A stretch of 64,000 bases of DNA from Nitrosarchaeum sp. (GTDB taxonomy: Archaea > Thermoproteota > Nitrososphaeria > Nitrososphaerales > Nitrosopumilaceae). The notes beneath the pieces were generated by a model. That model did no database searches. It saw only the letters and a program-made list of their open reading frames with translations, and had not been told where the DNA came from. Of the stretch, positions 1 through 64,000 are shown one piece after another; position 1 is the first letter of the stretch; every line of letters starts with the position of its first letter. The stretch spans positions 186,001 to 250,000 of the forward strand of contig BGOU01000007.1 of assembly GCA_003569705.1 (NCBI GenBank), written 5' to 3'. Both the position numbers and the translations under genes were made by a program.

Positions 1-261
1 AAAGAAGAAAGACAATCAATAATGGATGAACATATCGAAGTTAGTAAAAAATATCCGCAAATTATTCTAAACACAACATATTCTTTTGGAATTCATGATG
101 AGGATTTCATGTTAGCATTTGAAGTAGATCAAATTAGAGATTTTCAAGATTTGATAATGGATTTGAGAGAAACTAGAGTTTCAAGATATGTCCAAAAAGA
201 TACGCCGATGATCGTGTGTGTTAAAAAAGACATCATTCCTCTGATAGGAAGTCTTGGCTAG
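1..261 (+). CDS. HemQ/chlorite dismutase-family protein, 5' truncated by window edge
   Basis: The reading frame is open from base 1, so the ATG at 22 is probably internal and this is the C-terminal end of a longer protein. The visible 86 residues match my memory of the C-terminus of chlorite-dismutase/HemQ proteins: a 'MDEH...KYP' segment, then 'YSFG..DEDF.LAFE.D...DF.DL.M.LRET..SRY...DTP....' and a final short helix. HemQ-type proteins decarboxylate coproheme to haem b in the cytoplasm. Nearby genes for siroheme and haem precursors (2.1-6.2 kb) support a haem role, but a Cld-fold protein of other function cannot be excluded because the haem-ligand region is outside the window. The stop overlaps the next start by one base (TAGTG), so the two are probably co-transcribed. 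Confidence 0.7.
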   Translation, partial: KEERQSIMDEHIEVSKKYPQIILNTTYSFGIHDEDFMLAFEVDQIRDFQDLIMDLRETRVSRYVQKDTPMIVCVKKDIIPLIGSLG

Positions 262-806
262 TGGAGTCACTAAAAGAGTGGGCAACAGTAATCAATGCTC
301 TAGAAAACGGTGATCAGACAGTTCTTCTAAGAAAAGGAGGGATATTGGATGTGGCGTCAGGTTTTAGAATCGAATCAAAAAAATTTCTATTGTTTCCCAC
401 ACAAGAGCATCAAGAGTATAATCACATAAAGCCGCAATTTCACAATTATCTTGAACAAGTAAAATCAAATCCACCAAAAAATGGATTTAATAGAATTACA
501 TCATATGCTGAGGTATTAGCAGATGCAGATATTTTATCAGAGGAGACCATCAAGAGATTATCATCATTTCATATTTGGAGTGATTCATATATCAATGAAA
601 GAAGAAATTGGAAACCAGAAAATCCCATGAAAGCAGTGTTTTTAAAAGTCTATAAAATCCCGGAATTCAATACGCCTCTAAAATCAGAGTATCAGGGTTG
701 CAAATCTTGGATAAACATAAATGAAGAAATTCCAATTGGAGAAGCAGTTTTGAGCGATTCGAAAATAGAATTAAAACTAAATGAATTCAAGGAAATAGTA
801 AAATGA
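261..806 (+). CDS. DUF1802 family protein
   Basis: This 181-residue protein starts with GTG that shares its first base with the previous stop codon. The N-terminus (LKEWATVINALENGDQTVLL, then RKGG) and the following 'F.LFPT.EHQ' match the DUF1802 family as I remember it. The family has no assigned biochemical role. The body has a conserved Trp-rich middle part and a 'KSWINI' segment. It ends in an ATGA overlap with the aldo/keto reductase, so it sits in a three-gene operon behind the HemQ-like gene. No membrane segments or metal motifs are visible. Family call moderately sure; function unknown. Confidence 0.6.
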   Translation: MESLKEWATVINALENGDQTVLLRKGGILDVASGFRIESKKFLLFPTQEHQEYNHIKPQFHNYLEQVKSNPPKNGFNRITSYAEVLADADILSEETIKRLSSFHIWSDSYINERRNWKPENPMKAVFLKVYKIPEFNTPLKSEYQGCKSWININEEIPIGEAVLSDSKIELKLNEFKEIVK

Positions 807-1798
807 AATACAAAACATTAGGAAAAAGTGGAATCAAGGTATCAGAAATAGGATTTGGCGCATGGACTATTGGTCTTGACTGGTGGGGTAAGAAAATTGA
901 AGAAGATGAAGCAAAACGTATGCTTAAAAAAGCATATGATTTAGGAATTAACTTTTTTGAAACAGCTGATATGTACGGTAAAGGAATAAGCGAGAAACTC
1001 ATTGGTCAAGTATTCAAAGGAATGAGAGACGAGGTAGTTATTTCAACAAAATACGGTTATGATTTTTCAAAAGTGGAGCAAATAGGTCACACAGAATTAC
1101 CTCAAAGTTTTGAACCGGAATTTACAAGAAAAGCACTTGATGCATCACTAGAGAGATTACAAACAGATTATGTCGATTCATACGGAATGCACAATCCAAA
1201 ATTAAAGCACATTAGAAATGATGCTACTTTCGATATGTTTGATAAATTGATTCAAGAAGGAAAGATAAAATCATCACAAGTTGCACTCGGTCCAGCAATA
1301 GGATGGACACAGGAAGGATTAGAAGCAATGGAAAGAAAAAGTGTTTCAGCAGTACAAACGGTTTACAATATTTTAGAGCAGACACCTGGAAATGAGTTAA
1401 TAGAAAAAGCAGAAAAACAAAATGTCGGAATTCTAGTCAGAGTTCCAGATGCATCTGGAATTCTAACAGGTAAAGTAAAGGCAGAAACAGTAATTCCAAG
1501 CAATGATCATAGAAAAGACAGAAAACAAGAATGGAGACAAGAGGCATTACAAAAAGTAGAACAAATTAGACCCATTGCGGAGCGTAACGGCTTGAACATT
1601 ACAGAATTTGCAATAAAATTCATCTTGTCAAAAAAGTCAATTGCGTCAGTTTTACCCACAGTTGTAAGTGTGGAAGAAATTGAAACGTTTGCCACAATAT
1701 CAGACGGAAAATATCTAAATTCTTCAGATATGAAAGAAATAGATGAGATATACAACACTTGGCCCTCATACGAATTAAAAGCAACTCAAGCAAATTAG
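803..1798 (+). CDS. aldo/keto reductase
   Basis: This 331-residue protein is a cytoplasmic (beta/alpha)8-barrel NADPH-dependent oxidoreductase of the aldo/keto reductase superfamily. The N-terminus 'YKTLGKSGIKVSEIGFG.W' and the segment 'FFETADMYGKGISEKLIG' carry the conserved Asp and catalytic Tyr. 'VVISTKYG' supplies the catalytic Lys strand, and a Met-His-Asn (YGMHNP) stretch takes the place of the usual catalytic His region. The C-terminal NADP-binding part ('SVLPTVVSVEEIE') is intact. It overlaps the DUF1802 gene by ATGA and is the last large gene of that operon. The natural substrate cannot be read from sequence. Confidence 0.88.
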   Translation: MKYKTLGKSGIKVSEIGFGAWTIGLDWWGKKIEEDEAKRMLKKAYDLGINFFETADMYGKGISEKLIGQVFKGMRDEVVISTKYGYDFSKVEQIGHTELPQSFEPEFTRKALDASLERLQTDYVDSYGMHNPKLKHIRNDATFDMFDKLIQEGKIKSSQVALGPAIGWTQEGLEAMERKSVSAVQTVYNILEQTPGNELIEKAEKQNVGILVRVPDASGILTGKVKAETVIPSNDHRKDRKQEWRQEALQKVEQIRPIAERNGLNITEFAIKFILSKKSIASVLPTVVSVEEIETFATISDGKYLNSSDMKEIDEIYNTWPSYELKATQAN

Positions 1799-1805
1799 TT
1801 TTCAG

Positions 1806-1928
1806 ATGGACAAATCAATAGATGTCATTAAGACATTAGACATTATTGAAGGAATGAAACTTGCAAAAATTGGAGATTATAAAAAATGGAATGCAATAAT
1901 TAAAAAAATAAAAATAAAGAGGACTTGA
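1806..1928 (+). CDS. 40-residue small protein
   Basis: A short frame begins with ATG eight bases after the aldo/keto reductase stop and ends with TGA that overlaps the TTG start of the next gene (TTGA). It encodes a basic helical peptide (MDKSIDVIKTLDIIEGMKLA... ending KIKIKRT). The tight spacing on both sides is the main reason to believe it is translated as part of the operon. No family is recognised; it could be a non-coding spacer. Confidence 0.4.
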   Translation: MDKSIDVIKTLDIIEGMKLAKIGDYKKWNAIIKKIKIKRT

Positions 1929-2143
1929 ATCCATCAGATTTAGAGTATTTTTCAAACATAACTAGAATTTACAAGGATTCAAACATAACTAGCAGGAGTA
2001 AAGTATATCATGCAAAATTATCAGATCATGATGAAAAACCAGCATGCAAAATTTGTGGTGAAAATTCAGCATATTATTGCAACATGAATGATCAATACTT
2101 TTGTACGATTCATGTTGTAGGACACGATGAAAATGAATTTTAA
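1925..2143 (+). CDS. small zinc-binding protein
   Basis: A 72-residue protein from a TTG start coupled to the preceding stop. The C-terminal half holds 'CKICGENSAYYC' followed by a further Cys and two His (FCTIHVVGH), a compact treble-clef or B-box-like zinc site. The N-terminal part contains a repeated 'SNIT' motif. Such small Cys/His proteins are common in this lineage and usually of unknown role. It ends four bases into the convergent AhbAB gene. A later start is possible, but there is no ATG before the zinc site. Confidence 0.6.
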   Translation: MNPSDLEYFSNITRIYKDSNITSRSKVYHAKLSDHDEKPACKICGENSAYYCNMNDQYFCTIHVVGHDENEF

Positions 2144-3183
2144 GATACAGGAATTGTTTCTTCTAGAGTGAAATTATTTTCAACAAAATATTCTACCCTG
2201 GTCTTTTTAAATTCACGTGTACTAAACAATATTTTATAATCATCAATGTTGATTTGATTTTGGATTGTTTTTGTCATCTCTCCTGCTTCCTCTTCAGATT
2301 TACAGTGAATCATAGAAAATACACTATATGGCCAATCAGGATATGTTGGCCTTTGATAACAATGACTTACTTGTGGAAAAGCACCTAATTTTGAACCTAC
2401 CTCGGAAATTCTATCATCAGGTACATTCCAAACAATCATTCCATTTGCTGTAAAGCCAACCTCCCTATGTCGTAAAATTGCAGCAAATCTTCGCATCACT
2501 CCAATGTCTTCATAGTATTTCAGTTTCTCAAATAATTCATCTTCAGTAAATCCCAATTTTGTTGCAGAATTTAGAAACGGTCTATCGGTAATTTCCATAT
2601 CTTTTTGCATCTCACGAATAAACTCCTTATCTTGTTCGGTGGGAACAAATTTTATATTTTTAATTTCTTTTTTTTCTTCGGTTGGAGCAACATCATGTTT
2701 TTTTTCATCAACCATATCTAATTTTACTCCAATCTTGAATAATTGAATAGTTGGCAACATTCTAACTTTTTTAATTCCTTTCAATACAGAAAATTTGTCC
2801 ACCTCAGTCTTCAAATCAGAGCCAGGGGGTACTGCCAAAGTAAACCAGAGATTAAACTGGTGATCTCGCTCATAATTATGACTTACACCAGGATGACGAT
2901 TAATTTGATTTGCCACGTATTCTAATTTATCAGATTCAATCTCCATTGCAACCAAGGAACTCTTGTAACCAAGACGTCTTGTATCAAATATTGCACTTAG
3001 TTGTCGCAATACTCCAATTTTTTTAAGATTGATTAAACGTTCTTTAATAATTTCAGGAGAAGTTCCAAATTTTTTTGCAATATCGTCAAAAGGTTTTGGA
3101 GTGAGAGGGAAAGTCCATTGAATCTCATTGAGAATTTCTTTATCCAGATCATCAATGGATTGAGTCAATACACCAGTAACCAC
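2140..3183 (-). CDS. ahbAB: fused siroheme decarboxylase (AhbA-AhbB type)
   Basis: This 347-residue protein consists of two Lrp/AsnC-like halves (about 8-160 and 180-340), each with a winged helix and a ferredoxin-like domain. The first half has 'HPGVSHNYERDHQFNLWFTL' and the second 'VSHCYQRPTYPDWPYSVF' plus 'MIHCKS', which are the signatures of the two siroheme decarboxylase subunits (AhbA/AhbB, NirD/NirL). These remove the C12 and C18 acetate carboxyls of siroheme to give 12,18-didecarboxysiroheme. In most organisms the two are separate genes. The neighbouring precorrin-2 dehydrogenase, hemA and hemB, divergent from it, support the assignment over a plain Lrp regulator. Confidence 0.85.
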   Translation of the reverse strand: MVTGVLTQSIDDLDKEILNEIQWTFPLTPKPFDDIAKKFGTSPEIIKERLINLKKIGVLRQLSAIFDTRRLGYKSSLVAMEIESDKLEYVANQINRHPGVSHNYERDHQFNLWFTLAVPPGSDLKTEVDKFSVLKGIKKVRMLPTIQLFKIGVKLDMVDEKKHDVAPTEEKKEIKNIKFVPTEQDKEFIREMQKDMEITDRPFLNSATKLGFTEDELFEKLKYYEDIGVMRRFAAILRHREVGFTANGMIVWNVPDDRISEVGSKLGAFPQVSHCYQRPTYPDWPYSVFSMIHCKSEEEAGEMTKTIQNQINIDDYKILFSTREFKKTRVEYFVENNFTLEETIPVS

Positions 3184-3262
3184 TTCATATAATTAAAAAT
3201 GTAGCTAGAATGTTACGCATCGAGTTTGAATCTATAAATAGAAACTTTTGTCCCTTTGATCG

Positions 3263-3916
3263 GTGATAATTCATCTAAATCTACAAGGTAGATTAGTCAT
3301 TGTTATTGGGGGTGGAAATGAAGCTCTAAAGAGAATTAATTCATTACTAGAAGAGAAGTGTCAGATTCTAGTAATCAGTAATGAGTTAAACAGTCAAATA
3401 AAAACACTAGTAAAAAGCAAAAAAATAAAATTCAAAAAACAGAAAATTCAAAATTCAGATATTCTTTCAATTTACAAGCCATACATGGTAATCACAACAA
3501 CAAATGATAAAAAATTAAATCAAAAAATAATTAACGATGCAAAAAATAAAAAGATTATTGCATATAGCTCAGACAATCCAGAGTTGAGTGATTTTGCAAA
3601 TCCTGCAATTATAGATTTTGAAAATACAATTAAGATAGCAATTTTTACGGGTGGTAAAAGTCCAGCCATGTCAAAAAAGTTGAGAATAGAATCTGAAAAA
3701 ATATTCAAAAAAATAATCACTAAAGAAGATATCAGTCAGATAAAAATTCAAAATATCGCAAGAGAACATGCTAAAAACACGATCTCAACTCAAAATGAGA
3801 GAAAAATGTATCTGAGCAGCATTATGGGCGATAAAGAGATTAAACGGTTAATAAAAGATGGGCAGTTGAAGAGAGCTGAAAAGCGAGCCATTACAATATT
3901 GAGGAATTGGAAATGA
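3263..3916 (+). CDS. precorrin-2 dehydrogenase / sirohydrochlorin ferrochelatase (Met8/CysG-N type)
   Basis: This 217-residue protein has an N-terminal Rossmann fold, with a GxGxxA-like loop in 'VIVIGGGNEALKRI', and a later 'FTGGKSPAMSKKLR' segment typical of the Met8/CysG N-terminal domain. It oxidises precorrin-2 to sirohydrochlorin with NAD+ and may insert iron to give siroheme. The start is GTG at 3263; there is no in-frame ATG before the nucleotide-binding loop. It overlaps hemA by ATGA, so the two are coupled. Its product feeds the divergent AhbAB decarboxylase. Confidence 0.82.
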   Translation: MIIHLNLQGRLVIVIGGGNEALKRINSLLEEKCQILVISNELNSQIKTLVKSKKIKFKKQKIQNSDILSIYKPYMVITTTNDKKLNQKIINDAKNKKIIAYSSDNPELSDFANPAIIDFENTIKIAIFTGGKSPAMSKKLRIESEKIFKKIITKEDISQIKIQNIAREHAKNTISTQNERKMYLSSIMGDKEIKRLIKDGQLKRAEKRAITILRNWK

Positions 3917-5178
3917 ACCAAAACATAATTAATGCACGTGTTACTTTTCGTAATTCACCTATTCATATTCTTGAAAGATTTACCATAAGAGATTTAGAAA
4001 GTGCATATACACAATTCAAAGAACATTCAGGTTTAGATGAATGTGTCATCATTCAAACTTGTAACAGAATAGAATTATTTGGCAAAGCAAAAAATTACGA
4101 CATTAACAAAATTAAAAAAACTTGGGCTTCACTGACAGGTTTAGAAGAAGAAGCTTTTGAAGAAAATATGGAATTTGTAGAAAATGGAGAAGCATTGCAT
4201 CATTTACTAAAACTCACATCAGGATTAGATTCAATGGTAGTAGGAGAAGAGCAAATTCTAGGTCAGATAAAAAACTCTATCACGTCAGCTAGAAATGCAA
4301 AAGCATCAGGCCAACACCTTAACAATTTATTTGACAAAGCAATTCGAATCGGAACCAGAATTAGAAATTCCACTGGAATTAACCGTGGCGGAATTTCAGT
4401 AGGATCAATGGCGGTGAAATTAGCAGAGGAGAACATTGATGAGTTAAAACTAAAGAAAATTCTGTTAATTGGAACCGGTGAAGTGTCAACGCTTGTTGCA
4501 AAATCACTTGGGCGTAGAGGATACGATTTTGTGGTAACTAGTAGGACAATTGGCAGGTCTCAAGCGTTTTGTGAAACTATGGGAGGAAGACCGGTAAAAT
4601 TTGAAGAGGTTCTAACAGGATTTGAAAATTATGATGTTTTGTTTGTTGCCACAACTGCTCCTTACTTCCTAGTTACTCAAGAGAGAATAATAAAAGCGAT
4701 GCAAGGAAAGAAAAACGGAATGATGATTCTGGATTTATCAAATCCAAGAACAGTCGATGAGAAAGTTGCAATAATAGGAGGAGTGAAATTAATGAATTTG
4801 GATCAGATTGCAGAAATGGTTGAAAAAAATATGAAATCACGATTAGACAAGGTAAAAAGTGTTGAAAATATAATTAGTGAGGAATTAACTGTACTAGAGG
4901 CTTCAATGAAAAGATTAGATGCAGAACCACTTGTAAAAGATGTATTCAAAAATATTGATTCACTACGAGAAAAGGAATTGCAAAAAGCACTTCAGATGCT
5001 TAATGAAAAAGATGAGAAAAAAATCAAAATCATAGAAGAGCTAACAAAAGCAGTTGTAGAAAGTATTGTTTCAACACCTATGAATAATATTCGCAAGGCA
5101 TCAGAACAAGGCATGCCAGACATTATTGAAATAGCAAGTAAATTATTTGACTATAAAAAACAGAATGAATTAGACTAA
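3913..5178 (+). CDS. hemA: glutamyl-tRNA reductase
   Basis: This is a 421-residue protein that reduces glutamyl-tRNA(Glu) to glutamate-1-semialdehyde, the first step of C5 haem synthesis. Visible motifs are the catalytic Cys in 'QTCNRIELF', the catalytic-domain block 'GLDSMVVGEEQILGQIK', the NADPH-binding loop 'LLIGTGEVSTL' and a C-terminal dimerisation helix region. I prefer ATG 3913 over the TTG at 3907 because it forms an ATGA overlap with the preceding stop and has GAGG eight bases upstream. Its partner hemL is at 37.7-39.0 kb. Confidence 0.95.
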   Translation: MNQNIINARVTFRNSPIHILERFTIRDLESAYTQFKEHSGLDECVIIQTCNRIELFGKAKNYDINKIKKTWASLTGLEEEAFEENMEFVENGEALHHLLKLTSGLDSMVVGEEQILGQIKNSITSARNAKASGQHLNNLFDKAIRIGTRIRNSTGINRGGISVGSMAVKLAEENIDELKLKKILLIGTGEVSTLVAKSLGRRGYDFVVTSRTIGRSQAFCETMGGRPVKFEEVLTGFENYDVLFVATTAPYFLVTQERIIKAMQGKKNGMMILDLSNPRTVDEKVAIIGGVKLMNLDQIAEMVEKNMKSRLDKVKSVENIISEELTVLEASMKRLDAEPLVKDVFKNIDSLREKELQKALQMLNEKDEKKIKIIEELTKAVVESIVSTPMNNIRKASEQGMPDIIEIASKLFDYKKQNELD

Positions 5179-5209
5179 GATTATATCTTACCAAGAATGA
5201 ATTTTGATA

Positions 5210-6190
5210 ATGTCATTTCCAACTAGACGTCTTCGTAGATTACGAACCTCTGAAAAAATGCGAGAATTAATTCAAGAAACCACTTTAACTTCAAGAGATC
5301 TAATCTGTCCAGTGTTCGTTCAAGAAGATCTAAAATTCAGAATCAAAGTTGAATCAATGTCAGAAATTGAGAGATTACCTCTAGAAGACATCAGTGATGA
5401 AGTAGGTACGATTTCAGATTTGAACATTCCATCTATCATGTTATTTGGAATTCCTACAAAGAAAGACGATGCAGGCACTTCAGCATTTGACGATAATGGA
5501 ATTGTTCAAAAAGCAATTTCACAAATTAGAAAAAATTTTGGAGATAAAATAGTAATTATGGCAGATGTCTGTCTATGTCAATTTACATCTACGGGTCATT
5601 GTGGAATTATCAAAGGAGATAAAATCGATAACGATTCTAGTCTGGAAACATTAGCAAAGATTGCAGTTAGTCAAGCAAAAGCAGGCGTAGATACAGTTTC
5701 TCCCTCTGCAATGATGGATGGTCAGGTAGCAGCAATAAGAAAGGCATTAGATGATGAGGGATTTACAGATGTCTCAATAATGTCACATTCAGCAAAACAT
5801 CGTTCATCGTTTTATGCACCTTTTAGAGACGCAGCAGAATGTGCACCAAAATTCGGAGACAGAAAGACATACCAGGTTCCATTTACAAATGCGCGAGAAG
5901 CAATGATGGAAGTTGAAACAGACATCAATGAAGGGGTAGACATTGTTATGATCAAACCAGCTTTAGCATATTTAGATTTGATAGCAGAAACTAGAAGAAG
6001 ATTCAACGTTCCAATTGCAGCATACAGTGTTTCTGGTGAATATGCACTGGTAAAAGGCGCTGCAAAACAAGGATGGATAAATGAGAAAGACATTACAGAA
6101 GAAATACTATACTGCATTAAACGAGCTGGTGCTGACATGATTGTAACGTACTTTGCAAAATCAGCAGCAAAGTTTCTTCAAAAATCATGA
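5210..6190 (+). CDS. hemB: delta-aminolevulinic acid dehydratase (porphobilinogen synthase)
   Basis: A 326-residue TIM-barrel enzyme joining two 5-aminolevulinate molecules into porphobilinogen. The zinc-type metal site is visible as 'DVCLCQFTSTGHCG' with three Cys. The Schiff-base lysines lie in 'SHSAKHRSSFYAPFRDA' and 'DIVMIKPALAYLD'. I place the start at ATG 5210 (MSFPTRRLRRLR...) rather than the in-frame TTG 5204, as this matches the family N-terminus. It follows hemA by 31 bases and overlaps the next small gene by ATGA. Confidence 0.95.
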   Translation: MSFPTRRLRRLRTSEKMRELIQETTLTSRDLICPVFVQEDLKFRIKVESMSEIERLPLEDISDEVGTISDLNIPSIMLFGIPTKKDDAGTSAFDDNGIVQKAISQIRKNFGDKIVIMADVCLCQFTSTGHCGIIKGDKIDNDSSLETLAKIAVSQAKAGVDTVSPSAMMDGQVAAIRKALDDEGFTDVSIMSHSAKHRSSFYAPFRDAAECAPKFGDRKTYQVPFTNAREAMMEVETDINEGVDIVMIKPALAYLDLIAETRRRFNVPIAAYSVSGEYALVKGAAKQGWINEKDITEEILYCIKRAGADMIVTYFAKSAAKFLQKS

Positions 6191-6498
6191 GAAACGACGA
6201 GCGTTTTGAGATAGAAAGGGCTTTTGATTTACTACCTCATATTGTAGGTTCTAGTTGGGCAGTGATTTGGTTTAGATTAAATAAAATAAAAGAGCCCACT
6301 CGAGAAGAATATAGAAAAAAAGTTCTAGATTACATCAAAATGATGGAACCTGTTTTTGAATCATATCAAGCAGATGAGAAATTTTCAGAGATAATAAAAT
6401 ACATTCAGACAAGAAAACAAGAAGAGTATGAAAAAATCACATCGGGTTTGAATAAAGAAGTCGAAAAGAGATACGATAGATATGTAGATTATGGATAA
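6187..6498 (+). CDS. hypothetical protein in hem operon
   Basis: This 103-residue soluble, charged, mostly helical protein is coupled to hemB by an ATGA overlap. It has a hydrophobic Trp-containing helix near residue 20 (GSSWAVIWFRLN) and a long charged C-terminal helix region. No family is recognised. Co-transcription with hemB hints at a role connected to haem synthesis, but nothing in the sequence shows which. Confidence 0.6.
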   Translation: MRNDERFEIERAFDLLPHIVGSSWAVIWFRLNKIKEPTREEYRKKVLDYIKMMEPVFESYQADEKFSEIIKYIQTRKQEEYEKITSGLNKEVEKRYDRYVDYG

Positions 6499-6546
6499 AA
6501 GGCATATTTTTCTAAAAAATTAAAATAAAAAATAAGAAAAAAGAGA

Positions 6547-7443
6547 CTATTGGAGATTCAACGGAATAGTTGCACTTCCCCATGGTTCTGAAATTCTAAA
6601 GACATAATCTTTTGCAGGATCATAGATGAATTTTGTTGAGCCAGGTATTGGTATCATAGGACCAAATAACATGGTGAATTCTCTTGCTTTTCCTGGAGTT
6701 AGAACAATGTTTCCGTTTGTAAAGTCATTTGTAGAATAGTGAAATACATCTTTACCATTCCAAACATCATAGTTACAGAAGGCTGGACCAGTACAGAACA
6801 AAGAGATGTTATCAGTAGAACCGGTATTTTTAACAAGCATTTTAATTGTTAAAAGTGCCTGTCCGGTTGGACTAATCTCAAATTCAGCACCTGGAAAATA
6901 ATAGGTTGCTGAACCAACGACATATTGAGTAGATTTTTGTTCGTACTCATATTCGGTGATTTTCAACTTTGCTTTGTCTACGCAATCATATCTAGCATAT
7001 GACTGAAAAATGTCTTTACACTTGTCAAGATCTGCTTGAAGTTCTACAAGTCTAGAACCATCAGATGTAGTTTTTGGAGCAGAGTCAGGAGATTTTGATT
7101 CAGATGTAGGTAATGAGATCACTCCGGTCTTAATTAAATGCTGAATACCATTTATGAACTCAGTATCAGTGATTGTACCGTCTGCCCACCAACCTGCATT
7201 GTTTTTTACCCAAGCTGGAACAGATTGAGATTTTTCTGCAGAGACTGCAGTTGGAGGAATTACGATAATACCGTCTTTTATCAGAAATTGTATTCCTTGA
7301 ATAAATTCAGATTCAGATATCGTACCGTCTGCCCACCAACCTGCATTGTTCTTTACCCAAGCTGGAACTCCTTCTGCGTTAACAAATGGAGTTATTGATC
7401 CAACAAGGAAGATTGTCGCTATTGTGACAATTGTTGTTTTCAT
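6547..7443 (-). CDS. secreted protein with two Trp-rich PAWVKNNAGWW repeats
   Basis: A 298-residue protein with an N-terminal signal peptide (MKTTIVTIATIFLVGSITPFVNA) and two tandem ~45-residue repeats of the form 'PAWVKNNAGWWADGTI...F..GIQ.LIK', followed by a beta-rich C-terminal domain of about 170 residues. The repeat occurs in many thaumarchaeal secreted proteins and has no assigned function. A longer frame reaches 7467, but I choose ATG 7443 because it gives a normal signal peptide and puts the shared upstream TTAGCACTAG-type box 49 bases away, as at the other promoters of this block. Likely located outside the membrane. Confidence 0.75.
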   Translation of the reverse strand: MKTTIVTIATIFLVGSITPFVNAEGVPAWVKNNAGWWADGTISESEFIQGIQFLIKDGIIVIPPTAVSAEKSQSVPAWVKNNAGWWADGTITDTEFINGIQHLIKTGVISLPTSESKSPDSAPKTTSDGSRLVELQADLDKCKDIFQSYARYDCVDKAKLKITEYEYEQKSTQYVVGSATYYFPGAEFEISPTGQALLTIKMLVKNTGSTDNISLFCTGPAFCNYDVWNGKDVFHYSTNDFTNGNIVLTPGKAREFTMLFGPMIPIPGSTKFIYDPAKDYVFRISEPWGSATIPLNLQ

Positions 7444-7474
7444 TATGATGAATTTTGCAATCATCATATTTAAG

Positions 7475-7502
7475 CTGGTGCCAAATGACTATCTAGTGCC
7501 AA
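7475..7502 (-). promoter_or_regulatory. paired TTAGCACTAG-type boxes upstream of the secreted W-repeat gene
   Basis: On the minus strand, TTGGCACTAG (7502-7493) is followed 18 bases on by TTGGCACCAG (7484-7475), then a TATA-like TTAAATATG and the ATG at 7443. The distal copy ends 49 bases before the start. Both copies differ from the consensus by one or two bases. Confidence 0.6.
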
Positions 7503-7536
7503 ATAATGATGATCAAATATCATGAGATGGACAATC

Positions 7537-7546
7537 TAGTGCTAAA
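7537..7546. promoter_or_regulatory. TTAGCACTAG box upstream of DUF1722-photolyase operon
   Basis: An exact copy, read here as CTAGTGCTAA, lies 50 bases before the GTG start of the DUF1722 gene and ahead of a TATA-like TTTTTAAATAAA at about 7567-7578. A five-codon reading frame (7583-7600) lies between TATA and the GTG start and overlaps it. Confidence 0.65.
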
Positions 7547-7596
7547 ATGAATTCAGTATACTCAGATTTTTAAATAAACAACATGAAATTTGAAAA

Positions 7597-8157
7597 GTGA
7601 AGGATAACAATACACAATTTCATGATAGAAATTACAAAATATCAGAAAACGATGTAATAGAATACGTTTTACAACGATTTCAAGAGGTAAAGCACTCAAA
7701 CAAGATTAAAAATCTAGTCACATTTCAAGCCGCAAATAAATACATGATAATGGCGCATGATCAAACAGAGTTAAAAAATCTAGGAACCATAGTTGCCAGT
7801 TACAAAAAAATACCATTTTCAATCATCTTGCAAGAGTATGAAGATCACTTTAGAACTGCTATGACAAAAAAGCCAACAGTAAAAACACATACAAATGTGA
7901 TAATGCATATTTTTGGATATTTTTCAAAATATCTTACTCAAAATGAAAAGCAGTTATTTTTTGAGATGTTAGAACAATTCAGAAAAAATAAAATAACTTT
8001 AGGAAACATGCTCTTGGAAATAAGTTGTACAACATATCGCTTTAACAACACATATCTTGCCAGTCAAACATATTTTTTGTTATATTCAGATGTTCAGCCT
8101 AGAATTTTATTTCAGGCATTAGATAAAAATGGTGTTTCAGAGGAATTCAATTCATAA
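7597..8157 (+). CDS. DUF1722 (YbgA-like) protein
   Basis: This 186-residue protein matches DUF1722: 'NKYMIMAHDQTELKNLGTIVA' followed by 'TNVIMHIFGYFSKYLTQNEKQLFFEMLEQFRKNKITL'. In E. coli the homologous ybgA sits directly upstream of the photolyase gene phr, and the same pairing is seen here, with the photolyase frame eight bases downstream. The biochemical role of DUF1722 is unknown; it is often linked to DNA photorepair. Start GTG 7597 overlaps a five-codon upstream frame (GTGA). A TTAGCACTAG-type box lies 50 bases upstream. Confidence 0.75.
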   Translation: MKDNNTQFHDRNYKISENDVIEYVLQRFQEVKHSNKIKNLVTFQAANKYMIMAHDQTELKNLGTIVASYKKIPFSIILQEYEDHFRTAMTKKPTVKTHTNVIMHIFGYFSKYLTQNEKQLFFEMLEQFRKNKITLGNMLLEISCTTYRFNNTYLASQTYFLLYSDVQPRILFQALDKNGVSEEFNS

Positions 8158-8183
8158 AAACAGCATTGAATTTTAATAAAAAA

Positions 8184-9542
8184 ATGACATTATACAAAAA
8201 ATCATTATTCATATTCCGTCGAGATTTAAGATTAGAAGACAATACAGGATTGATTTATGCATTAAAAAATTCTGAGGAAGTAATTCCATGTTTTATTATT
8301 GATGACCAAATAACAAATAATTTTAAAAATTCTTCACATAGAATAGAATTTCTGAATCAATCTCTAGTTGATCTAAATAAACAATTAAATAAAAAGAAAA
8401 ACAGTTTAAGAATTTTTAAAGGTGAAACTAAGCCAATTATTCAAAAAATAATGTCAAAATATAAAATCAATGGAGTATTTTTAAATGGAGACTACACAAG
8501 ATTTGCTCAAAATAGAGAGGGTGAAATTGAAGAGTTATGCAATAAAAATAAAATTGGTTTTAACAAATATGCAGATTATTTATTACACATGCCTGATGAA
8601 ATACAAACGCACAAAGAAACGCCATATACAGTTTATTCACATTTTTTTAAAACTGCAAAAACAATTCCAATAAGAAAAATAATAAAAAATAACTTTAACA
8701 ATTATTACAAGGATGAAATTAAAGATTCTATTTCAATAGACATGTTAAAAAAAAGAGTTAAAAAAAATAATAATGGCGGAAGAACCAACGCACTTAAAAT
8801 TTTAAAAAATATCCACATGTTCAAAGATTATCAAAAAACTAGAAATTATCCGTTTTTAGATAAGACAACCAAATTATCAGCCCATAACAGATTTGGCACA
8901 GTGTCTATTCGTGAAGTATATCACACAATAAAAGAAAATCTAGGCGAAGAGCATATTTTGATCGGTGAGATATACTGGAGAGAATTTTTTACGTATATTT
9001 TACATCATTTTCCAAATTCACAATTTAAAACATTTAAGAAAAAATTTCAAAACATACAGTGGAGTCCAAATGTACGAGATTATCATGCGTGGTGTGAAGG
9101 AAAAACAGGGTTTCCCATTATTGATGCAGGAATGAGACAATTAAACAAAACAGGATTCATACACAATAGAATCAGAATGATTGTTGCATCATTTCTTACA
9201 AAAGATCTACACATAGACTGGAAGAAAGGAGAAAGATATTTTGCAGAAAAACTTGTAGATTATGATCCTGCAGTAAATGTAGGTAATTGGCAATGGGCTG
9301 CATCTACTGGATGTGATGCAGTTCCATATTTTAGAATATTTAATCCATGGCTACAACAAGAAAAATTTGATCAGGATTGCAATTACATTAAAAAATGGAT
9401 CCCAGAATTAAAATCAGTTCAACCTAATGAAATACATAATCTTTGGGAAAAACGACCAGATGGTTTAACATATCCAAAACCAATAATTGATCATATTATA
9501 GAATCAGCAAAAGCAAAAGAAATTTTCAAAATGCAAAAATAA
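8184..9542 (+). CDS. phr: deoxyribodipyrimidine photolyase
   Basis: A 452-residue FAD-dependent photolyase that splits cyclobutane pyrimidine dimers with blue light. The N-terminal antenna-type Rossmann domain begins 'LFIFRRDLRLEDNTGL'. The C-terminal FAD domain holds 'WREFFTYILH', 'TGFPIIDAGMRQLNKTGF', 'HNRIRMIVASFLTKDL', 'VNVGNWQWAASTGCDA' and 'FNPWLQQEKFD', all class I photolyase motifs including the Trp chain region. I choose ATG 8184 over TTG 8166 because the conserved N-terminus starts shortly after it. It is in one operon with the DUF1722 gene. The archaeal antenna cofactor cannot be read from sequence. Confidence 0.93.
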   Translation: MTLYKKSLFIFRRDLRLEDNTGLIYALKNSEEVIPCFIIDDQITNNFKNSSHRIEFLNQSLVDLNKQLNKKKNSLRIFKGETKPIIQKIMSKYKINGVFLNGDYTRFAQNREGEIEELCNKNKIGFNKYADYLLHMPDEIQTHKETPYTVYSHFFKTAKTIPIRKIIKNNFNNYYKDEIKDSISIDMLKKRVKKNNNGGRTNALKILKNIHMFKDYQKTRNYPFLDKTTKLSAHNRFGTVSIREVYHTIKENLGEEHILIGEIYWREFFTYILHHFPNSQFKTFKKKFQNIQWSPNVRDYHAWCEGKTGFPIIDAGMRQLNKTGFIHNRIRMIVASFLTKDLHIDWKKGERYFAEKLVDYDPAVNVGNWQWAASTGCDAVPYFRIFNPWLQQEKFDQDCNYIKKWIPELKSVQPNEIHNLWEKRPDGLTYPKPIIDHIIESAKAKEIFKMQK

Positions 9543-9556
9543 TTTAAAAAAATAAA

Positions 9557-10936
9557 TTAAATAGGTTTTCCTTTGTATTGATAATCAATTACTTTATGAA
9601 ACGTATTATGAGATGCAATTATTGCAATTATAACAACAAACATACCAATAAAATTTCTTAGTGTGATTATTTCATTAGGATGAGGGGCTAATATAGAAGT
9701 GTCAAATACAACATAGAAATTGTCAAATGACCAAAATGCAAGAGTTATCCATGACAAAATACCGCTGATGATAAATCCTAGACGAGTTTTGCCCTTTACA
9801 AATATTATTCCAGATATAATTCCAATATACCAAACAATTCCAGCTGCAATCCATCCAGGATGGTAAACATCAGGTCGGTCATCTAACCAATAATAGGTAG
9901 TGCCAATAATCGCCATGGCAATTAATGAAACAAGTAAAAGTTTTTGATTGATTTTAAAACCAGTTTTCTCGTCTCTAGGATTTGTTTCAGGAGGGTTTTC
10001 CCTCATTTCCTTTGTTGCGATATCTATTGCCTCACGGACAGATTTTAATCTGATTGGGATAATTTTAGTAATAGAATTATCAGTTACGATGGTATCATGA
10101 ACAAGACTATCAATTAAGGGTCTTGCCAATGAAGCCTTTACAGGAGTAATAAGATCTACCCAATATGAGGAAAGTCTAGTAGTAAGAAAAGGAATTTGAA
10201 TTACAAAGAGATTTTTGTTTAAATAAGCAGAATAAACACGCATTAGTTCTTCATATGTCATAGTATCAGGTCCTCCAATTTCATAGGTTTTTCCACTTGT
10301 TTCAGGATTATTCATGCAACCTACCAGATATTCTATCACGTTATCAACAGCGATGGGTTGTGCAAGTGATTTGACCCAAGATGGGGTTACCATTATGCGT
10401 AGTCGTTCAACAAGATAACGAAGCATTGCATACGAACCTCCCTGTGCTCCAATTATTAATGACGCACGTAATTGGGTCACAGGAATATTTCCAGATGCTA
10501 AAATTTCACCTACTTCTTTTCTGCTTTGCATGTGTGGAGATAATTCTAAACTATCATTTACCAACCCGCCAAGATAAATTATTCTTTTAACATTGGCTTT
10601 TGTTGCAGCTTTGAGAAAATTTTGAGCTTGAATTCTTTCTCTAGAGGCAAATTCTTTCCATTGTTCTTTACTTCCTTCCATAGAATGAAGAAGATAATAT
10701 GCAATATCAATTCCAGACATGATTTTTTCCAATTGATCAACATCAAAAACATCAGCTTGAACATACTTCACATTATTTGAATCTTGAAGTTTTTTTCTAC
10801 TCATTCCTTTTATGGTATATCCAAATGAAGACAGAGATGAGATCAGTCTAGAACCAATAAAACCAGTTGCACCAGTTACTAAAATAGAATAAGGTTTTGA
10901 TTCAGAAAATGAGTTATCTAATATTTTTTGATTCAT
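9557..10936 (-). CDS. NmrA/NDUFA9-like SDR with C-terminal membrane domain
   Basis: A 459-residue protein. Residues about 15-320 form an atypical short-chain dehydrogenase with the dinucleotide loop 'VTGATGFIGSRL' and a 'PVTQLRASLIIG' segment typical of the NmrA/complex-I NDUFA9 branch. Residues about 330-459 hold four predicted membrane helices of a DUF2867-unrelated type that I do not recognise. Similar reductase genes occur in bacterial light-inducible (LitR/CarH) gene sets. Its ATG lies nine bases after the stop of a possible 28-residue upstream frame (10946-11032), whose own start is 48 bases from a TTAGCACTAG box. Substrate unknown. Confidence 0.75.
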   Translation of the reverse strand: MNQKILDNSFSESKPYSILVTGATGFIGSRLISSLSSFGYTIKGMSRKKLQDSNNVKYVQADVFDVDQLEKIMSGIDIAYYLLHSMEGSKEQWKEFASRERIQAQNFLKAATKANVKRIIYLGGLVNDSLELSPHMQSRKEVGEILASGNIPVTQLRASLIIGAQGGSYAMLRYLVERLRIMVTPSWVKSLAQPIAVDNVIEYLVGCMNNPETSGKTYEIGGPDTMTYEELMRVYSAYLNKNLFVIQIPFLTTRLSSYWVDLITPVKASLARPLIDSLVHDTIVTDNSITKIIPIRLKSVREAIDIATKEMRENPPETNPRDEKTGFKINQKLLLVSLIAMAIIGTTYYWLDDRPDVYHPGWIAAGIVWYIGIISGIIFVKGKTRLGFIISGILSWITLAFWSFDNFYVVFDTSILAPHPNEIITLRNFIGMFVVIIAIIASHNTFHKVIDYQYKGKPI

Positions 10937-10945
10937 AAGAACATG

Positions 10946-11032
10946 TTATCCAATTATCTTGTCAGTAAATAGACTAGAGATTAGTGTAATATCTAGTTTC
11001 TTTGTGGAATTCCTGCATTCTATGACAACCAT
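10946..11032 (-). CDS. possible 28-residue leader peptide upstream of the NmrA-type gene
   Basis: A short frame (MVVIECRNSTKKLDITL...) begins with ATG at 11032 and ends nine bases before the SDR start, in the same frame. The only support is position: its ATG lies 48 bases from an exact TTAGCACTAG box, the same spacing as the other genes of this block, so a leaderless transcript would start near it. It may simply be the 5' leader of the SDR gene. Confidence 0.35.
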   Translation of the reverse strand: MVVIECRNSTKKLDITLISSLFTDKIIG

Positions 11033-11061
11033 ATAATTTATTTGCAACTAAATTATTTAAA

Positions 11062-11090
11062 CTAGTGTTAAAACATAATACTAGTGCTAA
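11062..11090 (-). promoter_or_regulatory. paired TTAGCACTAG boxes for the NmrA-type gene
   Basis: On the minus strand, exact TTAGCACTAG (11090-11081) is followed 19 bases on by TTAACACTAG (11071-11062). A+T-rich TATA-like sequence (TTAAATAATT) follows directly, then the ATG at 11032. Confidence 0.65.
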
Positions 11091-11153
11091 AAATTCATAA
11101 AATAAACTCCTATAGGCTATAAAAAACATCCAAATTATCAAAATATAAAAAAA

Positions 11154-11182
11154 TTAGCACTATGGATGAAGGTTAGCATTAA
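11154..11182 (+). promoter_or_regulatory. paired TTAGCACTAG-type boxes for the B12-binding regulator gene
   Basis: TTAGCACTAT (11154-11163) and TTAGCATTAA (11173-11182) are spaced 19 bases apart. The second touches a TATA-like TTAAATAG at 11183-11190, and the ATG follows 23 bases later. The distal copy is 49 bases from the start. If the downstream protein binds this box it would regulate itself. Confidence 0.65.
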
Positions 11183-11212
11183 TTAAATAGGTTACTAAAA
11201 GAATGATCAAAC

Positions 11213-12055
11213 ATGGTTTACCTCAGAGCAAAAAAAGTAAAATCTGATAATTACCTATATTTAGTAAAGAGTGTGTGGGATTCTAAAAAAAATACGTCAA
11301 AGCAAGAGATTGTAAAATATTTAGGCAAAGCATCAGAAGTGGTTAAAGACGACATACCAATAGATTATAGAGATGATCCAAAAATTTTATCCGTATTAGC
11401 ATTACATAATCCAGATGATATAGAAAAAAGAGAGGAATCAACAAAAAAATCAAAACAAATGTTATACAAAAAATTAACTGATGGAGATATTAAATCATCT
11501 GTAAAAATTTATGAAGAATACATTAAAATTTTTAGTTCCGCAGATTTTTTTGATAAAATTTTAAGACCAGTCATGTATAAAATAGGAGATGATTGGGCTA
11601 ACAACAGAATAAGTATTGCGACAGAACATGTTGCAAGCAACGTTGCTCAAACACTTGTTAAAATTATAATGGATCAAGTTACAGGAATGGTTAACAAAAA
11701 GAAAATTCTTGTTTGTGTTCCGGTTGGGGAAGAACATCATTTAGGTTGTGATGTTTTGGAGACATATCTTTCAATAAAGGGATTTAAAGTGTACAATATG
11801 GGCACATCGATACCAACAGAATCAATACTTAGTTTTATTGAAAGTAACAAGCCAGATGTAATACTAGTTTCAATCACATTAGAAGACAACATACCCGCAG
11901 GACAAAGATTAGTAAAAAAGATCAAGGAACAATACAACATTCCAATATTGATTGGAGGATTTGCGTTACAATCAAAAAAAATACCAAAATTTGAGGCAAC
12001 GGTAATTTCAGACATACCACTTGATGAAATTCCAAAAATTCTCAGAACAGCATAA
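11213..12055 (+). CDS. CarH-like cobalamin-binding regulator with unusual N-terminal domain
   Basis: A 280-residue protein. Residues about 85-160 form the four-helix cap with 'IGDDWANNRISIATEHVASN', which contains W-x9-EH, the signature of the light-sensing CarH/LitR proteins. Residues about 165-280 are a B12-binding Rossmann domain with 'GEEHHLG' (E-x-H-x-x-G, His as lower cobalt ligand), an S-x-T/L loop and 'LIGGFA'. CarH proteins bind adenosylcobalamin in the dark and fall apart in light. Instead of a MerR helix-turn-helix, the first ~45 residues (MVYLRAKKVKSDNYLYL... VKYLGKASEV) resemble the small N-terminal domain of some IS-type transposases and archaeal proteins. The neighbouring photolyase supports a light role. 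Methyltransferase corrinoid proteins are the main alternative, but no methyltransferase is nearby. Confidence 0.8.
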   Translation: MVYLRAKKVKSDNYLYLVKSVWDSKKNTSKQEIVKYLGKASEVVKDDIPIDYRDDPKILSVLALHNPDDIEKREESTKKSKQMLYKKLTDGDIKSSVKIYEEYIKIFSSADFFDKILRPVMYKIGDDWANNRISIATEHVASNVAQTLVKIIMDQVTGMVNKKKILVCVPVGEEHHLGCDVLETYLSIKGFKVYNMGTSIPTESILSFIESNKPDVILVSITLEDNIPAGQRLVKKIKEQYNIPILIGGFALQSKKIPKFEATVISDIPLDEIPKILRTA

Positions 12056-12198
12056 TTTTAAATTCTTTTTGATTTACCAATCTCTAATTCGACAAAACAT
12101 TCAGAACATATTGATAAAAATTGTAATAATCATAATAAGAATTGAAACAATTGCATTTTATCTTTTGTAATAATTATAATATGAAAAATAGATGACGT

Positions 12199-12546
12199 TC
12201 AACTAGTAGAATCTAGATTTTCTTCAAGATATATTTCAAGAGTATCGAATTTGTCTTGATGATCTGCTACAAAATGAAGGATATACTGAGAATCAATTTC
12301 CACCCATTCGGATATTCCTCTATACATAAGATAATCTTCTACTACAATATCATTTGGTCCAGTCAATCTTACCAAAACTTTTTTTTCATTACCCAGTTTG
12401 AAAGGTAATTTTAATAATTTTTCTTTCCATTCTCCTTGAATGTTTATTTTATATTCATTTTCTTCAAACTCTACTTTACCAAAAAAGTAACTCTCGTTAA
12501 TGTCTAGTTTTTTGATTTTAATTTTCAAAGGAGTTAGATATTTCAT
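12199..12546 (-). CDS. hypothetical protein, box-linked
   Basis: A 115-residue soluble, beta-rich acidic protein without recognised motifs. It is a single-gene unit, convergent with the B12-binding gene and divergent from the membrane protein at 12655. An exact TTAGCACTAG box ends 48 bases before its ATG, with a TATA-like CTTATAAG between, which makes it a likely member of the block's shared regulon. Function unknown. Confidence 0.6.
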   Translation of the reverse strand: MKYLTPLKIKIKKLDINESYFFGKVEFEENEYKINIQGEWKEKLLKLPFKLGNEKKVLVRLTGPNDIVVEDYLMYRGISEWVEIDSQYILHFVADHQDKFDTLEIYLEENLDSTS

Positions 12547-12594
12547 ACTTGCATTTTCATTTCATGTCTTATAAGAATAGGTTATACTATAGAA

Positions 12595-12604
12595 CTAGTG
12601 CTAA
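12595..12604 (-). promoter_or_regulatory. TTAGCACTAG box between divergent genes
   Basis: An exact copy on the minus strand, 48 bases before the gene starting at 12546. It is also 50 bases before the divergent gene starting at 12655, where it is read as CTAGTGCTAA, so one near-palindromic site may serve both promoters. Confidence 0.65.
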
Positions 12605-12654
12605 TTTAATTACATGGTGTTCTTTTTTAATAAGAACAAATTTAAAAGAAATTC

Positions 12655-13338
12655 ATGCATATCATTAATTTGATTTTAATTACATCGATGTTGATAATTA
12701 TTCCTCTAGATGCAAACGCTCACAAATTGATTAGTCATGATGAGAGTCATACGGAGTTAAAAAATGCCTTAGACATACCGAATCATAAAATATCTTGGGC
12801 GATTTATGAAGACCTCAAACATAATCAAGTAAAATATTACAAATTTACAGCAAAACACGGAGATTTATTTTACTCTAGTATCGTAATTCCAAAAATTTCA
12901 GCATTGTCTGATTACGCACCAACTCTCGTAATAATTGGGAACGGAATAGATAGATCAGACACAGTTCCATTTGAGGTGTCACCTGAATTAGGAACGTGGG
13001 TTTTTTCGTATCAAGGTCAATTCCCTTCTAAAGAGTTCTATGAACCATTTGGGCAGGTGACATATTGGGAAAGACAAGAAGTGAAAATAACAATACCAAA
13101 AGATGGAACATACTATATTGCAGTATATGATCAACAATCAAACGGAAAGTACAGTTTGGCTGTTGGTACTGTGGAGGATTTTACATTTGTAGATTTTTTT
13201 ACATTATTACCAAAATCTTGGTTTGATACAAAGATCTTTTTAGAAGATTATCTCAGTATAACTATTGGATTAATTTTTCTAATTGGGATTCCAGCAGGAA
13301 TTGTTTATCTCATAATAAGGAAAAAAATAAAACATTAA
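12655..13338 (+). CDS. membrane-anchored exported protein of unknown function
   Basis: A 227-residue protein with an N-terminal signal peptide (to about residue 22), an external beta-rich domain with a 'DGTYYIAVYDQQSNGKYSLAVG' ending of the kind seen in pre-peptidase-C-like or emp24-like beta-sandwiches, one C-terminal membrane helix (about 198-220) and a short basic tail. The active part therefore faces outside. It shares the intergenic TTAGCACTAG box (50 bases upstream) with the divergent 12546 gene. No enzyme motif is visible. Confidence 0.65.
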   Translation: MHIINLILITSMLIIIPLDANAHKLISHDESHTELKNALDIPNHKISWAIYEDLKHNQVKYYKFTAKHGDLFYSSIVIPKISALSDYAPTLVIIGNGIDRSDTVPFEVSPELGTWVFSYQGQFPSKEFYEPFGQVTYWERQEVKITIPKDGTYYIAVYDQQSNGKYSLAVGTVEDFTFVDFFTLLPKSWFDTKIFLEDYLSITIGLIFLIGIPAGIVYLIIRKKIKH

Positions 13339-13419
13339 CAAATATTTACAATATTTAACAGTTAATCGCTTAAAATACATAATCAAATTATCATGTGATT
13401 GTATTGGTAGCATGGTATT

Positions 13420-14754
13420 TTACGCATTCAGATAAGAGATAATTTTAGGATAACAAAGAAGAGAGCTGTGAGCAGCAGAATCGGTTCCAATCCCATAACT
13501 TATTGTAGAATCTCCAACAAAAAATAGCCCCTTTATTCCAGGTATTTCATGAGGCATTTTTGATTTCCAAACCATTCCAGGTTCTTTAACTACAGATTCC
13601 ACTAATTTCCATGCCATAGGCCTTTCCCAAAGTAGTGATGAAGTAAATTTAGGATAAATTGATGAGATTTCTTTTTTCATATCATCAACAATTGTTTTGA
13701 TTTTTTTTGGATCATCTGCCACTGAGGGATGTACCGGAGTACCAGTGATCATCAGATGTTCTCCAGGAGGAGATACAGATGGAGTAATATTAGAAATAAA
13801 AAAAATTCCCTTTGTAGTGTAATTATCACCAACAGGAAAAACTATCTGCTTTGAATCTAATTTGGAATTTAATGCAAAATGAACTTCCACCACTGCGGTC
13901 TTTTTGTCTAATCGGTTTATTTTTTCAACAAATTTATCATCAATTATATTTTTTTCAAATAATTCATTGAGCGCCACATATGCGGGATAAGATACAACTA
14001 CACAATCAGATTGAATAAAATCATTATCAGAAGTAATAATTCCAGTAACTATAGAATTTTCAATAATAATTTTCTTTACAGATTTGTTTAAATAAATTTC
14101 ACCATTTTTTTCTAAGATGTAATCAGATAAGATTTTGGATATTGAATCATATCCTCCGTCTGCAGGATATGCAAATTCACTTGTTCCTCCTTTGAAAGGA
14201 TTTGCACGGATTATAGTTCTTGCAAACTCACCCAGTGATATATGCGCAGCAGAATCAGCAAATGCAAGCATGCACACTGCTTCAAAAAATGCATTTGTAT
14301 TAGAATCTAGTTTTTTTGTAATTTCAGTTAAAGATAAATCATCCCAAGATTCTGTTTTTTTAATAGATGTAAAAGCCATGGGAAGAAGGATATTCAATAA
14401 ACTGATTCTACTTTTAAGAGGAATTAGTGAAAGTTGTAATAAATCACTTATGCCTTTAGGATATTTATGAAATCCAGTATTAGAAAAAAATGCAATTTTA
14501 TCCACCGTTGTGAGTTTTAGCCTATTCTGAATGCCAATTTTTTTAAAGACACTGAAAATTGCAGATTTTTTGTAAAACGGCATTATGTGAAAGCCATTAT
14601 CTAGTATATGACCACGAAATTTCATGGATGTGGTTCTTCCTCCCAGTTTTGAATGCTTTTCAATTATTTTTACTGGATGATTATTTCTGACAAGTAAGGA
14701 AGCAAGAGTCAAACCTCCAACACCAGCACCTATTATACAAATAGATTTCACCAT
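13420..14754 (-). CDS. FAD-dependent oxidoreductase (phytoene desaturase/protoporphyrinogen oxidase superfamily)
   Basis: A 444-residue flavoprotein. The N-terminal dinucleotide motif 'CIIGAGVGGLTLASLL', the acidic residue after strand 2 (IIEKHSKLGGR) and the C-terminal 'GLFFVGDSTISYGIGTDSAAHSS' FAD-binding segment are clear. The superfamily includes carotenoid desaturases, protoporphyrinogen oxidase and amine oxidases; I cannot choose among them. Genes of this superfamily are regular members of bacterial light and singlet-oxygen regulons. Two TTAGCACTAG-type boxes 19 bases apart lie upstream and overlap the 3' end of the next gene, so it has its own promoter inside the gene run. A link to haem is possible but there is no direct sign of it. 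Confidence 0.75.
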   Translation of the reverse strand: MVKSICIIGAGVGGLTLASLLVRNNHPVKIIEKHSKLGGRTTSMKFRGHILDNGFHIMPFYKKSAIFSVFKKIGIQNRLKLTTVDKIAFFSNTGFHKYPKGISDLLQLSLIPLKSRISLLNILLPMAFTSIKKTESWDDLSLTEITKKLDSNTNAFFEAVCMLAFADSAAHISLGEFARTIIRANPFKGGTSEFAYPADGGYDSISKILSDYILEKNGEIYLNKSVKKIIIENSIVTGIITSDNDFIQSDCVVVSYPAYVALNELFEKNIIDDKFVEKINRLDKKTAVVEVHFALNSKLDSKQIVFPVGDNYTTKGIFFISNITPSVSPPGEHLMITGTPVHPSVADDPKKIKTIVDDMKKEISSIYPKFTSSLLWERPMAWKLVESVVKEPGMVWKSKMPHEIPGIKGLFFVGDSTISYGIGTDSAAHSSLLCYPKIISYLNA

Positions 14755-14782
14755 AATTCATATTGTTTCTAAATTATTTATA

Positions 14783-14811
14783 CAGGTGCCAAATTACAAA
14801 TATAGTGCTAA
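14783..14811 (-). promoter_or_regulatory. paired TTAGCACTAG-type boxes for the FAD oxidoreductase gene
   Basis: On the minus strand, TTAGCACTAT (14811-14802) and TTGGCACCTG (14792-14783) are 19 bases apart, followed by TATA-like TATAAATAA and the ATG at 14754. The distal copy is 47 bases from the start and overlaps the stop codon of the upstream gene. Confidence 0.65.
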
Positions 14812-15266
14812 CTGATGAGACTAGAACCATTGGAAGAAATTTTATTTTCAGCTGAACATATGAATTCATCCATAACAATCATCATTTGATTGACAACATA
14901 CCCTTTCAAAAAATTAAACACTTGTAAGATTCCAAAGAATTTAATATTTAAATCTATAATAATTTCAGTACCATTTTGAGTAGAGTTATAGAATTCAATG
15001 AATGATGTGTCCTTTAACGGTCCAGTTAAAATGTAAACTTTATGAATATTTGTAGGAATTATTACATGCCTAGTTTTTACCTGAATAACAAATCCAAGAA
15101 AAGAAATTTTTTCAAGAACAATCTTTTCATTGGGTTCATCTTTAATTATTTTTAATGATTTGAAATATTTCGGTAAGATTAGATGAAAATTAGCAATATT
15201 CGTGCTAATATGAAAAAGTTGTTGCTGTGGCAATGTACTAGTTTTACAAAATATTAAATTTTTCAA
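14808..15266 (-). CDS. SRPBCC-like protein
   Basis: A 152-residue protein with the strand order of a START/Bet v1 (SRPBCC) ligand-binding fold: an N-terminal segment with 'IANFHLILPKYFKSLKII', mid strands with 'YILTGPLKDTSFIEFYNSTQNGTEIIIDL', and a long C-terminal helix. Such proteins bind hydrophobic ligands in the cytoplasm. It overlaps the 15263-15634 gene by ATGA and is probably translated from the transcript starting at the 15680 box. Family call by pattern only. Confidence 0.55.
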   Translation of the reverse strand: MKNLIFCKTSTLPQQQLFHISTNIANFHLILPKYFKSLKIIKDEPNEKIVLEKISFLGFVIQVKTRHVIIPTNIHKVYILTGPLKDTSFIEFYNSTQNGTEIIIDLNIKFFGILQVFNFLKGYVVNQMMIVMDEFICSAENKISSNGSSLIS

Positions 15267-15634
15267 CGAGATATCACACCATCAATGTAATCAAAAATAT
15301 TAGATTTAGTTATTTTAAGATCAGGATAGATAACTAAAAGATATTTTGTCAATAGTGCCAATGATGATTTTACTCCATCAGTTTTATCAGGATCAGTTAA
15401 GGGGTATAAACGAATGGTAGTTTTTAATTTCGTTGTAGAAATTTCAATTAAAAATTCACGGTGCATATTGTCAATGACTATTGTAGGAAGAAGGGCACTA
15501 AGACAGTTATTCTGAACAAAGATGGTAGATATTTTTATCAAAATAGGATTTTTTTGAAATATACCTGTAAAATTTTTAGATAGATCCAACAAATCAATTT
15601 TTCTACTAAATACTACATGAGGCAATATGTTCAT
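15263..15634 (-). CDS. hypothetical protein, first gene of box-linked pair
   Basis: A 123-residue protein with no motif that I recognise; the pattern is mixed alpha/beta (LLDLSKNFTGIF, FLIEISTTKLKTTIRLYPL). It starts the ATGA-coupled pair with the SRPBCC-like gene. Its ATG is preceded by TATA-like TTATATAA and, 45 bases upstream, an exact TTAGCACTAG box. It may be a divergent SRPBCC-related protein, but this is a guess. Confidence 0.6.
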   Translation of the reverse strand: MNILPHVVFSRKIDLLDLSKNFTGIFQKNPILIKISTIFVQNNCLSALLPTIVIDNMHREFLIEISTTKLKTTIRLYPLTDPDKTDGVKSSLALLTKYLLVIYPDLKITKSNIFDYIDGVISR

Positions 15635-15679
15635 AATTATATAATAAATGTCACATATATGAAAAATGAAGGAAGATGC

Positions 15680-15689
15680 CTAGTGCTAA
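15680..15689 (-). promoter_or_regulatory. TTAGCACTAG box for the 15634 gene
   Basis: Exact copy on the minus strand, 45 bases upstream of the start at 15634. It is arranged divergently from the next copy at 15723, giving two back-to-back promoters. Confidence 0.7.
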
Positions 15690-15722
15690 ATTTTTAATAT
15701 TTCCTACAGTAGTATTATTGAA

Positions 15723-15732
15723 TTAGCACTAG
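15723..15732 (+). promoter_or_regulatory. TTAGCACTAG box for the 15780 small gene
   Basis: Exact copy 47 bases before the ATG at 15780, with TATA-like TTTTAAAG at 15741-15748 in between. Confidence 0.65.
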
Positions 15733-15779
15733 ATATTGAATTTTAAAGCCCTGAAATATCACAAAGGGATACAAGATTC

Positions 15780-15944
15780 ATGGGCTCAGAATTTTATGAA
15801 ACATATGGTTTTGAATTAGAATATGCTGAATCAAATAAGGGGTATTTTGAATTAATACAAAAAATTTCTCAAAAGATATCAAAGAATAAAAAATTTGCCA
15901 ATATGGATTTAAGTACGATCCAAGAAGAGTATCAGTTCGAATAA
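15780..15944 (+). CDS. 54-residue box-linked small protein
   Basis: A short acidic/basic helical protein (MGSEFYETYGFELEYAESNK...) without Cys or membrane segment. It is supported by an exact TTAGCACTAG box and a TATA-like element at the spacing seen for the other genes of this block, and by an ordinary ATG start. No family recognised. Confidence 0.55.
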   Translation: MGSEFYETYGFELEYAESNKGYFELIQKISQKISKNKKFANMDLSTIQEEYQFE

Positions 15945-16253
15945 ATCATAACAATACAAACCAAAGATAGTTTCAGATTTTCGAATCTTAATTTTGTTGA
16001 CATAAATTACTATTTTCCCTACAAATTTGATTATATGAGAATCAGATTTTCTTATGATTTTGATACATCATCTAAGATAACGGTTGGAGAAAAAATTAGT
16101 AGAATGACATTTTAGAATCCTGAAAATCAAAAAAACAACATATTGAAATTAAAATTAAAATTGAAATAGATGTCAAAGATACATCACAAGATAAGATCAC
16201 AAAATAGCATCTAAAATATTATAGAAATAACAAAAAGCAATAAATTTCTCAAG
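15945..16253. other. gene-poor stretch
   Basis: Very A+T-rich. The only notable frame is a 26-residue one at 16035-16115 (MRIRFSYDFDTSSKITVGEK...), for which there is no box or other support. I see no RNA gene or repeat here. Confidence 0.5.
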
Positions 16254-16263
16254 TTAGCACTAG
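16254..16263 (+). promoter_or_regulatory. TTAGCACTAG box for the small membrane protein gene
   Basis: Exact copy, 46 bases before the ATG at 16310. A clear TATA box (CTTATATAC, 16281-16290) lies about 20 bases before the ATG, so the box sits just upstream of the BRE/TATA region, where archaeal activators usually bind. Confidence 0.7.
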
Positions 16264-16309
16264 TTTTAATCTTTTCAAGATCTTATATACAATAAAACAA
16301 AATAAAATC

Positions 16310-16429
16310 ATGAATCAAGAAAGACAATACAAAGAACCAATGAGTGGTAAAAAATTATTTGCCATCGTCGGAGCCGTAATGGTTGGTGCAGTGATTACAG
16401 GATTGGTTTTATTTACAAATTTTCTTTAG
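16310..16429 (+). CDS. 39-residue single-membrane-helix protein
   Basis: A short polar N-terminus (MNQERQYKEPMSGKK) is followed by one membrane helix (LFAIVGAVMVGAVITGLVLF). It resembles small stress-linked membrane peptides in overall shape only. The ATG is preceded by a good TATA box and an exact TTAGCACTAG box, which argue strongly that it is expressed, probably from a leaderless mRNA. Confidence 0.65.
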   Translation: MNQERQYKEPMSGKKLFAIVGAVMVGAVITGLVLFTNFL

Positions 16430-16543
16430 TAAATAATACATTTTTTATTTTTTATATTCTAATTTTTTAGAAATTTTGTGTCAGTAATTCAGATACCATA
16501 TAACGTAAAATGAAGTTATGAAAAATAAAAAATTTTTCAGTAA

Positions 16544-16553
16544 TTAGCACTAG
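16544..16553 (+). promoter_or_regulatory. TTAGCACTAG box for the zinc-ribbon/flavin oxidase operon
   Basis: Exact copy 47 bases before the ATG at 16601, with TATA-like ATTAATATAT at 16571-16580. A degenerate second copy (CTGGCATTAT) may sit 19 bases downstream at 16563. Confidence 0.7.
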
Positions 16554-16600
16554 ATTAGATTTCTGGCATTATTAATATATCAAAAATTAAAATAAACAAC

Positions 16601-16702
16601 ATGTCACCAAGTATGCTATACCGCTGTGAAAAATGTAGTAAAACATATCAAGATTGGTCATGTGATTATTGTTATGCAGAACGTATAATGAGTATGAAGT
16701 AA
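16601..16702 (+). CDS. 33-residue zinc-ribbon protein
   Basis: A tiny protein with two CxxC pairs (CEKC and CDYC) separated by 9 residues, enough for one zinc site. It resembles the small DUF2256/zinc-knuckle proteins found next to photolyase and LitR genes in bacteria in size and style, not in detectable identity. It is the first gene of an operon; the next ATG follows one base after its stop. TTAGCACTAG box and TATA lie directly upstream. Confidence 0.65.
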   Translation: MSPSMLYRCEKCSKTYQDWSCDYCYAERIMSMK

Positions 16703-16703
16703 A

Positions 16704-17141
16704 ATGATACAAAAATTAGATAGTCAAAAACTTGAAAGTATGATTAATGATACAAAGATTCCAATAAGACTAGCTTGTATAACACTCACTGGTGCTCCTA
16801 TTGTGGTGTCCTTATGGTACACAATATTGGATGGAAAAATTTATTGTGCAACACAAAAAAAGGCAAAAATTATTTCATATATTCAAAACAATCCAATATT
16901 TGGATTTGAAATAGCAACTGATAGTCCACCATATAGAGGAGTTAGAGGTCATGGAAAAGTCAAAGTCATAGAACATATGGGAAAAGATATTCTTGGAATT
17001 TTAATAGACAAATATTTAGGTAAAAAGGTATCAACATTATCAGAATTTTTAAGAAATAATTCAGAAAATGAAGTAGCAATAGAGATAACTCCTGAAAAAT
17101 TATCCACATATGATTATTCTAAACGGATGAAAGGTGTTTAA
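16704..17141 (+). CDS. pyridoxamine 5'-phosphate oxidase-like (split-barrel) protein
   Basis: A 145-residue protein of the FMN/F420/haem-binding split-barrel family: 'IRLACITLTGAPIVVSLWYTILDGKIYCATQKKAKIISYIQNNPIFGFEI' and 'YRGVRGHGKVKVIE' are typical. Members use FMN or F420 to reduce or oxidise small molecules, or bind haem breakdown products. It is one base downstream of the zinc-ribbon gene and four bases ahead of another zinc-ribbon gene, all under the 16544 box. Cofactor and substrate cannot be told from sequence. Confidence 0.75.
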   Translation: MIQKLDSQKLESMINDTKIPIRLACITLTGAPIVVSLWYTILDGKIYCATQKKAKIISYIQNNPIFGFEIATDSPPYRGVRGHGKVKVIEHMGKDILGILIDKYLGKKVSTLSEFLRNNSENEVAIEITPEKLSTYDYSKRMKGV

Positions 17142-17145
17142 GATT

Positions 17146-17298
17146 ATGAAAGATGAAGGATGTCCTACTTGTGGTTCTAAAAATTTTGGAATACTTGAAA
17201 TTGAAAATGACCTTAAAGGTTTATCAAAATGGAAAATGCATTGCTATAACTGTAACAAGTTCTGGTATTCATCACACCAACAGATCTATGAAGAGTAA
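17146..17298 (+). CDS. 50-residue zinc-ribbon protein
   Basis: The frame starting at ATG 17146 gives a compact protein with two CxxC pairs ('CPTCGSKNFG' and 'CYNCNKFW'), a clear zinc ribbon. A longer frame on the same strand (17153-17338) is a shadow, as it lacks any motif and starts inside this gene. It follows the split-barrel gene by four bases and is the last gene of the box-linked operon. Confidence 0.7.
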   Translation: MKDEGCPTCGSKNFGILEIENDLKGLSKWKMHCYNCNKFWYSSHQQIYEE

Positions 17299-17403
17299 TT
17301 TTTCTAGATCAATAACAGATGTTGTTATTGATCAATAATCACAGACATAAAAAAATATTTCATAACAGTGTCTAAAAGATATAAAGTACATCCATAGTAA
17401 AAA

Positions 17404-17413
17404 TTACCACTAG
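17404..17413 (+). promoter_or_regulatory. TTACCACTAG, variant box upstream of leader peptide and TFB
   Basis: One mismatch to the consensus. It is 47 bases from the ATG of a 23-codon frame at 17461, with TATA-like TTTATATC (17432-17439) between. The spacing matches the other promoters of the block. Confidence 0.5.
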
Positions 17414-17460
17414 TGAATTATCTATTTGTGCTTTATATCATTTAAAGTCATATACAGTAC

Positions 17461-17532
17461 ATGCGAAAGGAAAGAAATCAAGTACATATGTGTAAGATCG
17501 TGATCAAAGATATCTTTATGTTGTCAGAGTGA
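17461..17532 (+). CDS. possible 23-residue leader peptide coupled to TFB
   Basis: A short frame (MRKERNQVHMCKIVIKDIFM...) whose TGA stop overlaps the GTG start of the TFB gene (GTGA). Its ATG is 47 bases from a variant TTAGCACTAG box. Translation of this frame could be coupled to that of TFB. It may just be the 5' leader. Confidence 0.35.
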   Translation: MRKERNQVHMCKIVIKDIFMLSE

Positions 17533-18440
17533 AGAAAATGTTAACAGAATTAATTCATCAAGATGATTGTAAGAAAAATAAAATAATCACAGATCCTGCC
17601 ACAGGTGAAGTAGCATGTAGTAATTGCGGTGTAGTTCTTCCTGAAAAATCAATAGATTCAGAATCAGAAAATTTAGGAACTACTAGTGAGGGATATTTAA
17701 CTAGCAGAGTAGGTGGAAAAATTTCTTTAAAAATGGCAGATATGGGACTGTCCACGATAATAGAAACACAAGATAGAGATTCTACGGGCAAGTCGCTCTC
17801 CAGAGAAAATCGTAGAATGTTTTATCGTTTGCGTATGTGGGATAGAAACAGTAGATCGGCAAATACAGTCAAATCATTTCAAAAAGCATTTACTTTACTT
17901 GACGGAATAAAAACTAAACTTGCATTACCTGAATCAGTAGTTGAGCAAACAGCATACTTGTTTAGAAAAATATCTGCAAAAAAAATCACCAGTGGAAGAT
18001 CTACTACAGTAATTCTTTGTGCAACAACTTACATTGTATGTAGATTAACCAATACACCAAGAACACTACATGATATTGCAGATGTTGGAAATGTAAAAAT
18101 AAAGCAACTGCAAAGAATATACAGATTTCTTGTCAAGGAATTAAATATTTATCCAGCAGTATACAACCCGAATGAATTCGTTACACGACTTGCCAAAGCA
18201 ATCAATGTATCAGAGAAAACTCAAAGATTGACATTTAGAATTCTAGATATTGCTGAAAAAAAAGGCATTACAACAAGCAAGAATCCAATTTCAATGGTAG
18301 CTGCAGCAGTATACCTGGCATTGCTAAAAAATAATGAAAAAGTTTCACAGATGAAAATTGCCCAAATTTCAGGCATTAGTGCTGTTACAATTAGAGACAG
18401 AGCTAAAGAGATCAAAAAATTAATGGGAGGTGAAATTTAA
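17529..18440 (+). CDS. tfb: transcription initiation factor B (TFB)
   Basis: A 303-residue archaeal general transcription factor that binds BRE/TATA-TBP and recruits RNA polymerase. It has an N-terminal zinc-ribbon region, a B-finger/linker with 'SLSRENRRMFYRLRMWDRNSR', and two cyclin-like repeats (about 105-200 and 205-300), the second ending in 'SQMKIAQISGISAVTIRDRAKEI'. The zinc ribbon is unusual: the second pair is intact (CSNC) but the first CxxC is reduced to one Cys (C14) with a His at residue 10. These archaea carry several TFBs, often with specialised roles. GTG 17529 overlaps the upstream leader frame; ATG 17538 is an alternative. The next gene starts at its stop (TAATG). Confidence 0.93.
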   Translation: MKKMLTELIHQDDCKKNKIITDPATGEVACSNCGVVLPEKSIDSESENLGTTSEGYLTSRVGGKISLKMADMGLSTIIETQDRDSTGKSLSRENRRMFYRLRMWDRNSRSANTVKSFQKAFTLLDGIKTKLALPESVVEQTAYLFRKISAKKITSGRSTTVILCATTYIVCRLTNTPRTLHDIADVGNVKIKQLQRIYRFLVKELNIYPAVYNPNEFVTRLAKAINVSEKTQRLTFRILDIAEKKGITTSKNPISMVAAAVYLALLKNNEKVSQMKIAQISGISAVTIRDRAKEIKKLMGGEI

Positions 18441-18622
18441 TGGGTAGAACATGCAGAGGAATATGTCAGATGCACAAAGCAGTGCCAGTTCCAAACAAAA
18501 TTAGATATGAGATAGGACAAAAAAGATGTACGTTTTGTGGGATATTTTTGTCAGTTGAGGATACCAGATGTATTTGTTGTAAGGCAGTTTTAAGAACAAA
18601 AGCTAGAGGAAAGAAAAATTGA
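18440..18622 (+). CDS. 60-residue Cys-rich zinc-ribbon protein coupled to TFB
   Basis: The ATG overlaps the TFB stop (TAATG). The protein has two CxxC pairs ('CTFCGIF' and 'CICC') after an N-terminal segment with two further Cys and a basic tail (RTKARGKKN). Likely a nucleic-acid or protein-binding zinc ribbon. Coupling to TFB suggests a transcription-related role, which is inference. Confidence 0.65.
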   Translation: MGRTCRGICQMHKAVPVPNKIRYEIGQKRCTFCGIFLSVEDTRCICCKAVLRTKARGKKN

Positions 18623-18642
18623 ATTATTTCAGGGGACAAAAA

Positions 18643-19266
18643 TTATTGTATTTCCTTTTTTAGTTCATTCAAAAAATCTTTGAGGACTCTAGTTCGCTTT
18701 TTGGCCTCAATTTTACCAGATTTTGTGTTCATAAGAGATTCTAATTTGAGCAGTTTACGGTAAAAGTGGTCCAGGGTCCAAATTTCATCATTAGGGGTTC
18801 TGCTTTTGCAGAAAGGATCCTGGATGTTATAAAAGGGTCTTTTTTCAGAACCGCCTACAGCAAAAACTCGTGCAATTCCTATTGCACCAATTGCATCCAA
18901 ACGGTCAGCATCTTGAAGAATTTTTCCCTCAAGTGTGGCAGGAATTACATCTCTAGAGAAACTATGATCACGAATGGCATCAAAAATTATCTGAATCTCT
19001 TCTTTTGTAAAATTAAATTTTTTTAAAATTTTCTTTGATTCTTCTGCACTTTTTATTGAAGACAGTTTTGAACGCTTATCAGATTTTGGATATGAAATAA
19101 CATCATGTAACAACACAGCACTTAGAACAAGTTTTTCATTGGCGTTTTCTTTTTTACATATGTTTTGGGCATTTTTGAACACTCTCATAATGTGATCAAA
19201 GTCATGGGCAGCATCATTAATCATTAAATCACGTACTTCTTGTTTTAGCAAATTTATAACATTCAT
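18643..19266 (-). CDS. HD-domain phosphohydrolase
   Basis: A 207-residue protein with the HD superfamily metal motif: 'HDFDHIMRV' (H..D), 'VLLHDVISYP' (HD) and 'DAIRDHSFS', then 'LQDADRLDAIGAIGIARVF'. This arrangement matches the YedJ/PA-like phosphohydrolases acting on nucleotides or similar phosphates in the cytoplasm. It lies one base downstream of the VTT-family gene, so they form an operon. Substrate unknown. Confidence 0.85.
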   Translation of the reverse strand: MNVINLLKQEVRDLMINDAAHDFDHIMRVFKNAQNICKKENANEKLVLSAVLLHDVISYPKSDKRSKLSSIKSAEESKKILKKFNFTKEEIQIIFDAIRDHSFSRDVIPATLEGKILQDADRLDAIGAIGIARVFAVGGSEKRPFYNIQDPFCKSRTPNDEIWTLDHFYRKLLKLESLMNTKSGKIEAKKRTRVLKDFLNELKKEIQ

Positions 19267-19267
19267 T

Positions 19268-19801
19268 TTAAAATCTCCATAATCTAGGCTTTACAAACTT
19301 TAATTTTTTCTGTGTAATTAAAAGTGCCCAATTAATCGAAGTGAAAAAAATCACACTGCCAATACTTAATCCATCTAATAATAAAATTCCAACATATCGT
19401 TCTTCAAAAATTTGAAGAAACGGAGTTAAAACAACATTACTAATAGACAACATCACATAATAAGACAATGCTCTTCCAAACCAAAATCCAACATACAGTC
19501 CAAAACTTTTGGTTTTGATCAATCCATATGTAATAAACAACATGTTGCTAGGAAGTGGAGTAGCCGCAAATAGAAAAGATGCCAAGACATACCCATATTT
19601 TTTTCTATTAAAAAAATCGCTCATAATATCAAGATTAGACTTTTGTTCAGGACCTACAAATTTTCTAAAATAACCACTGATATTTTTTAAAATAAATCGT
19701 CCAATAGTAGCACCTGTTGCACCAACAATTGAGAGAACTACAAGATTCAAACTTGGATCTAATGCATAAAAAGATGACAAAATAATCCAGGTTGGAGGCA
19801 T
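19268..19801 (-). CDS. VTT/DedA-like membrane protein, N-terminus apparently frameshifted
   Basis: A 177-residue integral membrane protein of the VTT (SNARE-associated/DedA-like) family with a 'GATGATIGRFIL' loop and 'ATPLPSNMLFITYG' re-entrant segment. The intact frame starts at ATG 19801, in the middle of a conserved 'VNSPPILMPPTW' stretch. The same frame stays open upstream to a TGA at 19936-19934 and encodes a good first membrane helix (LSYFGVFLVLIAVNSPP) but offers no start codon. An ATG at 19937 in another frame would join it if one base were removed in the GGGTTT run (plus-strand 19920-19925). So either a frameshift or a sequence error is likely, and the real gene reaches about 19937. 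Confidence 0.7.
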   Translation of the reverse strand: MPPTWIILSSFYALDPSLNLVVLSIVGATGATIGRFILKNISGYFRKFVGPEQKSNLDIMSDFFNRKKYGYVLASFLFAATPLPSNMLFITYGLIKTKSFGLYVGFWFGRALSYYVMLSISNVVLTPFLQIFEERYVGILLLDGLSIGSVIFFTSINWALLITQKKLKFVKPRLWRF

Positions 19802-20072
19802 AAGAATTGGTGGGGAGTTAACAGCAATTAGAACAAGAAAAACTCCAAAATACGATAATTCTGCAAAAATTTCAAAAATATCATCATATCTATTCTTTGA
19901 ACTTGATTTTTTAATTTCTAAACCCTTGGATTGTCATTTAATCATGAAAATACTCTAAAATGATCGTAAATTAACTAAAAATTGCATAAATTTTGGATCA
20001 TTGATCAGAAATTAGAAGAAATTGGAACAATCATACACTATATTTATAAGGAAATTACGCATTACCAATCCT

Positions 20073-20195
20073 ATGTCTGAAGTTAGCTGGAAGTGTTTTA
20101 GATGTAATCTTACATGGAAAGATGAAAACATTGCAGATATGCATAAAGAAATTTCAAAGCATTCAATCACCAAAATAAAACCAATCACCGCCTAA
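20073..20195 (+). CDS. 40-residue C2H2-like zinc finger protein
   Basis: A small protein (MSEVSWKCFRCNLTWKDENI...) with CxxC and two downstream His (MHKEISKH), fitting one C2H2-type zinc finger. A TATA-like CTATATTTATAA at 20037-20048 lies about 25 bases before the ATG, suggesting a leaderless mRNA. Confidence 0.65.
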   Translation: MSEVSWKCFRCNLTWKDENIADMHKEISKHSITKIKPITA

Positions 20196-20240
20196 TTTTC
20201 AAAATTATTGTTTATTCTCAGGATTTAGAAGTAAAGATAG

Positions 20241-20342
20241 TGCAGAGGGTGGGATTTGAACCCACGAACTCCTGAAAGAAAGGATTTCCTATTTTTGAGG
20301 ATCTTGAGTCCTTCTCGGTTGACCGGGCTTCGATACCTCTGC
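20241..20342 (-). tRNA. tRNA-Leu(CAA) with a 17-base intron
   Basis: The minus strand folds as a class II tRNA: acceptor GCAGAGG/CCTCTGC with discriminator A, D-arm with GG in the loop, and T-arm GTGGG-TTCAAAT-CCCAC. The anticodon stem AAGGA/TCCTT is perfect only if 17 bases (20302-20286) after anticodon CAA plus one base are removed. The intron contains a short TCCT/AGGA helix next to the splice sites, as expected for an archaeal bulge-helix-bulge. Exact splice points may differ by a base. A variable arm of about 14 bases follows. Confidence 0.88.
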
Positions 20343-20657
20343 AATGAGATTGGATATTGACTGATATTTTTTGATTACTATTTGAATAAAATTCAGAAAA
20401 TAATCATAAAATTAGAGAATTTTTAACAAAGTTTGTTCTTTATTTTTAAAAGTACATTATATTTCAGATAGTACAAACGTAAAAAAAATAATTTTTTGTT
20501 AATTATCAAAAAATAAGCATTTCACCAAATGAATGAAATGTTGTAAGAGTGCAGAGTAATTACCCAATATCCAAGGTCATTAGATAGATCAAAAACATGT
20601 AATTTTTTTAAGGGGTTTGTTTGAATTTAAAAAAATAAAAAAAGAAAAACAATCACA
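20343..20657. other. intergenic stretch, nothing recognised
   Basis: An A+T-rich gap between tRNA-Leu and the phasin-like gene. It contains no frame above about 25 codons with a motif, no tRNA and no repeat that I can see. Confidence 0.5.
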
Positions 20658-21086
20658 CTAATTTTTTATTTGTGTGAGTGGGGTTATCCAAGACTGGACA
20701 ATGTTTTTATTCAAATCAGCAAATGCATTTACGTTATCATTGAATGTTTTAATGTTTTGTACGGTTGCATCAATTGTTGTTTTAACAATTTGATTTTGTA
20801 CAGTATTTGCTTGAACAACTTGCTTGTTGATATCTACAAATGCAGTTTTCATTGCGTCTGGAATTTCAGTTGAAAAACCATTCTTTTTTGCAAATTCTTG
20901 TTGCATTGATATTGAAGCATCAATTGTTTTGTCACATGCTTTAACACATTCTTCTTGTAGGTGTGTCATAGATTGAAAATACTGTGGTACATTTTTTGTA
21001 ACATTTTCAAAATATTTTTGAACGTTTTGCTTGTACATTGAATAGACATTTCCCGCTTGATTTGTTTGTGCGATTTGAGTATTCAT
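20658..21086 (-). CDS. phasin-like helical protein
   Basis: A 142-residue, all-helical amphipathic protein rich in Gln, Asn and Val, with the look of phasins (granule-coating proteins): 'YFENVTKNVPQYFQSMTHLQEECVKACDKTIDASISMQQEFAKK' and repeated 'VQNQIVKTTIDATVQNI' helices. Ammonia-oxidising archaea have polyhydroxyalkanoate synthase genes, so a granule protein is plausible; the fold call is by pattern only. The promoter has a strong TATATATA about 20 bases before the ATG and three phased GGTAAT repeats just upstream (21121-21146). Confidence 0.55.
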   Translation of the reverse strand: MNTQIAQTNQAGNVYSMYKQNVQKYFENVTKNVPQYFQSMTHLQEECVKACDKTIDASISMQQEFAKKNGFSTEIPDAMKTAFVDINKQVVQANTVQNQIVKTTIDATVQNIKTFNDNVNAFADLNKNIVQSWITPLTQIKN

Positions 21087-21120
21087 ACGTCGAGTTACAT
21101 GTTCGGTTATATATACTATT

Positions 21121-21146
21121 GGTAATAGTTGGTAATGGATGGTAAT
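21121..21146 (-). promoter_or_regulatory. three GGTAAT repeats at 10-base steps upstream of the phasin-like gene
   Basis: GGTAAT begins at 21121, 21131 and 21141, exactly one helical turn apart; the outer two extend to GGTAATAGTTGG. They lie just upstream of the TATA element (about 21107-21114) of the minus-strand gene, a position suited to an activator or to TFB/TBP-assisting protein binding. Confidence 0.5.
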
Positions 21147-21422
21147 AGTTGGATATCAACACCATTTGAGTAAATATGAAGGACATATCATTATTTGGAA
21201 TATACTGAGGGAATTGTTTAATGAATTTATCACATTACCACAATCGGAATACTTTTTCTATTGTATGATTCTAGATCGGGGGATCATTTTCCTTTAGATT
21301 AAAATATAATTTTTAAGAAAAAATCATAGTTTATTTTGAATAAATGAGATCAAGTACTTTTAATTATAAATTAGCAGGTATTTTGAAAAAGCTTATAATT
21401 GTCCAATCTGGAGTCAAAATAC

Positions 21423-21728
21423 ATGGCAGAATTTCAATCAGTTGCACAAGTAAAAAAAATGCGAAGTGGAATTAATCTAAAAGCCGAAGTAAAAAGTAAG
21501 GGAGACCAAAGAACCGTAAATCTCAAAACAGGTGGTACAGTTGATGTTTGTGATGCAGTGATATCTGATGGAACAGATGACATCAAACTAACATTATGGG
21601 GAGATGATATCAAAGCAGTAAATGTTGGAGATGTAGTGGTTATCACAAATGGATATACCAATGAGTTCAAAGGTGATGTCTCCTTAACAAAAGGCAAGTT
21701 CGGCAAAATGGAAATCAATCCTCAATAA
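21423..21728 (+). CDS. OB-fold single-strand nucleic-acid binding protein
   Basis: A 101-residue protein with the OB-fold pattern of archaeal RPA/SSB domains: 'INLKAEVKSKGDQRTVNLKTGG', 'VCDAVISDGTDDIKLTLWGDDIKAVNVGDVVVITNG' and a final 'GDVSLTKGKFGKMEI'. It is one OB domain with no C-terminal acidic tail. I choose ATG 21423 over TTG 21399 because GGAG lies nine bases upstream of it and the family N-terminus begins there. It probably binds single-stranded DNA in replication or repair. Confidence 0.85.
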   Translation: MAEFQSVAQVKKMRSGINLKAEVKSKGDQRTVNLKTGGTVDVCDAVISDGTDDIKLTLWGDDIKAVNVGDVVVITNGYTNEFKGDVSLTKGKFGKMEINPQ

Positions 21729-22012
21729 ATTAAATTTTTAAAATTATTTTTTGGCAGTATTTGGTGTAATTTTATCCAAACAATGTAGTTTTGTTTTTGA
21801 ATGTGGATGTCAATTTAAATTTTTAAATCAATGTCACAGCATACAGATTCTTTTGTAGATATAGTAATAAAAACAAATGCTGACTAGACATAAAACATAT
21901 TTTTATTTTGATTCAAAATTTCTAAACATATGTGATTGAACATAAAAGATGACAAATTGGAAATAATGTCATGCCACGATATATCATAACACTAAAGATG
22001 GAAAGAAGTATC

Positions 22013-22621
22013 TTAGAAATTTCGTTTATTATTTTGAATATTTTTCCAATCAACTAAAGATATGATCACACCTATCAATAATGTGATAATTCCAAGAATT
22101 ATCAAAATGCCAGATATTGCCAAAGGCAAAATTTTATTCATAAAAGGTGAATTCGGACTAGAAAGAGCACCAGAATTATCAGGATCTTCAGATAGCATCA
22201 CAACCACATTGATTATCCTAGAACCGTGATTTTGAATTTCAAAGTTTAGTGTATCAGATTTTGTAATTTCTAATGTCTCAAAGATGATTGGACCGTCTTG
22301 GGGAAATACACCATAGTTATCCCCATAGATATTAGAGATAGAGATGGAGAGGTTGTCACCATCATGATAATCAATTATCTGTACACCCCACAACAGAGGA
22401 ACATCAGACGATTTAGTACTGTATGAAAAATAGCCAGATTCACCAGGGGTAATTTGAATATTATCAGAAACTTGGCTAAACATTCCTTCAAACATAGAAG
22501 GAATTGAAGAATCATCGCGGTTTGTAATATTAGAAGCAGGGAAAACAGAGAACATAACCGAAAGCGAACCAACAACTAGCATTAATCCAATTATTCCAAT
22601 TACGGGACCACGTTTTTTCAT
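22013..22621 (-). CDS. hypothetical protein with N- and C-terminal membrane helices
   Basis: A 202-residue protein with one membrane helix at each end (about 6-28 and 165-190) and an external beta-rich domain between. The start at ATG 22621 (MKKRGPVIGIIGLML) is chosen over 22651 because it gives a normal positively charged signal-anchor. The domain includes 'ITPGESGYFSYSTKSS', a pattern common in exported beta-sandwich proteins. No enzyme motif is visible. Both ends of the gene are flanked by gaps, so it is a single-gene unit. Confidence 0.55.
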   Translation of the reverse strand: MKKRGPVIGIIGLMLVVGSLSVMFSVFPASNITNRDDSSIPSMFEGMFSQVSDNIQITPGESGYFSYSTKSSDVPLLWGVQIIDYHDGDNLSISISNIYGDNYGVFPQDGPIIFETLEITKSDTLNFEIQNHGSRIINVVVMLSEDPDNSGALSSPNSPFMNKILPLAISGILIILGIITLLIGVIISLVDWKNIQNNKRNF

Positions 22622-22724
22622 TTTAATCAAAATAATAAAAATAAACCCCATTTTAACACTAACGATAAAATAAATAATTTTTACAGTAATGAAATTATGT
22701 TAGTTATAGAAACAGAAACAATAT

Positions 22725-23774
22725 CTACTTTCTAGATTTCTTTGAAGGAGTCTTTGATTTTTTCCTTGTTGCTTTCTTTGAAGGAGTCTTTGATTTTTTC
22801 CTTGTTGCTTTCTTTGAAGGAGTCTTTGATTTTTTCCTTGTTGCTTTCTTTGAAGGAGTCTTTGATTTTTTCCTTGTTGCTTTCTTTGAAGGAGTCTTTG
22901 ATTTTTTCCTTGTTGCTTTCTTTGAAGGAGTCTTTGATTTTTTCCTTGTTGCTTTCTTTGAAGGAGTCTTTGATTTTTTCCTTGTTGCTTTCTTTGAAGG
23001 AGTCTTTGATTTTTTCCTTGTTGCTTTCTTTGAAGGTTTTGATTTTACAACCTTGCGTTTTTTGGCAAGTAATGCTTGAAGATTAGAAGTTGCTTTCTCA
23101 AGTGCTTTTGCAGCAGATTCTTCGGCTCTAGTTTTCTGCTCTAGTTCTCTGACAAATTTTTCAGCCGCCTTGTGACTGGTACTCATTGTTTCACGTAATG
23201 TTGGTTTTGATTTAGATTGTTTTTGAATGGTTGTACTAATTTTTGATTTAATTTCATTATATTTGGCAACATCTTCACTAATCTTTTTTGCCGTTTTTTC
23301 CCTGTTTTTTATCTCAAACTCTAATTCTTGAATACGGTCATGTATTATGTTTAATCGTGATTTGGCAGACTGCTCTTCTTCAGTATTTTTAGCAAATTCT
23401 AGCTCCTGTTCTGCTTCACCAAGTGCCTCTTTTTCATGGTTTAGATGCTCATGAGCTGCTGCAACTAGTCTTTCAATACTTTCCAATTGAGATGTTTTTT
23501 GATTAAGAACGCCAGAGACATCAGTTACGTCTTCTTTTTCAGATTCAATTTTTCGATCTATTGAGTTCAAACCTGATGAAGATCGTCTTTCAATGGATCT
23601 TACTTGTTGGAGTTGTCTTTCAGCTTTTTTCCTAAGATTAGTTGCTGCTTGTTTCTTTTGTCTTAGTGTAATCATTAATTTTTCTAGGGATGCCAATAAT
23701 TGAGTAAAGATAGAATGGTCGGTTAAGTTATGGATATAATCATGATTTGACTTACCAGTTAACAAAATTAACAT
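22725..23774 (-). CDS. coiled-coil protein with Lys-rich histone-H1-like repeat tail
   Basis: Residues about 30-245 form a long coiled coil rich in Glu, Lys and Gln. The C-terminal ~105 residues are eight identical copies of the 12-residue unit KKATRKKSKTPS plus KKSRK, a tail like those of histone H1/HC1 and other DNA-compacting proteins. The tail likely binds DNA or another polyanion and the coiled coil may oligomerise it. The upstream start at 23774 gives an unusual N-terminus; ATG 23675 (MITLRQKKQAAT...) is an attractive alternative. The copies are identical at DNA level, which points to recent repeat expansion. Confidence 0.75.
   Translation of the reverse strand: MLILLTGKSNHDYIHNLTDHSIFTQLLASLEKLMITLRQKKQAATNLRKKAERQLQQVRSIERRSSSGLNSIDRKIESEKEDVTDVSGVLNQKTSQLESIERLVAAAHEHLNHEKEALGEAEQELEFAKNTEEEQSAKSRLNIIHDRIQELEFEIKNREKTAKKISEDVAKYNEIKSKISTTIQKQSKSKPTLRETMSTSHKAAEKFVRELEQKTRAEESAAKALEKATSNLQALLAKKRKVVKSKPSKKATRKKSKTPSKKATRKKSKTPSKKATRKKSKTPSKKATRKKSKTPSKKATRKKSKTPSKKATRKKSKTPSKKATRKKSKTPSKKATRKKSKTPSKKSRK
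22741..23028 (-). repeat. eight tandem 36-bp repeats inside the Lys-rich tail
   Basis: Copies start every 36 bases from 22741 and appear identical base for base. They encode KKATRKKSKTPS. Copy number may vary between strains and the exact count is sensitive to assembly. Confidence 0.9.
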
Positions 23775-23836
23775 AGTTTGATCGCAAAAATCGATTTTTT
23801 AAAAAAATATTAGTAAAAGAAAATATCAAAAAGAGT

Positions 23837-24148
23837 ATGGAGTTTCATCCGAAAGATTTGCCAGTATCAAAAACATATGATCTAAAAGATGTCAAAGATG
23901 CATCAGATGCAGTTGAAGATATGGTGAAATTAGGATTCAGTAATCGTAAAGAAGGTTTTAGAGTTTTGATGCCAAAAGAATCAAAACTTGCAAAAAGAAT
24001 AGGGTACACAGTGACAACTGGAGTCACATACGGGCTTAGACAAAAAAATGAGATCAGAGACATAAGATATTGGACATATCATTATGATGAAAATCATTAC
24101 GCCATAGTTTTGATCAGTAACAAAGACTTGACAGAGTTAGGGTTTTGA
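23837..24148 (+). CDS. hypothetical protein
   Basis: A 103-residue soluble protein with no recognised motif (MEFHPKDLPVSKTYDLKDVKDASDAVEDM...). The composition is alpha/beta, and a block 'RDIRYWTYHYDENHYAIVLISN' looks conserved and structured. Its 3' end overlaps the convergent PAP2 gene by 12 bases. Function unknown. Confidence 0.6.
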   Translation: MEFHPKDLPVSKTYDLKDVKDASDAVEDMVKLGFSNRKEGFRVLMPKESKLAKRIGYTVTTGVTYGLRQKNEIRDIRYWTYHYDENHYAIVLISNKDLTELGF

Positions 24149-24805
24149 TTTCTCAAATATTTTGTATAGTTTTGTTCTTTTAGCCAGCACACCAGCTAGC
24201 ATCACACCAAGAATAGTTCCTCCAATAACATCCATTGGAAAATGCTGAAGAACATACACTCTACTTATTGATACCAATAAGGGGTAGAGAAATAACAAGT
24301 ATGCACCTCTAGGAAATCTTTCAGATAAGGCATATCCAAGCACTATTCCAAAAATCATAGCCCTCGCTGCATGCCCAGATGGGTAAGATGCACTGGATCC
24401 TCCTTCACAAAATAATGCAAATGTATCACGGCTAATTTTTACTGGAAATGGTGCACCTTCGTAATCAAAGTCAGGCCTATCTCTATCCACTCCACACTTT
24501 ATGTATCCAGTAAGTAGTGTTGATAAAACGATTAAAATCATAAGTGTGATTCCAACTCTTCTAGTTTTTTTGATTAAAAGTATCAATATACCAAAACCCA
24601 GCATCCAAATCGTATCACCACTTTCTGTGATGATCTGCATGATAAGATCCAAAGAAGGATTTCCCACATTATTAGCAGTAAAGGAAATTATTGATTGATC
24701 AAAACTTTCTGTGACATGAAAATATACCAACATTGATACAACGATAAACGAAATTGTAAGTAAAACAAATGAACGTGACCGAATATCAAAAATCCAATTC
24801 TGCAA
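24137..24805 (-). CDS. PAP2-family membrane phosphatase
   Basis: A 222-residue protein with about six membrane helices and the three acid-phosphatase motifs: 'KCGVDRDRPDF' (K-x6-RP), 'PSGHAAR' and 'SRVYVLQHFPMDVIGG' (SR-x5-H-x3-D). It dephosphorylates lipid phosphates such as undecaprenyl-type or archaeal prenyl pyrophosphates at the membrane surface. The residues are all present. It is a single gene, convergent with the small gene before it. Exact substrate not readable. Confidence 0.9.
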   Translation of the reverse strand: MQNWIFDIRSRSFVLLTISFIVVSMLVYFHVTESFDQSIISFTANNVGNPSLDLIMQIITESGDTIWMLGFGILILLIKKTRRVGITLMILIVLSTLLTGYIKCGVDRDRPDFDYEGAPFPVKISRDTFALFCEGGSSASYPSGHAARAMIFGIVLGYALSERFPRGAYLLFLYPLLVSISRVYVLQHFPMDVIGGTILGVMLAGVLAKRTKLYKIFEKSKP

Positions 24806-24925
24806 TCAAGTAAACCTCAAGTATGTTATTTTTAATTTTTCTCAAGTAGATAAGTATTAAAAAATATTTACTCGGCAAATATTAAATCATGACAAAAAAT
24901 GATCGGCTCAAAGAATTTAACCTAG

Positions 24926-26152
24926 GTGACAAATAGAAAAACCGTGAAGGTACTCACACTAGATGATTTTGACCTTAAAGGTAAGACAGTTTTTTTAAGA
25001 GTCGATATGAATTGCCCAATAGATCCGGAAACAATGGAGATTTCAGGAACTAAACGTATTGAAGAGGCAACAGAGACCATAAAATCACTAGAAGAGGCAA
25101 AAGTGGTTGTTGCATCTCATCAAGGAAGAGTTGGAAATAAAGACTATACTGGAATGGACAAACATGCAAAAGTTCTTGAAAAATTAATGGGTAAAAAAAT
25201 CAAGTATGTAGAAGATGTCATTGGTAGTGCTGCACAAAATGAAATAAAGAATTTGAAAAACGGTGAGATATTACTTTTAGATAATTTACGTTTATGTGCT
25301 GAAGAAAATTATGAATTCACACCACAGGAAGCTGCAAATACTATCATGGTAAGTCGATTATCAAAATTATTCGATCTTTGTGTATTGGATTCATTTCCTA
25401 GTGCACATAGATCACATCCATCAATAGTTGGATTTCCACATGTTTTACCGGCGTGTGCAGGACGAATTGTTGAAAGAGAGGTCAGAAATCTGGATGAAAT
25501 TATGACTGTAGCCAAGGCACCACATGTGATTGTACTTGGTGGGTCCAAAGTTTCAGACAGATTAGAGGCAATCAGATTATTGATTCAAAATGGTCGTGCA
25601 GACCATGTATTACTTACAGGATTAATTGGAAATGTCTTCATGCGTGCACAAGGAAGAATAAGATATCCACTTGGAATAAAAAGAGAAGACGAAGTAGTAG
25701 CAAAAGCACATTCTCTAATTGGGGAATATCCAGATGTGTTTTCTACTCCGGTAGATATTGCAATTGACAAAGATGGTGAGAGAATAGAGATGGATGTAAG
25801 AGAACTTGAGGTAGGAGACAAAATTTATGATCTTGGACCTAAGACAGTAGATCATTATTCAAAATTAATTACGGGTGCAGGAACTGTTTTCATAAGTGGT
25901 CCTGCAGGATTTTTTGAAAAAGAAAACTTTAGCTACGGAACAAAAGGATTACTCACTGCAGTTGCAAATTCCATGGCAACTACAATAGTAAGTGGAGGCC
26001 ATCTAACATCTGCATTAAAAAAATACGGATTGGCAGAACAAATAGATCACATCAGTACTGCAGGCGGAGCACTTGTCCTTTATCTTACTGGTGAAAAGCT
26101 TCCAATGATAAAAGCATTAGAAGATGCAGCTATCAAACACAGATCTAAATAG
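24926..26152 (+). CDS. pgk: phosphoglycerate kinase
   Basis: A 408-residue cytoplasmic enzyme interconverting 1,3-bisphosphoglycerate + ADP with 3-phosphoglycerate + ATP. The N-domain has 'TVFLRVDMNCPIDPETMEI', 'ASHQGRVGN' and 'DSFPSAHRSHPSIVGFP', the last being an archaeal version of the substrate site. The C-domain has 'VLGGSKVSDRLEAIR' and the C-terminal 'HISTAGGALVLYLTGEKLP' (usually STGGGA). In this lineage it would act mainly in gluconeogenesis. GTG 24926 is the annotated start; GTG 24944 is an alternative. A 15-codon frame (24889-24936) overlaps the start and may be a mini-leader. Confidence 0.95.
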   Translation: MTNRKTVKVLTLDDFDLKGKTVFLRVDMNCPIDPETMEISGTKRIEEATETIKSLEEAKVVVASHQGRVGNKDYTGMDKHAKVLEKLMGKKIKYVEDVIGSAAQNEIKNLKNGEILLLDNLRLCAEENYEFTPQEAANTIMVSRLSKLFDLCVLDSFPSAHRSHPSIVGFPHVLPACAGRIVEREVRNLDEIMTVAKAPHVIVLGGSKVSDRLEAIRLLIQNGRADHVLLTGLIGNVFMRAQGRIRYPLGIKREDEVVAKAHSLIGEYPDVFSTPVDIAIDKDGERIEMDVRELEVGDKIYDLGPKTVDHYSKLITGAGTVFISGPAGFFEKENFSYGTKGLLTAVANSMATTIVSGGHLTSALKKYGLAEQIDHISTAGGALVLYLTGEKLPMIKALEDAAIKHRSK

Positions 26153-26492
26153 ACGATTTACAAGAGGGGTTAGGACAAATTTGTTTTTCATTTACCCCAA
26201 GATACACATCTGAATTACAAGTATTGCAATGGTGTTTTTCCATAGGATCAAATAGCTTAAGCCAAATAGTCGTAAAATTTTGTGCGATATTTCTTGCAAG
26301 ACCAGAATTACAAATCTCATGAAAGTATGATTCTATATCATCTACAATCCAGGAAGGATCTAAATCTCCATTTTGTTTTATTTTCTCAAAAATTTCATCA
26401 TTGGTAAATTTTTCATCAGCACCATTATGATTTTCAAAAATAATTTTTCTAATTTGAAGTTGAATCGGAGTTTTAGGAGTGAAATTACCCAT
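26145..26492 (-). CDS. zinc-ribbon protein of the suf operon
   Basis: A 115-residue protein with a helical, winged-helix-like N-terminal part and a C-terminal zinc ribbon 'HCNTCNSDVYLG....CPNPSC'. It lies immediately next to sufU (no gap), at the end of the suf operon, and overlaps the convergent pgk by eight bases. A role in Fe-S assembly or its regulation is likely from position; the fold assignment is by pattern only. Confidence 0.6.
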   Translation of the reverse strand: MGNFTPKTPIQLQIRKIIFENHNGADEKFTNDEIFEKIKQNGDLDPSWIVDDIESYFHEICNSGLARNIAQNFTTIWLKLFDPMEKHHCNTCNSDVYLGVNEKQICPNPSCKSSI

Positions 26493-26936
26493 TCAGTATA
26501 AGTTGTCTGCCTCTTCTTTTAACTTATCTACATCTTGAGAATCTTTCATGTGCTTTCCAAGATATGAATAAAGAGCAGATTTTAGTACTTTAAGAGAAAG
26601 TAGTGCACATTTTATTCGAACAGCCTGTAGATGCTCTAATCCCAATTCACTTAAGACATCATGTTTAGTGATGTTTCTTACTTCTTCAATTCCTTTGCCT
26701 TTGGTAATTTCAGTCAATACTGAAGAGCATGCCATGCAAATAGCACATCCCTTACCATGAAATTTGATATCAGATACTTTGTCATCGACGATTTTCATAT
26801 CAATATCAATGCTGTCACCACATAGTGGATTTGAGTCATGAAAAGTAACATCTGGATTTTCTATTTTACCATAATTGATTGGATTTCTTGAATAATCAAT
26901 TATCATTTCATGATAAATGTCTGCATTACTGCTCAT
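26493..26936 (-). CDS. sufU: SufU/IscU-type Fe-S scaffold or sulfur acceptor
   Basis: A 147-residue protein with the IscU-fold Cys/Asp ligands: 'PLCGDSIDIDM' (C, D), 'GKGCAICMACSSVLTEITKGK' (C) and 'VRIKCALLSLKVL' (C). It accepts sulfur from SufS, or assembles an Fe-S cluster, and overlaps sufS by ATGA. The extra Cys residues (GCAICMACSS) are unusual. Cytoplasmic. Confidence 0.88.
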   Translation of the reverse strand: MSSNADIYHEMIIDYSRNPINYGKIENPDVTFHDSNPLCGDSIDIDMKIVDDKVSDIKFHGKGCAICMACSSVLTEITKGKGIEEVRNITKHDVLSELGLEHLQAVRIKCALLSLKVLKSALYSYLGKHMKDSQDVDKLKEEADNLY

Positions 26937-28177
26937 AGTTTGAATATCCTCGCAACTTTGTTTAATGAATTAATCAGTGAATCTACTTCCTCTTTAGTAT
27001 TGTAAATGTAAAAGCTTGCCCTAGATGTAGCTGCAACATTTAGTCGTTCCATTAGTACTTGAGCACAGTGATGCCCAGATCTTACTGCAATTCCTTCCTC
27101 ATCTATTATTTGTGCTACATCATGAGGATGAACATCTGCAAAATTAAATGAAATTACACCGCCTCTTTTTGAAATATCTTTGGTACCATAAATTGTGATT
27201 CCATTTACATGAGATAGTTTTTCAATAGCATAATTTGTCAATTCAATTTCATGTTCTCGTACATTATCCATTCCAAGTTTTGTAAGATAGTCTATCGCAG
27301 CCCCTAATCCAATGACATCAGCAATGTTTGGAGTGCCAGCTTCGAATTTGTATGGTAAATCATTCCATGTTGTTTCGTATTTGTGAACTTCTCTTATCAT
27401 ATCACCACCGCCATGAAATGGATTCATTGTTTGCAGGACTGATTTTCTTACCCATAAAACTCCAATTCCGGTAGGTCCTAACATTTTATGCCCAGAAAAT
27501 GCGAAGAAATCACAACCTAGTTTTTCAATATCTACAGGCATGTGAGGGACAGCTTGTGCTCCGTCAATCAAAGTCAATACGCCGTATTCCTTACACATTG
27601 AAACTATTTTTTCTGCATCAGTAATAGTACCAAGAACATTAGACATTAGACTAAATGTTACAAGTTTGACTTTGCCTGTGGCAAGATATTTTGCAAGATC
27701 ATTTAAAATTAATTCTCCGTTATCATCCATTCCAATGTATTCTAGCTTTGCTCCTTTTTCCTGAGTCAAGAGTTGCCAAGGGACAATATTGCTATGATGC
27801 TCATATTCAGTCGTAACTATAATGTCATCTTTTTTGATATGGGTTCTGCCCCATGCATATGCAACTAGATTTATTGCCTCAGTTGTTCCTCTAACAAAAA
27901 TAAGTTCTTCTCTATTTTTCACATGGATAAAATTTGCAATTTTATCTCTTGTGGACTCGTAAAGTTCAGTAGCTTCTTCTGCCAACGCATAGACAGCTCG
28001 GTGAATATTTGCATTATGGTTTCTATAATAATCAGTGATAGCGTCAATTACCTGATTTGGTTTCTGTGTTGTAGATGCATTATCTAAATACACAAGTGTC
28101 TTGTTATCCCTTACAGTTCTTTGTAAAATAGGAAAATCTTTTCGTAAATTTTCAAAAGATGTCTCTACACTTTGCAT
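26933..28177 (-). CDS. sufS: cysteine desulfurase SufS
   Basis: A 414-residue class V aminotransferase fold. It removes sulfur from L-cysteine and makes persulfide for Fe-S cluster synthesis. The PLP lysine is in 'FAFSGHKMLGPTGIGVLW', and the catalytic Cys in 'RSGHHCAQVLMERL'. The PLP-contacting 'TEYEHHSNIVPWQ' segment is present. The gene lies between the Rieske protein and sufU in the suf operon, with two bases to the former and an ATGA overlap with the latter. Confidence 0.95.
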   Translation of the reverse strand: MQSVETSFENLRKDFPILQRTVRDNKTLVYLDNASTTQKPNQVIDAITDYYRNHNANIHRAVYALAEEATELYESTRDKIANFIHVKNREELIFVRGTTEAINLVAYAWGRTHIKKDDIIVTTEYEHHSNIVPWQLLTQEKGAKLEYIGMDDNGELILNDLAKYLATGKVKLVTFSLMSNVLGTITDAEKIVSMCKEYGVLTLIDGAQAVPHMPVDIEKLGCDFFAFSGHKMLGPTGIGVLWVRKSVLQTMNPFHGGGDMIREVHKYETTWNDLPYKFEAGTPNIADVIGLGAAIDYLTKLGMDNVREHEIELTNYAIEKLSHVNGITIYGTKDISKRGGVISFNFADVHPHDVAQIIDEEGIAVRSGHHCAQVLMERLNVAATSRASFYIYNTKEEVDSLINSLNKVARIFKL

Positions 28178-28179
28178 TC

Positions 28180-28497
28180 CTAAACCTCCACGTAAATCTC
28201 GTTTTGTTCTATTTTAACATTGTATGTTTTTAATGGTATTTCTGCAGGAAGATTTTCTGGCTTTCCATTTTGTAAATTAAAAACAGAAAGATGTAATGGG
28301 CATCGTACACCTTCTTCGCTGAGAAATCCTGTTGAAAGATCAGCGTCGGCGTGAGTACATATTAGATCAGTCGCATAGATTTTTCCTTTTTGATTTGCCA
28401 AAAGAATTTTTTTATCATCATGAGAAAATCCAAAGAGTTGACCAGTCTTTACTTGATCCAATTTACAAGCTTTAATCCATTGAACCAAGTTTATCAC
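28180..28497 (-). CDS. Rieske-type [2Fe-2S] ferredoxin
   Basis: A 105-residue soluble Rieske protein of the NirD/dioxygenase-ferredoxin type: 'CTHADADLSTGF' (C-x-H) and 'CPLHLSVFNLQNGKPENLPA' (C-x2-H) are the two cluster motifs. It overlaps sufD by ATGA and is two bases from sufS, so it is an integral member of the operon. It probably gives electrons for Fe-S assembly, or is a client; that is inference. Confidence 0.9.
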   Translation of the reverse strand: MINLVQWIKACKLDQVKTGQLFGFSHDDKKILLANQKGKIYATDLICTHADADLSTGFLSEEGVRCPLHLSVFNLQNGKPENLPAEIPLKTYNVKIEQNEIYVEV

Positions 28498-29894
28498 CTA
28501 TACTTGTAATGTTGCTCAATTTCTGAATCTTCATTGTAACGTGTTTCTTCAATTTCAACAAATTTTGTCAATTCTTCATCAGTATTAATTGTCAATTCAC
28601 GTGCATCCCATTTAGATTCAATCAAGTAAGCAATCCATGCTCTGACTTGATATGACATTTTTCTTGATAGGGGTTCTAAAAATCCTTCAATAATTGTTCT
28701 TTCAGCCTCTTCTTTAGTTAGACAACGGGTTCTAAGATAGAAAACCTGCTCCTCATCAATTTGGGCAACAGATGCAGAATGAGTTGCTTTGACATCATTA
28801 GTGAAAATTTCTAATCCAGGAATGGAATCTGATTTTGCGTCTTTATCAAGTAAAATGGAACGGCCTGACAAAAATGAATTTGATTTTGTAGCTTTTTCTT
28901 TTATTCTAATCATCCCCTTAAAAAGAGATTTTGATTTATTTCTCAGGATGGATTTTTCGACAACTCTGCCATCAGTAGATGGACTTTCATGATTCACATT
29001 TGTTTGAATATCAAAAGATTGTTCATTGTTTCCAAATATTACTTCAGAATCATTAGCAGATGCGCCGGTTCCATTAAGAAAATATTCTATTTTATATCTA
29101 GAAAGCATAGATCCAAACAAGCCAGAATACCAGTTAACTTTAGAATCTTGTCCCAAATCAGTTCGTCTAGTAGAGAAATTAACAGTAGTTTGATCCATCA
29201 TTTGTAATGTTGTAATATCAAGTTGTGCGTTTTGAGCAATGTTTGTGTTTAGCAATTCAAGATATGCTTGTTGCTTTTCTGCTTTAGAAGAATACAATTC
29301 CTGAACAATGGTTGCCTTGCTACTTTCATCTGCAAAGATAATATTTCTAGCAATGGTAGAAATTCCATCATCAGATAAGCAGGACAAGATATGGATTGGT
29401 TTTTCCAATACCAGATTACGTGGTATGTGAATAAAAATTCCAGAATTAAATGCGGCGTTATTTAGTGCAGTAAATTTGTCTTCTTTAGAGTTTGATGCAT
29501 CTAGTGCTTTTTTTACTAGTTCTGAATTATTTTTTATTGCATCATCAATAGAAGTGATAACTAGTCCTTTTGATTTTAACTCATCAGAAATATTGATTTT
29601 GTGGGTATTACTGCCTATTTGAATAATGCATGTTTCTTTTTCTAATTCATGTAATCTTTTTTGAAGGAATGCAGGTACTGTATTAGTAGTGGATGTTGAA
29701 AAGGAAACTTGTTGAGGATCCATTTTTTTCGCATCAGTGTATTTGTTGTATAGTGGCGATGTCTCAATTGGCAAAGCATCATAGATAGTTAAGGAACTCT
29801 GTCTGTATTGTTTTAACCAATCAGGTTCATTTCGTGATGAAGAAATTTCTTCAACATGACGAGAATTAATTTTTGAAAGTGTTTCTTGAGACAT
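28494..29894 (-). CDS. sufD: SufD-type Fe-S assembly protein
   Basis: A 466-residue SufBD-family protein with a right-handed beta-helix core. The C-terminus carries 'KATHSASVAQIDEEQVFYLRTRCLTKEEAERTIIEGF', the family signature with its conserved His. The N-terminal 'RNEPDWLKQYRQSSLTIYDALP' is typical of SufD. It pairs with SufB. It lies 27 bases from sufB and overlaps the Rieske gene by ATGA. Confidence 0.92.
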   Translation of the reverse strand: MSQETLSKINSRHVEEISSSRNEPDWLKQYRQSSLTIYDALPIETSPLYNKYTDAKKMDPQQVSFSTSTTNTVPAFLQKRLHELEKETCIIQIGSNTHKINISDELKSKGLVITSIDDAIKNNSELVKKALDASNSKEDKFTALNNAAFNSGIFIHIPRNLVLEKPIHILSCLSDDGISTIARNIIFADESSKATIVQELYSSKAEKQQAYLELLNTNIAQNAQLDITTLQMMDQTTVNFSTRRTDLGQDSKVNWYSGLFGSMLSRYKIEYFLNGTGASANDSEVIFGNNEQSFDIQTNVNHESPSTDGRVVEKSILRNKSKSLFKGMIRIKEKATKSNSFLSGRSILLDKDAKSDSIPGLEIFTNDVKATHSASVAQIDEEQVFYLRTRCLTKEEAERTIIEGFLEPLSRKMSYQVRAWIAYLIESKWDARELTINTDEELTKFVEIEETRYNEDSEIEQHYKYR

Positions 29895-29921
29895 GATTAA
29901 CCTAAATTGAAATTTAGTGGT

Positions 29922-31322
29922 TTAACCCACTGAATCATCCATCTCTAGTTTGATGAGTCGGTTTAATTCTACAGCATATTCCATAGGCAATTCCTTTGTA
30001 AATGGCTCCATGAACCCATTAACAATTAGAGATAGTGCTTCTTCTTCAGTGAAACCTCTAGTCATGAGATAGAAAATTTGTTCATCTCCAATTTTTCCCA
30101 CAGTTGCTTCATGTGTAATTGTAGCATCTTCTTGATTAATTTCCATGTAAGGATAAGTATCAGTTTTCGATGTATCGTCTAAGAGTAATGCATCACATCT
30201 TACGGTAGCTTTTACATTGGTTGCACCTTTTGCAACATGAAGCATTCCTCTGTAAGTGGATCGTCCGTCTAATCTACTGACAGATTTTGACGTAGTTTTT
30301 GATGTAGTGTTTGGTGCTAGATGAACCATTTTAGCACCGGTATCTTGGTGTTGTCCTTTTCCAGCAAAAGCAATAGATAGTGTTTCACCATATGCCCTCT
30401 CACCCATCAAATAGATTCCAGGGTATTTCATTGTAAGTTTACTACCAATGTTACCATCAATCCATTCCACTGTTGCACCTTCATATGCATAAGCACGTTT
30501 TGTAACTAGATTATACACATCGCTACTCCAATTTTGAATTGTAGTGTATCGTAATTTTGCATCTTTATGTGCTACTAGTTCAACAACTGCTGAATGTAGT
30601 GATTCAGATGAATATACCGGAGCAGTACATCCTTCAATGTAATGAATTTCAGAACCTTCATCAGCTATGATCAGGGTTCTTTCAAATTGTCCAATATTTT
30701 CAGCATTAATTCTAAAGTATGCTTGTAATGGCATGTCAACTTTGATTCCTGGTGGAATATAGATAAACGAGCCACCACTCCAAACTGCACTATTTAGTGC
30801 TGCAAATTTATTATCTTCTGGTGGAATTATTTTACCAAAATATTTTTTGAAGATTTCAGGATATTGTTTTAGCGCAGAGTCAGTATCTAAAAATAAAACA
30901 CCTTGTTTTGCCAAATCTTCTCTTAGACTGTGATAAACAACTTCGGATTCGTATTGAGCACCAACACCTGCCAAGAATTTCTTTTCAGCCTCTGGAATTC
31001 CTAATTTATCAAAAGTAGCTTTGACTTCTGCTGGAACATCATCCCAATTCTTTTCAGTTTTTTCAGTTGCTTTTGCATAATAATAGATATTTTGAAAGTC
31101 AATATGACTTAGGTCTCCGCCCCAAGTAGGCATTGGTTTTTTCATAAAAATTTCATAAGATCGTAATCTAAAATCAAGCATCCATTGTGGTTCATCCTTC
31201 ATTTTACTAATGGCAATAACAGTGTCTTTTGAGAGACCCTTTTTGCTAAGATGTACATACAGATCAGTTGAATCTTTAAAATCATATTTTGAATAATCCA
31301 TGTTTAATTTTTCAGTAGACAT
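29922..31322 (-). CDS. sufB: SufB Fe-S assembly scaffold
   Basis: A 466-residue SufBD-family protein. The beta-helix core has '[34 protein letters not shown]' and '[33 protein letters not shown]'. I choose ATG 31322 ([15 protein letters not shown]...) over 31331. With SufC and SufD it forms the SufBCD scaffold that builds [4Fe-4S] clusters. No sufC ATPase gene is next to it in this window, unlike most suf operons. This is the first gene of the operon. Confidence 0.94.
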
Positions 31323-31438
31323 GAAAATCATAACATCGTTATATTATAAATACATGAGGAAAAATAGGCACAGCTAAATAGCTTGAGCTAAACTTTAGAA
31401 TTTATCTAAATTGAGTCGGACATAAGAATAGTTTTGAA

Positions 31439-32668
31439 TTATTTAATTTCATGTGAAGGTTTTATCTTTCTAAAGTGAGCATAAATTCCCACATCATAAA
31501 TAATCTTCAACAATCCTCCAATTACAAAGGGTGCAGAAAACCATAGTGAGTGAATTATTGCACCAGTTATAGATGGACCAATAGATTGAGCTATATTTCT
31601 GGAAGTATTTGTTATTCCAGCGGCAGCTGTTCTCTCATTTTCCTCAACAACTGCAACAATGTATGCTTGCCTTGTTGGTACATCCATCTGAGACAAGCTC
31701 ATTCTAGCCAAATACAACACTAGTGCAATATGAAAAGTAGGAGCGATTGCAACTAGAATCAAAAGAATGTTTGATGGAATGTGAGTAAAAACCATAGTTT
31801 TAATCAATCCAATCTGATCTGCAATTTTTGCTGCAAAGAAAAATGAAATTGCTGTAAATACACCTGCAACTGAGAAAATTATTGATAGGGTTGTAAGATC
31901 AACGCCAAACTTTGTAAAAAACCAAAAAGCAACAATACTTTGAATTACAAACCCACCAGCAAACGAATCCAATGCAAATAATGATGACATTTTAAGGACA
32001 ATTTGTTTTGACTTGGGCGATAGATTTGATGAAAATGTTTTTGAGTCAAGTGTTTTTTTAACTTCAATTTCTTTTGAAAAGAAAAAATAAATTATAACAA
32101 CAGTAATTCCAGCAAGTATGTAAATCAAAAAGAGTGGTTTGAATGAATCGATTGTTGAGAAACCAAAGTGCTCTTGTATGATTTGTGGCAAAGAGGATAA
32201 CAAAATTCCTCCAGCCATAGCAAGAGTTCCAATTATATTATAAAGTGCAAAAACAGTATTTCTTTTTTTGATATCCTTTACAGTTTGTGGAAGAATTGCT
32301 TGCTCTAATGATAAAAATGCACCAGTTTCTGAACCGGTTACATTGATTGTTCCAATAAATGCAGCGATTATTAGTGCAAAATAATTTTCAGTGATAAAAA
32401 ATACACAGCCTGAAACTGCCATTAATGATGCATAAATTATCAATACTTTTTTTCTTCCGATACGATCTGCAAAAAAGCTAGAAAATAGGTTGAAAATTAT
32501 GCTATTTACCAGAGTGGCAGATAAAATAAATCCGATTAAAAGTCCATCAAATCCAATCAGGCTCAGATAAATTGCCAAAATCATGCTCAAAAATCCATAA
32601 GAAAACGTTCGAATTATTCTGGCAGAAATTATTAATTTCCCGTCTTTTGTTAACCAGTTTAAAATCAA
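31439..32668 (-). CDS. MFS transporter
   Basis: A 409-residue membrane protein with about 12 hydrophobic helices and the major-facilitator loop 2-3 motif 'SSFFADRIGRKKVLI' (G-x-x-x-D-R-x-G-R-K-like). The substrate is unknown; the profile looks like a drug/metabolite exporter. It is a single gene oriented like the suf operon but separated from sufB by 107 bases. A 10-base inverted repeat lies upstream (32736-32758). Confidence 0.82.
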   Translation of the reverse strand: MILNWLTKDGKLIISARIIRTFSYGFLSMILAIYLSLIGFDGLLIGFILSATLVNSIIFNLFSSFFADRIGRKKVLIIYASLMAVSGCVFFITENYFALIIAAFIGTINVTGSETGAFLSLEQAILPQTVKDIKKRNTVFALYNIIGTLAMAGGILLSSLPQIIQEHFGFSTIDSFKPLFLIYILAGITVVIIYFFFSKEIEVKKTLDSKTFSSNLSPKSKQIVLKMSSLFALDSFAGGFVIQSIVAFWFFTKFGVDLTTLSIIFSVAGVFTAISFFFAAKIADQIGLIKTMVFTHIPSNILLILVAIAPTFHIALVLYLARMSLSQMDVPTRQAYIVAVVEENERTAAAGITNTSRNIAQSIGPSITGAIIHSLWFSAPFVIGGLLKIIYDVGIYAHFRKIKPSHEIK

Positions 32669-32735
32669 GTCATCTAATCAGATATTGAATCGTAATTAGC
32701 CTTTTACTCTTAAAAGAGATTGTAATATCACAGAT

Positions 32736-32758
32736 AATGATATTTCCAAAATATCATT
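32736..32758. promoter_or_regulatory. 10-bp inverted repeat, 3-base spacer, upstream of MFS gene
   Basis: AATGATATTT (32736-32745), CCA, AAATATCATT (32749-32758). It lies 67 bases upstream of the MFS start and 145 bases past the surface-protein stop. No T-run follows on either side, so an operator is slightly more likely than a terminator. Confidence 0.35.
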
Positions 32759-32903
32759 ATAGGTACAGATAATTTTTAGATAATCTAGACATCATTATTT
32801 TTATCACAATCTTGCTTAAGGTATTTAAATTAAAGATAAGAATAACTAAGGACATATCATCACATTATAAAATAATTACAACAAACGTAGAATAAATTTA
32901 AAA

Positions 32904-35015
32904 TTAATTTTGTTTTGCAGATGCTTTTGCAGTTGGAGGTGCGTTTACTGGATCAACGGTTATTGTTACAGTGTCAACACCTTCTCTATTATTACTATCA
33001 AATGCTTTTAGTTCAAAGACTAGAACTTTGACTTCACCATTAGCAACAGTTGGAGATGTAAATGATGGAGTTACCGAAGACATTGATGATAATACTACGG
33101 GTTCACCAGAAACTTGTGTCCACATGTAGGAGAGTTTTTGGTTTTCAGGATCATTGCTCTTGCTACCATCTAATGAGACTTTGACATGTTCATTTACAAT
33201 TTGATCAGCGCCAGCATCTGCGACAATTGGTAGATTCAATGTGTTTACAACAGTAATTTTCATGCTATCAGAAGATGATAATTGGCCGTCAGTTGCGCTA
33301 CAAGTCATAGTAATTACTTGATCATTAACAATTGTAGGAAGTTGCACTGTAGTACTTAGAGAACCAGCATTTGTAATCACAACTTCAGCACTAGATGAAG
33401 ACCATGCAACATTAATCATATCTCCATCAGGATCAGTTGCAGAGCATAACAAATTCAATGTAGTGTTTTCATTAGCAGTTTGATCAACACCTGCATCTAC
33501 AATAGGTGCACTGTTGGCTGGAACTACCATGATAATTAATTGATCAGAACCGCTACGATTTTCAGAGTCGGTTACAGTTAATTGGAATACCAATCGTTTA
33601 GATGCACCAGAAACTACAGATGGTGCTTTAAATGAAAATGATGGGTTGGTTGTATCAAATGAGACAGTGTCACCTGAAATCTGTTTCCATGAATATGTTA
33701 TAGGATCATTCTCAGGATCAACACCCAAGCCAGTAACAGATACGTCAGAGCCACCGACTACCTTTCTATCTGGACCAGCAGATGCTCTTGGTGGTAAGTT
33801 AACAGTGTTAATTGTTACAACTACACTATCTTTGTCAGAGTTACCTTGAGAATCTGTAACTGTTAGTTCAAAACCTAATGCTTCAGATGCAGTGTTAATG
33901 TTAGGAGTAAAGAAATAGACGGTACTTGAAGGTCTTCCATAGACATCAACTTTCATTCCAGATGTCTGTGTCCAGGAATATCGTAATTTATCATTATCAG
34001 GATCAGTGCCAGTTCCAATTAATTTTACATGAGCATTTTCAGTCACACTTTGATCTAGACCTGCATCAGCCATAGGAGAGCCATTTGCAGGAATCACTTT
34101 AACTAATGCCAAGGCATTTGCCCAACCATTTCCAGCAGAATAACCGGTAACTTGGAATGATAAAATCATTTCAGTTTCACTAGGAAGTTCAGGTGCTGTA
34201 AATTGGACAGATGAACCAACGTAAGAATCCAATTGCACACCAGTGCCAATTAGTTGAACCCAAGAATAGCTGATTGGTTTTCCATTTGCGGTTTCTCCAG
34301 TTGCACTAAGTGTAACTGTTTCTCCCTCTTGGACAACTTGCATTGGACCAGCTTGAATTGAAATTAATCTATTTGAAAGAAGACCAGAAAGTGGATAAAC
34401 GCTGACAGTGTCACTTGCAGATCCACCAAATCCATCATCAACAGTTAGTTGGAAAGTTAGTGGATTGGTTTGAGAATAATCAAGAGTGGGGGATAGTATT
34501 GTAAGATATTTTCCATGGGTGGTAGATAATTCTAGGGGTTGACCGGATACTTGGGTCCAACTATAAGTCAATGAATCGCCATCAGGATCCAAAGCACTGC
34601 TAACTAGAGTAACTACATTAACGGTTTGAAAAGTGACTTGATCTTTTCCTGCACTAACCATTGGAACATGATTAACAGGGTTTACAACTACTTCGACGGT
34701 ATCAGAACTACTTGCACCTGATGGGTCAGTTACTGTAAGTGTAAAGGTTAGAACTTTAATTTGACCATTTACTACATCTGGAGCCATGAATTGGGGCTCG
34801 GCCACACTAGATGATGATAAAGTTACAGGTTCACCATCGATTTGTACCCATTCAAATATCAGAGTCTCGTCGTCAGCATCAACTCCTTCACCAACTAGGG
34901 TGACAATTCGATTTTCAATTACTTCTATAGAATTACTAGCAGCAAAAGAGTAAGATATAGTACCAGCTAAAAACAGACTAAAAACTAATGAAAATAATAC
35001 AATATGTGAATTCAC
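32904..35015 (-). CDS. secreted surface protein with seven PKD/cadherin-like domains
   Basis: A 703-residue protein with an N-terminal signal peptide (to about residue 25) followed by about seven ~95-residue Ig-like domains. Each has 'AG.DQ...E...V.L.G...DPD.D...Y.W.Q.SG' and ends 'LTVTD..G....D.V.V.V.', typical of PKD/REJ-type cell-surface domains that bind calcium or polysaccharide. The C-terminus begins an eighth domain and stops (PTAKASAKQN), so it may be truncated relative to a longer relative. No membrane anchor is visible. Single gene. Confidence 0.82.
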   Translation of the reverse strand: MNSHIVLFSLVFSLFLAGTISYSFAASNSIEVIENRIVTLVGEGVDADDETLIFEWVQIDGEPVTLSSSSVAEPQFMAPDVVNGQIKVLTFTLTVTDPSGASSSDTVEVVVNPVNHVPMVSAGKDQVTFQTVNVVTLVSSALDPDGDSLTYSWTQVSGQPLELSTTHGKYLTILSPTLDYSQTNPLTFQLTVDDGFGGSASDTVSVYPLSGLLSNRLISIQAGPMQVVQEGETVTLSATGETANGKPISYSWVQLIGTGVQLDSYVGSSVQFTAPELPSETEMILSFQVTGYSAGNGWANALALVKVIPANGSPMADAGLDQSVTENAHVKLIGTGTDPDNDKLRYSWTQTSGMKVDVYGRPSSTVYFFTPNINTASEALGFELTVTDSQGNSDKDSVVVTINTVNLPPRASAGPDRKVVGGSDVSVTGLGVDPENDPITYSWKQISGDTVSFDTTNPSFSFKAPSVVSGASKRLVFQLTVTDSENRSGSDQLIIMVVPANSAPIVDAGVDQTANENTTLNLLCSATDPDGDMINVAWSSSSAEVVITNAGSLSTTVQLPTIVNDQVITMTCSATDGQLSSSDSMKITVVNTLNLPIVADAGADQIVNEHVKVSLDGSKSNDPENQKLSYMWTQVSGEPVVLSSMSSVTPSFTSPTVANGEVKVLVFELKAFDSNNREGVDTVTITVDPVNAPPTAKASAKQN

Positions 35016-35208
35016 TGATTAATTGTAAAATATTTGAGATATATTAACTATACAGATAACTTCTATGAAGTTAATAGATCGGAAAAAGGGCAAAATAGGA
35101 TCGATAATAGTGAAGCAAAATAGATTTTGACATCATCCACACATTGTAATTATTCATAGTCCGCAGATATAATAATCAAAAAATAAGCTATAAAATAGTT
35201 CAGAAAAA

Positions 35209-36009
35209 CTATTCAGATAAAAAGAGACTTTTGATGGTATCAAAAGCGCCAGGTACAGTATGAACTTGAGCAACGATGTTGTGTATATTGAATTTTTTTA
35301 ATTCATCAGATGTAAAGGGTCCAATTGCAACAACAGGTATCTTTTCTAAATTACTTAACAATGAATCAGAATCATAATCTTTTGACATTATTTCAAAAAA
35401 TGCTCTAACAGAAGAAGCGCTTGTAAATACAATTCCATCAACTTTATTTTGTGAAAATAATTCCCTAAATTCATTCCACTGTGAAGTATCTCTAAATGCA
35501 CAAACATCATAAAGATGAATCTCATTTACATTAATTCCTATTTTCTCTAATAGTTCTTTCAAAAATGGTGTGGATGCTCCACTTCTAGGCACAATTACTT
35601 TTTTTCCTACAGCATGTAATTTTGTAAATAACTCTCCAACACCAACTGATGAATATGTATTTGGCATATATGCAACTTTAATTCCCTCATTTTCTAATGC
35701 GATTTTTGTTTTTGGACCTACTGCCATGACAATAGTGTTTGCTACTGCAAGTTGTAATTTTTCAAATTTAGAAACTTTTTTTGCAGTATCAAAAAGAAGC
35801 GTCACTGCCTTTGAACTCATAAATACAGAATAATCAGGATTGTATTGTTTTACTGAATTCAAAAACTCATCCACGATTTTTTCCCCCTTGCTAACTAGTT
35901 CAATAGTAGGCAATGAAATTGGTCTTGCATTATCTCTAGTTACTAAATCTATGAATTCAGAAGAATCATCTTTTGAACGAGTGATTGCTATAGTTTTTCC
36001 TTTAAGCAT
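35209..36009 (-). CDS. hemD: uroporphyrinogen-III synthase
   Basis: A 266-residue protein of the weakly conserved HemD family: 'KTIAITRSKDDSSEFIDLV', 'DYSVFMSSKAVTLLFD' and 'VDGIVFTSASSVRAFFE', then 'IPVVAIGPFTSDELKKF'. It closes hydroxymethylbilane into uroporphyrinogen III, inverting ring D. It overlaps cobA by ATGA-like coupling (8 bases). Position at the end of the hemL-hemC-cobA-hemD run supports the call. Cytoplasmic. Confidence 0.9.
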   Translation of the reverse strand: MLKGKTIAITRSKDDSSEFIDLVTRDNARPISLPTIELVSKGEKIVDEFLNSVKQYNPDYSVFMSSKAVTLLFDTAKKVSKFEKLQLAVANTIVMAVGPKTKIALENEGIKVAYMPNTYSSVGVGELFTKLHAVGKKVIVPRSGASTPFLKELLEKIGINVNEIHLYDVCAFRDTSQWNEFRELFSQNKVDGIVFTSASSVRAFFEIMSKDYDSDSLLSNLEKIPVVAIGPFTSDELKKFNIHNIVAQVHTVPGAFDTIKSLFLSE

Positions 36010-36751
36010 TTTTTCGCCATCCTATGACACTAGACAGATCTACAACTTTGCCTATTATGATATTAGTTGGTGGTTTGATTTTATTTATTTTTACAAGTTT
36101 TGCAATATTAGATACGGTTCCAATAATCATTTTTTGTTGTGGAGTTGTGCCGTTTTGAATTACAGCTACAGGTGTTTGTTTATCTAATCCACCTGCAACA
36201 AGATGCTTACAAATAACATCTATTCTTGAAAGCCCCATCATAATTACAATAGTATCAACAGATTTTGCAAGACGTTTCCATTTGACTGATTCATTTTTCT
36301 TTTCAGGATCCTCGTGACCTGTAACAAATACAACTGATGATGCATACTTTCTATGAGTTAGTGGAATACCAGCATAAGTGGCAGAACCGATTCCAGATGT
36401 GATTCCTGGAACTATCTCATACTTTACATTATTTTCTTTGAGATACTCTGCTTCCTCCCCACCTCTACCAAATATTATGGGATCACCACCTTTTAGTCGA
36501 ACAACGTTTTTCTTGGATTTTGCAAATTTTACCATTAACTCATTAGTGTTATTTTGATGAGTTGTATCATCACCTACTTCCCTTCCAACGTATATTTTTT
36601 CAGCAGATTTTGGAATCATTGAGATTATTTTTTTGCTTACCAGCCTATCATACAATACAACATCTGCTTTTTGTAAGAGTTCAACTGCCCTCAAGGTAAT
36701 TAATTTACTATCTCCAGGTCCTGCCCCAACAAGATACACCTTACCGGTCAT
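36002..36751 (-). CDS. cobA: uroporphyrinogen-III C-methyltransferase (SUMT)
   Basis: A 249-residue SAM-dependent methyltransferase with the CobA motifs 'VYLVGAGPGDSKLITLRAVELLQKADVVLYDRLV', 'LKGGDPIIFGRGGEEAEYL', 'GITSGIGSATYAGIPLTHR' and the SAM-binding 'TIVIMMGL'. It makes precorrin-2 from uroporphyrinogen III, feeding siroheme, the Ahb haem route and cobalamin. It overlaps hemC by ATGA and hemD by eight bases. Confidence 0.95.
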   Translation of the reverse strand: MTGKVYLVGAGPGDSKLITLRAVELLQKADVVLYDRLVSKKIISMIPKSAEKIYVGREVGDDTTHQNNTNELMVKFAKSKKNVVRLKGGDPIIFGRGGEEAEYLKENNVKYEIVPGITSGIGSATYAGIPLTHRKYASSVVFVTGHEDPEKKNESVKWKRLAKSVDTIVIMMGLSRIDVICKHLVAGGLDKQTPVAVIQNGTTPQQKMIIGTVSNIAKLVKINKIKPPTNIIIGKVVDLSSVIGWRKNA

Positions 36752-37683
36752 TGTTTATTCCATTCCTCCACTTTTTTTCTCCAATTTATTGCAAGATCAT
36801 TTACGCCTTTCTCGCGTAGTTCCTCACCTACACTCTTACCGAGAGATAACGGGTCATTTTTGTTTCCAGATTTCTTTACAAAAAGCGATTTTTTTCCATC
36901 TACTGAAAAAGCAGATACGCTCAAAGTCATTTGATCTCCATTGGATTTAGCATATGCACCAATTGGGAATCTACACCCAGAATCAACAAAGTCAGAAAGA
37001 GATCGCTCTGCCTCAATTTCCAATCTAGAGTCAGCATCTTCGATTTTTTTCAACATTGAAATTGTATTGGAATCATCTTTTCTTGAAACTATAGCTAGTG
37101 CACCCTGTCCGGGAGATGGTGAGAAATCTTCAATAGATAATTGTGTAAATGCTACATCTACACCTAGTCGCGTAATTCCTGCTTGTGCAAGAACAACTGC
37201 ATCAAAATCTTTTCCAAATACTTTTCTAATTCTTGTTTCGATGTTTCCACGTATTGGACGAACTGTAACATCAGATCTTTTTCTTGTTACTTGTACGGCA
37301 CGTCGTAGTGAGCTTGTACCAATAACTGCGCCAGGCTTTATAGAATCAAGATCAGTGCCATCAGATGAAATAAAAATATCATTTACTGTTTCTCTTTTTG
37401 GAATAGAAGACAACATCAAGTTTTCAACTAATTGTGTAGGTACATCTTTGAGACTATGCACTGCAAAATCTACTTCATTATCTGCAACTGCCCTATCAAT
37501 TTCTTTTTCAAATATTCCTTTTTGATCAATTGTAAATAATGGTCTTGCATCAGTATCGCCTTTGGTCTTTATTGTTTTGATCTCAAATTCGGTATCGGGG
37601 TTTATTTTTTTTAGTTCTGATATTACCCAATTAGTTTGTGCAAGGGATAATTGACTACCTCTTGCACCAATCACATATTTCAA
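36748..37683 (-). CDS. hemC: porphobilinogen deaminase (hydroxymethylbilane synthase)
   Basis: A 311-residue enzyme polymerising four porphobilinogens. Motifs: 'VIGARGSQLSLAQTNWV', 'KDVPT', 'GAVIGTSSLRRAVQV', 'IRGNIETRIRK', and the cofactor-attachment Cys in 'DSGCRFPIGAYA'. Cytoplasmic. It overlaps both hemL (ATGA) and cobA (ATGA). Confidence 0.96.
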   Translation of the reverse strand: MKYVIGARGSQLSLAQTNWVISELKKINPDTEFEIKTIKTKGDTDARPLFTIDQKGIFEKEIDRAVADNEVDFAVHSLKDVPTQLVENLMLSSIPKRETVNDIFISSDGTDLDSIKPGAVIGTSSLRRAVQVTRKRSDVTVRPIRGNIETRIRKVFGKDFDAVVLAQAGITRLGVDVAFTQLSIEDFSPSPGQGALAIVSRKDDSNTISMLKKIEDADSRLEIEAERSLSDFVDSGCRFPIGAYAKSNGDQMTLSVSAFSVDGKKSLFVKKSGNKNDPLSLGKSVGEELREKGVNDLAINWRKKVEEWNKQ

Positions 37684-38957
37684 TTCTTCACCGATTTTAA
37701 TGCAGTACGATAAGCATTCATTGTGTAATTCAGATCAGTTTGTGTATGTGCATCAGATAGAAAAACGACTTCAAACTGAGACGGCGCAATAAAAACACCA
37801 TTTTTTAATAAAACAGAGAACATTTTTTGGAATTTTTTTGCATCTGCGTTCTTTGATGATGTATAATCTATGACAGGCTTGTTTGTAAAGAAAATTTGGA
37901 ACATTGACGATGTGAAATTGATTTGATGTGGTATGTTCATGTCAGTAGCCATATCACCTATCGCGTGAGTAAGTAATGCATTATACGCTTCAAGTTTTGA
38001 ATATAGTTTGTTTTTTATTTTGTTTATTGTTTTTATTGATGCAATCGCTGCACTGACTGAGATGGGATTTCCAGCATACGTGCTGGCTTGGTAAACTTTA
38101 CCGCCTGGTGAAAGCAAATCCATTATTTCTTTTTTTCCACCTATTGCTGCAATTACAAATCCATGTCCCAATGCCTTGGCCAAAGTGGTAATATCTGGTT
38201 TAATTCCAAAATGTTGTTGTGCACCACCTGGCGATACTCTGAATCCAGTTACAACTTCATCAAAAATTAGAGGAATGTCGTTATCTTTTGTAATTTTTCT
38301 AACTTCAGAGAGAAAATTCTTTTCAGGCAAAATTAATCCCATATTAGCTAAGATTGGTTCAATTATAACTCCAGCAACATCTTTGTTTTTTGTTAGAGTT
38401 TTTTCAAGTTCTTCAGAATTGTTATACGGTACAACAAGAGTGTTTTTTGAAACCTCGTTCAACCCACCCTCAGATATGGAAATTCCATTGTGTGCAGAAC
38501 CAGAACCTGCTTTTACTAAAACAGAATCATGTGCTCCATGATAGCATCCTTCAAACTTTATTATTTTTTTCTTTTTTGTGAATCCACGAGCTAATCTTAT
38601 AGCAGTCATCGTAGCTTCGCCACCTGTATTTACCAATCTAACTTTGTCAATTGAAGGAAAATTACTAATAATTAATTTGGATAATTCTATTTCAGACTCA
38701 GTTGGAGTACAAAATAAAGTTCCTTGTGTTAATTGTTTTGATACAGCGTTAAGAATTTCTTTTCGTCGATGTCCTAACAGTAATGCGCCATACCCATTAC
38801 AGAAATCAATGTATTTGTTTTTGTCTTCATCCCAGATGTAAGCACCGTCAGACTTTTTGGTAAAGAATGGATATGGTTCAAAATACCTAACAGGACTGTT
38901 TACACCTGATGGAATTACTTTTTTAGCATTATTGAATAATTTTTGGGAATTAGACAA
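37680..38957 (-). CDS. hemL: glutamate-1-semialdehyde 2,1-aminomutase
   Basis: This PLP enzyme converts glutamate-1-semialdehyde to 5-aminolevulinate, the next step after HemA. Motifs: 'VIPSGVNSPVRYF', 'PLIFDEVVTGFRV', the PLP lysine in 'TTLAKALGHGF' and 'YAGNPISVSAAIASIK'. An open frame reaches 39065, but the extra 36 residues overlap the aquaporin gene and are not family-like. I choose TTG 38957 (MSNSQKLFNNAKKVIPSG...), giving 425 residues, the usual size. It is the first hem gene of the run hemL-hemC-cobA-hemD. Confidence 0.93.
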   Translation of the reverse strand: MSNSQKLFNNAKKVIPSGVNSPVRYFEPYPFFTKKSDGAYIWDEDKNKYIDFCNGYGALLLGHRRKEILNAVSKQLTQGTLFCTPTESEIELSKLIISNFPSIDKVRLVNTGGEATMTAIRLARGFTKKKKIIKFEGCYHGAHDSVLVKAGSGSAHNGISISEGGLNEVSKNTLVVPYNNSEELEKTLTKNKDVAGVIIEPILANMGLILPEKNFLSEVRKITKDNDIPLIFDEVVTGFRVSPGGAQQHFGIKPDITTLAKALGHGFVIAAIGGKKEIMDLLSPGGKVYQASTYAGNPISVSAAIASIKTINKIKNKLYSKLEAYNALLTHAIGDMATDMNIPHQINFTSSMFQIFFTNKPVIDYTSSKNADAKKFQKMFSVLLKNGVFIAPSQFEVVFLSDAHTQTDLNYTMNAYRTALKSVKN

Positions 38958-39006
38958 TAACCAACTGGAGTTTGGGTCATTATTATTCGTAATAATCCAT
39001 AAAAAG

Positions 39007-39672
39007 CTATTTTCGCGGATGAAATTTGTTTCGAAATAGAAACGCAGTGATGATAGTTCCCACATAAGGTGCAGTCCAATATAGCCACAAATTATCCAAC
39101 ACTCCAGAGAATAATGCAGGAGCTAATGCCCTGGCAGGATTCATAGAAGCGCCGGAAATAAAAGCCAAAAAAAAGATATCCAAGCCAACAATTCCACCAA
39201 TTGCAATTCCGCTGAATCCTTTGAGTCCTTTTGTGTAAACTACGGTAAAGATCACAGCCATTAGCAGTGCAGATGCTAAAACCTCAATTAAAAATATAAA
39301 AAATAATGGAAAATCATAATTCGGGGCATTTGCTCCAATATTTGCTCCAGTGCCAATAAAATTCATAACAAATAGAGACCCAAACAAAGCTCCAATAATC
39401 TCTGCAGCAAAATAATATGCAATTTGAATTTTTGAAATATGTCCTGTAATGTAATAACCAATTGTCACTGCAGGATTAAAATGCGCTAATGAAATTTTTC
39501 CAAAAGAGTAAATGCCTATTATTAATGCAATAAATGGTGCAATTGCTGCAAATGCAATCCCTAATGTTCCACCTGTTTGCACGTCATAAACAATAGAGCC
39601 AGTTGCAAACACAACAAGAATGAATGTTCCAATTAATTCAACGGTGAAAATTTGTAAGTTTGAATACGACAT
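39007..39672 (-). CDS. aquaporin/MIP channel (AqpS-like)
   Basis: A 221-residue protein with six membrane helices and the two half-helix NPA motifs 'HFNPAVTIGYY' and 'GASMNPARALAPAL'. MIP channels pass water or small uncharged solutes. Its ATG overlaps the arsC stop (TAATG), the arrangement known from Sinorhizobium where AqpS lets arsenite leave after ArsC reduces arsenate. Selectivity cannot be read safely, so arsenite export is inference from position. Confidence 0.9.
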   Translation of the reverse strand: MSYSNLQIFTVELIGTFILVVFATGSIVYDVQTGGTLGIAFAAIAPFIALIIGIYSFGKISLAHFNPAVTIGYYITGHISKIQIAYYFAAEIIGALFGSLFVMNFIGTGANIGANAPNYDFPLFFIFLIEVLASALLMAVIFTVVYTKGLKGFSGIAIGGIVGLDIFFLAFISGASMNPARALAPALFSGVLDNLWLYWTAPYVGTIITAFLFRNKFHPRK

Positions 39673-40076
39673 TAGACATTTTCCTCAAGGGATTTAATTA
39701 AAATCATCACCTGTGTTTTTATCTGATCACGTATTTTTCTTACTTCTTCTATTGATTTTCCCTTTGGATCTGGAATTTGCCAATCAAGAATATCTTTCAT
39801 AAATAGAGCAGGGCATGATTCTTTATCCATACATCCCATGTTGATTGCCTTGTCAGATTCAGATATAATTTGTTGTGAGATATGTTTGGGTGTTTGATTT
39901 TCAATGTCAATACCAATTTCTTTCATTGCTTGCAAAACAATTGGATTTACTAGAGTGCTTGGTTTTGTTCCAGCACTTATTGCCTCAAATCCTTCTGGCA
40001 TGTATTTTCTAAAAAATGCTTCAGCCATTTGGCTCCTTCCAGCATTTTCAACACAGACAAAAAGAATTTTTTTCAT
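39672..40076 (-). CDS. arsC: thioredoxin-coupled-type arsenate reductase (LMW-phosphatase fold)
   Basis: A 134-residue protein of the low-molecular-weight tyrosine-phosphatase fold. The P-loop is 'FVCVENAGRSQMAEA' with catalytic Cys8; further Cys at 82 and 88 ('GCMDKESCP') and the 'IPDPKG' Asp loop match the three-Cys arsenate reductases of the Staphylococcus pI258 kind. It would reduce arsenate to arsenite. It sits 26 bases behind the PiT phosphate transporter gene and overlaps the aquaporin gene. A protein tyrosine phosphatase role is the alternative. Confidence 0.88.
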   Translation of the reverse strand: MKKILFVCVENAGRSQMAEAFFRKYMPEGFEAISAGTKPSTLVNPIVLQAMKEIGIDIENQTPKHISQQIISESDKAINMGCMDKESCPALFMKDILDWQIPDPKGKSIEEVRKIRDQIKTQVMILIKSLEENV

Positions 40077-40102
40077 AATGTTATCTCAAAATTAGAAATG
40101 AC

Positions 40103-41089
40103 TCACACAAAAAGTTTGATCAAAAGCATTGCCAAATACGAAACTCCAGCACTGGCAGGAATTGTGATGATCCAGGCCCAGACTATTCTTTTGCCTATTC
40201 CCCATCTAACTGCAGAAACACGTCTTACTGCACCAGCACCCATGATAGCACCAGAAATTGCATGAGTTGTACTTGCAGGAATTCCAGCATGTGCCAAAAC
40301 AGCTAAAATTGTCGCACCACTGGTTTCTGCAGCAAATCCCTGATATGGTTTTAGTTGTGTTATTTTTACTCCCATTGTTTTTACGATTCTCCAGCCCCCC
40401 AAAAATGTGCCAAGACTTATTGCGAGTGCAGCCATTATTACGACATAGAATGGCACATCAAACTTTGTGATGATACCTTCGGTTAACAAAATTAGTGCGA
40501 TTATTCCCATTGTTTTTTGACCATCATTTGCCCCATGTGTCAACGAAAAATAAGTAGCAGATACAAGCTGCAGTTTGCCAAAAACAGAGTTTACATTGCC
40601 TGGCTTTTTGTTTGCAAATATTCTGATAATTAGGGTTGCAAGTAAAAATGCACCAACTAATCCAACTATAGGTGAAATGATTATTCCAGTTACCACTTTT
40701 TCAAGTCCACCAAAAATTATTGCATGTGTTCCTGCACCTGCAATACCTGCCCCTATGATGCCGCCTATAAGGGCATGACTACTAGAAGAGGGAAATCCCC
40801 ACCACCAGGTAATTAGATTCCATACGATTGCGCCAGATAATGCACCGATGATGATATGAATGGTTACAAAATCAGGATTAATTATTCCCTTTCCAATTGT
40901 TGTTGCAACTGCTACTCCAAAAAGAAATGGACCAATAAAATTTGCAACAGCTGCAAGGGTCACTGCCTGGAGTGGTTTTAGTACTCGAGTTCCAACAACT
41001 GTTGCAATTGAATTTGCTGCATCATGAAACCCGTTGATAAAATCAAAAAATAGTGCCGCTATTATTGCGCCGATAGCTAGTTCATACAT
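40103..41089 (-). CDS. pit: PiT-family inorganic phosphate transporter
   Basis: A 328-residue membrane protein with two PiT signature repeats: 'DFINGFHDAANSIATVVGTRVLKP' near the N-terminus and 'SLTHGANDGQKTMGIIALI' near the middle. It takes up phosphate (or metal-phosphate) using ion gradients. An in-frame GTG at 41098 overlaps the stop of the DUF47 gene; ATG 41089 (MYELAIGAII...) starts the family-like sequence. It pairs with the DUF47 protein just upstream, a usual partnership. Confidence 0.93.
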   Translation of the reverse strand: MYELAIGAIIAALFFDFINGFHDAANSIATVVGTRVLKPLQAVTLAAVANFIGPFLFGVAVATTIGKGIINPDFVTIHIIIGALSGAIVWNLITWWWGFPSSSSHALIGGIIGAGIAGAGTHAIIFGGLEKVVTGIIISPIVGLVGAFLLATLIIRIFANKKPGNVNSVFGKLQLVSATYFSLTHGANDGQKTMGIIALILLTEGIITKFDVPFYVVIMAALAISLGTFLGGWRIVKTMGVKITQLKPYQGFAAETSGATILAVLAHAGIPASTTHAISGAIMGAGAVRRVSAVRWGIGKRIVWAWIITIPASAGVSYLAMLLIKLFV

Positions 41090-41097
41090 AATTACCA

Positions 41098-41718
41098 CTA
41101 AGCGTATTTCAGTACTATATCTTCAATAACATCTGCAACATCTACACATCTGTCAGACGCAGTTTCCATTGTTTCATAGATATCTTTTAGTTTAATGATT
41201 GTTATAGCATCACTGCTCTCAAAAAGTTTCTCAATAGATTTTCGATACAATTCATCTACAGTATGTTCAATATTACCAGTATTTCTACAATGTATTATCA
41301 TGTCTTTAGTATTTTTAATATTTTTTAAATTTGATACCATGTATTCTACTTCTTTTGTTGCATTTACGAGCTCTTTTGCAATTTCTAGAGTGTATGGTGG
41401 AGGAGTAGTAATTTTGTAACTATGCGTTCGTGCAGAAATTCCATCCATGAAATCAATAACATCGTCTATTTTTGAGGCAATTCTTTGCATGTCCTCACGG
41501 TCAAAAGGGGTGATGAACGTTTTATTTAATGCAGAAAAAATATCACGTGTAAGAACATCGGCTTCACTTTCAAGATTTTTGATTTTTGTATGTTGTTCTG
41601 TATTGCTAAGATCTGAAAATAAAACAACCAGTGCCTCAGCAGTCTCTACTGCTTTTTTTGCCAGATTATCAATAATTCCTAAAATTTCCTTATCATTATA
41701 TTTTATCCAAGAAAACAT
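41098..41718 (-). CDS. DUF47/PhoU-like regulator of Pit
   Basis: A 206-residue all-helical DUF47 protein ('KAVETAEALVVLFSDL', 'LTRDIFSALNKTFITPFDREDMQRIASKIDDVIDFMDG' and a final 'ASDRCVDVADVIEDIV'). The acidic 'FDREDM' and D/E-rich helices are metal-binding in the PhoU fold. Its stop overlaps the PiT start region, and such genes normally regulate or assist the Pit transporter. Cytoplasmic. Confidence 0.9.
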   Translation of the reverse strand: MFSWIKYNDKEILGIIDNLAKKAVETAEALVVLFSDLSNTEQHTKIKNLESEADVLTRDIFSALNKTFITPFDREDMQRIASKIDDVIDFMDGISARTHSYKITTPPPYTLEIAKELVNATKEVEYMVSNLKNIKNTKDMIIHCRNTGNIEHTVDELYRKSIEKLFESSDAITIIKLKDIYETMETASDRCVDVADVIEDIVLKYA

Positions 41719-41846
41719 GTGTCCTACAAATTCAATATGATGGGATGGATGTTAAAACTGTTATCCATACAACATGGGAGACATTCGGATCTGTCAATTT
41801 TTATGAGATTCTGTATATTGGTAATGTATTATTCTAAAACAATTAG

Positions 41847-42509
41847 TTAATTTTCAGTTTTAGTATGAGATGCAATGCGTTCTTCACTTGGACGATGTTT
41901 GCCAGTTACAATATAATTAATGGCATCACTCATGAATACCGCATGATCGCCAATTCTTTCCAAATATCTCAACAATAATGCCTCAGCAAGTGCACATCTA
42001 GTATTTGTAGATTCAATCAATTTTGGTAGTCTCTCACGATAAATTCTGTCAATAAATTTTTCATCTTCACGAATTTCAACAGCTTTTCGAACATCCAATT
42101 CCGCAAAAGACAAAACTGCTGCTTTGATCATATGTTTCACTTTTTTCGTAGATTCAACAAGTGATGCGTTGGTGCATTCAGATACATCGCCAAATAAATC
42201 TCGGACAAGAGTGATATCATAAGCATATCTGCCAAATCTAGAAAATGCGTATGAAATTTCTGTTGATGAACGGATTAATCTAAAGTCGTCAGCCACAGGT
42301 TGATACTTTAACAACATATCAAATGTAAGATCTTCTACTTCAAAGTATTTTGCACGGATAGAGTCAGATAATTTTAGAACTTTATCTTTGGTATTTGTTC
42401 CTGTCAAATACGAATCTATTGCCAAAGATATTGATTCAATGACCATATCCCCCATTTCAGACATGATAAAAGATAACTTGTGCAGTGAGGGATCTATTAA
42501 TCGAGTCAT
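41847..42509 (-). CDS. phoU: PhoU phosphate signalling protein
   Basis: A 220-residue protein with two PhoU helical repeats ('YSFSRFGRYAYDITLV' region and 'LRYLERIGDHAVFMSDAINYIVTG' with the metal-binding ER.GDH motif). It controls PstSCAB activity in response to phosphate. It directly follows pstB (no gap) as last gene of the pst operon. Confidence 0.93.
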   Translation of the reverse strand: MTRLIDPSLHKLSFIMSEMGDMVIESISLAIDSYLTGTNTKDKVLKLSDSIRAKYFEVEDLTFDMLLKYQPVADDFRLIRSSTEISYAFSRFGRYAYDITLVRDLFGDVSECTNASLVESTKKVKHMIKAAVLSFAELDVRKAVEIREDEKFIDRIYRERLPKLIESTNTRCALAEALLLRYLERIGDHAVFMSDAINYIVTGKHRPSEERIASHTKTEN

Positions 42510-43337
42510 TTATCCAAAGTGACCTTGCACATATTTTGCCGTAAGTTCGTCTTTGGGGTCTGTAAATAATTTCTTTGTTTCTCTAAATTCTATGAGATCA
42601 CCAAGATACATGAATCCAGTATAATCTGAAACACGAATTGCTTGTTGCATGTTATGTGTTACAATGATAATTGTATAATCGTTTTTTAGCTCAATGATTG
42701 TTTCTTCAATTTTTTGAGTTGCGATTGGATCAAGTGCGGATGCAGGTTCATCCATTAGTAATACTTCAGGTTGGATAGCAAGTGCTCTAGCAATGCAGAG
42801 ACGTTGTTGTTGACCGCCAGATAATTCAATTGCAGATTTTTTTAAATCATTTTTTACTTCATCCCAAAGGTATGCCATCTTCAAAGAATCTTCGACAATT
42901 TCATCAAGAATTTTTTTATCTCGAACTCCATTTAATCTAAGACCAGCTGTTACATTATCATAAACAGACATTGTAGGAAATGGGTTTGGTTTTTGAAAAA
43001 CCATTCCAACTTTTCTTCGGTGGTAAATAGGATCAATTTCTTTTGAATAAAGATCTATATCATCAATCATAACTTTACCTGTAACTTTAGCATTTTTTGT
43101 CATATCATGCATTCGATTAAGACATCGTAGAAAAGTAGTTTTTCCACAACCAGATGGACCAATTAAAGCAGTAACAGATTTTTCTTTGAATTTCATTGTG
43201 ACATTTTTTACAGCATCTATCCCACCATAACTTACAGTAACATTTTCTGCAATCATTTTGTATTTACTAGTATCAACAGTTGATGAAAATTCAGGGGATG
43301 CATCCATGCTAGTTGGTTTTGTAGTCAATACGGTCAT
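42510..43337 (-). CDS. pstB: phosphate ABC transporter ATP-binding protein
   Basis: A 275-residue ABC ATPase. Walker A '[19 protein letters not shown]', Q-loop '[18 protein letters not shown]', signature '[16 protein letters not shown]', Walker B '[13 protein letters not shown]' and 'IVTHNMQQA' switch His are all present. The PNPFPTMS block is specific for PstB. It overlaps pstA by ATGA. Confidence 0.97.
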
Positions 43338-44152
43338 TTTGTAGTGTTTCTCCTTTGTTTAATTAATTGTCCAAAGAATCCATTTTTTTTATTCATAAAA
43401 TAATATTTGATTCCCAAGTTGATTCCAATTATAATCATAATCAAAACCAGTGCTGCCCCCCATCCCTGAAGTTGAGCACTGTCATATGGCAATAAAGAGA
43501 GTCGCCATATTCTCAAAGGTAATGCGTCCATCGGGGTATCCATACTGCTAAAGAATTGACTACTTCCAAGAATTGTCATGATCAATGGAGCGGTTTCACC
43601 ACCGATTCTAGATACAGAAAGTAGTATTCCAGTAACCATGCCGCTCTTTGCAGCAGAGATTACAATTCTAAATGTAATAACCCATTTTTTTAATCCTAAG
43701 GCAGTTCCGGCTTCTCTATAAGTCATAGGTACCATCTTCAATGACTCTTCAGTAGTTCTTGCAACTATTGGAAACATAATCAGAGATAGTGCAAATGCAC
43801 CTGCCCAAACTGAAAAATGACCAAGAACCAACACAATTATCAAAAATGCAAATATTCCAAGAAGAATAGATGGAAATTCCATAAAGACATCATTGAAAAA
43901 TCGAACAAATCTTGCAAGTGCATTGTCTCCATACTCAGATAGAAAAATGCCAGACATCACACCTATTGGGACACCAATCATACTAGACAATCCTACAATT
44001 ATCAGAGTTCCTTGAATTGCTGGACCTATTCCGCCCTCACCAGAACCAACAGAACCAGGAGTTTCTGTTAGAAATTCAATGCTAATTGCAGTTAATCCGT
44101 TTTTGAATACTTCGACTAAGATACTACCTAATGGGATAATTGCAATAATCAC
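43334..44152 (-). CDS. pstA: phosphate ABC transporter permease PstA, 5' end frameshifted
   Basis: A 272-residue permease fragment with the PstA pattern, '[15 protein letters not shown]' and EAA loop '[23 protein letters not shown]'. The frame's first start is GTG 44152, in the middle of the first membrane helix ([16 protein letters not shown]). The missing N-terminus lies in another frame just upstream (44149-44259), and the two frames overlap in the run GTGTG. Full length would be about 308 residues. Whether this is a sequencing error, a true mutation or programmed frameshifting cannot be told here. Overlaps pstB by ATGA. Confidence 0.9.
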
Positions 44153-44259
44153 ACATGAAAAACAATAATCCTCACAGCTTTATCTACAAGTAATCTCTTT
44201 GCAACATTTTGTTTGAATAAAGATCTATATTCTTGTCTTCTGTCTTGAATTGAATTCAA
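44149..44259 (-). pseudogene. N-terminal part of pstA in a different frame
   Basis: The frame starts TTG 44259, overlapping the pstC stop (TTGA), and runs 36 codons: 'MNSIQDRRQEYRSLFKQNVA' then a basic segment and 'AVRIIVFHV', stopping at TGA 44149. The last nine residues are the first half of the membrane helix that continues in the 44152 frame. Together they make a normal PstA N-terminus, so I read this as one gene split by a one-base shift near 44150-44154. Confidence 0.75.
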
Positions 44260-45227
44260 TTATTTATTGCACCTTCTTTTATTTTGAGCATTCTTGTTAC
44301 AAGTAAATGAGCTACAACATTAATCACAATGGCAATTAAGAGAAGAATCAATCCAACACCAATCAATGCAGGCATGTGTATAGACGCAGGTGATGCCTCA
44401 ACGAATTCATTTGCAATAATACTAGACATGGTCTGACTTGATCCAAATAATGAGGAAGGAATTGCACTAATGCCAGTTGCATTTCCAATCAACATGGTAA
44501 CTGCCATTGTTTCACCCACTGCTCTTCCAAGACCCAAGATAGAAGCGCCTATCAGACCAGTTTTTGAATAAGGAAATACTGCAAGTTTGAACATCTCCCA
44601 TTTAGTTGCACCAAGCATGTAAGCTGCCTCTTTTTGTTGTTGAGGAACAGCCTTCATTATTTCACGTGAGACTGCAGAGACAGTTGGAATAATCATAATT
44701 GCAAGAATTACACTTGCAGTTAGAATATCCAGCCCATACGGATTGCCAGAAAATAACCAAACATTATCACCAAATGCATTATGCAGTGGAGTTTCAATCC
44801 AATCTCGAAAATATATTCTAAAAACAAAGAGTCCCCAGAGACCATAAATGACGCTTGGGATAGAGGCTAAAAGTTCTACCAAAAACCCCAGAGGTGCACC
44901 AATTTTTGCAGGAGCGTCTGAGATAAACATTGCAATTCCGATACTTAGTGGAACACCAATCATCATTGCAATTGCCGAGGTAGCCAATGTACCCAAAATG
45001 TAAGGTAATGCACCAAATGATTCCCTATCCTCTACTGCATTCCAATCAGTTTTTGTGATAAATGATAATCCCTCTTTCTCCCAAATAGGATACGATTCAG
45101 ACATTAGCTGAAATGCCATCAATACAACTATCACCAAAACATATGTTCCAGCTACAGTGACTCCGATCTTGAATACTTTATCTGAAATTACTCTTCTTTT
45201 TTTTAAATTCAGATTTACTTTATCCAC
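44256..45227 (-). CDS. pstC: phosphate ABC transporter permease PstC
   Basis: A 323-residue membrane protein with about six helices, the PstC N-terminal charged segment (KKRRVISDKVFKIG) and the EAA loop 'PQQQKEAAYMLGATKWEMFKL'. It partners PstA in phosphate import. GTG 45227 is the start. First gene of pstC-pstA-pstB-phoU; a shared palindrome (45289-45299) lies upstream. Confidence 0.95.
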   Translation of the reverse strand: MDKVNLNLKKRRVISDKVFKIGVTVAGTYVLVIVVLMAFQLMSESYPIWEKEGLSFITKTDWNAVEDRESFGALPYILGTLATSAIAMMIGVPLSIGIAMFISDAPAKIGAPLGFLVELLASIPSVIYGLWGLFVFRIYFRDWIETPLHNAFGDNVWLFSGNPYGLDILTASVILAIMIIPTVSAVSREIMKAVPQQQKEAAYMLGATKWEMFKLAVFPYSKTGLIGASILGLGRAVGETMAVTMLIGNATGISAIPSSLFGSSQTMSSIIANEFVEASPASIHMPALIGVGLILLLIAIVINVVAHLLVTRMLKIKEGAINN

Positions 45228-45288
45228 AGTTTTTTAATGTAAAAACAGCTTATGTAAGATCCCACTATACTTTATGATAAGATCATGA

Positions 45289-45299
45289 TTCTATATAGT
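45289..45299 (+). promoter_or_regulatory. CTATATAG palindrome (TTCTATATAGT) in the pstC / phoU-like intergenic region
   Basis: The 11-mer TTCTATATAGT lies 61 bases upstream of pstC and 34 bases upstream of the divergent regulator at 45334. The same 11-mer occurs upstream of the genes at 47128 and 48691 (pstS). It may contain the TATA element of the rightward gene as well. Confidence 0.5.
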
Positions 45300-45333
45300 T
45301 CATCAAGTATATTGTAATTAAGAGATTTTTAGT

Positions 45334-46386
45334 ATGACATATCGATTGAAAGTAATCGAAAACACCAGACAGACAAGAAAAATACAGCTTAGCGGAGGTT
45401 CAACTTACATCATATCATTACCTAAAGATTGGATTGAGGAATTAAAAATTAAAGTTGGAGAAAATATAACTATTGTAAAAAATTCAAATCAATCACTGAC
45501 TCTTTTTCCAAGAGAACAAGATGATGAGAGAAAAATGGCAGCTGTCATATATTCGAGTCAAAAAGATTCAGGAGATTCGGTTAAACGAAAAATTATTGCA
45601 GCATATCTTGCAGGCTATAAAACAATTCAGATAAAAACAAATGGAATGAAAATATCATCAGAACACTCTAGGAGTGTAAGAGAATTGGTTCGCTTATCAA
45701 TGATAGGCACAGAAATTGTCGAGTCCAGCTCAGAGGCAATGACCATTCAGATTCTAACCAGACTACCAGAGCTATCATTTGAAACGGCATTAAAAAGAAT
45801 GTACTTGATGGCAACTAACATGGTAAAAGAATCAATAGAGTCATTGGAAGAAGTAGATACTTCTCATGCAGATTCAGTTGTCAACATGGATGATGAGGTG
45901 GACAGATTTGGGCTCTACATGAGACGTAATCTAGTTTTGGCAGTTGGAAATGAAAACATACTTCGAGATATGGGATTAAAAAGACCATCAGACTGCCTTG
46001 AATATAGAACAATAGTAAGTAAAATAGAAAGAATAGGAGATCATGCAAGTTTAATTGCTAAAAGAATTAAATTCATAGAAGAAAAGATAGACCCAAAAAT
46101 CATAATTAAAATTAAAAAATTATCTGAAAAATCACTAGAGGTTTTTGAAGAAGCAATCACTGCAGTTCAGAATCATGATTTTCAAAAGGGTGAAAATGTG
46201 GCAGAGAAAGTAAGTAAAGTAATTGAAGAAGAAAAAGAGATCATGTCAAAGATTAAAGAAAATGAAAAAAACTCCACAATAATCAGATTTGTTTTAGAAG
46301 ACTTGAGAAGAATTGCAGAATATTCAAGTGATATTGCTGAAGTTGCAATCGATGAGAATATTCATAGTATTATTTCTGAAGAATAA
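45334..46386 (+). CDS. AbrB-PhoU phosphate uptake regulator
   Basis: A 350-residue protein. Residues about 10-55 are a SpoVT/AbrB DNA-binding domain ('KIQLSGGSTYIISLPKDWIEELKIKVGENI'); two PhoU-like helical domains follow, the last with 'SKIERIGDHASLIAKRI' and 'LEDLRRIAEYSSDIAEVA'. It is divergent from pstC. By architecture it is the likely DNA-binding phosphate regulator acting on the neighbouring pst promoters (45289, 47211, 48764). Confidence 0.9.
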   Translation: MTYRLKVIENTRQTRKIQLSGGSTYIISLPKDWIEELKIKVGENITIVKNSNQSLTLFPREQDDERKMAAVIYSSQKDSGDSVKRKIIAAYLAGYKTIQIKTNGMKISSEHSRSVRELVRLSMIGTEIVESSSEAMTIQILTRLPELSFETALKRMYLMATNMVKESIESLEEVDTSHADSVVNMDDEVDRFGLYMRRNLVLAVGNENILRDMGLKRPSDCLEYRTIVSKIERIGDHASLIAKRIKFIEEKIDPKIIIKIKKLSEKSLEVFEEAITAVQNHDFQKGENVAEKVSKVIEEEKEIMSKIKENEKNSTIIRFVLEDLRRIAEYSSDIAEVAIDENIHSIISEE

Positions 46387-46435
46387 AATACATAATAAAA
46401 TATTTTTATTTAAAATAAAAAAGAAGTGGTAACCC

Positions 46436-47128
46436 TTATGGTGTTTTTGAGGTAAATCCTGGTCCCCATTGATTTCTTTGGCTTAGATCACTTGAACCAA
46501 TTGTTTTTGCTTTTTCAACAACATTCATTTTATCCATACTTGGATTGAGTGGGACATAACCTACACATTCGAAAGTAAATTGATCTACAACAGCAAATCC
46601 TTTTCCAGTATATCCTTCTTCGTTATCAGATCTTGTAGATACAGCATAGCTTGTTACTCTACAATCATGATATTCAAAAGATCGAAGAACAGTTCCGTCT
46701 ATAGCTACAAATATTGTAACATCAAAGATTCGGTACGGATATTCGAATCCTGCATTGAGTTGATTTTTCTGTGCTTGATCAGCTGCTTCATAAAGATATG
46801 GAGTTGAACCTACGATTTTTTCCAATGTGAAAGTAGGAGTTTGTCTACCAGTTTTAGCACTAGGTGCTTTGGGATCATCTGCACCAGATAAAGTCTTTGT
46901 TCCAAATCCAGATGTTTGGGTAAATTGTTGAATAGGCACCATTTCAGTTCCATCTCGAAATTCAAACAAAGCAGTTGTAGAAATTTTTTCTACAAATACA
47001 AATTTCTCTGGTTGAACGGCCATTGTCGCTGCATCAATATCAACTATTTTGAAGCCTACGAAAGATGCAATTACAAACACTGCAATTACACTTAGTGTCG
47101 TCATAGTTATTGCGTTTTTGTGATTCAT
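46436..47128 (-). CDS. exported protein between pst genes
   Basis: A 230-residue protein with an N-terminal signal anchor (about 8-30) and an external domain without recognised family. It lies downstream of pstS and shares with it the upstream palindrome TTCTATATAGT (47211-47221), 82 bases before the start. I choose ATG 47128 (MNHKNAITMTT...) over 47167 because of the better signal sequence. It may be phosphate-regulated. It contains two Cys in the C-terminal half that might form a disulfide. Confidence 0.65.
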   Translation of the reverse strand: MNHKNAITMTTLSVIAVFVIASFVGFKIVDIDAATMAVQPEKFVFVEKISTTALFEFRDGTEMVPIQQFTQTSGFGTKTLSGADDPKAPSAKTGRQTPTFTLEKIVGSTPYLYEAADQAQKNQLNAGFEYPYRIFDVTIFVAIDGTVLRSFEYHDCRVTSYAVSTRSDNEEGYTGKGFAVVDQFTFECVGYVPLNPSMDKMNVVEKAKTIGSSDLSQRNQWGPGFTSKTP

Positions 47129-47210
47129 TAATGATAATAATAGTTTAGACACTATAAGATGGATCACTATTCTTTACATATAGAGCATAACGATAGATAG
47201 TTCACGTAAT

Positions 47211-47221
47211 ACTATATAGAA
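47211..47221 (-). promoter_or_regulatory. CTATATAG palindrome upstream of the 47128 gene
   Basis: TTCTATATAGT on the minus strand, identical to the 11-mer at 45289 and 48764. It is 82 bases from the start of the exported protein gene. Confidence 0.45.
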
Positions 47222-47347
47222 CAAAAAAATATTTCAAAATTCCGAATCTAAAATTTTAAAAAATAAAATTAAATTCTAAGAACCTAGAATAAAAATATAA
47301 AATTAAGACTTATTAAAAAATAAAAAAGAAGGGATTTAGTTTTTGGT

Positions 47348-48691
47348 TTATTTTGGGTTTTTTGCATCAGCTGCTTTCTTTGCATCAGCTGCTTTCTTTG
47401 CATCAGCTGCTTTCTTTGCATCAGCTGCTTTCTTTGCATCAGCTGCTTTCTTTGCATCAGCTGCTTTCTTTGCATCAGATAATTTACCATCTGCCACTTT
47501 TTTAGCATCTATTTCTTTTTTAGTAAGTTCCACTTTTTTTGTTGTTTTTGTATCTGTAGTTTTTACAGAGGGATCATACTTCCAAAGAACTTCTCCGTCA
47601 TATGTTACACTTGACAAACCTTTTTTATCCAACTCTACAACCTTGTCAGGCAATGGAGCATACAGTAAACTTTTCGAGAATTTCTGTCCATCAGTTATCA
47701 TCCAATGAATCATGTGAAGCATTGTCCTTGCCTCTTCCTTGTGCTTTGATGATGTTTTTAGATCTTTATACACAAGAAGATATGAGAAACTCGAAATTGG
47801 ATACGAGTCAGGACCAGGTGCATTCACCATAGATACAGCAGACCAATCTGCATCTGCTGCCGGCAGTCTATCTACAATACTGGCTGCTGAAGCAGCAATA
47901 CTGGATATAGATGGCTCAATGAATTTATTTTTGTCACCATTTTGAACATATGCAAAAGTCATTTTAACTTGCGATGCATATGCTAGTTCAACGTAGCCTA
48001 TAGAGTATGTAGTGGATTTTACGATTCCTGCAACACCTTCATTTCCTGCTGCTGCCAAACCTCTTGGCCATGGAACAGATTTTCCTTTTCCTACTTTTTT
48101 AGCCCAACCAGGTTCAGGATCACTGTTTGAAAGATAGTCAGTGAAGACAAATGTAGTTCCAGATCCATCTGAACGATGTGCCACTACGATGTCTTGTTTA
48201 GGAAGACTCAATCCAGGATTAAGATCTTTAATCAATGGATCATCCCATCTAGTGATGTTTCCCATAAAGATGCCAGAAATTATCTTTCCAGTTAATTTCA
48301 ATCCGCTTTGTGGGATTTCAGGAATGTTGTATACTACTACAACCCCTCCTATAGTTTCAGGAATATGTAGTGTGTTAGGAGCTAATACTCTTTCCTTAAC
48401 AGTCAGTGGTGCATCAGATGCTGCAAAATTCACAGTTTTCTCAATGTGTTGTTTTACTCCACCTCCACTTCCAATCGATTGATAGTTTAGATCTACATTG
48501 GTAAAAGCGTGATTGTACTCGACTCTCCATAAATCAATCAGAGGGAATGGAAATGTTGCACCAGCACCATTGATGTGATACACATATCTTGAATCAGGTG
48601 CATTAGGTCCTGATTCGGCATTTGCGCTTAGTGGTGCCATAATAGCAACTATAGTTGCGATCATTAGCAATGATGTTATCTTTGTTATCAT
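47348..48691 (-). CDS. pstS: phosphate-binding protein PstS with Lys/Ala repeat tail
   Basis: A 447-residue exported phosphate-binding protein. Signal peptide to about residue 26, then 'INGAGATFPFPLIDLWRVEY', 'GSGGGVKQHIE', 'VAHRSDGSGTTFVFTDYLS' which hold the phosphate-binding residues, and a normal C-domain to about residue 385. The last ~60 residues are an extra tail: 'TKKEIDAKK' then six copies of AKKAAD. The tail may reach through or bind the S-layer; this is inference. A palindrome (48764-48774) lies upstream. Confidence 0.95.
   Translation of the reverse strand: MITKITSLLMIATIVAIMAPLSANAESGPNAPDSRYVYHINGAGATFPFPLIDLWRVEYNHAFTNVDLNYQSIGSGGGVKQHIEKTVNFAASDAPLTVKERVLAPNTLHIPETIGGVVVVYNIPEIPQSGLKLTGKIISGIFMGNITRWDDPLIKDLNPGLSLPKQDIVVAHRSDGSGTTFVFTDYLSNSDPEPGWAKKVGKGKSVPWPRGLAAAGNEGVAGIVKSTTYSIGYVELAYASQVKMTFAYVQNGDKNKFIEPSISSIAASAASIVDRLPAADADWSAVSMVNAPGPDSYPISSFSYLLVYKDLKTSSKHKEEARTMLHMIHWMITDGQKFSKSLLYAPLPDKVVELDKKGLSSVTYDGEVLWKYDPSVKTTDTKTTKKVELTKKEIDAKKVADGKLSDAKKAADAKKAADAKKAADAKKAADAKKAADAKKAADAKNPK
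47363..47476 (-). repeat. 18-bp tandem repeats in the PstS tail
   Basis: About six identical 18-bp units (read on the plus strand as TCTTTGCATCAGCTGCTT), encoding AKKAAD. They are the cause of long antisense-frame open readings here, which are not genes. Confidence 0.85.
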
Positions 48692-48763
48692 TGAATCATT
48701 GTATTTTGCGGTTTATTTAGCAATAACAAGCATAGATTACGAAGAAACAATACATCACTATGG

Positions 48764-48774
48764 ACTATATAGAA
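48764..48774 (-). promoter_or_regulatory. CTATATAG palindrome upstream of pstS
   Basis: TTCTATATAGT on the minus strand, 72 bases before the pstS ATG. Same 11-mer as at 45289 and 47211. Confidence 0.5.
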
Positions 48775-48820
48775 ATGTGATCTTAAAATTAGAAAACAGA
48801 ATTAGCAATTATAGTTTTTA

Positions 48821-49606
48821 CTAAAATGGCTTGTTTACTTCTCTAGTAAACACATAGCTAGCCAACCCAACCATCACCAGAACAAACACAGCAATAACTC
48901 CTATACTTAGTAATGCAGAGATTCCTCCTTCTGAAACTCCAGTCATCATTTCTCTAACCAATAAAACCGTATAAGTTACAGGATTAAGTTTTGCAATAGT
49001 TGCCAGCCAATCAGGGAGTAACTCCAGTGGGAAAAGCGCAGGACTCAACATAAACAAAGGCATTCCAAGAAAATTGATCACACCCCAAAAAGTCTCTTGA
49101 GATTTTGCAGTGGCAGCTACAATAACAGAGATTCCAGAAAATCCCATAGAAAACAAGATTACAATTGCCATGATTGGCACAATCATAAACGGATTTGGAA
49201 AAGTCACACCAATTGCCAAAGCAATTCCCACAATCAAGCTAGCTTGCAGTGCGGAAATTAAAGAAATTGCAGACATTTTTCCTAACGCAATAGAAGAACG
49301 TGAGATAGGGGAGGTCAATGCCTTATTCATAAATCCGTATCTTCTATCCCAAAGAGTATTGACACCACCAAAAATACTAGTAAAAATTGCAGTTAGTATA
49401 ATCACGCCAGGTGCCATAAATTCAATGTATTGTCCCTCAAAACCAACTGATTGAATTAATGGCTGGGTTCCTGAAAATGTATTTCCAATTACAATTATCC
49501 AAATTGCAGGTTGGATTAGTCGAATTAAAACACCACTGCGTGATTTTTTGTATCGTTTTAGTTCTCTCCAAAAAATAGTATATGTATCATACATTAAGGA
49601 ATTCAT
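48821..49606 (-). CDS. ABC-2 type transporter permease
   Basis: A 261-residue membrane protein with about six helices and the ABC-2 pattern 'ALTSPISRSSIALGKMSAISLISALQASLIVGI' and 'LNPVTYTVLLVREMM'. It is the export permease partner of the upstream ATPase, overlapping by ATGA. Related systems export drugs, lipids or polysaccharides; the substrate cannot be told. Confidence 0.9.
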   Translation of the reverse strand: MNSLMYDTYTIFWRELKRYKKSRSGVLIRLIQPAIWIIVIGNTFSGTQPLIQSVGFEGQYIEFMAPGVIILTAIFTSIFGGVNTLWDRRYGFMNKALTSPISRSSIALGKMSAISLISALQASLIVGIALAIGVTFPNPFMIVPIMAIVILFSMGFSGISVIVAATAKSQETFWGVINFLGMPLFMLSPALFPLELLPDWLATIAKLNPVTYTVLLVREMMTGVSEGGISALLSIGVIAVFVLVMVGLASYVFTREVNKPF

Positions 49607-50598
49607 GCCCGTAGCCTCTTCATTTTTGCATGTTCTTGTTTTCGATTAAATCCAGTATCATCATCTCTTATTTCACGACCTGTATAAGAAATAAAAACAT
49701 CATCCAGTGTAGGTTGAGTTAAGGATATGGAAACAATTTTAATTTGAAGCTCAGAAGAAATTTGAAAAATTTTAGGAATTACTTCTGTTCCCTTTGATGC
49801 AAAAATAGTCAACTTGTTATTATCTACGTTGATCTTTTTTATCAAATCAATCTGGCGTAATTGAAACAAAAAGTCATCAGAGTTTCCATTTTCAAACGTC
49901 AATGATATAACTTCATTACCCATCGCATTTTTCATATTCTCAGGTGAGTCAATTACCTGAATCTTTCCATTATCAATAATACCAATTCTATCACATAGTT
50001 GATCTGCTTCTTCCATGTAGTGAGTTGTAAGAAATATAGTCATTTCAAATTCTTTGTGTATTTTTTTTATATATTCCCAAATTTTTCTACGCGTTTGAAT
50101 GTCTAATCCAACTGTAGGTTCATCTAAAAATAAGACTTTGGGGCGATGTAATAGTCCACCAGCAATGTCCAATCGTTTTCTCATTCCACCAGAATATGTA
50201 ACTACAGAATCATTTTGCTTATCAGATAATTCAATTAATTCCAGAATGTCATCAATTCTTTTATTGATTTGATCTTTTGGAATATGATTGAGTCTTGCTT
50301 GCAAAAGTAAATTTTCCCTTCCTGTAAGATATTCATCAACTGTGGATTCTTGTTGCACATATCCAATACTTTGACGAACTTGTTTTGCTTGTGTCATCAC
50401 ATCAAATCCAGAAACCAAAGCTTGTCCAGAAGTTGGCTTTAGCAGTGTGGTGAGGATCATTATAGTAGTACTTTTACCTGCACCATTTGGCCCAAGAAAT
50501 CCAAAGATCTCACCAGACTCAACAGCAAATGAAATGTCATTTATGGCATTTGCTGCACCGAAAGATTTTGAGAGAGATCTAGTCTCTACGGAGTACAC
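49603..50598 (-). CDS. ABC-2 type transporter ATP-binding protein (DrrA-like)
   Basis: A 331-residue ABC ATPase: Walker A 'GPNGAGKSTTIMILTTLLKP', signature 'YSGGMRKRLDIAGGLLH', Walker B 'VLFLDEPTVGLD', His-switch 'LTTHYMEEADQL', and the C-terminal DrrA-type domain ('TLDDVFISYTGREIRDDD'). Pairs with the permease at 48821. Confidence 0.94.
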   Translation of the reverse strand: MYSVETRSLSKSFGAANAINDISFAVESGEIFGFLGPNGAGKSTTIMILTTLLKPTSGQALVSGFDVMTQAKQVRQSIGYVQQESTVDEYLTGRENLLLQARLNHIPKDQINKRIDDILELIELSDKQNDSVVTYSGGMRKRLDIAGGLLHRPKVLFLDEPTVGLDIQTRRKIWEYIKKIHKEFEMTIFLTTHYMEEADQLCDRIGIIDNGKIQVIDSPENMKNAMGNEVISLTFENGNSDDFLFQLRQIDLIKKINVDNNKLTIFASKGTEVIPKIFQISSELQIKIVSISLTQPTLDDVFISYTGREIRDDDTGFNRKQEHAKMKRLRA

Positions 50599-50690
50599 AC
50601 TTTGATCGCTTGTCTCAATTATAAATTGCTAAGCGTTAATGAAAAAATTGTCGCATAAAAAATTTAAAGCCCTTTTAAAGTAATTACAAC

Positions 50691-50786
50691 ATGAAAGGAC
50701 TCTGTCAAAAATGTCACTCATCAAATGTGGAAATAACAATTGAAAAAGGAATACCTATTTGTCTAAAATGCAGTAAAAAAACATAA
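50691..50786 (+). CDS. 31-residue zinc-ribbon protein
   Basis: A tiny protein with two CxxC pairs (CQKC and CLKC) 16 residues apart. TATA-like TTTAAAG lies about 25 bases upstream of the ATG, suggesting a leaderless mRNA. Other small genes of the window look the same. Function unknown. Confidence 0.6.
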   Translation: MKGLCQKCHSSNVEITIEKGIPICLKCSKKT

Positions 50787-50809
50787 CATAAATTGTGATT
50801 TTGAAAAAA

Positions 50810-51262
50810 CTATTCCAGTTTTTTGTATTCTTCTTTTGTCATTTTAAGAATGACTTTTTCGCCTACGCCCCAAATTTCTGATTTGGATATAATTTTGGAA
50901 TGCATCAACCCATCACTGATTTCAACAGATTCGAGTTCGTTTGTATCAGAACTTCTATGAAGTCGTTTTATTTTTCCTATTTTGTGACTGTCAATGTCAA
51001 CTACGGGAATTCCTACTCTAACTGGAGGCCTGCTAAGTAGCAATGTTTCCTCAGTGAATTTGTCAATGTAATCATTAGAAAGGAAATAGTCCTTGTTGAA
51101 TCCCTGATGGATGGTAACTCCTGAAACAGTCAGAGTGTGTTGGTTAATGTGGATGTGCTTGACTTTACCGTACTCTATGCCCTCTCTATCTATGACTTTT
51201 TTTCCAACAAAGTCATCAGCTGTGGCCATATTTTCAGGCATGTCTTCGAGTTTAACTGACAT
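50810..51262 (-). CDS. PRC-barrel domain protein
   Basis: A 150-residue protein with two PRC-barrel-like beta parts: 'DFVGKKVIDREGIEYGKVKHIHINQ' and 'GIPVVDIDSHKIGKIKRLHRSSDTNELESVEISDG'. PRC barrels occur in RNA processing (RimM) and photosynthetic reaction centre proteins; in archaea small ones are common with unknown roles. Cytoplasmic, single gene. Confidence 0.75.
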   Translation of the reverse strand: MSVKLEDMPENMATADDFVGKKVIDREGIEYGKVKHIHINQHTLTVSGVTIHQGFNKDYFLSNDYIDKFTEETLLLSRPPVRVGIPVVDIDSHKIGKIKRLHRSSDTNELESVEISDGLMHSKIISKSEIWGVGEKVILKMTKEEYKKLE

Positions 51263-51349
51263 GTATTACATTATTCAGATTTGCTTATCATACCAAATAT
51301 CAGAAATTTCTAGCAATGAGGTTAAATTACTTGACAGAAATATCGGCTC

Positions 51350-51673
51350 ATGGTAATTGAAGAGAACCTATTTCGTGCAATTTTAAGCACAAAGGGTAGA
51401 AAGACGGGAAGGTCTCATTCAGTGATGCTTCGGGCTGTAAAATATAATGAAAAAATTTATTTTTCAAGACACAAACCAGATGGCGACTGGTTCAAAAATG
51501 CAATGGCAAATCCAGATGTAATCATAGAATATAACAATTCAACATACACAGGGAAGGCAAACCTAGTGAAAGACGAAAAACTAGAGCAAAAAATTTCTCA
51601 ATTAAAATATCCGGGGGAAAAAAGAGCTGATGAAAAAAGAGTCGCAATAGAAATTACACTATATGAACAATAG
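51350..51673 (+). CDS. nitroreductase/DUF385-like split-barrel protein
   Basis: A 107-residue protein resembling the deazaflavin (F420)-dependent nitroreductase/DUF385 group: 'AILSTKGRKTGRSHSVMLRAVKYNEKIYFSR' and 'DWFKNAMANPDVIIEYNNSTYTGKANLV'. It would bind F420 or FMN. It is short at the C-terminus for the family and overlaps the convergent 51654 gene by 20 bases. Substrate unknown. Confidence 0.75.
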   Translation: MVIEENLFRAILSTKGRKTGRSHSVMLRAVKYNEKIYFSRHKPDGDWFKNAMANPDVIIEYNNSTYTGKANLVKDEKLEQKISQLKYPGEKRADEKRVAIEITLYEQ

Positions 51674-52286
51674 TAGTTAGACCCCTTCGTTCAAATTCAA
51701 TATCATTTTCCATTTCGCTAATAGTAACAGTAAATGAGATTACATCGCGTTGTTTTGCATTTTCTGCATGAAGTTTAATGGAGATATCCATCAGATCAAA
51801 TTCCTGAACAGGTAAATTGTTTTCATCAAAGTATGCCCCACATGTTGATTCAATTCTAAATCGATTATCTTTGAAATGAAAACCCAATTTTGTTTTTCTG
51901 CCTTGCCTACCACTAGACTTTACAGTAACATCAATAATTCCGGCTTTTGCCACAGTATAGCTTGATTTACCATTTACAAAGATACCGATTTCAAGTGGCT
52001 TTCCTGCTGTAGATTCTGCCATCTTTTGAATTCCATCATTCATTACAACATCAACCGCTTTTATTGTCTGAGCAATTTTTGCAATCCATTCGTTTGTTCT
52101 TTCTATAGTGGCTCTAATTCCATTACGTCGTTTTTTGTCCTCATCTTCTGGAAGTTTATAGTAATCAACCCATGCCTCATAATCATGAGAAATGTCTTTG
52201 ATAAAATCAATGCATGTCACTTTGTAGTCATTTACGTTATCAGTTCTTTCTGAGCCATCATCTATTCGTACACCATCATAATCCAT
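51654..52286 (-). CDS. hypothetical protein
   Basis: A 210-residue soluble protein; N-terminal half helical and acidic, with 'AWVDYYKLPEDEDKKRRNGIRATIERTNEWIAKIAQTIKAVDVV', C-terminal half beta-rich ('LEIGIFVNGKSSYTVAKAGIIDVTVKSSGRQG'). No family recognised. I choose ATG 52286 (MDYDGVRIDDGSE) over 52307 because the extra seven residues look untypical. Single gene. Confidence 0.6.
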   Translation of the reverse strand: MDYDGVRIDDGSERTDNVNDYKVTCIDFIKDISHDYEAWVDYYKLPEDEDKKRRNGIRATIERTNEWIAKIAQTIKAVDVVMNDGIQKMAESTAGKPLEIGIFVNGKSSYTVAKAGIIDVTVKSSGRQGRKTKLGFHFKDNRFRIESTCGAYFDENNLPVQEFDLMDISIKLHAENAKQRDVISFTVTISEMENDIEFERRGLTTIVHIV

Positions 52287-52381
52287 CGGTAATGCCAATA
52301 ATGACAATTATTTTTACGTCTAAAAAAACCAATCCTGAAATAAGATTAATGATTATAATGGGATTTCATAATACGAATATC

Positions 52382-52864
52382 ATGATATTCTCAGAGTTAG
52401 TTTTGGATCTTCAACAGCAATTAAAAACAAATCTAGCACAAATTCGCTTCATGTTAAAGAAAAATCCAGCCACAGCATATATGAGAATTGTAGAAATTGG
52501 CAAGGAAGTAGGCAAAAAATACAACATCAAACTAATTGTTAATTTTCCAAAAGCGGGGAGAATAGAAGAATTTGACATGTATGGCAAACGAGATCTTAGC
52601 TTAATTATCGATTATGAAAAAACAAGATTTCCAATTAACAGAGAGTTGATCAAAGAAAAGGCAAAAGAAATTTTGGGCGACATAAAAGTCGAAGATGCAT
52701 ACATGTATGAAAATAAAGAAGGCGTAAGAGTGTATTCAGATAATTGGAAAATAGATATTCTGCCACATTCAGTGCACATTTGGACAGAGTTTGATGAAAA
52801 GGTTACAAAATTTTGTGATTGGCTAATGGAAAATGCATACGAGATGAAAAGTAAAACAGTATAA
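52382..52864 (+). CDS. hypothetical protein
   Basis: A 160-residue soluble protein. A long open frame reaches 52214, but its upstream part overlaps the 51654 gene and has no sign of structure; ATG 52382 (MIFSELVLDLQQQLKTN) starts the plausible part. Sequence is alpha/beta with a mid-segment 'FDMYGKRDLSLIIDYEKTRFPIN' and 'ILPHSVHIWTEFDEKV'. No recognised family. Confidence 0.6.
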   Translation: MIFSELVLDLQQQLKTNLAQIRFMLKKNPATAYMRIVEIGKEVGKKYNIKLIVNFPKAGRIEEFDMYGKRDLSLIIDYEKTRFPINRELIKEKAKEILGDIKVEDAYMYENKEGVRVYSDNWKIDILPHSVHIWTEFDEKVTKFCDWLMENAYEMKSKTV

Positions 52865-52876
52865 TATTTAGTGAAT

Positions 52877-53236
52877 TCAAATAGATTCTAATTTTTCAAG
52901 CAGACCATGAGATTCATAGTTATCAGGTTCTAGTTTTATGATTTTTTTACAGCAATCAATTGCCTCATCTTTTTGTTGTAATGAAAGATGAGCATTTGTT
53001 TTTAATGTCAAAGTCTCAACATCATCATGTTTTATCTCCAAAGCCTTTTCAAAATATGTAATTGCTTTTTTTGCATCTTCTAAAATAAAATAAATGCTTC
53101 CCATCATAAACATGTAATCAGAATCATTAGAAAATTTTTCCGCTAAACTTTTTCCAAATTCAAGTGCCTCAACATAATCTCCATCGTGAACTAATTTTTT
53201 GAGATGTCGTTTGGGATAACTAAAGAGACTTACCAT
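52877..53236 (-). CDS. TPR repeat protein
   Basis: A 119-residue protein made of about three tetratricopeptide repeats ('EALEFGKSLAEKFSNDSDYMFMMGSIYFILEDAKKAITYFEKALEIKHDDVETLTLKTNAHLSLQQKDEAIDCCKKIIKLEPDNYE'). It mediates protein-protein contacts. Single gene, convergent with the 52382 gene. Confidence 0.85.
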   Translation of the reverse strand: MVSLFSYPKRHLKKLVHDGDYVEALEFGKSLAEKFSNDSDYMFMMGSIYFILEDAKKAITYFEKALEIKHDDVETLTLKTNAHLSLQQKDEAIDCCKKIIKLEPDNYESHGLLEKLESI

Positions 53237-53304
53237 ATCAACATCTGATTTTTTATCAAATTCTAATAATTTGAATGTACGACATGAAAAGTCAAGGGTT
53301 GTTT

Positions 53305-54849
53305 TTAATCAAACAGATTCTGTGGCACATAACCGCTTGATTCTGAATCTTGAGCAGCTTGTGGAATCTTCATTATTCCCTCTTTGATCAAGAACTGAAT
53401 TCCTTGAACAAATGAGTTGTCATCAATTTTACCTTCTGCCCACCACTTTGCGTTAGTTTTAATCCATGCTGGAATTTGATTACTTCCTGATCCTGAGCCT
53501 TGTGCAGTTTGTGGAATCTTCATTATTCTCTCTTTGATCAAGAACTGAATTCCTTGAACAAATGAGTTGTCATCAATTTTACCTTCTGCCCACCACTTTG
53601 CGTTAGTTTTAATCCATGCTGGAATATTTTGTGAGGGGTTATCAGAACTGCCAGTCTTGGCTGAAATAGGAAGATCAATTATAAGATAATCCAAAGGAGA
53701 GGATGGAACAATTCCTTGCGGAGCCAATCCATATACATAAACTACAAAATGAGCAGTTCCTGGAGGTTGTTGAACTATCATGTCAATAGTAGATAGTCCG
53801 GATGGAGAATACAGATAATCATAACCTTGATCTTTTGCAACAGAACGTAGTGGAGGAAGTGTGAATTTATCGTCAACTACTATAAGATCATACTGAACTT
53901 GATTCAAGAATTCAGTATCATGGTATTTGCTAAGAAAATCAAATTGCCATTTCATTGGACATCCTTGTACAGGGTATTCTGGACTATAGTAAGCATGAAT
54001 CTGATAAGAAAATTTTTCAGTCGGTTTCTTGATTGAAGTGGTAAGCGAATCAGTTTTTGGACAGTTTTTTAATTCCGGATTAGCAGTATCAGAAAGGATG
54101 TCTGTAAACGGATCTTGTTGTACATTTTGTTTATACTCTAATAATTCAAATTTATACTCTGGTGGTGGAATTCCAGATGATACATGAGTGTATGCTTGAG
54201 CTTTTACTGGGAATGGAAAACCGTCAACTACCCAAACTTTACTTACAGCACCACCTGTTTTCCAAGTTACCAAAACAGTATCATATGTTCCAGCTTTAAC
54301 AGTAACTTTTTCAATAGATGTTGGAATTATTTGTTCACCACCTATGTTTCCAATTTTACCCCATGATTTTTGCGAGAATTTTTTTGGTCCTTTTGCACCA
54401 CCATCATCATATCCATTTGCAAAAGCAGATAACCACACAATAGAGGACTTGAATGCACCTCGGTAAACAGATAGATCTGTACTGCCGCCAGATGGTTCGG
54501 GTGCTAGTTTTCCTAAATCCATTTCGCCCTTGATCACTTTGTTTCCATCATAAACAACGACTTCGGTAAGCCATTTGTCTTCAGTTCCAGATTTTGTATC
54601 ACCTTTAATCCAAATATCCATTTCAAATGGACTACATTCTTTGTAATCTACATGACACATTGAATATGAGAAAAAATCGCCTTTTTTGAGACCCTTTCCT
54701 GCAAACCATGTTGGATCACCTGGGAGAGAAACACCACCTGCTTGAAACTGTGCTGCAGCATAGGGTAGAGGAATAGTTCCAAAAATCAAGATTGCCATTA
54801 CAGGTAAAGCTAAAAATGCTATCTTCAATTCAAAAAAATTGCACGTCAC
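53305..54849 (-). CDS. secreted protein with two PAWIKTNAKWW repeats
   Basis: A 514-residue protein with a signal peptide (to about residue 33), a large beta-rich exported domain (about 35-400), and two C-terminal W-rich repeats, 'IPAWIKTNAKWWAEGKI', then a linker and 'FVQGIQFLIKE'. The repeat is the same family as in the 6547 gene, but here it is C-terminal. The two copies are almost identical at DNA level. Function unknown; a cell-surface role is likely. Confidence 0.8.
   Translation of the reverse strand: MTCNFFELKIAFLALPVMAILIFGTIPLPYAAAQFQAGGVSLPGDPTWFAGKGLKKGDFFSYSMCHVDYKECSPFEMDIWIKGDTKSGTEDKWLTEVVVYDGNKVIKGEMDLGKLAPEPSGGSTDLSVYRGAFKSSIVWLSAFANGYDDGGAKGPKKFSQKSWGKIGNIGGEQIIPTSIEKVTVKAGTYDTVLVTWKTGGAVSKVWVVDGFPFPVKAQAYTHVSSGIPPPEYKFELLEYKQNVQQDPFTDILSDTANPELKNCPKTDSLTTSIKKPTEKFSYQIHAYYSPEYPVQGCPMKWQFDFLSKYHDTEFLNQVQYDLIVVDDKFTLPPLRSVAKDQGYDYLYSPSGLSTIDMIVQQPPGTAHFVVYVYGLAPQGIVPSSPLDYLIIDLPISAKTGSSDNPSQNIPAWIKTNAKWWAEGKIDDNSFVQGIQFLIKERIMKIPQTAQGSGSGSNQIPAWIKTNAKWWAEGKIDDNSFVQGIQFLIKEGIMKIPQAAQDSESSGYVPQNLFD
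53361..53625 (-). repeat. two 115-bp direct repeats, 150-bp period, in the W-repeat protein gene
   Basis: 53361-53475 and 53511-53625 appear identical except one base (position 9-10 of the second block, CCC versus CTC). They encode the W-rich repeat. Such identity points to recent duplication or gene conversion. Confidence 0.85.
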
Positions 54850-54907
54850 AGATAGTTAAACGTTATTCAAATAAGCAGATATAGAGGAAAATGTAAGAAA
54901 TTTTAGA

Positions 54908-55072
54908 ATGTGTGAATGCTCAAAAGTTCACTTGTACGAAGTAGAGTTTAAGCTTGATGGAATGACAGTCGTTCCAACTCACAAAAATTGCGGATTTGCA
55001 TTAGATGAAAAACAATCCGACAAGTTCCAAAAAGAATTGGTAAAATCATGGGGCTTTGAGGAAGAAGGATAA
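54908..55072 (+). CDS. 54-residue small protein
   Basis: A short acidic protein (MCECSKVHLYEVEFKLDGMT...) with Cys at 2, 4 and 28 and a C-terminal 'SWGFEEEG'. No family recognised. Cysteines near the N-terminus and the mid-gene THKNC could bind a metal. It is the only frame with protein-like composition in this gap. Confidence 0.5.
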   Translation: MCECSKVHLYEVEFKLDGMTVVPTHKNCGFALDEKQSDKFQKELVKSWGFEEEG

Positions 55073-55108
55073 TTTAAAAAGAAAAAATAAAAGTAAAACA
55101 ACTATGAT

Positions 55109-55252
55109 TTACAGGTGTTTGACTGCTTCTTTACAAACGTCAGTTTTACATTTGCAATCTGCGCTGCATATACAATGACCTTGCATATCGCAATCACATG
55201 AATAAGTTGGATCGCCGCTATCTGCTTCGCATCCACATGCTTGATCTGTCAT
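55109..55252 (-). CDS. metallothionein-like Cys-rich peptide
   Basis: A 47-residue peptide with nine Cys, eight of them in four CxC pairs (CGC, CDC, CIC, CKC), plus His26 and acidic residues. That density is typical of metallothioneins, which hold soft metals (Cu+, Zn2+, Cd2+) in the cytoplasm. Ammonia oxidisers of this type have a very high copper demand. There is no detectable match to a named family from memory, so it may be a lineage-specific type. It is a single gene. Confidence 0.65.
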   Translation of the reverse strand: MTDQACGCEADSGDPTYSCDCDMQGHCICSADCKCKTDVCKEAVKHL

Positions 55253-55305
55253 GTATACACAACAATATTACTTATTTTAAAATGTTAGTACAAGGCTTTA
55301 GAAAA

Positions 55306-56202
55306 TCACGCACCAGAAATGAGGCCAAAAATGGCATTGCATGATTTTTGAATGAGTTTTACCTGGTTCTCAAGCAGATTTGAATCAGCCTCAATATCAA
55401 AGGCTATCTTTAGAATGTGAATAAGATCTGGCTGCCTGTCAATACTGTCTTTAATCTTTACAAAGTTTTCTTTGTTTATGTATCCCAAGTAAAAATAACA
55501 ATCAGATAGCATCGAATTTTTTACAAATAAATCATATTTCTGTTGGATGATTTTTGAGTGGTTGTTATTTTCAACCAGATCAGAAAAACCAATTGTAGAT
55601 TTTAGCATTCTTTCCAATAGAGATTGAGTTGCCCGTTCAATTCCAATAGTTTGTGTTACTGTTGAGATTTGTTCATTGATTTGATTTTTCTCAAATTTAC
55701 GTATCACATCTAACATATGAGTGGGATTTGGCCTATACAGATTTAGCAAGTAGATAGCATCAGCTAAAAAATAAGATGCACATATTTGCCAACATGATGA
55801 AAAAACATTCAAATCTTTGATCCCTTCTTTAGTTTTCTCACAGCAAAACAGAGAATTAAACAGGCAATTTTTTGCAGAGTCTTTGTAAAGCATTAAACGT
55901 TTTTCCTTAATTTTTGATAGAAACATTCGAAGTTCCCAAGATTCATCATGAATTATCTGCATTCCATCATATTTTACAAGAACGTCAGATTTTGTTTCTT
56001 TTAATGAGCCATGATGAATTTTTATAAAATTGTCATCATAGAAGACGATGTTTGTGCGCTCTGATTTATCATCAAAGATTGTTATGTCATAATCACATGA
56101 ATCAAAAAAAGAATTAGTTGCTCTACATCCACCTAAACCAACAGGAAAATTTATCAGTGATTGTTCTTCAACTAGTTTTTTTAAATCCATGAAATTATTC
56201 AT
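55306..56202 (-). CDS. hypothetical protein with nucleotidyltransferase-like N-terminus
   Basis: A 298-residue protein. Near the N-terminus, 'FPVGLGGCRATNSFFDSCDYDITIFD' resembles the G-G/S...DxD active-site part of pol-beta-type nucleotidyltransferases (GS-x9-11-D-x-D). A helical rest with Cys and 'NLYRPNPTHMLDVIRKF' follows. I cannot name a family. I choose ATG 56202 (MNNFMDLKK) over 56226. Single gene. Confidence 0.5.
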   Translation of the reverse strand: MNNFMDLKKLVEEQSLINFPVGLGGCRATNSFFDSCDYDITIFDDKSERTNIVFYDDNFIKIHHGSLKETKSDVLVKYDGMQIIHDESWELRMFLSKIKEKRLMLYKDSAKNCLFNSLFCCEKTKEGIKDLNVFSSCWQICASYFLADAIYLLNLYRPNPTHMLDVIRKFEKNQINEQISTVTQTIGIERATQSLLERMLKSTIGFSDLVENNNHSKIIQQKYDLFVKNSMLSDCYFYLGYINKENFVKIKDSIDRQPDLIHILKIAFDIEADSNLLENQVKLIQKSCNAIFGLISGA

Positions 56203-56301
56203 TTTAAATTTTGTATAAAGCAACAAACTTACTAATTTTCACCAATGGATTCATTGTCAAAACATTTCCTTTAAATTGAGATGGAGTTTGTTTTTGAACA
56301 A

Positions 56302-56377
56302 GCTCCTGTGGTGTAGTCCGGCTAAGCATACTGCCCTCTCAAGGCAGTGATCTCGGGTTCAAATCCCGACGGGAGCA
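56302..56377 (+). tRNA. tRNA-Glu(CTC)
   Basis: A standard cloverleaf: acceptor GCTCCTG/CGGGAGC (one G-T pair), discriminator A, anticodon stem CTGCC/GGCAG with loop CTCTCAA (anticodon CTC), T-arm TCGGG-TTCAAAT-CCCGA. No CCA is encoded and no intron is visible. Glu-tRNA is also the substrate of HemA. Confidence 0.93.
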
Positions 56378-56435
56378 CTAACATTAGTTATCAAATAATT
56401 GTTTGTTTAAATAAGAAAATCATATTAAAAAATTA

Positions 56436-57089
56436 TTGGGGTTAAGAGAAATCAAATTAGAAGAAGAGTATCGTTCAGATAGGAACAACATGATAACAGA
56501 CTTTTTCTTTCCATGTCTAAGTAATTGCATAGAATATGATAGATGTGTGGATTTTTTGTCAATTCGAGGATTGGCTGGCATATCTATGGGCTTTGATAAT
56601 TTCACTTCAGGTAAAGCAAAATTAAGAATGATCACAGGCAATAGATTCAAAATAGCGGATCTAAACATACTGACAAAACTTTTTTCAGAAAAATACACTA
56701 AACGCTTTGATGGAAAATTAATCAGAGACAATAAAATACAGAAACTACAAGATTTCATAAATAACGGTCAAATTGAATTAAAAATCGCAATCACAAATTC
56801 AGAGGAAATTTCCAATTTATTCTCAGAAAGAATAGGAATATTCAAAGATGAAAATGGAGAAGCTGTCGCATTTACTGGGACATCATCATCTCTTTCTACT
56901 CAAACAAGAGATTTTGAATCAGTCGATGTATTCACATCATGGAATGATAAATCAAGAGTTCAAAGAAAAATAAAAGATTTTGAAGATCTGTGGGAAAATA
57001 AGACAAAGTATGTCGAAGTTTACGATTTCATGCATGCAGAAGAAAACAATCTTTTAAAATATTCATCAGAATGGGCATTCAGTGTTTAA
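56436..57089 (+). CDS. stand-alone PLD-like nuclease domain, motif degenerate
   Basis: A 217-residue protein resembling the N-terminal phospholipase-D-like domain of restriction-type helicases: 'RIGIFKDENGEAVAFTGTSSSLSTQTRDFESVDVFTSWND' is the characteristic second half. In those proteins a large helicase follows; here the protein ends after the domain. The first half of the HKD motif appears lost (SER in place of HxK). It may be a remnant of a defence gene or a non-catalytic relative. Start TTG 56436; ATG 56490 is an alternative but loses family-like residues. It lies just after a tRNA gene. Confidence 0.55.
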   Translation: MGLREIKLEEEYRSDRNNMITDFFFPCLSNCIEYDRCVDFLSIRGLAGISMGFDNFTSGKAKLRMITGNRFKIADLNILTKLFSEKYTKRFDGKLIRDNKIQKLQDFINNGQIELKIAITNSEEISNLFSERIGIFKDENGEAVAFTGTSSSLSTQTRDFESVDVFTSWNDKSRVQRKIKDFEDLWENKTKYVEVYDFMHAEENNLLKYSSEWAFSV

Positions 57090-57649
57090 AGCTGAGATAA
57101 TTCTTCCAATCCTGTTTTGTTTTCATAAAAATTCATTCTATTAATTTTATAATAGATTACTTCTCCACGTCTTTCAATTACTGCAATTACAGGTTCTTTT
57201 CCCATTTGTGTAATTTGTTCAATTTTTTTCTGCAGAGTTCCCATCTTCTCTTGTTGGCCTTCATTGAGACCAAAAATTAGAAATTTCGCTCCTTTTTCAC
57301 CAAATTGCCCTCTTTCATAGACTCGAAAATCAGAACCAAACCCAAATCCATCTTTGACGACATATCCTCTAGTTTTCAAATCTCTGTAGATTAAAAATTT
57401 TGTAAGAGTTTCAGAATCATTCTTTTGGCAGATGCTCATTAAATCATCAAAATTAATTTGCTTTTTGCCCTTACGTAGAATTAATTTATCAGCATATAAC
57501 AAATAGAGAGACTCGAATGATTTTAAGAACAATCTCTCTTTTTCAAGTTCACCGTATCCTTTGAGTTGAAGTTCATGAATCATTTCTTTATCTGAGATGC
57601 ATGTTTGATCTGAGACCAATTCACCTTTCACTAAAGGAGTTTCTTCCAT
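57086..57649 (-). CDS. tRNA-intron endonuclease subunit (EndA family)
   Basis: A 187-residue protein with the EndA C-terminal core: 'YRDLKTRGYVVKDGFGFGSDFRVYERG' (with the conserved Tyr), 'GAKFLIFG' and 'EPVIAVIERRGEVIYYKI'. It would cut archaeal tRNA introns at bulge-helix-bulge motifs. The position of the catalytic His, normally about ten residues after the Tyr (H-S/A-K-Y), is Gly here (KGAKF). This suggests a structural subunit in a hetero-oligomeric enzyme. Convergent with the PLD-like gene by four bases. Confidence 0.75.
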   Translation of the reverse strand: MEETPLVKGELVSDQTCISDKEMIHELQLKGYGELEKERLFLKSFESLYLLYADKLILRKGKKQINFDDLMSICQKNDSETLTKFLIYRDLKTRGYVVKDGFGFGSDFRVYERGQFGEKGAKFLIFGLNEGQQEKMGTLQKKIEQITQMGKEPVIAVIERRGEVIYYKINRMNFYENKTGLEELSQL

Positions 57650-57747
57650 AATGAAGAGAAAGTTAATAGTTTTCCATATAAGTATTGGAGAATACGAATG
57701 TAGGTTGTCTAACCGTTAAAATATGGGCATTTTGGTTTGAGGTTATC

Positions 57748-58257
57748 ATGCATGGTGCTAATTATAGAGTAGGAAAAGGACAGCCATTCTGTAGAAAAGA
57801 ATTCATCAAAGGCAATCCACAGATAAAAATTGCAAAATTCCAAGGAGGAAAAAGAGCAGGTTATGATTATTGTGTTCAATTACTCACAAACGAAAAATGT
57901 CAGATCAGACATGTTGCCATAGAGTCTTGCAGATTAGCAGCAAATAAAACACTTGAACAGGCAACTGGAGAGACAGGATACTTCTCCAGACTCAGAATTT
58001 ATCCTCACGTTCTTCTTAGAGAAAATAAAATGGTTGCAACTGCTGGTGCAGATAGAATTTCAGAGGGAATGAGAAGAGCTTGGGGAAAAGCTACCAGTCT
58101 AGGTGCCAGAGTAAAGATAGGACAATGCATTATGGAGTTTTATGTTAATGCACAGCATCTAGAAAAAGCAAAAAAAGCCCTCAAAAGTGCTTGTGTAAAA
58201 CTACCAGGCGGAGCAACAATCAATGTTATCCCTTGGGAACAAAAAATGTCACCATAA
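57748..58257 (+). CDS. rpl10e: ribosomal protein L10e (uL16)
   Basis: A 169-residue archaeal/eukaryotic L10e protein: 'YRVGKGQPFCRKEFIKGNPQIKI', 'RLAANKTLEQATGE' and 'AGADRISEGMRRAWGK'. It is part of the large-subunit tRNA-binding region. I choose ATG 57748 because GAGGTT lies just upstream and the family starts there; a longer frame reaches 57685. The last nine bases overlap the convergent 58249 gene. Confidence 0.97.
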   Translation: MHGANYRVGKGQPFCRKEFIKGNPQIKIAKFQGGKRAGYDYCVQLLTNEKCQIRHVAIESCRLAANKTLEQATGETGYFSRLRIYPHVLLRENKMVATAGADRISEGMRRAWGKATSLGARVKIGQCIMEFYVNAQHLEKAKKALKSACVKLPGGATINVIPWEQKMSP

Positions 58258-58512
58258 ATCTTCTAGAGCAGATTTCTTACTTTTAACAAATTCTAAAAAT
58301 TCTTCAAATTCAAATTTCGTTGGTTCTCGGTTTAGAATTCTTTTTGTTTGATAATAAAAGGCATTGTAGAGTCTCCCAACGACGATTCCAAGTGCAAATG
58401 ATTTAGAATCATCAATGTTTGAAAGTAATTGAATAAGTTGTCGTATTTCCTCTTTGTTTGAAATGGTCTCATGAATTTTTTGCTTAATTTTCTCCATCAG
58501 TATTTCATCCAT
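58249..58512 (-). CDS. hypothetical protein
   Basis: An 87-residue all-helical protein (MDEILMEKIKQKIHETISNKEE...). It has a central 'SKSFALGIVVGRLYNAFYYQTKRIL' segment and an acidic C-terminus. No recognised family. It is convergent and overlapping with L10e by nine bases. Function unknown. Confidence 0.6.
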   Translation of the reverse strand: MDEILMEKIKQKIHETISNKEEIRQLIQLLSNIDDSKSFALGIVVGRLYNAFYYQTKRILNREPTKFEFEEFLEFVKSKKSALEDLW

Positions 58513-58575
58513 AATTTATCTTGGATGTAATAGTTAAAAACAGTTTAATATCCAAATTCATTCCTTAGGATTGTT

Positions 58576-58649
58576 GCAGTTATAGTACAGTTTGGTTAAT
58601 ATTCGAGCTTGCCAAGTTCGTGACCCGGGTTCAAATCCCGGTAACTGCA
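58576..58649 (+). tRNA. tRNA-Gly(GCC)
   Basis: Acceptor GCAGTTA/TAACTGC, discriminator A, anticodon stem CGAGC/GTTCG (one G-T pair) with loop TTGCCAA (anticodon GCC), T-arm CCGGG-TTCAAAT-CCCGG. The bases CCA follow in the genome (58650-58652), unlike tRNA-Glu here. No intron. Confidence 0.93.
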
Positions 58650-58653
58650 CCAT

Positions 58654-59085
58654 TTATCTTTGATTATTTTGTTCTAATCCACGTGTTATAATCTCTAATG
58701 CGTTTTCAGCTTTTTCAGGTTTAGGTAGCTGAATCATAAAGACATTGTCTTTTCCATAATGAGATTTCGGAGATGAAAGTGCAAGCATTGAGTTTTTTGC
58801 AAGAGATTGAAAAAAAGATAGATCCTTGTTTGCATTGATCAATAGTTTTTCAACAATTCCACCTTGAGAAAATGTTAAAACAATTTCTACAAAAACATGA
58901 CCCAATCCATCTTGCAATATGTTAAGATCAGTATTAATTGCAAGAGATTTTCCAGCAACTTTAGACATTATTTCATCATACTTTCTTTCATCTAAAATTA
59001 TACATGGAATATCTTTACCATCAAAATCAAATGTGGTCACACCATCATGAACTTGTTCAGATAATTTTTTTAGTTCATCAGACAT
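58654..59085 (-). CDS. hypothetical protein
   Basis: A 143-residue soluble protein (MSDELKKLSEQVHDGVTTFDFDGKDIPCIIL...). Mixed alpha/beta, with 'LGHVFVEIVLTFSQGGIVEKLLINANKDLSFFQSLAKNSMLAL'. It overlaps the upstream antiporter gene by eight bases, so it is probably co-transcribed with it and may be a cytoplasmic regulator. No family recognised. Confidence 0.6.
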   Translation of the reverse strand: MSDELKKLSEQVHDGVTTFDFDGKDIPCIILDERKYDEIMSKVAGKSLAINTDLNILQDGLGHVFVEIVLTFSQGGIVEKLLINANKDLSFFQSLAKNSMLALSSPKSHYGKDNVFMIQLPKPEKAENALEIITRGLEQNNQR

Positions 59086-60409
59086 TTTTCTTTTCTAACA
59101 TTGGAACCACTTTATCACTTGCCTTTATCATAAATGGTGAAAGAAATGCAGTAACAATAGAAATCACACCTACTAGTGGGAACAAAAATGTACTTACAGC
59201 ACCAATATCAACCCCGGTTTTTATTATAACAATTGAAAATTCACCTCGTGGAGCAGCCAATGTAAATGCAGAACGAATTGCCTTGTCACGTTTTTGACGG
59301 AATAAAAAGCTGCCAAGTAGATTACCTCCAAACTTCATGCCAATCGCAACCGCAATCAGCGCAGTAGCTATAAAGATATAATTTTGAAGTTGAGATACAT
59401 CCATCAGAGCACCAACTGAAATAAAGAAAATGGCTACAAACATGTCTTTAATTGGACTTGCCAAAAGTTTAGAAACTTCAGATGATTTGGATTCAGCCAC
59501 CAGTACACCCGCAAGAAATGCACCTATAGCAACTGATAATCCAACAACATTTGCCAACAGGGCATAGCCAAAACACACTCCAAGAATACTCAATAATAAA
59601 ATTTCATGATGTTCAGATGCAGCAACTCTATCAATTAAGGGCGTGATGATTCTTGTTCCAATAGTGAATGTGCCAACAATCAAACCTGTTGCAACAATAA
59701 CTACAACCAGAATAGATTCTAGAGATACGGTTCCAACTAAGGCAATTGATTGTAAAGAGGAAATTAAAATAACGGCAATTACATCCTCTACAATTAATAT
59801 TCCCAATACAAGAATTGTCGATTCTCTTTTTATTCGTCCCATCTCTTCTAAAATTTTTACAATAACAGCAGTACTTGAAATTGAAAGTGCTGCAGCAATA
59901 AATAAAGAATCCATAGAATTCAGTCCAAGTGCACTAGCAGCATAGAAAATTGCACCTAATGTAGCAACCAACCCAACTGTACCTATACCAATGGCCATTC
60001 TTCCAATACTTTTGATTTTTGCATAAGGAAATTCAATACCAATTACAAAAAGAAGCAAGATGACTCCTATTTCAGAAAATAGATTCAATGCAGACATGTC
60101 AGTTAAAATTCCTACACCTTCCAACATACCAGAACTACCTGTGGGAAGAATCCAAGACCAAAGAGGAGACAGAGGACCCAACAGCATACCTGCAAAAAGA
60201 TATCCAATGATCAAAGGTTGTTTTATTTTAAAAAAGGCAAGAGTTACAATTGCACCAATAATCATGATAAAAGCTAAATCAGTAACAAACGAAGTATGAG
60301 GAAGGTGAGTAATTTGATCAACAAAACTAGTCATAATTTGATTCAAAATAGTTTGAATTCCAGATGAATCAATCTGAAGTACATAGTTATCCACGGTATC
60401 ATTCAACAA
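59078..60409 (-). CDS. Kef/CPA2-type monovalent cation:proton antiporter
   Basis: A 443-residue membrane protein with about 12-13 helices and the CPA2 pattern: 'IKQPLIIGYLFAGMLLGPL', 'LLLFVIGIEFPYAKIKSIGR', 'ALSISSTAVIVKILEEM', 'SVAIGAFLAGVLVAES', and a C-terminal 'AAPRGEFSIVIIKTG'. It exchanges K+ or Na+ for protons across the cytoplasmic membrane. No TrkA-N domain is attached; the small 58654 gene may serve as partner. The annotated start is TTG 60409, and the true one may be later (for example the Met at residue 26). Confidence 0.92.
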   Translation of the reverse strand: MLNDTVDNYVLQIDSSGIQTILNQIMTSFVDQITHLPHTSFVTDLAFIMIIGAIVTLAFFKIKQPLIIGYLFAGMLLGPLSPLWSWILPTGSSGMLEGVGILTDMSALNLFSEIGVILLLFVIGIEFPYAKIKSIGRMAIGIGTVGLVATLGAIFYAASALGLNSMDSLFIAAALSISSTAVIVKILEEMGRIKRESTILVLGILIVEDVIAVILISSLQSIALVGTVSLESILVVVIVATGLIVGTFTIGTRIITPLIDRVAASEHHEILLLSILGVCFGYALLANVVGLSVAIGAFLAGVLVAESKSSEVSKLLASPIKDMFVAIFFISVGALMDVSQLQNYIFIATALIAVAIGMKFGGNLLGSFLFRQKRDKAIRSAFTLAAPRGEFSIVIIKTGVDIGAVSTFLFPLVGVISIVTAFLSPFMIKASDKVVPMLEKKNV

Positions 60410-60631
60410 ATTTGTTTAAAAACAATTACGCACGAGTCTAACAAACAAAAATTGATTTTTTAATTTAACATAACTTTTACGTGAATTTATTATGTTTTGA
60501 ACCTCTTTATGCCTAGTTATGATCAATCTAATTGCAGAATGATGAGTAGGTCAGCTGAAAATAGTGTAGAGAAATGACCTGGGGTATCTGACTGCACAAT
60601 TGGTAACGTCATAATTACCTAAATATTAATA

Positions 60632-60650
60632 GTACGGTACCATACCGTAC
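60632..60650. promoter_or_regulatory. 19-bp palindrome between TATA and start of a micro-protein gene
   Basis: GTACGGTA (60632-60639), CCA, TACCGTAC (60643-60650), a perfect 8-bp inverted repeat, lies between TATA-like TAAATATTAA (60619-60628) and the ATG at 60654. A repressor bound there would block transcription start. Confidence 0.6.
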
Positions 60651-60653
60651 CAT

Positions 60654-60761
60654 ATGATTCAATGTGAATATTGTCCAAGAGGATTTATTGACACAGCAAA
60701 CGGACTGGCTGAAAAGACATTTCATGAATTACTTCATGAACCGGAAGTTGTCAACAAGTAA
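60654..60761 (+). CDS. 35-residue zinc-finger-like protein under a palindrome
   Basis: A short protein (MIQCEYCPRGFIDTANGLAE...) with CxxC and two later His (FHELLH), enough for one C2H2 zinc site. TATA about 26 bases upstream suggests a leaderless mRNA, and a perfect palindrome covers the region up to the start codon, so the gene looks tightly regulated. Confidence 0.65.
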   Translation: MIQCEYCPRGFIDTANGLAEKTFHELLHEPEVVNK

Positions 60762-60822
60762 CTCTTTACATTTTTTATTTTACACCTAACTTTTTTATCA
60801 CCATATTTTATTGTTAATAGAT

Positions 60823-62349
60823 ATGGCTAGCAAAGAAACAAAGAAAACAGTCAAAGTTTCAGATAAAACAAAAAAAGTCATAAAACGTGAACCTACGCCA
60901 GCTGCAATACTAAAAAAGGTAGCATCAGTGACGGATTCCAGCAAAGCATTACAAAAAGAAATCAAGGCAATGTCAAAGATTTTTGGGGATAATCAAAAAG
61001 TGCTTGTTTCCATGAAAGGAATGATTGATACTTTGACTTTGACATTAGAAAACATACAAAAACAATCAAAGCAGATAGACATTCTAGAAGATGATACACA
61101 GAAACTTTATGCAGGATTAAACCATGTAAGAACCCAATCAAATTTAGTTACAAAAATTAATGAACAAACTGTAAGACTACAAGAAGAAGTAAACAAGATA
61201 AATGAATTACAAAAATCATCTCCAAAGACTCTAGAGTTATCACACCAAGTAGAAGACAGCATGAATTCCATGAGAAATAATTCACAAATGATAATAAAAA
61301 TAGCACAAAGAATTGACGAAGTAAGAGAGGATCTTAGAAAAGTATCTGGAAAGACAGATTCATTTTTAGGAATAGGTAAAGAGATCGACAATCTAAAAAA
61401 TAGTATTGAGGGAATAATCAAAAAAACAGACAACGTACAAGTGAGCTCTCAGGTAATTTCTAGCTTAAATCAAGAACTTGGAAAAATCAAAGATAATGTA
61501 AATTCAGCATCAAAACTTAGTTTAGAATTAGATGCGATTAAAATTGCAATTGACGCAGTTGCAGGAAAAGCGTCAAAAATTGATTCTTTAGGAGGAGTAA
61601 TAGAGGGACTAAAGCAGCAATTTACCACAATTGCCTCAAATGCCGATTCTACATCAAATTTGAGCATGAATTCGATTAAAGGAATTTCAGGAAAAATAGA
61701 TAAAATTGAAACTGAAATAAACTCATTAGCACACAGAGCAGATTCTACAGCATTTGTAGGTGAGGGATTAAAATCAGTCCAAGAAGATTTTTCAAATTTC
61801 AAAAAGAATGTTTTTGAGAAGACAGACAATATAGAACAAAAAATTTCTTCAGTATCAGATATTTTAAAACGACAAGATGAATCTACAGCAGAATTTCACA
61901 AAAAATCAGATAAAATATTTGAAGAAATGCAATCAGTCAAAAATATCACAAGTAAGACATCCAAAGAATCATCAAAGGAGGTAATGGCATTGTTAAAGTT
62001 ATCAGAATATCAATCAAACATTAGAATGCATTCAGAATCAAAGTACGGAGATGCAAAAGAACTTGAAAACATGGCATCACAAACAGCAGAAATTATAAAT
62101 TTATTTGACAAGTTATCAATAGAGGCAGGAGAGAAAATTCCACTACCACATGAAGTCAGACAATGGGCAATCAGTAAAATTTTAGATTGTGCAGACAAGT
62201 GGGAGATTAGATTTAGCGATGTCTTTGCAATTTTGATAAATGCAATTGGTAAAGATTTACTAAAAGAATCAATCAGAATTCAACAAATTAGAGATATCTA
62301 TGGAATTAGAGGAGTAGATGAAATACGAAACGAGTTGAATATTCCCTAA
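60823..62349 (+). CDS. long coiled-coil protein
   Basis: A 508-residue protein; residues about 1-25 are Lys-rich, about 30-380 form a long helical coiled coil with many 'KIDSL' and 'KTDNI' heptads, and about 400-508 form a conserved globular part ('ENMASQTAEIINLFDKLSIEA', 'HEVRQWAISKILDCADKWEIRFSDVFAILINAIGKDLLKESIRIQQIRDIYG'). ATG 60823 is chosen over TTG 60811. Structural or chromosome-related role possible; no family named. Convergent with the glycosyltransferase by four bases. Confidence 0.75.
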   Translation: MASKETKKTVKVSDKTKKVIKREPTPAAILKKVASVTDSSKALQKEIKAMSKIFGDNQKVLVSMKGMIDTLTLTLENIQKQSKQIDILEDDTQKLYAGLNHVRTQSNLVTKINEQTVRLQEEVNKINELQKSSPKTLELSHQVEDSMNSMRNNSQMIIKIAQRIDEVREDLRKVSGKTDSFLGIGKEIDNLKNSIEGIIKKTDNVQVSSQVISSLNQELGKIKDNVNSASKLSLELDAIKIAIDAVAGKASKIDSLGGVIEGLKQQFTTIASNADSTSNLSMNSIKGISGKIDKIETEINSLAHRADSTAFVGEGLKSVQEDFSNFKKNVFEKTDNIEQKISSVSDILKRQDESTAEFHKKSDKIFEEMQSVKNITSKTSKESSKEVMALLKLSEYQSNIRMHSESKYGDAKELENMASQTAEIINLFDKLSIEAGEKIPLPHEVRQWAISKILDCADKWEIRFSDVFAILINAIGKDLLKESIRIQQIRDIYGIRGVDEIRNELNIP

Positions 62350-64000
62350 ACGCCGATTGCTTCATCGATTGCAGTTAGTTGGTCTTTCTTTCGTTTTAGT
62401 GCTGTAAAGATTCCCAAAATTGCAGCTATCCACATTGTACTAAATACGATATTAGATACACTGACAAACATGTATGGAGTAGCATCCATGATATTTTGAC
62501 GAAGTGCTAAAGAGCGTTCACCAATGTTAGTCATACCGGTCTGAAATGCAGCACTGTCTTCTGAGACTCCTGAAATCGTTTCAACATTTACAATCATGTT
62601 ATCAACGGCACGATCTATTCGAAGAAAGCTTGTAGATTCTGTAGGAAATACCCAAACAGGGTTTTTACTTTCAGGTAATTTTTCCATAATAATTGTCAAA
62701 TCTTGTTTAATTGCAGTCAAGTGAGTTTTAATCTCAACTGGATCAGCTGAACCAATTATGGCATCCAAATTTCCACGTATTCTATCAAGAGGATAAACGT
62801 CAGCATGGTAGCCATTGATTGCCATGAATCCTCCAAAAATAATAATTGCAACTACTCCAATCATTGCGAGTTGATATGTTCTTTTTGCCATTTTTTCTAT
62901 CTTGGTTAAAACAGGAATATTCTGTGATTTAATTCTTTTAAATCTTGTATGAGAGATGCTCATGTAGGAGATATAAAAAAAGCCGACTGTTTGCAGTCCA
63001 ATAATAGGTGCAAAAACAGGATTATTGGAAAATATTGAAATCAAAATCCCCATTAGCCCATAAACACCAAAAAAGATCTCAAGTAACGTGGTTTTTGTAA
63101 AAGGTAGATTGTATGCTTTATCGCGCCAATCATCTTCTTTGTTAATAATTCCATATTTTGGAGTTCTTAGAAATTCATTTTTCTTTCCAAAAACAGCATC
63201 AAATACAGCTATGCTGTTATTTACAGACATTCCTGCATTGTAAACAAGTAATGCAGGCAAAATCTTCGCCTTTGATTTCCAAGATGTAGGATACATGCTT
63301 TGAATGATCACAATGTATGCCCCGGGACCCATGGCAAGATATGCTGCAATTGTCAATGCAGGAAGAAAACTAACCAGATAGAGATTCATGTCCGAAGCTA
63401 AAAGAACAGGCAATGCAAGAAATTGTATCAACATTAACGGGTAAACAATATGACGGGTTAGTTGAACAAATGCTTGAATTTTCGCTTCTACTGCAACTTT
63501 ACGTTTGATTGCAATGTCTGCCAATAATTTAATTGCACATTGGATGGAACCTTTTGCCCAACGAAACTGTTGTCGTTTAGCTGCATTCATTTGAACAGGA
63601 AGTTCAGCATCAACTACAATATCAGGCAAAAAAACACATTTCCATCCTTTCATTTGTGCCCTATAGCTTAGATCAAGATCTTCAACAAGTGTAGCAGTGT
63701 GCCATCCGCCAGCATCTTCTATACAAGCACATTTCCAGATTCCTGCAGTACCATTAAAATTCATAAATAAATTAGAATTGCTTTTAGCCTTTTGTTCAAT
63801 TAAAAAATGAAAGTCAAGACTAAGTGCTTGTGCTTGAGTAATTGCAGAATAGTTTTCATTTACATGTCCCCAACGGCATTGAATTAATCCAATATTGGAT
63901 TTAGAAAAGTGTGGAATTGCTCTTTTTAGAAACCAATTTGGGGGAATAAAATCAGCATCAAAAATGGCTACAAATTCGGTAGAGGTAGTTTGCATTGCAT
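62346..64000 (-). CDS. family-2 glycosyltransferase (cellulose-synthase-like), 5' truncated
   Basis: The frame is open to the window end, so the N-terminus is missing. The visible ~551 residues hold the processive GT2 motifs: 'IFDADF' (DxD), 'GTAGIWK', 'LVEDLDLSYRAQMKGWK' (ED) and 'QQFRWAKGS' (QxxRW), then membrane helices (several between residues about 190 and 540). The C-terminal region has an extra external-looking domain (about 395-515) before the last helix. It probably builds or transfers a surface polysaccharide or glycolipid. Substrate unknown. Confidence 0.9.
   Translation of the reverse strand, partial: AMQTTSTEFVAIFDADFIPPNWFLKRAIPHFSKSNIGLIQCRWGHVNENYSAITQAQALSLDFHFLIEQKAKSNSNLFMNFNGTAGIWKCACIEDAGGWHTATLVEDLDLSYRAQMKGWKCVFLPDIVVDAELPVQMNAAKRQQFRWAKGSIQCAIKLLADIAIKRKVAVEAKIQAFVQLTRHIVYPLMLIQFLALPVLLASDMNLYLVSFLPALTIAAYLAMGPGAYIVIIQSMYPTSWKSKAKILPALLVYNAGMSVNNSIAVFDAVFGKKNEFLRTPKYGIINKEDDWRDKAYNLPFTKTTLLEIFFGVYGLMGILISIFSNNPVFAPIIGLQTVGFFYISYMSISHTRFKRIKSQNIPVLTKIEKMAKRTYQLAMIGVVAIIIFGGFMAINGYHADVYPLDRIRGNLDAIIGSADPVEIKTHLTAIKQDLTIIMEKLPESKNPVWVFPTESTSFLRIDRAVDNMIVNVETISGVSEDSAAFQTGMTNIGERSLALRQNIMDATPYMFVSVSNIVFSTMWIAAILGIFTALKRKKDQLTAIDEAIGV

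Follow-up and report, generated by a model that had tools for sequence, protein, structure and literature searches.

The 280-aa protein encoded at 11213-12055 in the window (the whole 64-kb stretch of DNA analyzed here) is, with a probability of roughly three in four, an archaeal photoreceptor that uses adenosylcobalamin (AdoCbl) and regulates transcription in the manner of CarH, i.e., an AdoCbl-bound repressor of photoprotection genes in the dark that light would release. This reading is built on the domains, signature residues, fold class, and conservation of the protein, the linkage of its gene, the co-occurrence of an upstream motif with the gene, and the AdoCbl supply of the genome. An earlier, sequence-only reading had proposed a CarH-like photoreceptor candidate at this locus, and the four-motif signature, the fold matches, the neighbors, and the operator-like motif described below support that proposal.

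Domain organization and fold

ORF and Pfam analyses divide the protein into an N-terminal module of about 50 aa, a cap, and a Rossmann domain. It stops at aa 280, just past the Rossmann domain, and the same analyses found no biliverdin-binding domain. The gene and its parts are as follows:

11213-12055, plus strand: candidate AdoCbl photoreceptor/regulator gene, 280 aa (ORF, Pfam, NCBIfam, PDB profile, Foldseek)
11213-11362, plus strand: N-terminal module, aa 1-50, putative DNA-binding part, not MerR (position and conservation; no Pfam entry)
11459-11668, plus strand: B12-binding_2 four-helix cap, aa 83-152 (Pfam, 2.4e-11)
11594-11629, plus strand: W128-x9-E138-H139, adenosyl-pocket residues, matching W131, E141, and H142 of TtCarH (alignment)
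11702-11959, plus strand: B12-binding Rossmann domain, aa 164-249 (Pfam, 5.9e-14)
11726-11737, plus strand: G172-E-E-H175 with the lower axial His, matching H177 of TtCarH (alignment)
11801-11815, plus strand: G197-T-S-I-P201, GxxxP signature (alignment)

The top NCBIfam model was CarH at 61.1 bits, far below the 400-bit cut-off of that model (NF052513), and corrinoid proteins came second with at most 45 bits. A family profile run against the PDB scored 84 bits for photocobilins, 74 for CtMerR, 59 for a corrinoid protein, 57 for MetH, and 56 for CarH; the CarH alignments begin only at aa 78-86 of the protein. A comparison of the predicted structure with CarH, suggested together with the sequence-only reading, was made by running the AlphaFold2 model (mean pLDDT 74) against the PDB with Foldseek, and the best 50 matches listed were all CarH, photocobilin, or CtMerR. 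By sequence and fold, the best matches are photocobilins and CarH.

The photocobilins SasPcob and AbDPcob (PDB 8j2w and 8j2y) give the top match to the B12 part, carry the same signature, and likewise miss the upper His, but they continue into a biliverdin-binding C-terminal domain and a diguanylate cyclase, neither of which occurs here; the 280-aa protein in turn has the N-terminal module and the operator-like boxes. CtMerR (Chloracidobacterium, PDB 8jbs), the second-best match, is a validated AdoCbl photoreceptor without the H132 ligand, and its DNA-binding domain differs in being of the MerR type. CarH/LitR proteins (Thermus, Myxococcus, Pseudomonas), which are MerR-type AdoCbl photoreceptor repressors, have in common with the 280-aa protein the cap and Rossmann domains, W-x9-EH, the lower axial His, and repeated operator-like boxes at the promoter in an autoregulation layout. 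They differ in their MerR helix-turn-helix, in place of which an unrelated 50-aa module stands here, and in their operators, since the present boxes have another sequence, a 19-bp period, and archaeal TATA/BRE promoters beside them. Because the MerR domain is absent, the protein is not a member of CarH/LitR, though it is CarH-like in its proposed working.

Photoreceptor signature residues

The AdoCbl photoreceptor signature GxxW, EH, GxxH, and GxxxP was derived by sequence mining and validated experimentally (PMC11796333). All four motifs are complete in the alignment of the 280-aa protein. W128-x9-E138H139 in the cap, and G172EEH175HLG178 with the turn G248G249 further on, were found where the sequence-only reading had placed a W-x9-EH and an E-x-H-x-x-G with a GG turn. 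Among 63 distinct, diverse homologs, H175 and the GG turn are invariant, and GxxW (G125DDW128) and EH are each kept in 58. In GxxxP, the Pro is kept in 61/63 and the Gly in 34/63, with mostly Ser or Ala otherwise; the full set, allowing any residue at this Gly, is present in 58/63. Orthologs without W-x9-EH would have spoken against the sequence-only reading, but the orthologs keep this set, and the five exceptions all belong to one paralog clade. Judged from these alignments, conservation of the signature set far exceeds chance.

The upper light-state ligand of TtCarH, H132, is replaced by A129, at a position that varies across the family. In the validated photoreceptors CtMerR, SasPcob, and AbDPcob, the equivalent residue is Arg, Gln, and Tyr, respectively (PMC11796333), so the loss of this His does not exclude light sensing. 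The H132A substitution largely prevents tetramer break-up in TtCarH (PMC10442372), and the output step is therefore not simply transferable from TtCarH to the present protein; CtMerR, SasPcob, and AbDPcob also have an output unlike that of classical CarH. The sensor core carries every AdoCbl photoreceptor mark tested, from which we infer that it binds AdoCbl and responds to light.

The sequence-only reading had named, as a result that would refute it, a close match to corrinoid methyltransferase subunits with a methyltransferase nearby in other genomes. On this alternative, the protein would be a corrinoid carrier (MtaC/MtgC-like) that lies near the photolyase by chance. Such carriers and MetH do have the B12-binding fold and the GxxH...G loop in common with the protein, and corrinoid proteins are its second-best NCBIfam matches; however, they score under CarH in NCBIfam and under the photocobilins against the PDB, the nearest matches being B12 photoreceptors. 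W and EH set the protein apart as well, because the genome's own MetH-like protein, put through the same alignment as a decoy, has GDKF at the GxxW position and no EH. In addition, the N-terminal module is conserved, and no methyltransferase was recognized among the conserved neighbors at the loci examined, where domain annotation covered part of the neighbors. We rejected this identity, which is largely refuted and very improbable.

Distribution and paralogs

Of the 400 Nitrososphaeria genomes sampled, 145 carry the regulator gene, counted as present at E < 1e-20; they belong to Nitrosopumilaceae-type genera and three other families. A FastTree phylogeny of the B12 cores places the five signature exceptions in one monophyletic clade (support 1.0), but its deeper branches, toward CarH and MetH, are not strong enough to show where the origin lies. 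The exceptions are:

L066 1474-2337 and 1137-1469; L067; L068; L069; L070: entries of the W/EH-less paralog clade, Nitrosopumilaceae

These paralogs have lost W and EH and retained the lower His and the N-terminal module. They are reminiscent, by analogy, of Myxococcus, where the B12-independent CarA stands beside CarH (PMC9304148). Their upstream regions lack TTAGCACTA boxes and carry another, partly palindromic element (ACTCAYCWAGGTGMG..TAAT) just 5' of the TATA box. In two genomes (G210 and G190), a separate stand-alone cap-like protein of 111 and 101 aa, respectively, directly follows the paralog, with QH replacing EH; a photolyase gene lies near the paralog in G066, G125, G171, and G321. 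Relatives were also sought outside these genomes: the viral contigs searched encode none, and what the plasmids searched encode is limited to CarH, photocobilin-like proteins, and further cobalamin-dependent proteins, all of them without the N-terminal module.

Gene neighborhood and candidate targets

The regulator gene is surrounded by genes for the following proteins:

6547-7467, minus strand: exported 306-aa protein with KNNAGWWADGTI repeats, boxed in many genomes (ORF, locus scan)
7597-8157, plus strand: DUF1722 protein, C-terminal part of RudS (Pfam, homology)
8166-9542, plus strand: DNA photolyase (Pfam, NCBIfam, homology)
9557-10936, minus strand: NAD(P)-binding SDR/epimerase with a C-terminal membrane part (Pfam, homology to Thermus island SDR)
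13420-14754, minus strand: FAD amine oxidase/desaturase-like protein (Pfam, NCBIfam)
16704-17141, plus strand: PPOX-class oxidoreductase with F420-type matches (Pfam, NCBIfam)
17529-18440, plus strand: TFB, a general transcription factor B paralog (ORF, locus comparison)

Across genera and families, the regulator gene is repeatedly found next to photolyase, DUF1722, SDR, and amine oxidase genes, in arrangements such as these:

G003 (L081): regulator-photolyase pair, 4 bp apart
G093 (L088): SDR-regulator-amine oxidase
G114 and G262 (L158, L159): box-led operon of membrane protein, SDR, and regulator
G189 (L163): photolyase-box-regulator, an SDR and a PPOX fragment lying close by

Photolyase, RudS/DUF1722, SDR, and FAD oxidase genes are also found in CarH/LitR islands. 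The CarH island of Thermus thermophilus contains a photolyase, RudS (TudS-DUF1722), SDRs, and an FAD oxidoreductase, and Pseudomonas LitR regions contain PhrB, an SDR, an FAD-dependent oxidoreductase, and RudS, a protein linked to tRNA protection against near-UV cross-linking. The photolyase, DUF1722 protein, and SDR of the window are homologous to proteins of the Thermus island (SDR, 33% over 303 aa, 3e-56), whereas the homology of the amine oxidase is confined to a generic FAD-binding stretch, a weak parallel. In the 400-genome sample, 51 of the 55 genomes with a photolyase carry the regulator gene; since 94 of the 145 gene-bearing genomes gave no photolyase match, the photolyase is not a universal target.

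Two further genes of the cluster deserve mention. The exported 306-aa protein consists in part of repeated VPAWVKNNAGWWADGTI units, and its true start is probably an internal ATG at 7443, in a leaderless geometry. The TFB gene is not near the regulator gene in most loci of the other families; in G385 (L161 291-1390), a zinc-ribbon ORF and TFB have a paired box of their own. The light response may thus extend to switching this general transcription factor.

The cofactor can be supplied by the genome itself, which encodes a cobalamin adenosyltransferase. Its other B12-domain matches above the cut-off are the MetH-like protein and a stand-alone B12-binding protein of 144 aa, whose size makes it a probable small subunit of methylmalonyl-CoA mutase. 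A genome that makes and uses cobalamin, an intact binding pocket, and the missing upper His of TtCarH speak for a sensor of AdoCbl level (or of cobalamin form, or of oxygen or redox state), and such a sensor would use the same protein and boxes without responding to light. We consider this improbable, because the photolyase and the other candidate targets belong to the gene set of bacterial light islands and are not recognized cobalamin synthesis or transport genes, and because photolyase genomes almost always carry the regulator gene.

An operator-like paired box at the cluster promoters

The sequence-only reading had pointed to boxes at 11154-11182; they are real and take the form TTAGCACTA-N10-TTAGCATTA, conserved across the order. 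The boxes of the window are:

11154-11181, plus strand: paired box TTAGCACTA-N10-TTAGCATTA before the regulator gene, with a TATA-like ATTAAATA at 11182-11189 (upstream alignment, PWM)
11063-11090, minus strand: paired box before the divergent SDR gene (PWM scan)
7476-7502, minus strand: paired box (N9) before the 306-aa gene (PWM scan)
7537-7545, inverted: third box, facing the DUF1722-photolyase genes (box search)
14784-14811, minus strand: paired box before the amine oxidase operon (PWM scan)
16544-16571, plus strand: paired box before a 33-aa ORF and the PPOX operon (PWM scan)
12596-12604, minus strand: single perfect box, 58 nt from the start of a 115-aa gene (12546) (box search)
15681-15689, minus strand: single perfect box before a 123-aa gene (start 15634) (box search)
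15723-15731, plus strand: single perfect box, 57 nt before a 54-aa ORF at 15780 (box search)
16254-16262, plus strand: single perfect box, 56 nt before a 39-aa membrane ORF at 16310 (box search)

The paired box abuts the TATA box of the regulator gene from Nitrosopumilaceae through the three other families. It is present in 50 of 63 upstream regions of homologs, 47 of them with a 10-bp spacer, and the boxes average 1.55 bits per position, as against 0.18 for the spacer. The first box starts 56-62 nt (most commonly 57 nt) 5' of the start codon, and the four single perfect boxes likewise lie 55-58 nt from the starts at 12546, 15634, 15780, and 16310. A PWM scan of the 64-kb window returned five paired boxes, all within 7476-16571 and before cluster genes only, and none in the reversed sequence; 30 loci contain 52 sites, with none in the control. 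At the promoters of the regulator and photoprotection genes, these boxes are present as a sequence pattern and represent putative operators.

The exact pattern TTRGCACTA-N10-TTRGCAYTA occurs in 82 of the 400 genomes, 75 of which carry the regulator gene (Fisher p = 5e-32, not corrected for kinship), and a backward control pattern matched twice among all 400. Some of the seven pattern-bearing genomes without a detected regulator gene are incomplete, and some of these seven likely represent chance matches. Within the genus of the window, the pattern is found in 9/9 genomes with the gene and in 0/7 without it.

Boxes were also seen before other kinds of genes. In Nitrososphaeraceae-type genomes, paired boxes precede two-helix membrane peptides of 65-80 aa (L154 2181-2208, L155 1248-1275, L163 7062-7089, and L166 4054-4081), some of them distant from the regulator gene. 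A putatively box-controlled protein of ~185 aa (L035 11309-11860 and L164 11144-11716) matched the DICT domain weakly (E 0.02, which does not reach the cut-off); the DICT domain is among the light-linked B12 architectures (PMC11796333).

The N-terminal module

Pfam gave no match within the first ~80 aa of the protein, and aa 1-70 have no Pfam or NCBIfam match, MerR helix-turn-helix included, which bears out the earlier view that the N-terminus is not MerR. Twelve residues (R5, K7, Y14, L17, V18, W22, Q31, K35, Y36, L37, G38, and P49) are invariant among 20 divergent members. AlphaFold2 modeled the module as a beta hairpin and a helix in the full-length protein (pLDDT ~54) and as helices in the isolated domain (58). 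No second protein of the genome carries the module. A phylum-wide profile search gave weak matches to a module-like start on Fic-domain proteins (L142-L145) and on ORFs that by eye resemble transposase fragments. The earlier suggestion of a transposase-like N-terminus therefore stands in so far as related modules begin such ORFs, but the module belongs to no Pfam family and occurs on Fic proteins too, which leaves the suggestion a weak lead. Its sequence relatives suggest that the module moves among archaeal proteins as an add-on domain, one without a Pfam entry. In Nitrosopumilaceae genomes, the Fic/DOC-domain proteins (L142-L145) are preceded by the same type of module, and one locus (L071 1501-1737, G100) encodes a stand-alone copy of 79 aa that has no B12 domains and a single box upstream.

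The position of the module and the upstream motif make it the putative DNA-binding part. A B12 photoreceptor might instead lack DNA binding of its own and control by contact another regulator to which the TTAGCACTA boxes belong, e.g., the nearby TFB. In favor of this, the module has no recognized fold and has relatives on Fic proteins, a TFB paralog lies in the same cluster, and the W/EH-less paralogs retain the module yet have a different upstream motif. Against this, the presence of the boxes follows that of the regulator gene, both between genera and inside one genus, the boxes mark the regulator's own promoter, as autoregulation predicts, and no further DNA-binding candidate proved as consistently linked, TFB itself being away from the regulator gene in most loci of the other families. 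We regard the contact model as unlikely and retain direct binding by the 280-aa protein.

Proposed mechanism and significance

The inner box lies beside TATA, where archaeal promoters have their BRE, and this location favors repression, with activation the less likely mode. We infer that the 280-aa protein binds the boxes and probably represses. In the dark, the AdoCbl-bound protein would oligomerize, and its small N-terminal modules would grip two TTAGCACTA boxes 19 bp apart; with the inner box on the BRE position beside TATA, TBP/TFB would be blocked at its own promoter. The same block would act at the nearby photoprotection promoters (SDR, amine oxidase, PPOX, and exported protein), and the photolyase would come under control via operons or extra boxes. 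Light would break the Co-C bond and drive the adenosyl group out of the W128/E138/H139 pocket, and the altered assembly would free the boxes and turn the genes on. A wider proposal, to which we give slightly better than even odds, is an order-wide archaeal light regulon in which the photoreceptor, through a DNA-binding module not described before, acts directly on the paired TTAGCACTA boxes that photoprotection genes carry at the BRE/TATA. A TFB paralog may be among these genes and would widen the response. In the same proposal, an AdoCbl-blind paralog arose within Nitrosopumilaceae, parallel to CarA/CarH in Myxococcus.

Few nitrifiers are as abundant as the ammonia-oxidizing archaea, which also produce cobalamin. 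That light inhibits ammonia oxidation is well established (PMC9239080). The signature-mining study leaves archaea unmentioned (PMC11796333), and our search of full-text literature on CarH or B12 photoreceptors in archaea, Thaumarchaeota included, with most subscription journals outside its scope, found no description of a B12 photoreceptor in archaea, in agreement with the sequence-only reading, which knew of none in this lineage. The gene content common to this cluster and the bacterial CarH/LitR islands poses the question of whether a photoprotection module was transferred whole or assembled twice. If the reading is true, a B12 photoreceptor core has been fused to a DNA-binding module unrelated to MerR that works on archaeal-type promoters, and TATA/BRE promoters could be switched by light with it. 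No earlier B12-based light switch would be known from archaea, and this one would make archaeal light sensitivity testable at the gene level, with a named gene, chromophore, operator, and target list.
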